DNA from: a virus
Direction: 5' to 3' (one strand)
IMG/VR virus record: IMGVR_UViG_3300042936_000376
Location: 1-30,619 of that record
DNA length: 30,619 nucleotides
The notes beneath the pieces were generated by a model. The model had not been told where the DNA came from. It saw only the letters and a program-made list of their open reading frames with translations, and ran no database searches. Below, in pieces: positions 1 to 30,619 of the stretch; the first letter of the stretch is position 1, and each line of letters starts with the position of its first letter. Position numbers and translations under genes: made by a program.

Positions 1-127
1 GTTTCTGCCAAGCTGCGGAACGGACGCCGTGCGTGTAAGGGGCGGAGGTGTCCTTGACCATGACGCCCTCGAAACCTTGCGCCGTGAAGTCGCGGAAGGC
101 CTCCTCGGGCAGGACGCCGACGAGGGA
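1..127. repeat. Terminal overlap copy 1 (identical to 30493-30619)
   Basis: The first 127 bases are identical to the last 127 bases of the window. This shows a circular map or a circularly permuted assembly. The length equals a common assembler k-mer, so an assembly overlap is the simplest reading. The copy lies inside the ligase coding sequence, and the reading frame stays open when the two ends are joined. Confidence 0.97.
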
Positions 128-619
128 AGGGACGAGGAGGAGGGAGCAGGGCTTGGGCATGGCGGCCTCGAAGATGTCGGCGAGCACCTTGCGGCGTTCG
201 CGGTAGGAACTGCTGCTCATGCAGGGGACGTCGAAGACCCAGAGGCGGGCGTCGAGGGCCGGGGCCTCGGAGCGGATTTCGCCGACGTCATTGAAGAAAC
301 CTTTGCCGGCGACGGCCTCGCAGTCGAGGGTCCAGATTCCGCGGAAAGCGCCGAAGAGGTCGAGCACATCCTGGGCGAGATGGTCTAGGGAGCGGAGGCG
401 ATTGCCACGGCGGGAGGCGAAGGTGACCACGCCGTTGTCGAGGTCGGCGGTGACGATCACGCGGACGCCGTCCACCTTAGGCTCGACCGCGTAGAAGGCG
501 GGGAGTTCGCCGCAGTAGGTCTTGGCAAGCATGGCCACGCCGCGAGGGGCGGAGGGCTTGCGGGTGGAGGGACGCACGTTGAACTGCGATTCGACCTTGC
601 GGAAGATTTCGTCGAGCAT
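1..619 (-). CDS. ATP-dependent DNA ligase, N-terminal part (continues at 30492)
   Basis: Seals nicks in duplex DNA through a lysyl-AMP intermediate. Translating down from the ATG at 619 gives 206 codons before the window edge; joined to 30492-30227 the protein is 294 residues. Nucleotidyltransferase motifs are visible: motif I EPKVDGVR with nucleophile K48, motif III LDCE near residues 98-101, LWVFD near 126-130 and motif IV EGVMVK near 184-189. The OB-fold follows in the other piece. The length fits a minimal viral or bacterial ATP-dependent ligase with no extra domains. No signal peptide is seen. It starts 5 bases after the stop of the small membrane gene at 625-765 and should act with the phage recombination enzymes. 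Confidence 0.93.
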   Translation of the reverse strand, partial: MLDEIFRKVESQFNVRPSTRKPSAPRGVAMLAKTYCGELPAFYAVEPKVDGVRVIVTADLDNGVVTFASRRGNRLRSLDHLAQDVLDLFGAFRGIWTLDCEAVAGKGFFNDVGEIRSEAPALDARLWVFDVPCMSSSSYRERRKVLADIFEAAMPKPCSLLLVPSLVGVLPEEAFRDFTAQGFEGVMVKDTSAPYTHGVRSAAWQK

Positions 620-624
620 GGCGA

Positions 625-765
625 TCAGCGGGCGCGGCGGTGGATGACCTTGGCCTTGACGGGCTCGGGGCCGTTGATGGCGCGGTAGAGTTCCGGGCCG
701 CAGAAGGTGACGACGGCGAGCCATCCGAAGATGACGATGGCGGTGAGGGTGACGAGGGCTTTCAT
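625..765 (-). CDS. Small single-span membrane protein, 46 aa
   Basis: Short ORF, unrecognised. The ATG at 765 opens MKALVTLTAIVIFGWLAVV, a clear hydrophobic segment over about residues 3-22. A short polar tail rich in Lys, Arg and His follows, ending HRRAR. It fits the gap between the 178-residue gene (stop at 787) and the ligase (start at 619) with short spacers of 21 and 5 bases. The leader just before the ATG reads ACACCTACGCAC, with no Shine-Dalgarno sequence but resembling the leaders at 25195 and 30203. Role unknown; a small inner-membrane protein is as far as the sequence goes. Confidence 0.7.
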   Translation of the reverse strand: MKALVTLTAIVIFGWLAVVTFCGPELYRAINGPEPVKAKVIHRRAR

Positions 766-786
766 GTGCGTAGGTGTTGAGGGCGA

Positions 787-1323
787 TTAAGCGATGAACC
801 ACTCGGCGATTTCGGCATCGGTCATGTCTGCGACCATCGTCTTGAACTCGGGGTTAGCCTTGGCTTGGGCGACGGCCTTGTCTCGGTTGAGGTCGGTCAC
901 ATTCTTGAAGCAGGAGACGAAGCCCTTCTGCGTGGTAGTCTTGAGGTAGTGGGCCTTCTTGATGGCCTCGCGGCGAACCTTGGCGACGATGCGGGCGGTT
1001 TCCTTCTTCTCCTCTTCCTTGCCGACGATGATGTCAACCAAGTCGGCGAAATCGAAACCCTTGTCGGCGAGAAACTCCCAGCCCTTTACATCGGCGGGGC
1101 TAATAGACTTGGCGAAGTCCTCGGCGGTGGCCTTGGTGGCGGGATTGACGAAGTGAACGAAGGTCGAGCCTCCGTGGCCTTCGTTGCTCGCTTCGCCGAT
1201 CGTCTTGCCGTCGAGGACGACGAGAGCGGTGAAGCAGGTGGTCTCTTCGCTCATCCACTTGACAGTCTTGAAAGACTTGAGGGAGAGGCGCGAGAGGTTG
1301 GAGGCGGTGTTGATGGTGTTCAT
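787..1323 (-). CDS. Conserved phage protein of unknown function, 178 aa
   Basis: The ATG at 1323 is preceded by the A/C-rich leader CCGCACAACAC. Residues about 20-60 carry a pattern I associate with a widespread phage family of unknown function: KWMSEETTCFTALVVLDGK, then a Gly-rich NEGHGG turn. The middle is a charged helical stretch (KEEEKKETARIVAKVRREA), and the C-terminus is acidic and ends EWFIA. No signal peptide or membrane segment. The gene sits after a 164-bp non-coding stretch with operator-like repeats, so it probably heads its own transcript (this gene, the 46-residue membrane protein, the ligase). The family resemblance is from memory; function unassigned. Confidence 0.8.
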   Translation of the reverse strand: MNTINTASNLSRLSLKSFKTVKWMSEETTCFTALVVLDGKTIGEASNEGHGGSTFVHFVNPATKATAEDFAKSISPADVKGWEFLADKGFDFADLVDIIVGKEEEKKETARIVAKVRREAIKKAHYLKTTTQKGFVSCFKNVTDLNRDKAVAQAKANPEFKTMVADMTDAEIAEWFIA

Positions 1324-1347
1324 GTGTTGTGCGGTTGTGCCCGACTA

Positions 1348-1374
1348 CATTCAGTCACCGAATGCATTCAGTCA
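1348..1374 (-). promoter_or_regulatory. Operator/promoter-like direct repeat upstream of 787-1323
   Basis: The plus strand carries CATTCAGTCA at 1348-1357 and again at 1365-1374, an exact 10-bp repeat with 17-bp period. A perfect palindrome GAATGCATTC lies at 1360-1369 between and into them. On the minus strand a TTGACT box (1375-1370) could be a -35 element, but the -10 at the usual distance is poor. The position 25-51 bases before a start codon suits regulation of that transcript. Confidence 0.5.
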
Positions 1375-1453
1375 AACCTTTTAGCAGAAATCTTTGACGG
1401 GGGCTTTTAGGGGGTCAAAAGCCAGCCCTAGGCCGTCCCTAGGACACCCCTTT

Positions 1454-1484
1454 AAAGGCCTCTCCCTGCCCCGTGGCGGCCTTT
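1454..1484 (-). terminator. Weak terminator-like hairpin after the lysis genes
   Basis: Inverted repeat AAAGGCC (1454-1460) and GGCCTTT (1478-1484) with a 17-base loop, just after the stop at 1488. Read on the minus strand the stem is followed by only three T residues, so this is weak as an intrinsic terminator. It could work in both directions, since the plus-strand stem is followed by TTTT at its edge. The rest of 1385-1453 shows nothing recognisable beyond two CCTAGG-type palindromes. Confidence 0.45.
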
Positions 1485-1487
1485 TCC

Positions 1488-1814
1488 CTACTTGGGCGAC
1501 TGTCTACCCTTCCAGACCCTAAATCCGACCGCCACGGCCACGGCCACGCAACCGAATCCGAGGGCCATCCCGAGATCGCGGACGGACTGAAGGGCTAAGG
1601 TCGCCGAGGACAGGTTGCGCTCCAGGCTTGCGGAGTCGGACTTCAGTCCTTGGCCATCGACGACCAAAAGGACAAGCGCATCAGTCGAGTGCAACTGGTC
1701 GAGCACGAAGGATGCCGTGTAGGCGGACGCGGACGCCGTGGCTCCGGCTGCCAGGGTAAGCAGGATGACCGCCCAAAGGAGGTTACTTGCGGCGCTTGGC
1801 TGGTCGCTTTGCAT
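1488..1814 (-). CDS. Two-segment membrane protein, 108 aa, lysis-region
   Basis: Hydrophobic segments lie at about residues 12-30 (LLWAVILLTLAAGATASA) and 83-100 (LGMALGFGCVAVAVAVGF), separated by a soluble stretch of about 50 residues and followed by a short basic tail (RVWKGRQSPK). The first segment could be a membrane anchor or an uncleaved signal. The start at 1814 overlaps the holin-like gene by 32 bases, typical of phage lysis cassettes. It is the last gene before a terminator-like hairpin. It could be a second holin, an antiholin or a spanin-like partner; the sequence does not decide. Confidence 0.7.
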   Translation of the reverse strand: MQSDQPSAASNLLWAVILLTLAAGATASASAYTASFVLDQLHSTDALVLLVVDGQGLKSDSASLERNLSSATLALQSVRDLGMALGFGCVAVAVAVGFRVWKGRQSPK

Positions 1815-2166
1815 CGGTCTTCTTGGTCTTGGGTTTCTTCGTGATCTTCGCCTCGGCCTCGTCGAGCTTCGCGCCGACGACTCGCTCCGCCCACATGGCG
1901 ATGCGGATGGCCATGAAGCCGGCGACGCCGTTGGCCGCCCAGAGCATCTTAGGGTTGGTGAGGTAGTCCGAGAGGGCGTATCCCGACAGGATGGCGACGA
2001 CGACCGCGGCGAAGAGGTGCAGGATGATTTGCCCGACCTTCATGCTCTCCTCGGTCAGGATGATTTTCACGGCCATGCCCATCATGCCCAGGAGACCGGC
2101 GATGCCGGCCTGCTTGAGTTCGGGGGATATGGCCTCCGGGTCGATAGGGGAAGCGGGAGGGCTCAT
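1783..2166 (-). CDS. Holin-like protein with three hydrophobic segments, 127 aa
   Basis: The start is taken at the ATG at 2166, which overlaps the stop of the HELIH gene (ATGA), not at the longer upstream start. Hydrophobic segments fall at about residues 20-37, 46-66 and 73-93. The C-terminus is strongly basic (KKPKTKKTDAKRPAKRRK), as in many holins where a charged cytoplasmic tail controls timing. Size, topology and position between other small membrane genes support a holin, which would form the inner-membrane lesion that releases the endolysin. I know no catalytic motif to confirm it, so the call rests on topology and context. Confidence 0.68.
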   Translation of the reverse strand: MSPPASPIDPEAISPELKQAGIAGLLGMMGMAVKIILTEESMKVGQIILHLFAAVVVAILSGYALSDYLTNPKMLWAANGVAGFMAIRIAMWAERVVGAKLDEAEAKITKKPKTKKTDAKRPAKRRK

Positions 2167-2480
2167 GGGTTGATGACGGTGCGGCGGTAGCCCATTCGCC
2201 ACAGGGATTCGGCGATGCGGGTCGCACCGGCCTCGACCGCGTCTTCGTCCAGGAAGGGATAGGTGTCATGGATGAGCTCGTGGACGACCGTGTCGATGAG
2301 CTCGTGCTCGGGCTGGCGGGGGTCGATGTGGATGTCTCCGTAGCCTTTCCAACAATATCCGAAGGGGGTCTTGCAGTTGGGATTATGCGAGGGCTTGACC
2401 TTGCCTAGGATGCGGAAGGTGAAGTGGGGCTCCGCGTATTTGACCGCGGGAGGGTCAGACTTGCGGGGGGGCTTGCTCAT
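2163..2480 (-). CDS. Small phage metallopeptidase-like protein (HELIH), 105 aa
   Basis: A zinc-binding HExxH motif, HELIH, lies at residues 67-71. Glutamates at 79 and 83 (DEDAVE) could supply the third ligand, and the protein ends with an AESLWRMGYRR helix. Many phages carry short cytoplasmic proteins with the same architecture, a HExxH helix followed by an acidic turn and a final LWxxGYR helix; their substrate is unknown. There is no signal peptide, so a direct role as secreted endolysin is not supported despite its place between the lipoprotein and the holin-like gene. It overlaps the lipoprotein gene by 26 bases and the holin-like gene by 4. Confidence 0.78.
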   Translation of the reverse strand: MSKPPRKSDPPAVKYAEPHFTFRILGKVKPSHNPNCKTPFGYCWKGYGDIHIDPRQPEHELIDTVVHELIHDTYPFLDEDAVEAGATRIAESLWRMGYRRTVINP

Positions 2481-3195
2481 CGGTCGGAGGGGTCTTGTTG
2501 ACGGAGTCGCGGACCTTGTCGGCCAGCCACCATAGTCCGAGGCCGCAGGAAATCACAAGCGTCGCCCCGGCCGCATATTCAAACCAGGGACTGTCGATTA
2601 TGAACGGCACCGAGCCGCAGAAGGCTCCGCAGAGGAGCAGGGGCAGGCCAATGCGGGGGCCTAGGAAGGCGACGCACAGCGCCCCACATACGGCGAGGCC
2701 GGCGCCGACGAGCGTCCACGTCTGGGACATGGCGTCCTTCTTCACGCGCTCGACCTCCTTGGTGAGTTCGACGATCCGGGCGTCCTTCAGCTGAGAGACG
2801 CGGAGGGCTTCGGCCTGCTGGGCTTCGAGCTTCTCCCAGGCCTTGGTCACGGCGGTGGCGAGTTGGCGACCAAAGGCCATCTGCTTCTGATAGTCGATGG
2901 GGTCGGCCTTGGTAGCCCGTGCCATGGCGAAGGCCACGTCGGCCTCGGGCGGCTGCGGGAGGTAGGACTGGGCGAGACGGGACTCGGCGACCACGACCTT
3001 GGGCTTGTCGGCGTTGCGCTCGATTGCCACTAGGGCCGAGGCGACGCGGTGATCCGTCTTGTCCAGGTCTTTGCCTAGGGTCTGGACGACGTCAGGCTTG
3101 GTCGGGGCGGGAGGCTGGACAGGCAGGGGCTCCAGCGTGGGCTTGCGGGTGCACCCGGTCAGGGCCAGCAAGGCGATGACCAGGAGCAAGCGCAT
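2455..3195 (-). CDS. Lipoprotein with coiled coil and C-terminal membrane segments, 246 aa
   Basis: The N-terminus MRLLLVIALLALTGC is a textbook lipoprotein signal with lipobox LTGC (acylated C15). A Pro-rich stretch follows (PLPVQPPAPTKP), then a long helical region at about residues 100-150 ending KDARIVELTKEVERVKKD. Two or three hydrophobic segments occupy about residues 155-226. A lipid anchor at one end and membrane spans at the other could bridge both membranes, which suggests a spanin-like role in the last step of lysis. I do not recognise a family. Neighbours are a 43-residue membrane protein and the HELIH protein, all closely packed. Confidence 0.72.
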   Translation of the reverse strand: MRLLLVIALLALTGCTRKPTLEPLPVQPPAPTKPDVVQTLGKDLDKTDHRVASALVAIERNADKPKVVVAESRLAQSYLPQPPEADVAFAMARATKADPIDYQKQMAFGRQLATAVTKAWEKLEAQQAEALRVSQLKDARIVELTKEVERVKKDAMSQTWTLVGAGLAVCGALCVAFLGPRIGLPLLLCGAFCGSVPFIIDSPWFEYAAGATLVISCGLGLWWLADKVRDSVNKTPPTDEQAPPQV

Positions 3196-3199
3196 GGCC

Positions 3200-3331
3200 T
3201 TACTTGCCCTTCAAGGCGTCGAGCAGGGAACGGGTCTTGGACTCGGCTGACTCGAGCTTTGCGCGGTGCTTCCGCGAGACGAGCAGGCCGGTCACCAGAC
3301 CAGCGAGGAAGGAGAGGATGGCGATAATCAT
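3200..3331 (-). CDS. Small single-span membrane protein, 43 aa
   Basis: Short ORF. The ATG at 3331 overlaps the stop of the 67-residue gene in an AAATGA junction, so translation is probably coupled. Residues 1-18 (MIIAILSFLAGLVTGLLV) form a membrane segment followed by a charged helix (SRKHRAKLESAESKTRSLL). Four bases separate its stop from the start of the lipoprotein gene. One short N-terminal span with a helical soluble part, next to a lipoprotein, is the layout of an inner-membrane spanin, though it is shorter than usual. This is an inference from arrangement only. Confidence 0.65.
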   Translation of the reverse strand: MIIAILSFLAGLVTGLLVSRKHRAKLESAESKTRSLLDALKGK

Positions 3332-3531
3332 TTGCGTTCGATAAGTCCGGCGGCCGCAATGGCGACCTTAAGGGCGGCGTCATTGTCGGCGATCAGCACG
3401 GGCATACCCGTGACGATGGTTCCCTTGTGGGCGTAGGTAGCGTAGTGCGAGATGACCTTGGTGATCGGGTCGTAATAGACGCCGACCTTGCCAGCCTCGA
3501 CCGGGATGTAGAGTTTAGAAGGTGAGGACAT
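3328..3531 (-). CDS. Small protein downstream of the tail fibre, 67 aa
   Basis: Unrecognised. The sequence begins MSSPSKLYIPVEAGKVGVYY and looks like a small beta-rich fold followed by a final Ala-rich helix (AALKVAIAAAGLIERK). It overlaps the end of the fibre gene by 17 bases in another frame and the next gene by 4, so it is likely translated with the fibre transcript. It has no signal or membrane segment. It could be a fibre-tip or fibre-assembly protein by position, but nothing in the sequence proves that. Confidence 0.65.
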   Translation of the reverse strand: MSSPSKLYIPVEAGKVGVYYDPITKVISHYATYAHKGTIVTGMPVLIADNDAALKVAIAAAGLIERK

Positions 3532-5560
3532 TGACGTAGTTGTAAGAGGTGTCGTAGACCGTGGTCAGGTTGGCAGGATACCAACCGCCAGAATACCAGA
3601 CATACGAACCGCTGCCTGGCGAGGACATGAAGCCGGAAGGGTTTCCGCTTAGAGGGTAAGCGTAAGAAGAAACGTAACCTGAATCGACGAACCCGCTGGG
3701 GTTTCCGCTCAGGGGATAGAAGTTAGAACTTACCCAAGACTCGGTCGCGCCTCCACCAGTTGCGGCAGTCGTCTGCACCGTACCGTCTTGGAACGTGATG
3801 CCAGAGGGAGTGAACGAACAGGCCGTAGATTGTCCTGCATCACGGAATGAAACGCCCGAAGCTCCAAGCGAGAATGCTTTATTGTCCGAAGGCGTGATAG
3901 AGTTAGACTGAGAGAAACTAATCCCACTGACGCCCATCTGAAGGTTGTACTCAAAACCGGCACTTGTATAAACGGATGAAAACCCATTTAGGCTAAGTTC
4001 AGCAGTCCGAACAATGTCACTGTAAGACCCGACCTGCTGGCTGAACAGGTAGAAACGGTTCTCGTTGAAGTTGGCGTTCTTGAGAGGGACGGTATCTCCC
4101 CCTTCATTGATGCCGATTGAATTGGCCGCAAAAGTAGAGATATAGCCGGAGCCGTTGTCGTAAGTAATCGGGGTTGTGATCGCGCCGCCGGTGAACGGAT
4201 TAGCGGCCACAGTCTGGACAGACCCGTTGCCGAACATGATGCCGTTCGTGTCCACCTTCAGCGCGGCGGTCGCATCCGGGGCCACGCCCACGCCGACCTT
4301 GCCGAACTGGTCGACCACGAAGCGGGTCGAGTCTGGGGAGGTGCTGTCCTCGACTTCGATTGCATTGCCCGTTCCTTTCTGCGTAACGCGCAGGGCCGCA
4401 GAGGTCGCCGTCGTGACGTCGATGATTTGCGAAGACGTGAAAGTATTCGTCAGGTTCGAGGTCGCACAATAAAGGTTAGCGCCGCCGACCTTATATGTGA
4501 GTTTCGGGGAAGTCGCTCCAGAGATCCAAACATCGCCGGAGGACGCCGACGTAGCGGTCGTGCTTAGGGCGGTGCCACCGAGGTTTAGAGAAGGAGTATT
4601 TACGCCGAGGTCTGGGAGGTTGACCTTACCCGTAAAGGTCGCCCCGGAGAGGTTCGCCTTACCAGCAGCCGAAGCGATGGTGAAATAGGTGGCCGCCGCC
4701 GCCGAGGAGGTTAGATAGGGGGCTAGGGCAGACGAGGTGATATAGCCCTGGGACGTGACGAAGGACTCCGTCGCGTAACCAGCAAGGTTGACGGATAGGA
4801 CTCCAGAGTTGACCGACAGAGGCGACGAGACGCTGGTAATGAAGTCAGCTGGGACGTTGCCGTTGACCCACAGGCCCGAGGCCGAGTCGTACTTCAGAAC
4901 CTGGCCGTTAGTCGGGCTGGTCAGGAGTACGTCGTGCAGCTCGCCGAGTTCGTAACCGTTCTGGATGCGGACTTCGATTTCGCCCTGAGTCGCATGGACG
5001 CGAACCACGTTGCCTAGGAAGACCGCGTGGGCAGGGGAAGCGGGAGGCGTCGGGCTGACGATCTGGCCGGGCGTGGTCGAGAGCCAGAGGTTAGCGCCTG
5101 CCGTAAAGGCCGATGTGTCGAGGCCCTTGAGGAGGCCCATCGTGACGGCCTGCCCGTTCTGGTTCGTGAGGATGTCGGCCGCGAGAATGGCGAAGGTCTT
5201 GGACGAACCGGCTTCGGTCGAGGCGCTGGCCTTGGAGACGAGCGGCTTGTTGCCAGACGCGCCGGAGATGTAGACCACCGTTCCCTTGGTCAGCGTGGCC
5301 CCCGTCTCGTTGCGGACGGTGGACTGAACGGTGGCCGCGTAGTTATCGAACCAAGCGGTGTCGTAGGAGGTGTCGGTTACCTTGAGGAGAACCTGACCCG
5401 TAAGGCCGCCAGCGGGAACGCCGACGCCAGGGGCTCCGGGCGTACCGGGCAAACCTTGCGGTCCGGCGGGGCCGGTCTGGCCGGCGGGGCCTGGGACTCC
5501 GACCGAACCCGAGATGGTCCCGCCGACGAGGGAGTTGAACGTGCCGTTGATGGTCGCCAT
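3515..5560 (-). CDS. Tail fibre/receptor-binding protein with collagen-like repeat, 681 aa
   Basis: Probably forms a trimeric fibre that contacts the host. The N-terminus is short, followed by Gly-X-Y collagen-like repeats at about residues 21-47 (GPAGQTGPAGPQGLPG). The body is Ser/Thr/Ala/Gly-rich with beta-repeat character. Two similar short strands end in GSVQTVAA and GTVQTTAA. The C-terminus has two copies of YPLSGNPSGF about 26 residues apart before an aromatic end (YNYVNVLTF). No peptidase or intramolecular chaperone domain is recognised. It starts one base after the stop of the 105-residue gene. Receptor binding is inferred from position and repeat type. Confidence 0.85.
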   Translation of the reverse strand: MATINGTFNSLVGGTISGSVGVPGPAGQTGPAGPQGLPGTPGAPGVGVPAGGLTGQVLLKVTDTSYDTAWFDNYAATVQSTVRNETGATLTKGTVVYISGASGNKPLVSKASASTEAGSSKTFAILAADILTNQNGQAVTMGLLKGLDTSAFTAGANLWLSTTPGQIVSPTPPASPAHAVFLGNVVRVHATQGEIEVRIQNGYELGELHDVLLTSPTNGQVLKYDSASGLWVNGNVPADFITSVSSPLSVNSGVLSVNLAGYATESFVTSQGYITSSALAPYLTSSAAAATYFTIASAAGKANLSGATFTGKVNLPDLGVNTPSLNLGGTALSTTATSASSGDVWISGATSPKLTYKVGGANLYCATSNLTNTFTSSQIIDVTTATSAALRVTQKGTGNAIEVEDSTSPDSTRFVVDQFGKVGVGVAPDATAALKVDTNGIMFGNGSVQTVAANPFTGGAITTPITYDNGSGYISTFAANSIGINEGGDTVPLKNANFNENRFYLFSQQVGSYSDIVRTAELSLNGFSSVYTSAGFEYNLQMGVSGISFSQSNSITPSDNKAFSLGASGVSFRDAGQSTACSFTPSGITFQDGTVQTTAATGGGATESWVSSNFYPLSGNPSGFVDSGYVSSYAYPLSGNPSGFMSSPGSGSYVWYSGGWYPANLTTVYDTSYNYVNVLTF

Positions 5561-5561
5561 G

Positions 5562-5879
5562 TTATGCTTGAGTGATGGTCTCCTCCACCTTGACGCGGAA
5601 GAGGTTGGAATGGGTCACGGGATTGCCGGGGAACTGAAAGCGGATGTCCCAGCTGGCCAGCCCGAGATGCCAGTTGGAGGTATCGCCGAGGTAGGTCGTC
5701 GTGAAGCTAAGGCCGTTAGGGGCCAGGGTGACCGTCATGTCGTACTCGGAGCCGCAATGATCGCGCAAGGTCGAGGTGATGGTCGTGCCGATCAGGTTGG
5801 CCAGTTCGCCCGCGGCCGGGTTCCATGTCCAGGAGCAGGCGAAGGAATCGCCTCGGGAGAATGTGACGGTGTTAGCCAT
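5562..5879 (-). CDS. Small beta-sandwich baseplate/fibre-anchor-like protein, 105 aa
   Basis: The opening MANTVTFSRGDSFACSWTW resembles the small N-terminal beta domain of baseplate-upper-type proteins, in which an RGD(S/T)F turn follows the first strand. The whole protein is predicted beta-rich with no helices of note, and ends FRVKVEETITQA. It lies directly upstream of the fibre gene (one-base gap), which fits a fibre adaptor. The start at 5879 is preceded by the recurrent motif (5892-5906) and a hairpin in a 57-base non-coding gap. The family assignment is tentative; a structural role in the tail tip is likely. Confidence 0.65.
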   Translation of the reverse strand: MANTVTFSRGDSFACSWTWNPAAGELANLIGTTITSTLRDHCGSEYDMTVTLAPNGLSFTTTYLGDTSNWHLGLASWDIRFQFPGNPVTHSNLFRVKVEETITQA

Positions 5880-5891
5880 GTCGGTCTAAAT

Positions 5892-5926
5892 CTGCGGGGG
5901 CGGGCATCCCGTCGAAAGGTTCGACT
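5892..5926 (-). promoter_or_regulatory. Recurrent start-site motif plus hairpin upstream of 5562-5879
   Basis: On the minus strand this gap holds a perfect hairpin GTCGAA-CCT-TTCGAC (5912-5926). It is followed by TGCCCGCCCCCGCAG (5906-5892), which ends 12 bases before the ATG. The same motif precedes other structural genes: 10346-10329, 12187-12172, 13600-13585, 16565-16549 and, less closely placed, 9353-9337. Its role is unknown; a translation or RNA-processing signal is possible. Confidence 0.5.
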
Positions 5927-5936
5927 AGGGATGGGG

Positions 5937-6734
5937 TCAGTAGACGTTCGTAACCTTGAAGCCTGACGGGCTGTCGGCGTCCTCAAGCGACCATGTCACC
6001 GTGAAGGCCTCGTTCCCAGGAGCGAAGTAAGGTTCATCCCAAGCCGTGAACGGCGGGAAGGGTTGCACAGGCAGAATGAACGGCGGGCGGATGTAAAACT
6101 TCTGAGCGCCGGTAAACGTCCTGACGATCTCATCCGAGCCCTGCATATACCTGACCTCGAAGGTCCGGCGGTATGCCCATGAAGCGTCATGGAAGAAGAA
6201 GACGTAGGTCGTGTTGGTATCCTCGAGGTCTCCATTCGTATAGAATGTCCGGCCATCGGGAAGGGTGACGAGCCTCGGGTTGGTAAGGACGGTGAACTCA
6301 AAGTGATTGACCGCCCCGTAGTATACGCCGCCGTTGAAGAAGACCTGGCAGTCTCCCTTCGGGCATTGGAAGGTTGGCGCGTTGTTGGTGCCTTGATATA
6401 AAGTGGATGAACCGCCTACGAAGTAAGGTCCAATCTGCTCCTGATTGCTCGGGACTATGGCAGATGTCCAGTCATCGTCGGGATCGTATGGCTGCTTAGT
6501 CGCCGTCATGCTCGCAAACGCCACTCCGCCGAAAGAGCCAGCGGGCTGCGGTCCTCCGTAGACGGTCCAGCCGCGCTGCGGTCCGAACAAGGTCTCAATG
6601 GTCCTGACCTCGACGTTGGGCGGGTCGTTGTTCGTCGAGAGATGGTACCGCGTGGCCTGATAGGGGACGCCGTTATAACTGACGATGGAATCGACCGGGT
6701 AGCTGGTCGTCGGGTTCCACGGCGGGTAGGCCAT
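5937..6734 (-). CDS. Tail-tip protein with chitin-binding-like N-terminus, 265 aa
   Basis: Residues about 5-33 (WNPTTSYPVDSIVSYNGVPY followed by QAT) match the aromatic pattern of carbohydrate-binding modules of family 5/12: W, Y, a V-x-Y-x-G-x-x-Y-x-A core. Such modules bind chitin or related sugars and often decorate phage tail proteins. The remainder is beta-rich with many aromatic and Pro residues, unrecognised. No catalytic motif is seen. The gene lies between two other tail-tip candidates with a 2-base gap upstream and 57 bases downstream. Binding of surface polysaccharide is inferred from the module. Confidence 0.7.
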   Translation of the reverse strand: MAYPPWNPTTSYPVDSIVSYNGVPYQATRYHLSTNNDPPNVEVRTIETLFGPQRGWTVYGGPQPAGSFGGVAFASMTATKQPYDPDDDWTSAIVPSNQEQIGPYFVGGSSTLYQGTNNAPTFQCPKGDCQVFFNGGVYYGAVNHFEFTVLTNPRLVTLPDGRTFYTNGDLEDTNTTYVFFFHDASWAYRRTFEVRYMQGSDEIVRTFTGAQKFYIRPPFILPVQPFPPFTAWDEPYFAPGNEAFTVTWSLEDADSPSGFKVTNVY

Positions 6735-6736
6735 GA

Positions 6737-7249
6737 TCAGACCGAAGGTTGGGAACTGATGGCGGCCCAGTACCAGACGGCCGTATTGGCGCCGGCCTTA
6801 AGGCGGTTGCAGACGAGGTTACCGTAAGAGAAGGGGATGGTCTCGTACTTCGTTCCCTCCTCGGTCTCGGTGACGTTGACCTTTGCGAGCGGATAGTAGC
6901 CCGTGGTCTCCGTATCCCCAGGGGCGACGGCGCCTGCATGGAAGACGATGGTCGCCGTGCGCGGGAAGAAACTGTCCACCTCATGGGTGAGCATGACGCA
7001 GATGTAGCCGCTTGAGGGAATCGTAAGTTCAGGTTTCTCCGATGCGTCCAGATAAACCGAACCGATCTTCGGGACGATGCGGTTGACCGTGCCCGGAGAG
7101 ATGAGGTATTTGTTCGTTCCGTTGTACGAACAGAAGAGGGGACGGTACTCGCCCTGCTCCGGGTCGTTGAAAGGCGAGCCCGCGTTGATGCTGAAGCCGT
7201 ACCCACTGGAGGTGAAGCCGTAGCCGTTGCCCGGTTGAATCTTGCTCAT
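6737..7249 (-). CDS. Tail-region structural protein, 170 aa, unrecognised
   Basis: The N-terminus repeats GYGF twice (GNGYGFTSSGYGFSI), followed by a beta-rich body with few charged helices. No signal peptide or membrane segment. The ATG at 7249 overlaps the stop of the preceding gene by 4 bases, and the stop is 2 bases from the next gene, so it is embedded in the tail operon. By order (tape measure, 286 aa, this protein, CBM-like protein, fibre) it is probably a component of the tail tip. I do not recognise a family. Confidence 0.65.
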   Translation of the reverse strand: MSKIQPGNGYGFTSSGYGFSINAGSPFNDPEQGEYRPLFCSYNGTNKYLISPGTVNRIVPKIGSVYLDASEKPELTIPSSGYICVMLTHEVDSFFPRTATIVFHAGAVAPGDTETTGYYPLAKVNVTETEEGTKYETIPFSYGNLVCNRLKAGANTAVWYWAAISSQPSV

Positions 7250-8106
7250 GTTCCGCCCGTCGCCCGGGTGTAGACTTGCTTGGGATAGCCTTCGGCGTTG
7301 AACCGAATCTCGTAGTTAATCTTGAAGATTTTCGGGACGCCTGTCTTGAGCACGCAGTAGTCCTCGAAACTGACCTGAGACAGCAGGATGGTGTCCATTT
7401 CCACGGTCTTGACCGTCGTCGTCCAGGTCGTGCCGATGTGGTCTGGGATTAGCTTCAGTCCAGAGAATTGGTTGGTGTTACTGGTCTTGCCGACGGCGTT
7501 CCTCATCTTCGCGACATCGGCGATTCGGTCGGTATAGATCGAGCCAGAGAAGGAGGTCGTCGGGGCGAGGTATTGGTTCTTTCCGTAGAAGGCCTGCTTC
7601 GCCCCGGTCGTAGAATCGAGGAAGCCGACGAAGCCGCCGGCGTTCGTGGCCGTCCCCTTGAAGTGAGCGCCGAACTCTCCGCCTACGCGGTACTCGGAGT
7701 TGATGCTGGAGGCCGTGAAGGTCGTTCCGTTGCCGGCGATGGCTGTCGTGAAGGGAGCGGTCGGGCCGAAGAAGTTCGGATGGGTCGTGATGTGCTCAGA
7801 CGTCAAGCCTGTCGAGGCGGTGACGTTCGGAAGGGTGACGTTAGGCTGGACCTCCGGGTCGATGCCTACGTACTCCGCGTCGATCGTGTCGAGGTCCAGG
7901 GCGCCCTTTGTCAGCGAGAACTTGTGGACGAACAGGGCGGCGTAGTTCGGATGGACCTGACCGCCAGAGACTGCCGTACCGCCTGAGGCCTTGTCGACCA
8001 GGTACGTTACGCGGCCAGTGAGGAGGCCGTAGCCATCCGTCTGGTAGACGCCCCCGGGCTGGAGCATCTTGGTGGTGAGGGCGTTGCCTGCTTTTACGAT
8101 AGCCAT
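7246..8106 (-). CDS. Tail protein following the tape measure, 286 aa, unrecognised
   Basis: First gene after the tape measure, 12 bases from its stop, with an A-rich leader (CATAATAAA) before the ATG at 8106. The sequence is Gly/Thr-rich and probably all-beta, with segments such as FVHKFSLTKGALDLDTIDAE, and ends YPKQVYTRATGGT. The position corresponds to a distal tail protein in other siphoviruses, but none of the usual family marks are visible. It could be a distal tail protein, a tail-tip hub or a decoration protein. Structural role inferred from position only. Confidence 0.65.
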   Translation of the reverse strand: MAIVKAGNALTTKMLQPGGVYQTDGYGLLTGRVTYLVDKASGGTAVSGGQVHPNYAALFVHKFSLTKGALDLDTIDAEYVGIDPEVQPNVTLPNVTASTGLTSEHITTHPNFFGPTAPFTTAIAGNGTTFTASSINSEYRVGGEFGAHFKGTATNAGGFVGFLDSTTGAKQAFYGKNQYLAPTTSFSGSIYTDRIADVAKMRNAVGKTSNTNQFSGLKLIPDHIGTTWTTTVKTVEMDTILLSQVSFEDYCVLKTGVPKIFKINYEIRFNAEGYPKQVYTRATGGT

Positions 8107-8118
8107 TTTATTATGAAA

Positions 8119-9315
8119 TTAGAGTCCGCTGCGAGTGGCAGGGGTGTTCGGGGTGGCTCCCTTGTTGGTGAGGTTCGGGTCAACCGCGGCGCCGTTCGTC
8201 CTGCCGGCGATGACTTGAAGGCAGGCGAGCTGCTCGCGGGCGATGCCCTGCTGTTCCATGAGCGCCGAGACGACGGGGTTCTGGCCCACGCCGATCACGC
8301 TGCCGGAGACCGCGGAGGCCGTCTTGTCCTTGGTGTCGGCGGCCTTGGCCTTCTCGTCCTTTCCAGCGGCTCCGATGGCGGCGAGGATGGCTTTGGCGGC
8401 TTCGCTCTTCTTGGCGTCTGAGGCGGCAGGGCCGGTCTGCTTGGTGGCTCCGCTTGCTCCCATCGCGACAAGGGCGGCGGTATGCGGCACGTTGCTCAGG
8501 AGGCCTGACGCGATGTTTGCTCCGGCTCCCTTCATGCCTGAAGGCAAGACAGCGTCCTGCACGTTGAATCCGAATGTGGCGGCGCCCTCGGCGATCTTGG
8601 AGATGAACCTGGAGTAACCGTCGTAGGCTTTGAAGATGAAGGCTACGAAGACCTTCATCTTGGCCGTGATGGCGTCCATGCCGTCGTTATAGTCCCCGAT
8701 CATCTTGAGCGTCTTGGCGTCCACGATGGGGGCATTGGCGATGTCCTTCGTCAGCTTCTCGTATTCGGCGAGCATGGGCAGGATGTCATTGCCAATCTTG
8801 TCCCCGAAGAAAGCCGTCGTGATGAGCAAGCGCTCGGAGTCGTCGGCGCTTCCGGCCATGGCCTTGGAGATGGCGAGGAAGACCGCGGTAGCGTCCCCGG
8901 CCTTCAGTTGCTCAAGCGAGATGCCGAGGGCCTTGAACATCTCGACCTTCTTCCCCGTGCCGGCGGCGGCCTCGGCCATATCCACGCGCAGCTGACGGGT
9001 CGCCTTAGCCAGGGCGGAGACGGACACGCCGGACTGCTGCGCCGCGAAGGCCAGGCCTTGGAACTGCTCGGCCGACAGACCCGAACGGTCCACCTGATCG
9101 GCGACGGCGCCGAGTTCCTTGAAAGTATTGGTGACGAAACCGAGGGCCTTGTCGAAGAGCAAGGTCGCCGCGAACCAGCCCGCAATCTTGTTGCCGATGT
9201 CCTTGCCAGCCTTCTTGAAAGAGTCGCCCAAGGAGTCGACGGACTTCTTCGCCCGGTTCGTGACCTGGTCAACGTCCGACTTTCCCTTCAGTTCGTATTC
9301 AAGTTTCTGCGACAT
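8119..9315 (-). CDS. Tape measure protein (short), 398 aa
   Basis: Sets tail length and occupies the tail lumen before DNA ejection. The N-terminus (ELKGKSDVDQVTNRAKKSVD) and a central segment with LSAEQFQGLAFAAQQSGVS and FKALGISLEQL are characteristic of phage tail tape measure proteins. A hydrophobic stretch lies near residues 45-62 (IAGWFAATLLFDKALGF). The C-terminal part is Ala/Gly/Lys-rich. At about 0.15 nm per residue the tail would be about 60 nm, short for a siphovirus. It overlaps the upstream chaperone-like gene by 17 bases. Confidence 0.85.
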   Translation of the reverse strand: MSQKLEYELKGKSDVDQVTNRAKKSVDSLGDSFKKAGKDIGNKIAGWFAATLLFDKALGFVTNTFKELGAVADQVDRSGLSAEQFQGLAFAAQQSGVSVSALAKATRQLRVDMAEAAAGTGKKVEMFKALGISLEQLKAGDATAVFLAISKAMAGSADDSERLLITTAFFGDKIGNDILPMLAEYEKLTKDIANAPIVDAKTLKMIGDYNDGMDAITAKMKVFVAFIFKAYDGYSRFISKIAEGAATFGFNVQDAVLPSGMKGAGANIASGLLSNVPHTAALVAMGASGATKQTGPAASDAKKSEAAKAILAAIGAAGKDEKAKAADTKDKTASAVSGSVIGVGQNPVVSALMEQQGIAREQLACLQVIAGRTNGAAVDPNLTNKGATPNTPATRSGL

Positions 9316-9901
9316 TGGTCTCGGGGTTCTTTACCTCTGCGGAGGGGGCAACCTTTTCGAGGCGTTCCTGCTCGTCCATGAAGGCCTCCTCATCGGTCGT
9401 CAGAATCTTTGACTCCGACCCGTTGGCCGCGGCCCATGCGGCGTTCAGCCAGATGGCCTGACACTCCGGCATCTCCCACGCACGCTTCTCGTCGATGCCG
9501 TGCTTGATGAGCGCCGCCACCACCCCGAGCGGCCACGGGATACCCACGTCCTCGGCCGTGCCTCGCTTGCTTTCAGGGGCGTCCCAGAACTTGGGCCAGC
9601 AGTCCGTCATGCAGTAGTCTGCGAACCTTTCGCATTCGGTCAGGAACTTGCCCGGGCGGGTGTCGAAACTTTTGACGAACTTCACTTCGTCCTGGTCGAG
9701 CTCGCCGATGGGCTCCTCGGCGCAAATCTTGACGGCCGTGAACAGGTCGAGCGGTGTCGGGACCGAGGCCCCCGTGATCAGCGGGGACTCGATGGCCAGA
9801 AGCCGCACGCGGTACTTCAGGCAAAACGGATAAACAGGACGGCCAAGGATTTGTACCTTGGCCGCCGGGTCTGTAAAGGCGCGCAGAAATCTTCCGTCCA
9901 C
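9299..9901 (-). CDS. Tail assembly chaperone-like protein, 200 aa
   Basis: Lies between the tail-tube gene and the tape measure, the standard place for a tail assembly chaperone. It is an alpha-helical soluble protein with several Trp residues and an acidic C-terminal tail (TTDEEAFMDEQERLEKV). The start used is the GTG at 9901 (MDGRFLRAFTDPAAKVQIL); the upstream gap is 34 bases. I see no separate ORF for a frameshifted extension, so the usual G/GT arrangement is not evident. A copy of the recurrent motif lies near its 3' end, before the tape measure start. Role inferred from position. Confidence 0.65.
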   Translation of the reverse strand: MDGRFLRAFTDPAAKVQILGRPVYPFCLKYRVRLLAIESPLITGASVPTPLDLFTAVKICAEEPIGELDQDEVKFVKSFDTRPGKFLTECERFADYCMTDCWPKFWDAPESKRGTAEDVGIPWPLGVVAALIKHGIDEKRAWEMPECQAIWLNAAWAAANGSESKILTTDEEAFMDEQERLEKVAPSAEVKNPETNVAET

Positions 9902-9935
9902 GCCCTTGATTCTACCCCTTTCGGGGCGGTGTCAA

Positions 9936-10316
9936 TTAGGCGTAAGCGATGCCTTCGTAGTCGACCGCTTCGATGGAGACCGAAGTGAAACCTTTATTGG
10001 CCGATTTCTCGTCTACTTTCGTCACGATTCCGGTGAAGGTCTTTGTGGCAGTTCCGGCATTGTAAGAAGAATTGGTGTTGGTCGTGAAGGTGATCGTGGT
10101 TCCGAGGACAGGGACGGTCGCCGTCTTGCAGATGCCTTCGAGGGAGAGGGTCGTCTTGCGATCGTCCAGGCGGTGGGTCTTGGTCAGGCCCGCCTCATCT
10201 TGGACGGTGTCTTCATTGTTGAAGCCAGCGGAGATGGAGAAGGACTGCACGAACAAGTTCGTCACAGTTCCGTCGATGCCGTAGAGGCAAGTAGTTCCAG
10301 TAAGGATAGCGGCCAT
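9936..10316 (-). CDS. Probable major tail tube protein, 126 aa
   Basis: The start is taken at the ATG at 10316 (MAAILTGTTCLYGIDG), preceded by the recurrent motif TTGCCCGTTCCCGCAG at 10344-10329, not at the upstream 10343 start. The protein is all-beta in character, with a Gly/Thr-rich core (TFTTNTNSSYNAGTATKTF), small and uncharged, as tail-tube proteins are. It lies between the tail terminator candidate and the assembly chaperone, the usual tube position. No Ig-like extension. A GNRA-capped stem (CCCC-GAAA-GGGG) lies just after its stop at about 9915-9926. Confidence 0.7.
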   Translation of the reverse strand: MAAILTGTTCLYGIDGTVTNLFVQSFSISAGFNNEDTVQDEAGLTKTHRLDDRKTTLSLEGICKTATVPVLGTTITFTTNTNSSYNAGTATKTFTGIVTKVDEKSANKGFTSVSIEAVDYEGIAYA

Positions 10317-10346
10317 AGTCTTTGAAACTGCGGGAACGGGCAACCC

Positions 10347-10784
10347 TTATGAGATTGGGTTGACGACCACGGGGACCGTGTAGCTGAGGACCGTAGCCCA
10401 GGAGCGTTCGTCTCGGCCTTCGTCCTCGGAGTCAGGGATGACGTCGTAGCACTTGGCGTCACCGCCAGCCAGGAAGGCGGCCTTGATGCCGGCGATGTCA
10501 GCCATGGCCCCGGCCAAGGCAGCGCATCGGTCGCGGTGCTGGGTCAGGGTCGTATCGTCGGCGTTGGAGAAGAGGGTCACGCGGACCGAGCAGAAGTAGT
10601 TTCCGGCGCCTTCTGGCAGTTCGGGGGGCGTCCGGGCCGAGTCGCATAGGACAACGCACTTGGGCAGCACGTTGATCTCGGCGTTGTCGCCCGTGTAGAC
10701 GGCCACGCCGGCAAGCCCGGACTCGGCGGTGAGGAAGGTGTCGAGGACGGCCTCAACGATATGGCGGGGAGAGATGGAGCCCAT
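10347..10784 (-). CDS. Tail terminator-like protein, 145 aa
   Basis: A mixed alpha/beta protein opening with a helix (RHIVEAVLDTFLTAE), then strands (INVLPKCVVLCDSA and FCSVRVTLFSNAD) and a second helix (RCAALAGAMADIAGI). This order matches the tail terminator / minor tail protein U fold: helix, sheet, helix. The sequence alone is not decisive. It lies between the 333-residue tail completion candidate (4-base gap) and the tail tube, consistent with a protein that caps the tube at the connector. Confidence 0.6.
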   Translation of the reverse strand: MGSISPRHIVEAVLDTFLTAESGLAGVAVYTGDNAEINVLPKCVVLCDSARTPPELPEGAGNYFCSVRVTLFSNADDTTLTQHRDRCAALAGAMADIAGIKAAFLAGGDAKCYDVIPDSEDEGRDERSWATVLSYTVPVVVNPIS

Positions 10785-10788
10785 TGGG

Positions 10789-11790
10789 TTATTTGATTCC
10801 GTGTTTTTTGTTAAAGTTTTCCGTGTGATGCTTGAGCATGATTTCCATCATGGCAGGCATCTGCTTTACGCGGTTACCGTAGACTAGGTTCTTCACGTCC
10901 GCGGCGGTTGCAATCCCATCCGTGTCGCCCTTTCGGTTGCCAATCGTCAGGTCAAGGATGAGCTCGCCGACCGTGCGCCGTGACATGGCCACGATCCCGT
11001 CGGTGTTTGAATGCCTCTTGAGCCAGAGAGGAATCTTAGAACGACCGGCATTGGCTCGGGACTTAGGTCCACTGAGGCCTTTAGGCTTCGGAAGTTTAGC
11101 CAGGGTGTCCAACCAGCCAGCCTTGATACGGCCAACCGATTGCTGGCGCTGCTTGATGTATTGCTTAAGGACTGCGTCCTTGGCCTCGACGCGCTGCCAG
11201 AACTCGATGCCAGGACCGCCGTTCTTTCGGATGCGTCCGCCGAACTTCTTGAGCGCAGCCATGTGGACTTGCTTAACGCCTTCGACGCTGTCGATGACCG
11301 AACGGTTCATGGCATTGCCAGCCTCCTCTTGGCCGATGCGGTTGAAGTAGTTCTTCAGCTTACGGAAAGACCTGTTGGTCCCGAATCCATTATCGAACAT
11401 CCGGGCGTAAAGGGCGTTGCCGGCAAAGAGGTCGGTATTCTCTCCCGCCATCTTCCAGAACTTGGCAGGGTTGTTCATGAATGCGGCCGAACCTAGCTTG
11501 CGGAACAGGCGGCCGCGGCGGCCGTTGAGCGAACCTGACCTCTGGCCGACGACGACCGAATGGACGTCGCCCTTGATGGCGGCATTTCCCACCATGCGGG
11601 CATCGTCGCTCATGCCATCGCCCCCGGCCTTCACGATCGGCGGGGTGAAAATCATGCTGTCGCGGCACATGAGCGCGGCCTGCTCCAGGAAGACATCGGT
11701 CATGCCATCGTTCGTCCCCATGACGAAACGGTTGATTGCAGCCATGAACTCATCACGGCTCTTAGGCTCGATGCGGCCCTCAAGGCTCAT
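10789..11790 (-). CDS. Tail completion / minor tail protein Z-like, 333 aa
   Basis: The early part contains FLEQAALMCRDSMIFTPP, the amphipathic helix and TPP turn seen in HK97 gp10-like and lambda gpZ-like tail completion proteins, followed by Gly-rich and very basic segments. It is longer than gp10-type proteins (usually 110-200 residues), with a C-terminal region of Arg/Lys-rich helices. The ATG at 11790 overlaps the preceding stop (ATGA). The protein likely joins tail to head. Confidence is moderate: the TPP motif and place agree, but the large insertion is unexplained. Confidence 0.6.
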   Translation of the reverse strand: MSLEGRIEPKSRDEFMAAINRFVMGTNDGMTDVFLEQAALMCRDSMIFTPPIVKAGGDGMSDDARMVGNAAIKGDVHSVVVGQRSGSLNGRRGRLFRKLGSAAFMNNPAKFWKMAGENTDLFAGNALYARMFDNGFGTNRSFRKLKNYFNRIGQEEAGNAMNRSVIDSVEGVKQVHMAALKKFGGRIRKNGGPGIEFWQRVEAKDAVLKQYIKQRQQSVGRIKAGWLDTLAKLPKPKGLSGPKSRANAGRSKIPLWLKRHSNTDGIVAMSRRTVGELILDLTIGNRKGDTDGIATAADVKNLVYGNRVKQMPAMMEIMLKHHTENFNKKHGIK

Positions 11791-12167
11791 TGGTTATCAT
11801 CAATCACCACGAGGGTGATCCAAGCCGAAAGGGTCTTATAAGTCTGGCTGGTGATGCGGACGACCTTACCCCCGACCGTCAGTTTCTTGCCGATGCCTAG
11901 GGCGGCGATGGGAACGCCTGCCACGATGACCGCCGCCGATGCCCCCGTAGACCCGTCTGGCTTCGCCCAGGAGGCCGTTGCAGCGGGTAGGCGGACGGTG
12001 TACTGGGTCCGCTCCACAAAGCCCCCAGATTCAAGCCCGGTCGTGTAGGCGGGTTCCGAGATGAGGGCCGAGAAGGTGACGGTCGAGCCGGCCGTGGCGC
12101 ACGGGATACCTAGGTCGAAGGTGATTTCCTTCGCATCGTTCAGAAACTCTTGACCGTACAGGCTCAT
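11787..12167 (-). CDS. Head-tail connector-like protein, 126 aa
   Basis: First gene after the capsid terminator. A helix (LYGQEFLNDAKEITFDLG) precedes a beta-rich domain ending KVVRITSQTYKTLSAWITLV. This looks like small head-tail joining proteins that sit between capsid and tail genes. The ATG at 12167 is only 4 bases after the recurrent motif (TTGCCCACCTCCGCAG, 12187-12172), which itself runs out of the T-tract of the terminator. Function inferred from position; no diagnostic motif. Confidence 0.6.
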   Translation of the reverse strand: MSLYGQEFLNDAKEITFDLGIPCATAGSTVTFSALISEPAYTTGLESGGFVERTQYTVRLPAATASWAKPDGSTGASAAVIVAGVPIAALGIGKKLTVGGKVVRITSQTYKTLSAWITLVVIDDNQ

Positions 12168-12185
12168 ACATCTGCGGAGGTGGGC

Positions 12186-12220
12186 AAAAAAAAGGCCCCC
12201 ATTTCTGGAGGCCTTTCATC
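12186..12220 (-). terminator. Strong intrinsic terminator after the major capsid gene
   Basis: Read on the minus strand, AAAGGCCTCC pairs with GGGGGCCTTT around a 6-base loop and runs into eight T residues. It begins about 23 bases after the capsid stop codon. A second perfect palindrome GGGGCTTTAAGCCCC (12223-12237) precedes it. Termination here would separate head genes from tail genes or reduce their level relative to capsid. Confidence 0.85.
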
Positions 12221-12242
12221 GTGGGGCTTTAAGCCCCGGCGA

Positions 12243-13097
12243 TTACGGGTTGTAGACCGCGGCGATCGTGCCGTTCGTGACCGCCTTGTTCGCGCCGAAC
12301 ATGAGTTCAGCCGAGGCGACCAGGTTGCGGGTGCTCTTGTCGGCCCACACGTTGTAGTAGATGCTCATGCCGAGGCCTTCGAGGGCGACGACTTCCGAGA
12401 CGAGCATACCGTCGCGGACGTGGTCGAGGGAAGGAGCGGCGGCCGCGAGAGCCACGGCCTCAGGCGCACAGGCGAAGCCGGCCAACTTCAGTTCGGACGG
12501 GAACTGGGAAGCGTAGTAGACGCCACCGTCGAAACCGTAAGCACCTTCCGAGAGGGGCAGGGAGGTCGTGCTGGTCGGGATGAGCTGGCTGTAGATGCCA
12601 GGGTTCACGATCAGGGCCTTACGGCCGGCCTTGCTGACACCGGCCCAGAGGGCCTTGAGCTGAGCGGAGCCCGGGGTGACGGCGCTGTCGGCAGCGGTCA
12701 CGGCGGCGGCGCCGAAGTTGGCGACGGTGATGGGGGCGGTAGCGAGGGCCCAGATCTTGTCGGCGAGGGCGTCGAGGTTGATCTTCACCAGGCGCTCGAG
12801 GCGGATGGAGTTCTGGATGTCAGCGTAGCCGAGACCGAAGGGCTGATAGACGTGGTCGAGGGCGACCGAGGTGGCCGAGAGGGTCGTGCCGCCGATGACA
12901 TTGAAGGCGGAGGGGTTGACCTGAGTGGCGGCCGTCGCGGAGGCGATGGCGACCTGGATGGTGTCGTTCGGCTTCTTGACGTCGGTGGAGAAGTCGGTCG
13001 AGAAGTTGCGGAGCGCGGCGAGGCGGTTCGCGAGGATGGTCTGGGACTGGGCGGCGAGGGTATCGACGATCAGCTGGGCAGCGATGGTGTTGGACAT
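12243..13097 (-). CDS. Major capsid protein, 284 aa
   Basis: Forms the icosahedral shell. Although short, it carries expected marks: an N-terminal helix (QLIVDTLAAQSQTILANRLA), a long Ala/Thr/Val-rich beta body, a helix LKALWAGVSKAGRKALIVNP reminiscent of the A-domain region of P22/HK97-fold coats, and a C-terminal LMFGANKAVTNGTIAAVYNP. Codon use is the most regular in the window, and the gene is followed by the only strong terminator, both consistent with very high expression. It follows portal, protease and scaffold in the canonical order. The start at 13097 has a pyrimidine-rich leader ending CTAAACTAAT. Confidence 0.88.
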   Translation of the reverse strand: MSNTIAAQLIVDTLAAQSQTILANRLAALRNFSTDFSTDVKKPNDTIQVAIASATAATQVNPSAFNVIGGTTLSATSVALDHVYQPFGLGYADIQNSIRLERLVKINLDALADKIWALATAPITVANFGAAAVTAADSAVTPGSAQLKALWAGVSKAGRKALIVNPGIYSQLIPTSTTSLPLSEGAYGFDGGVYYASQFPSELKLAGFACAPEAVALAAAAPSLDHVRDGMLVSEVVALEGLGMSIYYNVWADKSTRNLVASAELMFGANKAVTNGTIAAVYNP

Positions 13098-13134
13098 ATT
13101 AGTTTAGGAGAGAGTAGGGGTTGAGGGGAAAGGG

Positions 13135-13572
13135 TTACTTGGAAGCCGAGAAGATGGCGGCGCGGTTCTTCTTGAGGAACTCGGTGCGCTCCTTGCCGAA
13201 GGGCATGGTGGCATACTGCTCAGCGATTTCCTTGTCGGAGGCACGGACCGGGCTGTCGCCCTGGGGAAGGTCCACGGCGGCGACGCCGACCTTGGCCACG
13301 ATGGCCGCGGCTTCGGCGGAGGCGCTGATCTGGACGGCCGAGAGTTCGGCGACCTTGGCGGTCAGTTCTTCGACTTGCTTGGCGGAAGCGGCGAGGAGGC
13401 CTTCCAGCTCGACGAGCTTGGAGTCCTTGCTGGCGGCTTCGACCTTGAGGGCTTCGACTTCCGAGGAAGCGCCGACGGTCAACTTCTCCACGGTGGCGCG
13501 GAGGTCGTCACGTTCGGCAGAGGCGGAAGCGACGAGGGCTTCGGCGGCGACGAGTTTTTCTTCGATAGTCAT
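13135..13572 (-). CDS. Putative scaffold from an internal in-frame start, 145 aa
   Basis: Within the 282-residue ORF, the in-frame ATG at 13572 begins MTIEEKLVAAEALVASASAE, a long heptad-rich coiled coil followed by a C-terminal basic helix (KERTEFLKKNRAAIF). That is the classic layout of a capsid scaffold: coiled coil plus basic capsid-binding tail. The recurrent motif (TTGCCCGCCCCCGCAA, 13600-13585) lies 12 bases upstream, as it does at starts of other structural genes. In lambda, scaffold Nu3 is likewise an internal-start product, there of the protease gene. Independent translation is inferred; scaffold function is likely either way. Confidence 0.6.
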   Translation of the reverse strand: MTIEEKLVAAEALVASASAERDDLRATVEKLTVGASSEVEALKVEAASKDSKLVELEGLLAASAKQVEELTAKVAELSAVQISASAEAAAIVAKVGVAAVDLPQGDSPVRASDKEIAEQYATMPFGKERTEFLKKNRAAIFSASK

Positions 13573-13983
13573 GGTCTTAAAAATTGCGGGGGCGGGCAAC
13601 TTGGCGGAGGCCGAGTCGTCGCTTGAGTCGTCGTCTTCGTCCTCGCGATCCAGACGGGCGGCTTCCTCTTCGGCCCACTTGGCCGTCCGCATGATGTCGC
13701 CCGAAGTAGGTCCACCCCACAAGGCCCAGGCTACGGCTCCCGCACCGGGGAAGTCTTCATTGTCGGGCTTGTTCTTGGGGGCGTCCATGTCGCCACGGTG
13801 GCGCTGGAACCAAGGCCCCATGCGGCGAACCTTGTCCTCAGAGATGGAACCTTCGACCATGTCGCGGGCTTCGCGGATAGTCTGGTCCGTCACGCCGTCG
13901 CCCGACTTGCCTTCGGCGTGCCACTCAAGGCCGCGCCGTGCGGCTTCGGAAACATAGTCAGGGACGGGAATGGTCTGAGGCAT
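13135..13983 (-). CDS. Head morphogenesis protein with C-terminal scaffold, 282 aa
   Basis: The ATG at 13983 overlaps the protease stop by one base. Residues 1-100 carry a pattern found in several phage head proteins: ARRGLEWHAEGKSG, a helix REARDMVEGSISEDKVRRM, then WFQRHRGD and WALWGG. An acidic linker (DREDEDDDSSDDSAS) separates it from a scaffold-like coiled coil starting near residue 138. The protein may act as a full-length fusion and, from the internal start at 13572, as scaffold alone. Protease immediately upstream and capsid immediately downstream support a role in prohead assembly. The N-terminal domain function is unknown to me. Confidence 0.8.
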   Translation of the reverse strand: MPQTIPVPDYVSEAARRGLEWHAEGKSGDGVTDQTIREARDMVEGSISEDKVRRMGPWFQRHRGDMDAPKNKPDNEDFPGAGAVAWALWGGPTSGDIMRTAKWAEEEAARLDREDEDDDSSDDSASAKLPAPAIFKTMTIEEKLVAAEALVASASAERDDLRATVEKLTVGASSEVEALKVEAASKDSKLVELEGLLAASAKQVEELTAKVAELSAVQISASAEAAAIVAKVGVAAVDLPQGDSPVRASDKEIAEQYATMPFGKERTEFLKKNRAAIFSASK

Positions 13984-14768
13984 CAGAAGGACGCGAGGGC
14001 TTCGCGGAGATTCTGGACGATGCCCGTGGCCAGACCCTTGGCGGCGGCTTCCTTGCCCGTGAAGACCTGACCTTCCATGTCGGCGTCCTGCACATAGCGG
14101 CGCTTGTTGCGGACGGCGGCCCGGAACTCGTCACGGGTAGATTCGACCGAGGCCTGAAGGTAGGCACGCTGGTCGTCGGTCAGGGCGAGGCCTTCGGCGC
14201 CGGCGGCCTTGTGGATGCCAGCGGCGATGACCTCAAACTTGATGCCCTGGGCGGCGTAGTACTCTTCGAGATTCGGGACCACCATGTAGACGCCGATGCT
14301 GCCGATCTGGGAGGACGGCGTGACGACGAACTCGTCCGCCTGACTGGCGACCCAGTAGCCAGCGGACGCGGCCATGTTATCCGCGAATGCACGGGTCGGC
14401 TTGGGGAAGTTGGCGACCTTGGCCGCAAGTTCCTCGATGCCGGTGACCGTGCCGCCCGGGGAGTTGACGAAGAGAAGCACCTTCTCCACGGCGGGATTCT
14501 CGGCGGCTTCGTCGAGCCAACCAGAGACCACGTCCACGTCGGCCGCTCCCATCATGCGCTCGATAGGCGAGACGCCCTTGGAGATCGGGCCTGACAGCGG
14601 GATGACCGCCACGTTTCCGACGACGTAGGGCTTGGGCGATTCGCCGAAGAGCTGCGCGATCATGTCGCCGAGGCCTGCGGCCTTGGACGCTTCGACGTAG
14701 TCCTTCGCCCGGACGGGATTGATGAGGAGAGGCTCGAGGCCGCGGAGGCCCTGGGAAAGAAAACGCAC
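13983..14768 (-). CDS. Head maturation protease, S49 (SppA/lambda C-like), 261 aa
   Basis: Cleaves scaffold and head proteins during prohead maturation. S49 family marks are visible: FVNSPGGTVTGIEEL at residues 100-114, the nucleophile region MAASAGYWVAS with S135, and SSQIGSIGVYMVVPN at 152-166. K187 (GIHKAAG) is a candidate catalytic Lys. The N-terminal 50 residues precede the beta strand NVAVIPLSGPIS, as in phage SppA-like proteases. The start is a GTG at 14768, 5 bases after the portal stop. Unlike lambda C, the scaffold is not inside this gene but in the next one. Confidence 0.9.
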   Translation of the reverse strand: MRFLSQGLRGLEPLLINPVRAKDYVEASKAAGLGDMIAQLFGESPKPYVVGNVAVIPLSGPISKGVSPIERMMGAADVDVVSGWLDEAAENPAVEKVLLFVNSPGGTVTGIEELAAKVANFPKPTRAFADNMAASAGYWVASQADEFVVTPSSQIGSIGVYMVVPNLEEYYAAQGIKFEVIAAGIHKAAGAEGLALTDDQRAYLQASVESTRDEFRAAVRNKRRYVQDADMEGQVFTGKEAAAKGLATGIVQNLREALASF

Positions 14769-14773
14769 GGGTG

Positions 14774-16285
14774 TTAGGGGGTAGAGGGAGGAGGGGTGTT
14801 GGCGGGCTGACTCTGCTCAGGCGTGACCGGGTTAGGGTAGGTCTGAGAGATGCTTCCGTAAGGCAGGCCGAGTTCGACTTCCTTGCGGCGGATGTAAGCG
14901 ATTTCCTCGGCGATGCTGTCGATCTGCTTGTAGAACTCAGTCCCGTGGGTCTTGTAATATTCAGAGCGGGACATGAGGCCCATCTTGATGTCCTCGCGGT
15001 CGCTCTGCGCTTCTCGGCCAGCGTCAACGGTGAGGGAAGGCGGGGTGATGACCGAACACTTGTACCAGTTGCGGTCGTCGCGGATGAGGCCCTTGGCGAT
15101 ACCGTCAGAGATGATGTACTGGTAGGTCGGGATGCAGAATTGATTGATGACCATCTGCTGCACATGGCTGATGAATCGGTCGGCCTTGTTGCCAGCCAGG
15201 CGTACGCCAGCCCCGGACAGTTTGGAGGGGTCGACTACGAAATCCCAAGGGAGCGAACCGAAGGTCACGTCCCGCTGGAGCTCGGCGATAAATCCGTTAA
15301 ACGTCACCGAGGGGCGTCTAGACTCCTGATGCTCAAGTTTTTCATTGGGCTCCAAAACGATAAGCTTGCCGCCGGCCTGCTCGACGACGCCAGAGAAGCA
15401 TCGGTCGCCGCCGCCAAGTTCGGCTGCCATGTTGTCGTCGATGAAGCCGCCCGCCTTGTTCAGGACACGCGTCACCTCGGACTGGTCCTTGACCGCGCGC
15501 TTCTCGGCTTCGAGGATCTCGTCGATGTCCTGTAGGCTGTTGATTGAATGCTGTAGCAGGGGCGTGCCGCGGGATGCGCTGGACGAGTTGAAGTCCACGA
15601 TATGCATCACGGTGTTCGCCGGCATCAGGCGGCTAGAGCCGTCGGAGCGGTAGACGAAGTAGCCCACGATCTCGCCGAAGTCGCCGAAGACCACGCCGTC
15701 CCAAGTACGGTCGGGCGTGTCGCGGTCGGCAGGGTCGCCCACGCGGTGGGCCTCGATGAGCTGGATGCGGGCCTCGTCTCGGCCGTTGCGGACCTTGGCG
15801 GCGAAGGTATCGCCGTCTCGCATCCAGGCACGGGTGATGAGTTTCTGGCAGTCCTCGAAACTGAAGCGGCCAGTCACGTCCAACTTACGCGAGACCTCAT
15901 AGAAATATTCCATGTGCTCGCGGCCGATTTCCGGGTCTTCGCAGTGGGCCTGCATACGCATTCCCGAACCCACGACGTACATCACGGTGTCATTCAGAAT
16001 CTGATTGTAGAGGCCGTAGTTGCGTTCGGCATACCGGCACTTCTTGACCATCGTGTTCCGATCGCGGGAACGGAGGTCGCGGCGGGCGTCCACGTTCGCG
16101 CCCATGTAAAGAATCTGGCGGGCGTTGCTCTGCGTCACGCTCTCCCATCGAGGGTTCTGCGGATAGGCCGAACCGTTCTCGGTGTAGGCCTGCTGCTTAG
16201 GCACGGCGCCGCCCGCGATGGCCGGCTTCTTCGGCGCCTTGATGACAGGCTTGCCGGGTTTCTTCTTCGGAGACTTAGAGGCCAT
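14774..16285 (-). CDS. Portal protein, lambda gpB family, 503 aa
   Basis: Twelve copies form the DNA entry ring at the capsid vertex. Lambda-family portal marks are present: an early RDLRSRDRNTMVKKCRYAERN segment, the central MHIVDFNSSSASRGTPLL with the RG-P-L turn before a long helix, and FIAELQRDVTFGSLPWDFVV. The N-terminus is Lys/Pro-rich and probably disordered; the C-terminus is Pro-rich (PANTPPPSTP). Length is close to the family norm of about 500-530. It overlaps the gpW-like gene by 11 bases and precedes the protease, the same order as in lambda. Confidence 0.92.
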   Translation of the reverse strand: MASKSPKKKPGKPVIKAPKKPAIAGGAVPKQQAYTENGSAYPQNPRWESVTQSNARQILYMGANVDARRDLRSRDRNTMVKKCRYAERNYGLYNQILNDTVMYVVGSGMRMQAHCEDPEIGREHMEYFYEVSRKLDVTGRFSFEDCQKLITRAWMRDGDTFAAKVRNGRDEARIQLIEAHRVGDPADRDTPDRTWDGVVFGDFGEIVGYFVYRSDGSSRLMPANTVMHIVDFNSSSASRGTPLLQHSINSLQDIDEILEAEKRAVKDQSEVTRVLNKAGGFIDDNMAAELGGGDRCFSGVVEQAGGKLIVLEPNEKLEHQESRRPSVTFNGFIAELQRDVTFGSLPWDFVVDPSKLSGAGVRLAGNKADRFISHVQQMVINQFCIPTYQYIISDGIAKGLIRDDRNWYKCSVITPPSLTVDAGREAQSDREDIKMGLMSRSEYYKTHGTEFYKQIDSIAEEIAYIRRKEVELGLPYGSISQTYPNPVTPEQSQPANTPPPSTP

Positions 16286-16544
16286 ATTGAGAGTCGTTGT
16301 TACGGTTGTCGTAGCGGGTGTTAATCACATTCCGACGGCGACCGTATTTTGCACTGTCCAGCAAACTGAGCGCGCCCATGGCCTCGGCGAGCATCTCCTT
16401 GGGCGGCAAGGCGAACTGCTTCGTCGAGGACGAGCCGGAGTCGGCGTATGACATCAGTACCTTGCCCTGCATGATCATCTCGACCGCCTTGGTCTTGATG
16501 GCCAGCAGTTCGTCTTCCGATAGTCCGATGAACAATCCTTGCAT
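16275..16544 (-). CDS. gpW-like head-tail joining protein, 89 aa
   Basis: Sits between TerL and portal exactly as gpW does in lambda. The N-terminal helix (SEDELLAIKTKAVEMIMQGK) is followed by a beta hairpin with SYADSGSSSTKQF and a second helix (PKEMLAEAMGALSLLDSAKY), the helix-hairpin-helix layout of gpW-type proteins. The tail is polar and Asn/Arg-rich. The ATG at 16544 is 4 bases from the recurrent motif (16565-16549). It probably seals the portal after packaging. Family call moderate, position strong. Confidence 0.75.
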   Translation of the reverse strand: MQGLFIGLSEDELLAIKTKAVEMIMQGKVLMSYADSGSSSTKQFALPPKEMLAEAMGALSLLDSAKYGRRRNVINTRYDNRNNDSQYGL

Positions 16545-16556
16545 AAATCTGCGGGT

Positions 16557-16646
16557 CTAGGCAACGGGTGGGAGGGACGGCCCCGACCCTATGCCTCCGT
16601 AGGCGCACATCCTACGACGCTTCAGAACCGTCCCTCTTGCCTTCAT
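16557..16646 (-). other. Structured TerL-gpW junction with possible 29-codon ORF
   Basis: A nested inverted repeat lies here. The outer arms are GAGGGACGG (16572-16580) and CCGTCCCTC (16628-16636), and the inner arms are CGTAGG (16598-16603) and CCTACG (16611-16616). An ATG at 16646 overlaps the TerL stop (ATGA) and opens a 29-codon frame beginning MKARGTVLKRRRMC, ending at a TAG inside the recurrent motif. The ORF may be a leader peptide or chance; the hairpin looks real. It could be a regulatory RNA structure or part of a packaging site. Confidence 0.45.
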
Positions 16647-18457
16647 GTTGACCGACCTTCTCCAGGTTGCAAGTCGTCCGCGGTGGCTTCCCGCCCGACG
16701 ACGCCCCATCTAACGGCGACGAGGAGGCAAAGGATTTCGCAGTCGAGGGCGTGATTATCCCGCTTGCCCTGAGGCAGAATCCAAGTCGCCTTGCCCGTCC
16801 GGCGATCGCGGACGCGGACCTCACTATTCAATTGGTCTACGTATTCGGGGGAGGCATCCCGGGCGAACCCGAATACCTTCCTCGCCCGAAGGCCGTGGAG
16901 TAAATCCTTGGCCATCACGTTACTGAACGAGATGAGCCATGCCCGGGCCTGCGTCCCTGGGACTAGGATGGCCTGCTTCTCCGAATAGAATCGGCGGACG
17001 GTGTTCCCGTCCCGGTCGCCTACCGCGAACGTCTCGGCGCCGGAACCCTTGGAGCACTTCCAGCCGCGCACCGCCGTCTGCTGGTAGACGAGCTGCGTCT
17101 GGTCGCCAGAGTCCACGCAGATCATGGCCTTGTGCGTTCCCATCCGCTTGACGAAGTCGTCCAGGTCTTGCCAAGTCTCCAGCTTCTCAAACGCCATCAG
17201 GCGGCTATGGCCTGACTTGGCGAAGCGGCGGCAGACGGCAAAAAAGTGGCCTCGCTGGACGTCGATTCCGATGACGCGGAAAGGGATGCATCCGTTCGGC
17301 GCGCCCTCTCGGTCCACGACTTTGCCGGCAGGGGTGATGACCGCCTCGGCCTCCCAGTCGTCCGCCATCGCGTAGTCCGAGGATTCAGTCGAGACCACCA
17401 TCGCTCCGCCGTCGTCGCTCCAGGGGATGGCCAGATACTTGGTCTTGAAAATCTTACGGCCCTCCTCGTCGCCGTAGGCCTCCGACGCTTCCTTGCTCTT
17501 GATCATGTCCACGGCCAGCGAGCCCCAGCTCGTAGAGGCTAAGGCATTGACGTGCGTACCGACCCAGCCCGTCTTCTGAGGCTGGGCCATCTGGACGAAC
17601 TGAGCCCCGTTCTCTACGGCGTTGCAGGCGATGCGCGTCTCGTTCGTATCGGGCAGATGCTCCTTACAGCCTGAGCATTCGTAGGTCGTATTCTTCTCGA
17701 CCATCAGGTGGTTCCATCCCGCCGGGCTTTTCGCCTGCTCAGGGAACCTTACGAAAGACCAGTCCCAGGGCTGGAGCTTCTTGCATAGGGGGCACACCAT
17801 GTTCCATTCGTGCTGCGTGGTCATGCCCCAGATGTTGTCGAGGTCGTCGCCCACCATGCCGGCCTGCGAGAGATACAGTTTCTTGGCCGTCCATTCGTAG
17901 GCCTTCGTTCTGGCCATCGACTGCGCCACGGCGCCTTTCTTCCAGAGCCAGATTTCGTCCCCGATGACGTACCGCGTCGAGATGCGCTGCAAGTCCTTCT
18001 CCGTCGTGGCCGAGTTGTTGTAGACGATCGTGCCGTCCGCGAAGTCGATGATGTCGCTCTTCGGGTTGTCCGCCGGCGAGATGTGCCGACGCACGTCATC
18101 GACCATGTTGAACATCGGCCGCAAGTAACGGATCGTGAAGTCCGCCGCGTTCACCTGGTTGTCCATGTAGATGACCATGTTGCCACGGTCGTTCGCCATC
18201 AGGTAGGTCGCCGCCAGTCGGGCCTTCAAGGTCTTGCCCGTCTGAATCGACCAGAGGTCCACCATCGTCCGCGTCGATGGGTCGAGGAACAGCCGCAGGC
18301 TCTCCGCGATCCACGGCCAGCGGCTCGGGTTGTATCCGCCGGCGAACGCACCGGCAGGGACGCGCGTGATGTTCCTCGCCAGCCACTTCACCGGGTCGGC
18401 GTTGTCGGGCGGCGTCAGGGATTCGCGGCCGATGCCCAGGAGTTCAGCCCGGTCCAT
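16643..18457 (-). CDS. terL: Terminase large subunit, GpA family, 604 aa
   Basis: Motor and nuclease that cuts and packages the genome. The ATPase region starts with a deviant Walker A, SIQTGKT (residues 70-76), after the RWPWIAESL element typical of GpA terminases, with an acidic IGDEIWLW segment as Walker B region. A zinc-ribbon pair CPLCKK and CSGCKE follows in the middle. The nuclease half shows VIGIDVQRG and the C-terminal DNHALDCEILCL. Length and order match lambda gpA-type enzymes, which suggests cohesive-end packaging, though some relatives use other modes. It overlaps TerS by 14 bases. Confidence 0.95.
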   Translation of the reverse strand: MDRAELLGIGRESLTPPDNADPVKWLARNITRVPAGAFAGGYNPSRWPWIAESLRLFLDPSTRTMVDLWSIQTGKTLKARLAATYLMANDRGNMVIYMDNQVNAADFTIRYLRPMFNMVDDVRRHISPADNPKSDIIDFADGTIVYNNSATTEKDLQRISTRYVIGDEIWLWKKGAVAQSMARTKAYEWTAKKLYLSQAGMVGDDLDNIWGMTTQHEWNMVCPLCKKLQPWDWSFVRFPEQAKSPAGWNHLMVEKNTTYECSGCKEHLPDTNETRIACNAVENGAQFVQMAQPQKTGWVGTHVNALASTSWGSLAVDMIKSKEASEAYGDEEGRKIFKTKYLAIPWSDDGGAMVVSTESSDYAMADDWEAEAVITPAGKVVDREGAPNGCIPFRVIGIDVQRGHFFAVCRRFAKSGHSRLMAFEKLETWQDLDDFVKRMGTHKAMICVDSGDQTQLVYQQTAVRGWKCSKGSGAETFAVGDRDGNTVRRFYSEKQAILVPGTQARAWLISFSNVMAKDLLHGLRARKVFGFARDASPEYVDQLNSEVRVRDRRTGKATWILPQGKRDNHALDCEILCLLVAVRWGVVGREATADDLQPGEGRST

Positions 18458-19013
18458 GGCTGCTCAGTTTCTCGCGGACCTTGCGGACGTACGCCTGCAA
18501 GACGGCGATGGCCTTGGGCGGGTCGTTCGGGTTGCAGGCCTCGCCGAGTTCGCTCGGCATCCGTTCCATCGCCTCGATCCATTCGCCCGTCAGTTGAAGC
18601 ATCGCCTCCTTCGCCTCCGATGCCTTGATGTATTCGCGGGCCATCAGCGCTCGACGCTCCGCCTCGGCCTCCAAGTCGATGAGCTTGGCCGTAGCCTGGT
18701 TGTACTGCGTATGGTACTTGGCTTGGTCTCGGTCCCCGGTCTCCATCGCCGCCTGCCAGACGTCACGCGCTCGGCTGACCAGGACGTTCTGCCGATGGAT
18801 GCGCTGCTGGATCGTGCCGTCATCGAGCGAGGTCGAGACCACTGGCACGGGAGCAGACGCGGCACGCTCGGCCGCCCGGGCATCCCGCCACGCAGTCGCC
18901 GCCTCGACGCTGTCCGTTGGCATCCCTTCGCGGCGAAGCACGCCGACGCGCTGGACGCTTACGCCCAACGCCGCGGCCAAGGCCTTGGTCGTCAGGGCTT
19001 CAGGCTGGCCCAT
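18444..19013 (-). CDS. terS: Terminase small subunit, Nu1-like, 189 aa
   Basis: Recognises the packaging site and recruits TerL. The N-terminus is a helix-turn-helix of Nu1 type (TTKALAAALGVSVQRVGVLR followed by EGMP), then a linker and a long helical oligomerisation region (about residues 75-150, TAKLIDLEAEAERRALMARE). The C-terminus has an Arg/Lys helix that may contact TerL. The start at 19013 follows a 114-bp non-coding stretch, so TerS may begin a transcript. It overlaps TerL by 14 bases. HTH plus position makes the call strong. Confidence 0.85.
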   Translation of the reverse strand: MGQPEALTTKALAAALGVSVQRVGVLRREGMPTDSVEAATAWRDARAAERAASAPVPVVSTSLDDGTIQQRIHRQNVLVSRARDVWQAAMETGDRDQAKYHTQYNQATAKLIDLEAEAERRALMAREYIKASEAKEAMLQLTGEWIEAMERMPSELGEACNPNDPPKAIAVLQAYVRKVREKLSSHGPG

Positions 19014-19127
19014 TTAAACGGGGGTTTTGTGTCAACGAGACACGTGTTAAAAGCAGGCTGTGGCAGGCCACGCACGCAAACGGCCAAGGGGAATAGATTC
19101 CTTCCCACCCCCTATTTGCAGGCGTTT
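19014..19127 (-). promoter_or_regulatory. Intergenic region upstream of TerS; possible promoter or cos area
   Basis: Non-coding, 114 bases. On the minus strand a TTGACA box ends about 20 bases before the TerS ATG and forms part of a small inverted repeat GTGTC-TCGTT-GACAC (19031-19045). No matching -10 box lies between it and the start. A G-run (CCCCC on plus at 19099-19104) and purine tract follow the upstream gene stop. Being next to TerS, it is also where a cos site could lie. Nothing here is conclusive. Confidence 0.35.
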
Positions 19128-19664
19128 TCATCGCTTTCCCTTTCTTTTCGCCTTCTTCGTCGGTTTCTTCGCCGCGTCGAGCTGCGCTTCCGTCCGTTCG
19201 TATTCGCCGGTCCATGCGCCCAGGGCGTCAGGGGTGAACTGCTCACGCATGAGCTTGGCCCGCTTGTGGATCGCTTGCTTGCTCACGTCATACATGCGGG
19301 CGATGTCAGGCGCGGGCAGACAGCCGGGTAGGTCGAGCGCCCATCTGACGAGCTCGACGTGCCGACGCACGCTATACTCATCGGTCATAGCCAGGGCATC
19401 TATGAAGGCCTTGAGCATTGCGCCGACGTGTTCCCTACTGATGAACGAATCCGTCTCCACGCGCTGCTCTTGCTCGGTCGAGTTCCAGATACGGCGCCAA
19501 GGTTGGACCTCGCAGACGCGGCGGGGCTGGACCATCTCGCGGTAAGGGAGCACGCCCGCCTCCCGCATCTTGTCCTGCGTGGCCTTAGGCAGGGAGAAGT
19601 ACCAGGCATCGAACGACCGGGCATCCTTATGAGGAGCCTCAAGGTCGTGCAGTTGTTTCGCCAT
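19128..19664 (-). CDS. HTH DNA-binding protein upstream of the terminase, 178 aa
   Basis: Residues about 125-150 read PAPDIARMYDVSKQAIHKRA, a clear helix-turn-helix resembling sigma-factor region 4 and other simple HTHs. It is followed by a strongly basic C-terminal tail (AKKPTKKAKRKGKR). The N-terminal half (with WYFSLPKATQDKMREAGVLP) is unrecognised. The gene starts one base before the stop of the upstream basic protein (TAATG) and precedes TerS, so a role as late-gene regulator or in packaging-site recognition is plausible. I cannot tell a sigma-like factor from a general DNA-binding protein. Confidence 0.7.
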   Translation of the reverse strand: MAKQLHDLEAPHKDARSFDAWYFSLPKATQDKMREAGVLPYREMVQPRRVCEVQPWRRIWNSTEQEQRVETDSFISREHVGAMLKAFIDALAMTDEYSVRRHVELVRWALDLPGCLPAPDIARMYDVSKQAIHKRAKLMREQFTPDALGAWTGEYERTEAQLDAAKKPTKKAKRKGKR

Positions 19665-20056
19665 TACGGTTTAGGTTGCCCATCTTCTCTCGGTATCAAG
19701 GTGCAAAGGTTCACCCAAGTATTCCTCCTTGGGATATATTCAATGAGTCCGAGAAGCCTAAGCCGGCGGATCAGGGAGTCTCGGCGCTTGCGGCGTTTCT
19801 TACCCTTGCGGGTATAAGGGATGTCCAGGAGCAGGGCGTCGAGCTGCGCGGGTGTCAGGGTTGCCGGCCAATCTCTTACGGTCTCAAGGAGGTAGGTCTT
19901 AGCCTTGTCTCTGATTTCGGTGGCCTCAGCGGTCGCCTTGACGCGGCCTTTCTCCATGGTCTTGTGCTTGTGCTTCCAGAGCCACTTGCGCCGCTCGGAT
20001 ATCTTGCGCCTGAGGGCGAGGTAGGCCCGTTGCTTGTCGGTCAGTATCCGGGGCAT
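19664..20056 (-). CDS. Basic winged-helix-like protein, first late gene, 130 aa
   Basis: Very basic throughout. The N-terminus has MPRILTDKQRAYLALRRKIS and the cluster KWLWKHKHK. The C-terminal half looks like a winged helix: a helix (TPAQLDALLLD), a basic loop (RKGKKRRKRR), a helix (SLIRRLRLLGLIEYI), then a wing strand (RRNTWVNL). It likely binds nucleic acid. It is the first gene after the 176-bp repeat-rich intergenic region and is translationally coupled to the next HTH gene. Family not recognised; a regulator of the late block is a reasonable guess. Confidence 0.65.
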   Translation of the reverse strand: MPRILTDKQRAYLALRRKISERRKWLWKHKHKTMEKGRVKATAEATEIRDKAKTYLLETVRDWPATLTPAQLDALLLDIPYTRKGKKRRKRRDSLIRRLRLLGLIEYIPRRNTWVNLCTLIPREDGQPKP

Positions 20057-20232
20057 GGGGCGTTAACTCGGGAAGGTGCGGCCTGAATATTATTTATCTT
20101 CCCCCGTGCGCCAGCATAGGGGGTAGAAGTATAAATAACTACCCTAGGGTAGACGGAGTTGCATACCCTAGCGACGAGGTCATGATTAGAGGGCTGAGGG
20201 GTCATTTAGGGCGGTCAGGGGTGTCCTACCCC
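20057..20232 (-). promoter_or_regulatory. Repeat-rich intergenic region: candidate origin or late promoter
   Basis: The longest non-coding stretch here. It holds a perfect 14-bp palindrome CTACCCTAGGGTAG (20139-20152). AT arms TTATTTAT (20090-20097) and ATAAATAA (20131-20138) abut it. A 9-bp inverted repeat CTGAGGGGT/ACCCCTCAG (20194-20202, 20228-20236) reaches into the stop codon of the ATPase gene. A competing short hairpin GGGGT-AGGAC-ACCCC lies at 20218-20232. A TATACT box on the minus strand (20134-20129) could be a -10 for the late genes. Replication genes lie upstream and late genes downstream. Confidence 0.55.
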
Positions 20233-21540
20233 TCAGACGTAGTCAGGACGGCTCCTAGGCCCCTTGGCGGGGCTGGAATCGGTACGCTTGGGGGCGGGGT
20301 CGGAGCCAGCGGTCGGGGCGTACTCCCAGCGTAGCACCTTGGCCTCGGGAGAGTGTTGGAGGTAGACGAAGCCGGACTTGGCCCAGTTGCCGTCCATGTC
20401 CTGAAGGCCGCAGCGCGAGGCCCGCTTGGAGAAGCCGAACTTGTACCGGGCGGGCTCGCCCTTGGTACGATACAAAAACCCCGCGTCTCGACTGTAATTC
20501 ACCCACTCTGCGCTCCCCGCTCCTAGGTATGCGAGCTGAGAGGGCGTCATGGTGTCCAGGTCATCGGCCGACTTGGGCTTCGTGGTGTGGTGCATGTAGA
20601 TCATGGCGCACTTGGTTCGCTTCAGGACAGGGTCGACTTGCGTGCGTAGCCAATCGGTGGTCAGGGACTGGTCGGCGATGTCGAAGCCTGCGTAGGCGAG
20701 CAGCGGGTCAATCCATACGACCTCGGCCTGATGGCGGACGATAAGGCTCTCAAGGAAATCTGGGAAGGCCGTGCCGATGTGTTTGGTGTCGCGGACAATG
20801 GCGATGTTCTCCTTTAGCCTGGTCTTCTCGGTGTCGGTCATCTTGCACGTCGAGCCCTGCCATGCTTCGGCGATGTCGCCGCCGTCGTTCTCAGCTTGGA
20901 GGATGAGCGTCCTGAGCGGGCGGACGGGAGTCAGGCCGAAGACGGATTGGCCCAAGGCCCATGACGTCGCGATCTGCATCATCAGGGAGGACTTACCCGT
21001 GCCGGAGAAGCCGACGATGGATACCGCGTAACCTTGGCATAGCCAGCGGCGGGCCTTGCCGACGAGCACGGTCTGGTCTTCAAGCGGGTTGAAGGCGTCG
21101 AGGGCGTCGAGGTCGAACCATTCGCCGGTGTCCTTCTCGCGCTTGGAGGCCTTGCGCTGTTCGGCGAGGCGGGCATAGTGGTCGAGCAGGGCGTCTGGGT
21201 TAGTCGCCCGTGCGGCGATGTCGGAGGCCTGACGGAGAAGGGCGGCGTTCGTGATCAGGTCGACATGTTCCTGCCGATAGGTCGATGAGCCTGAGTCACT
21301 GACCAGGAGCGAGACGGTGCCGGCCTCGACCGGCGACTTCATCTCGCGCAGCTTCTGCGTGGCCGTCAGTTCGTCAGCCGTGATGCCGTCGACGGCGAGC
21401 GAGAGGATGGCCCCGACGATGTCTTGGTGGGCGGGCTCGAAGAAGTCGGAGGCCTTGAGGTCGGGCGGGAAGGGGAGGGCTTCGCGTAGGAGGACGCCGA
21501 TAAGGTGGCGTTCCGCGGCGACGTTATTCGTCGGGATCAT
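20233..21540 (-). CDS. Replicative ATPase: DnaB-type N-domain plus RepA/AAA_25-type motor, 435 aa
   Basis: The start is taken at the ATG at 21540 (MIPTNNVAAERHLIGVLL). Residues 1-100 resemble the DnaB N-terminal domain, with AAERHLIGVLL and ADFFEPAHQDIV-like features (here SDFFEPAHQDIVGAILSLAV). The C-terminal motor has Walker A GFSGTGKSS (177-185), Walker B VVWIDPL (274-280) and MIYMHHTTKP after it, which points to hexameric RepA/RecA-type helicases. A disordered Pro/Lys-rich tail follows. It probably unwinds DNA at the phage origin. No primase or polymerase gene is seen, so host enzymes are presumably used. A five-codon ORF ending ATGA leads into the start. Confidence 0.85.
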   Translation of the reverse strand: MIPTNNVAAERHLIGVLLREALPFPPDLKASDFFEPAHQDIVGAILSLAVDGITADELTATQKLREMKSPVEAGTVSLLVSDSGSSTYRQEHVDLITNAALLRQASDIAARATNPDALLDHYARLAEQRKASKREKDTGEWFDLDALDAFNPLEDQTVLVGKARRWLCQGYAVSIVGFSGTGKSSLMMQIATSWALGQSVFGLTPVRPLRTLILQAENDGGDIAEAWQGSTCKMTDTEKTRLKENIAIVRDTKHIGTAFPDFLESLIVRHQAEVVWIDPLLAYAGFDIADQSLTTDWLRTQVDPVLKRTKCAMIYMHHTTKPKSADDLDTMTPSQLAYLGAGSAEWVNYSRDAGFLYRTKGEPARYKFGFSKRASRCGLQDMDGNWAKSGFVYLQHSPEAKVLRWEYAPTAGSDPAPKRTDSSPAKGPRSRPDYV

Positions 21541-21602
21541 GATAGGAGAGGCATAGGGAGGGAGGTGGGGTTTGCCGATGTGCGTCGGCTTGGTCAAATG
21601 TT

Positions 21603-21893
21603 TTAACGCTTGGCGATTGGCGGGCCGTAGTGGTCCACGGCGCGGAGTCGGTTGCTCTTGCCGATGAGGACGCGGTAGCGGACCTTGACCAGGGCGCCGA
21701 TGGACATGGCCTTCTTGATGTAGATGCTGGCGGTGTGGCCGGCCTTGAGTTTCCACTTGGCCGCCCACTGATCGCGGGTGAGGTAACCCTTGGGGGGCTT
21801 CACGGCGCTGCGGTTAATCTCGGCCATGACGGCGAGGAGGACCGGGTCGTTGCCTACGCGGGTGTAGAGCATCTTCTTGCGGGACTTGGGCAT
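21603..21893 (-). CDS. Winged-helix-like DNA-binding protein, 96 aa
   Basis: The start is taken at the ATG at 21893 (MPKSRKKMLYTRVGNDPVLL), 4 bases after the phosphoesterase stop. Residues about 37-80 read YLTRDQWAAKWKLKAGHTAS, then IYIKKAMSIGALVKVRYRV: a helix, a recognition-like helix and a wing strand. Basic overall. Its place immediately upstream of the replicative ATPase fits an origin-binding or loader-type accessory, or a regulator. No family recognised. Confidence 0.65.
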   Translation of the reverse strand: MPKSRKKMLYTRVGNDPVLLAVMAEINRSAVKPPKGYLTRDQWAAKWKLKAGHTASIYIKKAMSIGALVKVRYRVLIGKSNRLRAVDHYGPPIAKR

Positions 21894-21897
21894 GAGT

Positions 21898-22659
21898 TTA
21901 AGGCGTGAAGGTCTTGAGGTCTTTCGTCCAAATCCATTGACTGCCCATCTTGTGGACGAGCCATGCCTTGTAGTCTCCGCCGGCGGTGACGAAGCCCGCG
22001 ACAAAGCCGGAGCCCCATCGTGCAGTCGCCAGTCTCTGAGCGCTATAGGTCATCTCATCTTTACGGCATAGGCATCCAGCTGAGAAGGCGTTGCCGCCCC
22101 CGTGCTTGGTCAGGGCGATGCTGGCGAGGTTGTGGGTATGGCCGTGGATGAGGGCTCCGCCGTAAGGGGCGTAGTGGAGGCCTTGGAGAACGGTGGCGTT
22201 GGCGCCGTGGGCGTAGCCATGCACCATCGTCACAGCCCCCAGACGGAAGACGCCTTTGTCGGCGTGGTATGGCAGGATGGTCTTGGCGCCGCATTTACGG
22301 GCGTGGGCGTTGATGTGGTCCTTCACGCCTTGGCAGTAGTCGCGGACGAGGGCGGAGCCTGAGCCCTGGGCGGCGTCGAGGCGGTGCTCGTGATTACCCC
22401 AGAGCCAGACGTTAGGCCGCCAGCGGGTGAAGAAGTCCTTGCCCTCCTCGATGTCAGCCTGGAGCGACTCAGCGCCTTCCTTGTCCGTGCCTACGCCCTT
22501 GCGGAGGGAGCGGAAGTCGTAGTGGTCGCCGCCGGCGATCTTGAGGACGCTGCTTCCGCCGAAGTCCTTGGTGAACTCGTAGAGAGCGGCCAAGGCCTCC
22601 GGGTCGGCCATGTCGCCGTGCGAGTCGGACGCGTAGATGAACTTGGTCAGCTTGCTCAT
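21898..22659 (-). CDS. Calcineurin-like metallophosphoesterase, 253 aa
   Basis: Complete set of family motifs: D12-x-H14 (ASDSHGD), GGDHYDF with D45, GNHEHR (N89, H90), VHGYAHG (H147) and HGHTHN (172-177). The two metal ions would be bound by these residues. Substrates of phage relatives vary (nucleic acids, cyclic nucleotides, phosphoproteins); here the DNA metabolism context suggests a nuclease or phosphatase on nucleic acid, but the sequence does not say. The start overlaps the preceding stop in an ACCAAATGA junction. Length is normal for a single-domain member. Confidence 0.92.
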   Translation of the reverse strand: MSKLTKFIYASDSHGDMADPEALAALYEFTKDFGGSSVLKIAGGDHYDFRSLRKGVGTDKEGAESLQADIEEGKDFFTRWRPNVWLWGNHEHRLDAAQGSGSALVRDYCQGVKDHINAHARKCGAKTILPYHADKGVFRLGAVTMVHGYAHGANATVLQGLHYAPYGGALIHGHTHNLASIALTKHGGGNAFSAGCLCRKDEMTYSAQRLATARWGSGFVAGFVTAGGDYKAWLVHKMGSQWIWTKDLKTFTP

Positions 22660-22961
22660 TTGGTCAGGTGCGGGATAGGTTCGCCTTTGTCATAGGCCGC
22701 GAGCATCTCGTCGCGGTGACGGCGGGCGGTCTCGAGGTCTTTGCCCAGGTTATGGACGATGTCGGTCTTGCGCCGGCGGATGCGCAGCCACCAGCAGTCG
22801 CCCTGCTTCTGGAGGTGGTGGTTCGGGTTGTCGGTCTTGATGTAGGCTGGCTGGTCCTTTCGCCCGGTGCGGGTATACTTGGGACAGGCTAGGAGGAAGG
22901 CCACGCGCTCGGCGGAAATGCCGATGCCCTTGGCCCATGCAATGGTCTCCTCCATGGACAT
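22656..22961 (-). CDS. Small protein with integrase-arm-like beta domain, 101 aa
   Basis: The start is uncertain: ATG at 22961 (MSMEETIAWAKGIGISAERV), ATG at 22955 or GTG at 22973 are possible; the previous stop is at 22976. After a helical N-terminus there is a beta-type segment, KQGDCWWLRIRRRKTDIVHN followed by LGKDLETARRHRDEM. This resembles the arm-type or AP2-like DNA-binding domain at the N-terminus of tyrosine integrases (strands, then a helix with AR-x-x-RD). No recombinase domain follows. It could bind DNA as a free domain. The end overlaps the phosphoesterase start. Confidence 0.6.
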   Translation of the reverse strand: MSMEETIAWAKGIGISAERVAFLLACPKYTRTGRKDQPAYIKTDNPNHHLQKQGDCWWLRIRRRKTDIVHNLGKDLETARRHRDEMLAAYDKGEPIPHLTK

Positions 22962-22975
22962 GGGCTCTTCCACGA

Positions 22976-23557
22976 TCAGAGATTCCACGTCTTGGCCAGA
23001 TGACGCCCTTCGGCGAGGATGCACTGGCGGGAGTTAGGCGCGAAGACGAACTCCTGGTCGAAGGAATGGAACTGCTTAATCTCGCAGATGCTGTCGAGTT
23101 CCTCGTCGTTCGCGGGGCCGACGCCGGCGGTGGCGACGTAGACGGTGCGGACCTTCCAGCCGAGGTTCCAGAGGATGGACTGGGAGACCCGCAGCTCGTT
23201 GATATAGCGCCAGTCGGAAACGACGACCGTCTCGGGGGCGACCTCATCGGGGCCCATCTGGATCGGGACGAAGTGGGCGAGGTTCTCGGCGAAGACGTCC
23301 GGGTTCATTGACCGGGCGAACTTGCCCATGGTGACGAGGAGATCGCGGTGCTTCACCTTGAAGGCCTCGTTATGGAAATCGCCTTCCAGATTAAGGGACC
23401 ATAGGAAGTCGTTCGCGGCGTCCTTGAGGTGGGCAGAGAAGGACGTCTTGCGTGACGGGCGGCGGGACCATTCAAGGATGCCTTCCGCGAGGGTGTCCTT
23501 CCCGGCCCTTGCGAACCCGCTCACCAGAACTAAAGTCGGGGCGGACATGGGTTCCAT
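22976..23557 (-). CDS. Deoxynucleoside monophosphate kinase-like protein, 193 aa
   Basis: Phosphate-binding P-loop GFARAGKDT at residues 14-22, followed by LAEGI and a lid-like basic segment, with VVVSDWRYINEL at about residues 111-122 (Asp-x-Arg element typical of phage dNMP kinases of T4 gp1 type). It would convert dNMPs to dNDPs for DNA synthesis. Two in-frame ATGs lie at the start (M1 and M4). It starts in a TAATG overlap with the upstream 55-residue gene. Family length of 190-240 is met. Substrate range not predictable. Confidence 0.85.
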   Translation of the reverse strand: MEPMSAPTLVLVSGFARAGKDTLAEGILEWSRRPSRKTSFSAHLKDAANDFLWSLNLEGDFHNEAFKVKHRDLLVTMGKFARSMNPDVFAENLAHFVPIQMGPDEVAPETVVVSDWRYINELRVSQSILWNLGWKVRTVYVATAGVGPANDEELDSICEIKQFHSFDQEFVFAPNSRQCILAEGRHLAKTWNL

Positions 23558-23724
23558 TAGGCGGCGGCCTCGTTAGTCTTGCGCAAGGCCTTGGCGATGC
23601 GGGCGGCGATGCGGGTCTGTCGCCCGGACATCTTCACCTTGCGCCTGACGCGGCGCAGTTTGATGTCAGGGTTTTTCAGCAGGGCCTCGACGAGGGCTTC
23701 CCGCAGCTTGAGATGGTTGTCCAT
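23557..23724 (-). CDS. Small basic helical protein, 55 aa
   Basis: Short ORF. ATG at 23724 in a TGATG overlap with the SSB-like gene; stop at 23557 in a TAATG overlap with the kinase, so it is tightly embedded. The sequence MDNHLKLREALVEALLKNPD continues into a very basic middle (KLRRVRRKVKMSGRQTR) and ends Ala-rich. Probably helical and nucleic-acid-binding; the middle could be a small HTH. Unrecognised. Confidence 0.65.
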   Translation of the reverse strand: MDNHLKLREALVEALLKNPDIKLRRVRRKVKMSGRQTRIAARIAKALRKTNEAAA

Positions 23725-24161
23725 CAGAAGGGCGGGTTGTCAGGGGTGGGCTCGGCGACCGTGGGCTTCTGGGAGCCGCGGGGGTACGAGATTTTGTATT
23801 TATACTGAGGCTTGCCCTGCCACTCGCCGTTCGGTTCGACCTCCACGCCGACGAGCAGCGTCTGGCCGCACGCGGGGCTGATGTACTCCAGGAACTCGGC
23901 GGGAGTCGCGTCGAGCCTAATCTCGTTGGTGAACTTGCCGGAGAACTTGCCGACGAGCATGGCGAGCGCCTTGCCGTACTTGGTGGAGAAGTTCTTGCTC
24001 AGGCAGAAACCCTTGTCGTCGAGGAAGAACAGGCGGCACGAGGACGTGCCGTCTTCCCAGACCTTGACCTTGTCCGTGCCCTTGGGGCGGATGAGTTTCA
24101 GCTTGTACGTCCCGTTCTGGCTGATGTTCGTGAGCGGGGTCTTTTCGTTGTTGGGTTCCAT
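23724..24161 (-). CDS. Probable single-stranded DNA-binding protein, 145 aa
   Basis: The body is beta-rich in the style of an OB fold (NGTYKLKLIRPKGTDKVKVW). The C-terminus, after a Pro-rich linker, ends TPDNPPF, resembling the acidic Pro-Phe tip by which SSBs recruit partners. The ATG at 24161 is 1 base after the previous stop. Being between the exonuclease and the kinase in a replication/recombination block supports an SSB role: protecting the single strands made by the RecE-like exonuclease. The core shows no canonical bacterial SSB motif, so the call depends on tail and place. Confidence 0.65.
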   Translation of the reverse strand: MEPNNEKTPLTNISQNGTYKLKLIRPKGTDKVKVWEDGTSSCRLFFLDDKGFCLSKNFSTKYGKALAMLVGKFSGKFTNEIRLDATPAEFLEYISPACGQTLLVGVEVEPNGEWQGKPQYKYKISYPRGSQKPTVAEPTPDNPPF

Positions 24162-24162
24162 G

Positions 24163-24393
24163 TTAGGCGGATTCGGACGGAGTGATGATGTTGATGTAGT
24201 TAGCAGGGAGGCCTTTCTTCATCATGGCCAGAACCTGTTCCACCGATTCGCTGACATAGTAAGCGCTGTCGCTGCCATCGTAGATGATGGTGCACTTGTC
24301 GGGCGAGTAGTGGGCGACGCCGGTGATGGTGTCTACGCGAACGTAGCAGACGTCGTGGTTTCCGTTGTAGCGGGTTACTTTGATTAGGTTCAT
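24163..24393 (-). CDS. Small FlbD-like protein, 76 aa
   Basis: The opening MNLIKVTRYNGNHDVCYVRV, then ITGVAHYSPDKCTIIYDGSD and a VSESVEQVLAMM segment, follow the layout of FlbD-type small proteins: an I-x-V-T-R-x-x-G strand, a central strand with PD-x-x-I, and a closing V-x-E-S-x-E-x-V helix. In flagellated bacteria FlbD proteins are small and of unclear function, and similar small proteins occur in phages. Nothing flagellar lies nearby, so the likeness is to a fold only. ATG at 24393 has the leader GCCTAACATC. Confidence 0.65.
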   Translation of the reverse strand: MNLIKVTRYNGNHDVCYVRVDTITGVAHYSPDKCTIIYDGSDSAYYVSESVEQVLAMMKKGLPANYINIITPSESA

Positions 24394-24397
24394 GATG

Positions 24398-25195
24398 TTA
24401 GGCGAAGTTGATAGGGGCGGCGGTGGTGGTGGACTTGATGTCGATGACCTGGACTTCCTCCGGGTAGGACGGCCAGACGCCGGAGGCGCTGCATTCCTTG
24501 TAGAGGGTGATGGCCTTCTCGAAATCGGAGACGGCGTAGGACATCAGGTCGGGGCCGATCTCGCAGACGGCGGTGGCGAAGGGCGGTTCCTTCTCGACGA
24601 AGAGGAAGCGGAAGCCGAGAGGGCGGCGGCCCGTGGCGAGCTCGTAGACGAGACGGTACCAGTAGGCCTGGAGGTTGTAGCGGTAGTTGCGGATAGCCTT
24701 GAGCATACCCGCAGCCGAAGCGTCATCGGTGGTCTTGATGTCCCAGAGGTAGTCGCCGCAGACGCCGTCGATGGCGGCCTTGAGCGGGACGCCGCAGTAG
24801 TCCACATGGTACATGACTTCGGTCGCGTCGAACTCCACGCCGTGGGTCTTCAGCGCAAGGCGGGCATGAGCGGCGACCAGATGGCCGATGGCCGACTCCT
24901 CCGCGTCGAGAATGGTCTTGCCAGCGTTGGCCGTGGCGAAGGCCGCCCACTGCTCTTTACCGTCCTTGGTGCGGCGATCCACATCCGGGGCGGTGGCGTA
25001 GAGGTCGTCGAGAGTCTGCGGTTCAAGGACGGCCGCGTGAACGAACGTGCCGAACTTGAGGGCCTTGGTCTCTTCCTGGGGCGTGTTGATATAAGCCTGA
25101 TAATGCGCCGGCGAGTTGGCGACGAGCACCTTGGCGGCGGACTGGTTGAGCGCCGGGAAGGCGCGGTATTCTTTGCGGTCGTGGATTTGGGGCAT
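24398..25195 (-). CDS. RecE-like PD-(D/E)XK exonuclease, 265 aa
   Basis: Degrades one strand of duplex DNA ends to give single-stranded tails for annealing. Motifs: LKFGTFVHAAVLEP (H53) near residue 47-59, then IDGVCGDYLWDIKTT with D143, D152 and K154, and NYRYNLQAYWYRL (Q176), all typical of the RecE C-terminal / exodeoxyribonuclease VIII-like nuclease family. The ATG at 25195 (MPQIHDRKEYRAFPALNQSA) has the leader CACCAAACGCACACC. Length matches the nuclease domain alone. With the ERF annealase at 26030-26497 it makes a recombination pair. Confidence 0.9.
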   Translation of the reverse strand: MPQIHDRKEYRAFPALNQSAAKVLVANSPAHYQAYINTPQEETKALKFGTFVHAAVLEPQTLDDLYATAPDVDRRTKDGKEQWAAFATANAGKTILDAEESAIGHLVAAHARLALKTHGVEFDATEVMYHVDYCGVPLKAAIDGVCGDYLWDIKTTDDASAAGMLKAIRNYRYNLQAYWYRLVYELATGRRPLGFRFLFVEKEPPFATAVCEIGPDLMSYAVSDFEKAITLYKECSASGVWPSYPEEVQVIDIKSTTTAAPINFA

Positions 25196-25217
25196 GGTGT
25201 GCGTTTGGTGGAAAGGG

Positions 25218-25565
25218 TCAGAGTGAGGCGTCGTCGTCGCTCGGGTTGTGCTCTTCGACGTGCGCCGAAAGGAGGTTGCACAGGTCGATGGCGTTGTCGG
25301 CGGCGAGGGCGATGCGGTCGAGCTGATTGCGGAGGACGCGCTCATGGGCGATGACGGCCTTGATGCGGTCGTAGATCGGTTTGACGTGATAGGCCTCCTC
25401 GATCTTGTCGGCGTCCAGGGCGTCGAGCTCGTTGTTGACGGCGATGATGGACTCGGCGAGCGCGTTGGCATCACCGGCGATGCCCTCAAAAGAGTTAGGG
25501 CGGAGGGTGGCCAGTTCGCCGGCTAGTTGCGTCAGGAGGTTCCTGAGATATTCGCGGTTCGTCAT
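25218..25565 (-). CDS. Helical protein of unknown function, 115 aa
   Basis: Almost wholly alpha-helical: MTNREYLRNLLTQLAGELAT, then LDALDADKIEEAYH and RVLRNQLDRIALAADNAIDL, ending acidic (NPSDDDASL). No signal, membrane span or catalytic motif. The ATG at 25565 overlaps the previous stop in an ACCAAATGA junction; the stop is 22 bases before the exonuclease. Located between annealase and exonuclease, it could be an accessory of the recombination pair, but nothing shows it. Confidence 0.65.
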   Translation of the reverse strand: MTNREYLRNLLTQLAGELATLRPNSFEGIAGDANALAESIIAVNNELDALDADKIEEAYHVKPIYDRIKAVIAHERVLRNQLDRIALAADNAIDLCNLLSAHVEEHNPSDDDASL

Positions 25566-25801
25566 TTGGTGAAGGTAAGTTCTTTAATCTCCCCGCTCGG
25601 AGCGAGCGTAAAGAATCGGACGACGGAGCGTGAGAGTGACGGGTAGGTCTTGCGCCTCCAGGCGTTGAGGTCGGTGAGGAAGTCGGCGTGCTTACGGGCG
25701 GTCAGTTCGACGTAAGGGTAGCCGTCCAGGAGGAGGAGCAGGGCGTACTGACCTCGGATGGTCGCCGCGATCTTCTCGATGCCCTTGGGAGTCTCAGCCA
25801 T
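25562..25801 (-). CDS. Small unknown protein, 79 aa
   Basis: Mixed alpha/beta: a helix (GIEKIAATIRGQYALLLLLD), a short YPYVELTARKHADFLTDLN segment and a closing strand pair (SVVRFFTLAPSGEIKELTF). No recognised family. It overlaps the upstream coiled-coil gene by 8 bases and the next gene by 4, so it is part of a tightly coupled string of small genes. Soluble by composition. Confidence 0.6.
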   Translation of the reverse strand: MAETPKGIEKIAATIRGQYALLLLLDGYPYVELTARKHADFLTDLNAWRRKTYPSLSRSVVRFFTLAPSGEIKELTFTK

Positions 25802-26033
25802 GGTTGCGGGCTTCCTGCCATTCCTCCACGGCGTCGATGAGCTCCTCGGCGTGGACGCGCTGGGCGTGGCGGACGCAGTACCAGAGCTGGTCGCCGGCCT
25901 CGCGCATTGCCTCCAAGCGTTCCTCCAGCTGCTTGATGCGGGCGTCCTTGGCGGCGAGGAGGTTCTGGCCGTGCAAGGCCCCCATGGCGGCGGAGATGGG
26001 GTCGAAGGGGTCGAAGGGCTTAGGGTCGCTCAT
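25794..26033 (-). CDS. Small coiled-coil protein, 79 aa
   Basis: The N-terminus is Pro/Asp/Phe-rich (PKPFDPFDPISAAM), followed by a heptad helix (KDARIKQLEERLEAMREAGD) and a second helix with HAEELIDAVEEWQEARNH. It likely dimerises. The ATG at 26033 overlaps the ERF stop in an ACCAAATGA junction, so translation is probably coupled to the annealase. Function unknown; possibly an accessory or regulator. Confidence 0.65.
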   Translation of the reverse strand: MSDPKPFDPFDPISAAMGALHGQNLLAAKDARIKQLEERLEAMREAGDQLWYCVRHAQRVHAEELIDAVEEWQEARNHG

Positions 26034-26497
26034 TTGGTCAGGGGGCGAGGGGTGGGGGAGAAGGCAGGGGCGACGTTAGAAATGGCCGCAGATCGGATGC
26101 CAGAGGCCTCAGAACCATTGTCATCTAGGTCCACACTAATGCCGCAGGCGGTGCTGACTGACATCCTACGCGCATAAGTTATCAATCCGCCCACCTGTTG
26201 AGCGGTCAGGCCTTCGGCCTTCATGAGGAGCGTGCCGAAATCGAAGCGTTCGCCGGAGGTGTGCAGGAAGGCGGTGGAGACGCCAATCTTGCCCTCCTGG
26301 GAGACGAGCGTCTGGATCAAGGCGAGGTTGTGGTCGAGGAGGACCGGCTTCACGGCATCGAGCAGCGCGTCGAGACTGACATACCTTGCGGTAAAGTTAG
26401 CCTTCACGACCTTGTTGGCCTTGACGTTGTCGAGCTGCGCGAGGGCGGCGACCAGGTCGGCCGTCGCGGTGTTGGTGGGGGTGGGTTCTTTAGGCAT
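26030..26497 (-). CDS. ERF-family single-strand annealing protein, 155 aa
   Basis: Anneals complementary single strands in phage recombination. ERF-family marks: a helix NFTARYVSLDALLDAVKPVL then LLDHNLALIQ, the FLHTSGERFDFGTL strand pair, and the diagnostic QVGGLITYARRMSVSTACGI followed by an acidic DLDDNG turn. Length is at the short end for the family (usually 150-230), with a Pro-rich C-terminal tail. It pairs with the RecE-like exonuclease downstream. The ATG at 26497 is preceded by a pyrimidine-rich leader (CCCCTTTCCCT). Confidence 0.88.
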   Translation of the reverse strand: MPKEPTPTNTATADLVAALAQLDNVKANKVVKANFTARYVSLDALLDAVKPVLLDHNLALIQTLVSQEGKIGVSTAFLHTSGERFDFGTLLMKAEGLTAQQVGGLITYARRMSVSTACGISVDLDDNGSEASGIRSAAISNVAPAFSPTPRPLTK

Positions 26498-26511
26498 AGG
26501 GAAAGGGGAGG

Positions 26512-26748
26512 TCAGTCCTTGCGGATCAGGTCGCGGATGTCGGCCTTGCCGATGGACTCTTGGAGGACGGAGAGCGGGACTTGGCGGACCTTGCCGTCGA
26601 TGACGATGTTGTACGCGGGGCCGGACGGCTTGAGCGTGCTGGTCAGGGGCTTGGCGAGGACGCCGTCGGGGAGCAGGATGTAGCGCGTGCCCGGAATGAC
26701 AGCGTAGGCCTGAGCCTCGGGGATGTTCTTGATGGAGGTTTTCTTCAT
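26512..26748 (-). CDS. Small unknown protein, 78 aa
   Basis: The start is taken at the ATG at 26748 (MKKTSIKNIPEAQAYAVIPG), after a leader CCCAACCT, not at a longer upstream start inside the previous gene. Predicted strands (TRYILLPDGVLAKPL, YNIVIDGKVRQVPL) and a final helix (VLQESIGKADIRDLI) give a small beta-beta-alpha layout. It could be a small DNA-binding or regulatory protein similar to domains linked to phage HNH enzymes, but I do not recognise it. It lies between the resolvase and the annealase, with 13 and 14 base spacers. Confidence 0.6.
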   Translation of the reverse strand: MKKTSIKNIPEAQAYAVIPGTRYILLPDGVLAKPLTSTLKPSGPAYNIVIDGKVRQVPLSVLQESIGKADIRDLIRKD

Positions 26749-26761
26749 AGGTTGGGAAAGG

Positions 26762-27232
26762 TCAGTTGATGGCGCCACGCTGGGCGGCATCGTAAATCAG
26801 GACCGCGTCGGCGTTCCAGAGGGTGATATCGAGTCGGCTGCCGTACAGTTCCAGCGCACGGGCCTTGAGGTGGTTCTTCCAGCCCTTGCCGTGGTCCTTC
26901 TTCTTGCCCAGGGAATGGGCGGCCTGCCACGCCTGGGGCTTCACGCGGTGAATCTTCCAACCCATGGCGACGGCGGCGCCGTAGATCATACCGTAATTCT
27001 GAGCGAGGCGGGCGATGGAGGCGGCGGGAATCTTCGGGCCGTAGCCGGCGACGGAAGGCTCCTCAAGGAAGAGCTCCACGTCCTTAGCCTTAAGCGAGAC
27101 GTCAGCGATATACTGGCAGACCTCCACGTCGGTCGGTGGCATCTTGTCGGCGTAGATTTCAGGCTCGCCGGTCTTGGACCAGACGATGCCGCCAGACTGA
27201 CCGGGGTCTACTGCGATGATGATGTGCGCCAC
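26762..27232 (-). CDS. RuvC-like Holliday junction resolvase, 156 aa
   Basis: Cuts branched DNA before packaging or after recombination. RuvC-fold marks: VDPGQSGGI with D9, LEEPSV with E57/E58, and the C-terminal NADAVLIYDAAQRG with D142, the order expected for the RNase H fold. A Lys-rich central helix (LGKKKDHGKGWKNHLKARAL) would contact DNA. The start is a GTG at 27232 without a Shine-Dalgarno sequence. Length agrees with phage RuvC-like proteins. It is next to the annealase-exonuclease block. Confidence 0.9.
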   Translation of the reverse strand: MAHIIIAVDPGQSGGIVWSKTGEPEIYADKMPPTDVEVCQYIADVSLKAKDVELFLEEPSVAGYGPKIPAASIARLAQNYGMIYGAAVAMGWKIHRVKPQAWQAAHSLGKKKDHGKGWKNHLKARALELYGSRLDITLWNADAVLIYDAAQRGAIN

Positions 27233-27243
27233 GGTCGAAGGTT

Positions 27244-27696
27244 TCAGCGGGTCAAAGCCTTTTGCGAGCGGAATAAATTGCCGACGCGCTGGGCGTAGTC
27301 GTTAGGCTTGAAGCGCCGTTCGACCGCGCCCGACCAGCCCACGTTCCAGACCAGGGCGAGTTGTTCGGGGGACGGGGCGACGATGCCGATGCGGGCGAAG
27401 TGGTCGCGGATGGTGCGTAGGTGGGCGGACGCGATCATGTCCTGGGCGGTCGGGTTGCGCCACTTGCTGAACTGGTAGTGGTAGTGGCCTTCCCGCTTTA
27501 GCCGTTCGTTAGCGTCGTCCCATGCCTCCTTGCCGACCTGATACATACCACGTTCACCGGCCTTGCCGATGGCCTTGCGGTTGTGCCCGGACTCGACCTC
27601 GGCAACGGCGGAGAGAAAGGCCGCATCCGACTTAGCCTGGGCGGAGAGGCCGAGCAGGAGCAGGGCGACGACGGAGAAGCGCTGGTTGAGGGTCAT
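27244..27696 (-). CDS. Signal-peptide lysozyme/lytic transglycosylase, 150 aa
   Basis: Degrades peptidoglycan for lysis or entry. The start is taken at the ATG at 27696 overlapping the preceding stop. Residues 1-22 (MTLNQRFSVVALLLLGLSAQ and A) form a cleavable signal peptide. The catalytic region reads AVAEVESGHNRKAIG, with E35 likely catalytic, and GERGMYQVG at about 47-55, the motif pair of soluble lytic transglycosylases. A later WNVGWSGAVERR segment closes the fold. It would be exported by the host Sec system, needing no holin channel. It lies in the early region, far from the holin-like gene. Confidence 0.82.
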   Translation of the reverse strand: MTLNQRFSVVALLLLGLSAQAKSDAAFLSAVAEVESGHNRKAIGKAGERGMYQVGKEAWDDANERLKREGHYHYQFSKWRNPTAQDMIASAHLRTIRDHFARIGIVAPSPEQLALVWNVGWSGAVERRFKPNDYAQRVGNLFRSQKALTR

Positions 27697-28016
27697 GGCT
27701 GCTTGCCCTCCTTGGCGGCTCGCCACGCAATCACGGCGGGGTCGTCTTCCCATAGATAAGGAGACTCGCAGACCGCATCCCCCGCCTTGCGGAGCCGCTC
27801 GACCTCGGCCTTGAGGCGGGCGTAGGTGCCGACCTTGGCGGCTTCATACTCGCCGTCGAGGAGCATCAGGCGTTCCGTGTCGGCGAACAGTTTGCGGAGC
27901 CGCTCGACCTCGGCCTTGAGGCGGGCGTAGTCCTCGTAGGACACATACTGTCCATCTTCAAACTCCTCGATGGAGCAATACTTCGGGTCAATGCCGTATC
28001 GCTTCGGCTCGCTCAC
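27693..28016 (-). CDS. Coiled-coil protein with duplicated cassette, 107 aa
   Basis: GTG start at 28016 overlapping the upstream stop (GTGA). The protein contains YARLKAEVERLRK twice, at about residues 30-42 and 65-77, encoded by near-identical 39-bp DNA copies (27787-27825, 27892-27930). The C-terminus AAKEGKQP is the same as that of the 59-residue neighbour. Heptad spacing (L-x-x-x-V-x-x-L) indicates a coiled coil. The protein probably grew by duplication. Function unknown. Confidence 0.7.
   Translation of the reverse strand: MSEPKRYGIDPKYCSIEEFEDGQYVSYEDYARLKAEVERLRKLFADTERLMLLDGEYEAAKVGTYARLKAEVERLRKAGDAVCESPYLWEDDPAVIAWRAAKEGKQP
27697..27719. repeat. 23-bp C-terminal cassette, copy 1 (copy 2 at 28017-28039)
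   Basis: The 23-base block starting GGCTGCTTGCCCTCCTTGGC is present at 27697-27719 and again at 28017-28039. In each case it encodes the identical end AAKEGKQP of the protein read on the minus strand and lies next to the start of the following gene. It shows that the two adjacent small genes share a duplicated 3' end. Confidence 0.85.
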
Positions 28017-28350
28017 GGCTGCTTGCCCTCCTTGGCGGCGTTCCAGTCAGCCCATTTTCGTGCCTTGTTGATGGATATCTTCTTAATTTTTGCGATTAGT
28101 TTAAGGTAAGCATCACGCTCTTTCTGAACCATAATAAAGTCGGCTTCACATTGAATTAGCATTTCTTGATATCGTATGATTTCTTTGTTCATAATTATAT
28201 TTTGTTAGCGTCTTTCCATCGTTTAACAATTTTGAATACTGACCCGACTCCCTGCGTGATTGGGGTATTACCATCAAAGCATGAATCGATGTCAGCCATC
28301 GCATCCCAAGCCTTACGGAGCCGCTCGACCTCGGCCTTGAGGCGGGCGTT
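27787..28350. repeat. Three copies of a 39-bp coiled-coil-encoding repeat
   Basis: Copies at 27787-27825, 27892-27930 and 28313-28350 share a core containing GAGCCGCTCGACCTCGGCCT, with one or two differences in the third. All encode ARLKAEVERLRK in frame on the minus strand, two in one protein and one in the next but one. DNA identity exceeds what protein constraint needs, so recent duplication is likely. The low-GC gene at 28013-28192 lies between copies. Confidence 0.85.
28013..28192 (-). CDS. Low-GC small coiled-coil protein, 59 aa
   Basis: Short ORF. ATG at 28192 opens MNKEIIRYQEMLIQCEADFI, a mostly helical protein with basic middle (IAKIKKISINKARKW) and the shared end AAKEGKQP. Base composition of the first two thirds is strikingly A/T-rich and uses codons such as ATA, TTA and AAA that neighbours avoid, while the 3' end returns to the GC-rich repeat. 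This suggests an inserted or replaced segment from another source. Its stop overlaps the next GTG start. Function unknown. Confidence 0.65.
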   Translation of the reverse strand: MNKEIIRYQEMLIQCEADFIMVQKERDAYLKLIAKIKKISINKARKWADWNAAKEGKQP

Positions 28351-28500
28351 CTCGGATTCTAGCGCTTCGGTCGCTTTGTATGCGCCGTTAGCCCAAGCGA
28401 TAGCGCTGACGCGTTCAACGTGTTCGCAGGCTTCTTCGCCCTTAAGCGGAGGCATTCCGCTTCCCTCCCTATGCCACCAGATTTTAAAGTCTTTGCTCAT
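28195..28500 (-). CDS. Small coiled-coil protein, 101 aa
   Basis: Start taken at the ATG at 28500 in an ATGA overlap with the preceding gene. N-terminus MSKDFKIWWHREGSGMPPLK has aromatic and basic residues; then a helix with ESENARLKAEVERLRKAWD (about 51-69), the third copy of the coiled-coil cassette. C-terminus has ITQGVGSVFKIVKRWKDANK and is coded by A/T-rich DNA. It shares the cassette with 27693-28016 but is otherwise unlike it. Function unknown. Confidence 0.65.
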   Translation of the reverse strand: MSKDFKIWWHREGSGMPPLKGEEACEHVERVSAIAWANGAYKATEALESENARLKAEVERLRKAWDAMADIDSCFDGNTPITQGVGSVFKIVKRWKDANKI

Positions 28501-28784
28501 ACGCGGCGAGGGGTCTGGGAGCCGGAGATCACGAAGCCGTCGCTCAGTTGGTAGGAGTAGGTGATGCCGACCCATCCGCCGGCCGCCACGAAGACGTCCA
28601 GGCTGATGGCCACGGCCCCGTCTTCCGAGAGGGCTTCGTGGTAATGCCGGAGGAGTTTCGTCATGCGCTGGGACTTGATGGCGGCCTTGGCCGAGACGAT
28701 GTCGCCGCACATGATGCGCTCGTTGATTTCGTAGAGCTCGGAGAGCAGGGCGGCCATCCCGTCGAGGTGCTGGAAGGAACTCAT
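28497..28784 (-). CDS. Small unknown protein, 95 aa
   Basis: Starts with a long helix (GMAALLSELYEINERIMCGD) and another (AIKSQRMTKLLRHYHEALS), then beta strands rich in Val, Tyr and Ser (GAVAISLDVFVAAGGWVGIT). ATG at 28784 lies in a GCAAATGA junction with the previous stop; the end overlaps the next start by 4 bases. Not recognised. Soluble, no signal peptide. Confidence 0.6.
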   Translation of the reverse strand: MSSFQHLDGMAALLSELYEINERIMCGDIVSAKAAIKSQRMTKLLRHYHEALSEDGAVAISLDVFVAAGGWVGITYSYQLSDGFVISGSQTPRRV

Positions 28785-29035
28785 TTGCGGCGCTCCTCCT
28801 TAGGGTCATGCCATGATGCGTAAGGCCCATGCAGCGCTTGGACTTCCTTATGAAGACAGTTACGAAGGCGAGAGTTCTCGGCCATCTGCTTAACGCAGTC
28901 GTCCATATACTTGAACTTCATCTCATTGCTGACTCGGAGTTCTTCTCGAAGCATTTCAATCTCTGCAGCCATGCTCTTGATGACGTCGTGCTTAGACATG
29001 TAGCCGCCGTCTCCATTGTATGGGATTGGGCTCAT
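28781..29035 (-). CDS. Small helical coiled-coil protein, 84 aa
   Basis: After a Gly/Asn-rich N-terminus (MSPIPYNGDGGYMSKHD) it is one long helix: VIKSMAAEIEMLREELRVSN and MKFKYMDDCVKQMAENSRLR, with heptad spacing of Leu/Met. Ends with basic ERRK. A second in-frame ATG lies at M13. Translationally coupled at both ends (4-base overlaps). Probably dimeric; function unknown. Confidence 0.6.
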   Translation of the reverse strand: MSPIPYNGDGGYMSKHDVIKSMAAEIEMLREELRVSNEMKFKYMDDCVKQMAENSRLRNCLHKEVQALHGPYASWHDPKEERRK

Positions 29036-29388
29036 CGGTTGCGTTCCCTCTTGTTGAGGTCTTCACAGAAGGCGATGGCTTCATCGGCGTCATTGAAGGA
29101 CGTGACGCCAACTTCGGAAGAGTGAATCTTCGTTCCGAACTTGATGCCTTGGAGGTGCTTTTCGACTTGGCCGTCGTTATCGACGAACAGATACCGGCGG
29201 TCAGGCCCGGGCTGGCCGACCATCCAGATGGACCAGCGGGGGCGGTGGCTTGCCTTGCTTCTGATCACGTCGTCTTGGCGGTCGCACAGGGCGCGCAGCG
29301 CGTTGCAGTTGCGGTGCAACTGACGGGCCATGCTCCAGGGGTAGAGCCACCAGAAGCGGGGGAGGGAGTCGGGTCGGATTATGGTCAT
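29032..29388 (-). CDS. Unknown protein, 118 aa
   Basis: N-terminal Trp/Arg/Pro-rich stretch (PDSLPRFWWLYPWSMARQLH), then a helix (NCNALRALCDRQDDVIRSK), a strand region (RPRWSIWMVGQPG and RRYLFVDND) and a C-terminal DADEAIAFCEDLNKRERNR helix, where a small alpha/beta domain seems to end. No catalytic motif. Overlaps the next gene by 4 bases and is 3 bases after the previous one. Not recognised. Confidence 0.6.
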   Translation of the reverse strand: MTIIRPDSLPRFWWLYPWSMARQLHRNCNALRALCDRQDDVIRSKASHRPRWSIWMVGQPGPDRRYLFVDNDGQVEKHLQGIKFGTKIHSSEVGVTSFNDADEAIAFCEDLNKRERNR

Positions 29389-29391
29389 GGG

Positions 29392-29604
29392 TTATTTGTT
29401 GTCGGTGAGTTTTTCAGCCATACGGATTACCCCGGTCAGGTAACCAATGGTCACGAAGCAGCCTGCCGCGATGACCCAAAGGACGACAGACGCCCAGGGG
29501 GTCGAGGACAGATAGGCATCAATGCAGAAGCAGCCGATAGCGGCGGCGGTGTGCTGGAGGATGCGCGTGCTGGCCGTGTGTTTCACTTCTTCTTCTGTGG
29601 TCAT
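29392..29604 (-). CDS. Small two-span membrane protein, 70 aa
   Basis: Start chosen at the ATG at 29604 (MTTEEEVKHTASTRILQHTA) over an upstream one inside the previous gene. Two hydrophobic stretches follow, about residues 17-33 (QHTAAAIGCFCIDAYL) and 37-58 (PWASVVLWVIAAGCFVTIGY), ending with a polar tail (AEKLTDNK). A membrane protein in the early region; could alter the host envelope or work with the exported lysozyme. No family recognised. Confidence 0.6.
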   Translation of the reverse strand: MTTEEEVKHTASTRILQHTAAAIGCFCIDAYLSSTPWASVVLWVIAAGCFVTIGYLTGVIRMAEKLTDNK

Positions 29605-29629
29605 GGGTTGGTAGGGTCGGTGGGAAGGG

Positions 29630-29935
29630 TCAGGCATTACGGGCAGGCAGGTCGAAGATTTGCTGGCAGAGTTCAACGACTTCGGCTTCAGACTGATAGC
29701 CGATTACATCGCTGGTTATGGGCGTGTCGTAGCAAGGGCCGTTCTCGGTCATAACTGCAACCTCCCATAGACCTTCCTCGTATCCATACGATCCGTTGAA
29801 ACGGACGATGCTCGCTCCGTATCCGTTAGGAAACATAAGCCTGACGCAATCACCGCCCATACGGTGCTCTACCATCAGGATACTGATTTCCTCGAATGAT
29901 TTCGGAGGCTTCGACATATCGTTTTTGTAGGGCAT
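29630..29935 (-). CDS. Conserved phage protein of unknown function, 101 aa
   Basis: Start at the ATG at 29935 (MPYKNDMSKPPKSFEEISIL), with a second in-frame ATG at M7. The core (FPNGYGASIVRFNGSYGYEE, then GLWEVAVM, CYDTPITSDVIGYQSEAEV) matches from memory a family common in phages with conserved NGYG, SYG, GLWE and YDTP-x-x-x-DVIGY motifs. Its function is not known to me. Located 4 bases after the HTH gene. Confidence 0.7.
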   Translation of the reverse strand: MPYKNDMSKPPKSFEEISILMVEHRMGGDCVRLMFPNGYGASIVRFNGSYGYEEGLWEVAVMTENGPCYDTPITSDVIGYQSEAEVVELCQQIFDLPARNA

Positions 29936-29939
29936 TGTC

Positions 29940-30203
29940 TTACTTGTTGCGCTTGGCGTACGGGCCGCGGCGGTTGAGGTTCGACCAGGAGATGCCGGCG
30001 AGGGCGATCCACGCGCGGACTGCGCCGACGGAGACGTTGAGGGCCTCGGCCGCATCGGCCTGAGACTTGCCGGCCGTGTTGAGGGCGTTCAGCTGCGGGA
30101 GCACCGAGACGAGCCGACGAGCGGCGTGGGGCAGGATGGGTCGGGTCAGCGTGAGGACGCGACCATCGACGGCTTTGATGAATGATATGGGGGCTTGGTT
30201 CAT
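29940..30203 (-). CDS. Small HTH DNA-binding protein, 87 aa
   Basis: Start taken at the ATG at 30203 (MNQAPISFIKAVDGRVLTLT), with the leader CACAAACGCAC and no Shine-Dalgarno sequence. Residues about 45-70 read GKSQADAAEALNVSVGAVRA, a helix-turn-helix, followed by a basic end (NRRGPYAKRNK). It lies 23 bases after the ligase stop. Likely a transcription regulator of early genes; it is too short and lacks the dimer domain of CI-type repressors, so a lysogeny repressor is not supported. Confidence 0.75.
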   Translation of the reverse strand: MNQAPISFIKAVDGRVLTLTRPILPHAARRLVSVLPQLNALNTAGKSQADAAEALNVSVGAVRAWIALAGISWSNLNRRGPYAKRNK

Positions 30204-30226
30204 GTGCGTTTGTGGGTTGGGGGAGA

Positions 30227-30619
30227 TTACTTGTCGCCGCGGATGCGGACGAGGGAAGGGTGGCGGAGGGAGGCGTCGGGGGTGACGCAATGGAAGGCGA
30301 CCTCGGCGGTCTGGCCGATGACCTGGGCACGGCGGGCGAGCAGATCGCGGCGGGTGGCGTTGCTCATGCCCGTGCCGACGTTGACGTAACGACGGCCAAG
30401 GCGCACGACGATATGCCCGGCCATGCCGGCGCACTTGCCCTTACCTTCGACGACGTCCACGACCTCCACGTCCACGGTGTCGGAGGCCTTGAGTTTCTGC
30501 CAAGCTGCGGAACGGACGCCGTGCGTGTAAGGGGCGGAGGTGTCCTTGACCATGACGCCCTCGAAACCTTGCGCCGTGAAGTCGCGGAAGGCCTCCTCGG
30601 GCAGGACGCCGACGAGGGA
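30227..30619 (-). CDS. ATP-dependent DNA ligase, C-terminal part (begins within the repeat)
   Basis: Same gene as 1-619, entering the window at codon 165 inside the 127-base overlap. It repeats motif IV (EGVMVKD) and gives motif V (WQKLK), followed by the OB-fold (DVEVVDVVEGKGKCAGMAGH) and ends VRIRGDK at a TAA (30227-30229). The product joined across the circle is 294 residues. The reading frame is preserved exactly across the join, which supports circularity. Followed after 23 bases by the HTH gene. Confidence 0.93.
   Translation of the reverse strand, partial: SLVGVLPEEAFRDFTAQGFEGVMVKDTSAPYTHGVRSAAWQKLKASDTVDVEVVDVVEGKGKCAGMAGHIVVRLGRRYVNVGTGMSNATRRDLLARRAQVIGQTAEVAFHCVTPDASLRHPSLVRIRGDK
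30493..30619. repeat. Terminal overlap copy 2 (identical to 1-127)
   Basis: Second copy of the 127-base identity described at 1-127. The true unique length of the molecule is 30,492 bases if this is an assembly overlap. Confidence 0.97.

Follow-up and report, generated by a model that had tools for sequence, protein, structure and literature searches.

In-frame nested scaffolds and gene-internal start signals

In bacteriophage lambda, the scaffold Nu3 is the in-frame C-terminal part of a longer head protein, C, and an internal start additionally yields it as a separate protein (features of GenBank NC_001416). The phage analysed here, represented by the whole 30,619-nt stretch of DNA under study (the window), resembles lambda in that its scaffold is nested in frame in a longer open reading frame (ORF), the head genes are arranged in the order portal, protease, scaffold, capsid, and the protease is homologous to C (33% identity). 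It differs from lambda in that the partner of the scaffold is an N-terminal domain (N-domain) and not the protease, and in the internal, phage-specific, promoter-like motif that is proposed to serve the scaffold. Comparison with C/Nu3, already drawn in a reading of the sequence alone (the sequence-only reading), is fair as an analogy; the scaffold has no detectable sequence homology to Nu3 (probability 0.1%). Homology to gp10 of the Verrucomicrobia phage P8625 was considered as well, and none was found.

In the Mu-like phage KS10 (gp28/gp29), the scaffold is embedded in frame in the protease gene, an arrangement said to hold for many phages (PMC2628397). The KS10 scaffold thus has the protease as its partner and, in addition, is listed with an SD-like ribosome binding site, whereas the scaffold of the window phage has none. 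Herpesviruses provide a further case of nesting, with the UL26.5 promoter located inside UL26. These two overlapping in-frame genes have identical 3′ ends and encode, respectively, a protease-scaffold and the scaffold alone (PMC4498786); UL26.5 has its own transcript (PMC5786565). Unlike the window phage, this is a eukaryotic virus, and the partner is the protease. In-frame nested scaffolds are accordingly already known from lambda, Mu-like phages and herpesviruses; what is new in the present case is the partner, together with a buried start signal that evolves in concert with other sites of the same genome.

Precedents for the signal itself come from other systems. Cluster K mycobacteriophages carry Start-Associated Sequences, that is, a short, asymmetric, phage-specific sequence located just upstream of many starts (PMC3203893). 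The motif in the window differs from their consensus (GGGATAGGAGCCC), which was not matched by the motif sites of any of the loci compared; furthermore, one copy of the window motif lies inside an ORF and the motif has lineage-specific variants. In the Shigella gene virF, a gene-internal promoter has been shown experimentally to yield a leaderless mRNA and a shorter in-frame product (PMC5101355). However, virF is neither a phage gene nor a structural gene, and the window case is known from sequence alone.

The closest cultured relative of the window phage, judged by terminase and capsid, is P8625. In this phage the capsid gene comes immediately after the gene for a 330-aa ClpP-like protein, and no N-domain-scaffold ORF separates the two; nor was a TTGCC..CGCA motif seen before P8625 genes. 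Its sequence (L082, 5300-15600) instead contains ordinary TTGACA-N17-TATNNN elements roughly 7 nt ahead of several late-gene ATGs, a spacing from which leaderless mRNAs would be expected in a phage of Verrucomicrobia.

Genome organization and host

The window carries an identical 127-bp direct repeat at its termini (1-127 and 30493-30619) and is therefore probably a complete phage genome, about 30.5 kb long and opened at an arbitrary position. The minus strand carries the late genes, arranged as terminase, 89-aa gene, lambda-type portal, S49 protease, ORF 13983-13135, capsid, connector and tail genes (Table 1). SD-like sequences precede 2 of the 31 starts in the window, compared with about 5 expected by chance (16% in random windows), so that neither a promoter nor a translation reading of the motif described below can rest on an ordinary ribosome binding site. 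The leader of the capsid gene (13098-13134) lacks the motif; every lineage conserves there a C/T/A-rich, G-poor stretch (CCCTAACCCTCACCCAATCCTAACAC-ATG type) that may serve SD-less translation by remaining unstructured. In the early region, a 50-nt repeat occurs three times (27774-27823, 27879-27928 and 28300-28349; 80-94% identity).

The hosts appear to be bacteria of the phylum Verrucomicrobia (Verrucomicrobiota). The Verrucomicrobiota metagenome-assembled genome SFB_3D_50_11 includes two contigs from different phages of the group (L094 and L095), one with a fused and one with a free scaffold, an observation that supports the host phylum.

Table 1. Coordinates of the scaffold locus, neighbouring late genes and motif sites in the window.
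Feature	Coordinates	Strand	Remarks
Portal protein, lambda family	14774..16285	-	PF05136
S49 prohead protease, 261 aa, without scaffold tail	13983..14768	-	33% identity to lambda C residues 78-297
Full-length ORF, N-domain fused in frame to scaffold	13135..13983	-	282 codons/aa
N-domain, residues 1-121, phrog_2859-like head module	13621..13983	-	No similar solved structure found
Motif TTGCCCGCCCCCGCA, also coding (LPAPAIFKTM in frame); proposed compact promoter	13585..13599	-	Upstream of ATG 13572
Predicted transcription start (A), 6-nt leader	13578	-	From conserved A 6-7 nt after CGCA
Free scaffold from internal ATG 13572, predicted, 145 aa	13135..13572	-	Stand-alone homologues in L062, L076-L080, L095
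Major capsid protein, downstream of scaffold, without own motif	12243..13097	-	29% identity to P8625 gp11 (annotated P22-coat-like)
Intrinsic terminator, hairpin and U tract	12186..12217	-	Ends where next motif starts; in most relatives reaching gene 12167
Motif copy before 89-aa gene 16544 (gpW-like by position only)	16550..16564	-	
Motif copy before 126-aa gene 12167 (FII-like by position only)	12173..12187	-	
Motif copy before ATG 10316 (126 aa, tail-tube by position only)	10329..10343	-	
Motif copy, spacer one shorter, before tape-measure-like gene 9315	9338..9351	-	
Motif copy (ATGCCC..) before gene 5879	5893..5907	-	Kept in L096, L097

The ORF and its two predicted products

The stop codon of the protease gene overlaps the first ATG of ORF 13983-13135 in the sequence TGATG. 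As the sequence-only reading stated, the in-frame ATG at 13572 (13572-13570, minus strand) opens a further 145 residues, being codon 138 of the 282-codon ORF, so the scaffold shares both frame and 3′ end with a longer head ORF. In the AlphaFold2 model of the 282-aa protein, the N-domain (residues 9-120) is followed by a disordered junction (119-131) and a single 93-residue helix (140-232) that begins 2 residues after Met138; past this helix come a flexible stretch and short helices (250-280). The same reading had described a coiled coil with a basic tail. The long helix is indeed predicted, but a coiled coil was not singled out by a simple hydrophobic-periodicity test, and the tail was overstated as basic, residues 250-282 having a net charge of +2 (7 K/R, 5 D/E). 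The position of the gene between those for protease and capsid fits a phage scaffolding protein, a mostly helical structure is predicted, and the similarity to phrog_4866, a head scaffolding family, is weak (E 0.0017), with 6 of the 32 members matching, the best at 0.00045.

The partner is indeed not the protease, which is encoded by a separate upstream ORF, but the phrog_2859-like N-domain (about residues 7-121). Searches against solved structures gave no credible match to the ORF profile or to the N-domain fold. Nevertheless, the N-domain is a widespread phage module: it lies within the N-terminal part of the prohead protease in phiPsal1 and of the capsid polyprotein in CRP-821, and its structure matches include proteases, portals and stand-alone proteins of 100-130 residues. 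Its designation as a head domain is supported by these partners in other phages (prohead proteases, portal, major capsid protein [MCP]), not by a known function.

Fused and split forms among relatives

A search of viral contigs yielded 80 loci encoding a relative, 74 of which have the N-domain and the scaffold in one frame without an intervening stop. The linker between the two parts varies widely in length and sequence; nevertheless, the frame is kept in all 74 fused loci, and all 74 also have an in-frame ATG at the scaffold boundary, so that no relative was found that retains the ORF and has lost this codon. The ATG is located 2 or 3 codons earlier in L053/L055, L067/L075 and L061/L063/L069, always just before the scaffold helix; because its position shifts in this manner, it is not simply a conserved methionine.

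Some relatives do split the ORF, as the sequence-only reading had suggested checking. In L062 and L076-L080, with scaffolds 97% identical to that of the window, and in L095 (87% identical; binned in a Verrucomicrobiota metagenome-assembled genome), the N-domain is missing and the scaffold stands as a gene of its own: the motif begins no more than about ten bases past the protease stop, and the ATG of the stand-alone scaffold comes next. No second N-domain was found elsewhere on these contigs, which are fragments. Both N-domain-less groups fall inside fused lineages in the tree, which requires two changes (some forks are weak), and the losses therefore seem to be derived and to number at least two. 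Because the N-domain-less relatives keep stop, motif, ATG and scaffold, the scaffold would have a working start of its own wherever nature allows this to be checked. These phages do without the fusion, indicating that it is dispensable in them, and the function of the fusion product accordingly stays putative.

The losses stop at the motif or a few bases from it, an edge that would be explained, along with the position of the motif at gene boundaries, if it were a recombination linker between modules. This is very improbable: the motif is strand-specific and located at fixed genes, and neither its lineage-specific variants at several loci per genome nor the conserved A downstream of it (both described below) would be expected of a passive linker.

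The start-proximal motif and its constraint

The motif has the consensus TTGCC-N5/6-CGCA, is always on the coding strand, and is found 5′ of the scaffold ATG and of five other late genes (16544, 12167, 10316, 9315 and 5879), in agreement with the earlier observation that it is common to separate structural genes. At up to 3 mismatches, the window contains 5 matches compared with 0.67 expected, and as many as 5 occurred in none of 100 shuffles. Across all loci, 87 of the 101 coding-strand matches but none of the 8 opposite-strand ones are near an ATG that opens a frame. The TTG at 13599 was considered as a start codon and rejected: it shares the scaffold frame in the window group and the free genes but not in L065/66/68, in contrast to the ATG, which is universal.

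The copy inside the ORF is also coding, as the sequence-only reading recognized (LPAPAIF). Its codons TTG, CCC, GCA, TTT and AAG are invariant in 13 of 13 group members, TTG, GCA and TTT being rare (7.5%, 6.5% and 11.7% of their respective codon families), and in L065/66/68 the motif is kept but read in another frame, with SCPTPQ replacing LPAPAIF. The motif is thus constrained as DNA. Synonymous divergence is 0.085 over codons 128-142 (motif and start), compared with 0.16 for the remaining scaffold codons and 0.30 for the N-domain; this 15-codon stretch is the 7th lowest of 268 and thus not unique, the C-terminal end being low as well.

The motif also varies among lineages (for example TTTCC, TTCCAA..GCAA, CCCGAACT..GCAATA, CCGCCAAGG.TAAGA and TTTGACA..CGCAAA), and within each genome the same variant precedes several of the same genes. 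For the sites before 16544, the scaffold, 12167 and 10316, the within-genome similarity of the upstream sequences exceeded 2000 of 2000 permutations in all six gene pairs. Control pairs with the portal, protease, capsid or 10784 gene were not significant or weak; three controls involving motif-less genes show a weak within-genome signal (57 to 89 of 2000 permutations). Because the variants covary across the genes of a genome, the sites, the internal scaffold site among them, behave as if they were read by one putative trans-acting factor.

An 87-aa HTH-like protein with a weak Sigma70_r4_2 match (29940-30203) recurs in two motif groups, on some of their long contigs. It is a candidate, no more, for the motif reader, and it is absent from 17 contigs, mostly short ones. 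The longer 164-aa ORF in which it lies (30434-29940; weak Sigma70_r4 match) was examined as a possible late sigma factor and set aside, only the 87-aa part being conserved; its upstream part matches elsewhere on its own and is therefore probably another gene read in the wrong frame.

Because the ATG is kept, the motif is constrained as DNA and its variants covary with those of the other sites, the internal start at 13572 looks used and selected. The idea that the 282-residue fusion is the sole scaffold product, with Met138 and the motif as relics of an ancestral separate gene, agrees with the frame kept in all fused relatives but is the most improbable of the explanations considered, since a relic should decay, yet ATG, motif and rare codons persist, the ATG shifts without ever vanishing, and changes in the motif match those in its copies before other genes. 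The best explanation of the whole is that one ORF gives rise to two proteins by way of an independent internal start with a phage-specific late signal, the latter probably a compact promoter; we give this account as a whole a probability of roughly 0.7.

Promoter or translation signal

Among 47 distinct motif sites, 37 have an A 6 nt after CGCA, and the scaffold sites have an A at 7 nt. The distance from CGCA to the ATG ranges from 5 to 22 nt, and the position of the conserved A is independent of it; in genes 16544 and 12167 this A is the A of the start codon itself. Since it is fixed relative to CGCA at any distance from the ATG, the A can be read as the transcription start of leaderless or short-leader mRNAs. 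The motif would then probably be a compact late promoter that yields a short-leader scaffold-MCP mRNA. A conventional sigma-70 promoter at the scaffold start was ruled out, as no -35/-10 hexamers with 16-18 nt spacing are present at the 13572 site.

The principal alternative is that the motif acts in translation, as an RNA signal on a polycistronic late mRNA that is recognized by a phage-encoded or host-encoded factor in an SD-less host, with the scaffold still produced from 13572 as in lambda C/Nu3. It would account for a motif that is always near a start codon on the coding strand of phages in which SD-like sequences are not used, and coupling is possible for most motif-less genes, which overlap or abut the upstream stop. 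UUGC..GCAA/G pairing is also possible at some sites, and is present in the predicted fold at 12167. However, the stem is unformed at 3 of the 4 folded sites and is not kept in other lineages, being lost in the TTTCC, TTCCAA and CCCGAACT variants, so that a conserved hairpin as the signal was rejected; a range of 5 to 22 nt is wide for ribosome positioning; the MCP gene lacks the motif; and the copy at 12167 directly follows a terminator. There the motif starts at the end of the U tract, an arrangement kept in most relatives that reach the gene, although, because terminators leak, this site is no proof of a promoter. Taken with the other evidence, a translation signal appears unlikely, albeit far less so than a linker or a relic. 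The internal start proposed in the sequence-only reading is thus supported and extended by the covariation of the motif with its copies in the same genome, an internal promoter being likelier than a ribosome start only.

Rather more tentatively, and with the odds slightly against so specific a model, the motif could represent a new class of compact bipartite late promoter, TTGCC-N5/6-CGCA-N5/6-A+1, specific to this phage group, recognized by a fast-evolving, probably phage-encoded factor and giving leaderless or near-leaderless mRNAs, with the ratio of the two products set transcriptionally.

Proposed mechanism

Ribosomes starting at 13983, probably by coupling to the protease stop, would produce the 282-residue N-domain-scaffold fusion, and a second, independent start at ATG 13572, served by the late signal inside the coding sequence, would produce the free scaffold of 145 residues. 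With the motif as a compact promoter, transcription would begin 6-7 nt after CGCA and give a short-leader mRNA for scaffold and MCP that extends to the terminator at about 12186. Both genes lie between the internal motif and this terminator; such a promoter would therefore raise the output of these two bulk head proteins jointly above that of portal, protease and fusion, all three of which would be expressed from a longer transcript. By analogy with lambda C/Nu3, the scaffold half of the fusion would co-assemble with free scaffold, and the fusion may in this way carry the N-domain into the procapsid. The sequence itself shows the ORF, the motif, the conserved ATG and frame, the free-standing relatives, the constraint on the DNA and the concerted evolution of the sites; we infer the production of both proteins, the promoter, the stoichiometry and the role of the N-domain.

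Implications

A nested scaffold, on this evidence, can have a partner that is not the protease, and the same bases maintain both a regulatory signal and a protein linker. If the bipartite promoter model is true, the ratio of scaffold to scaffold-fusion depends on transcription instead of on a ribosome binding site, and lineages have exchanged the motif concertedly at every site without giving up the internal copy or the reading frame. The natural experiment in which the N-domain was lost, apparently twice, and the scaffold start kept makes the role of the fusion testable, and the set of motif sites gives access to the study of late gene expression in phages that infect Verrucomicrobia, for which few phages have been cultured.
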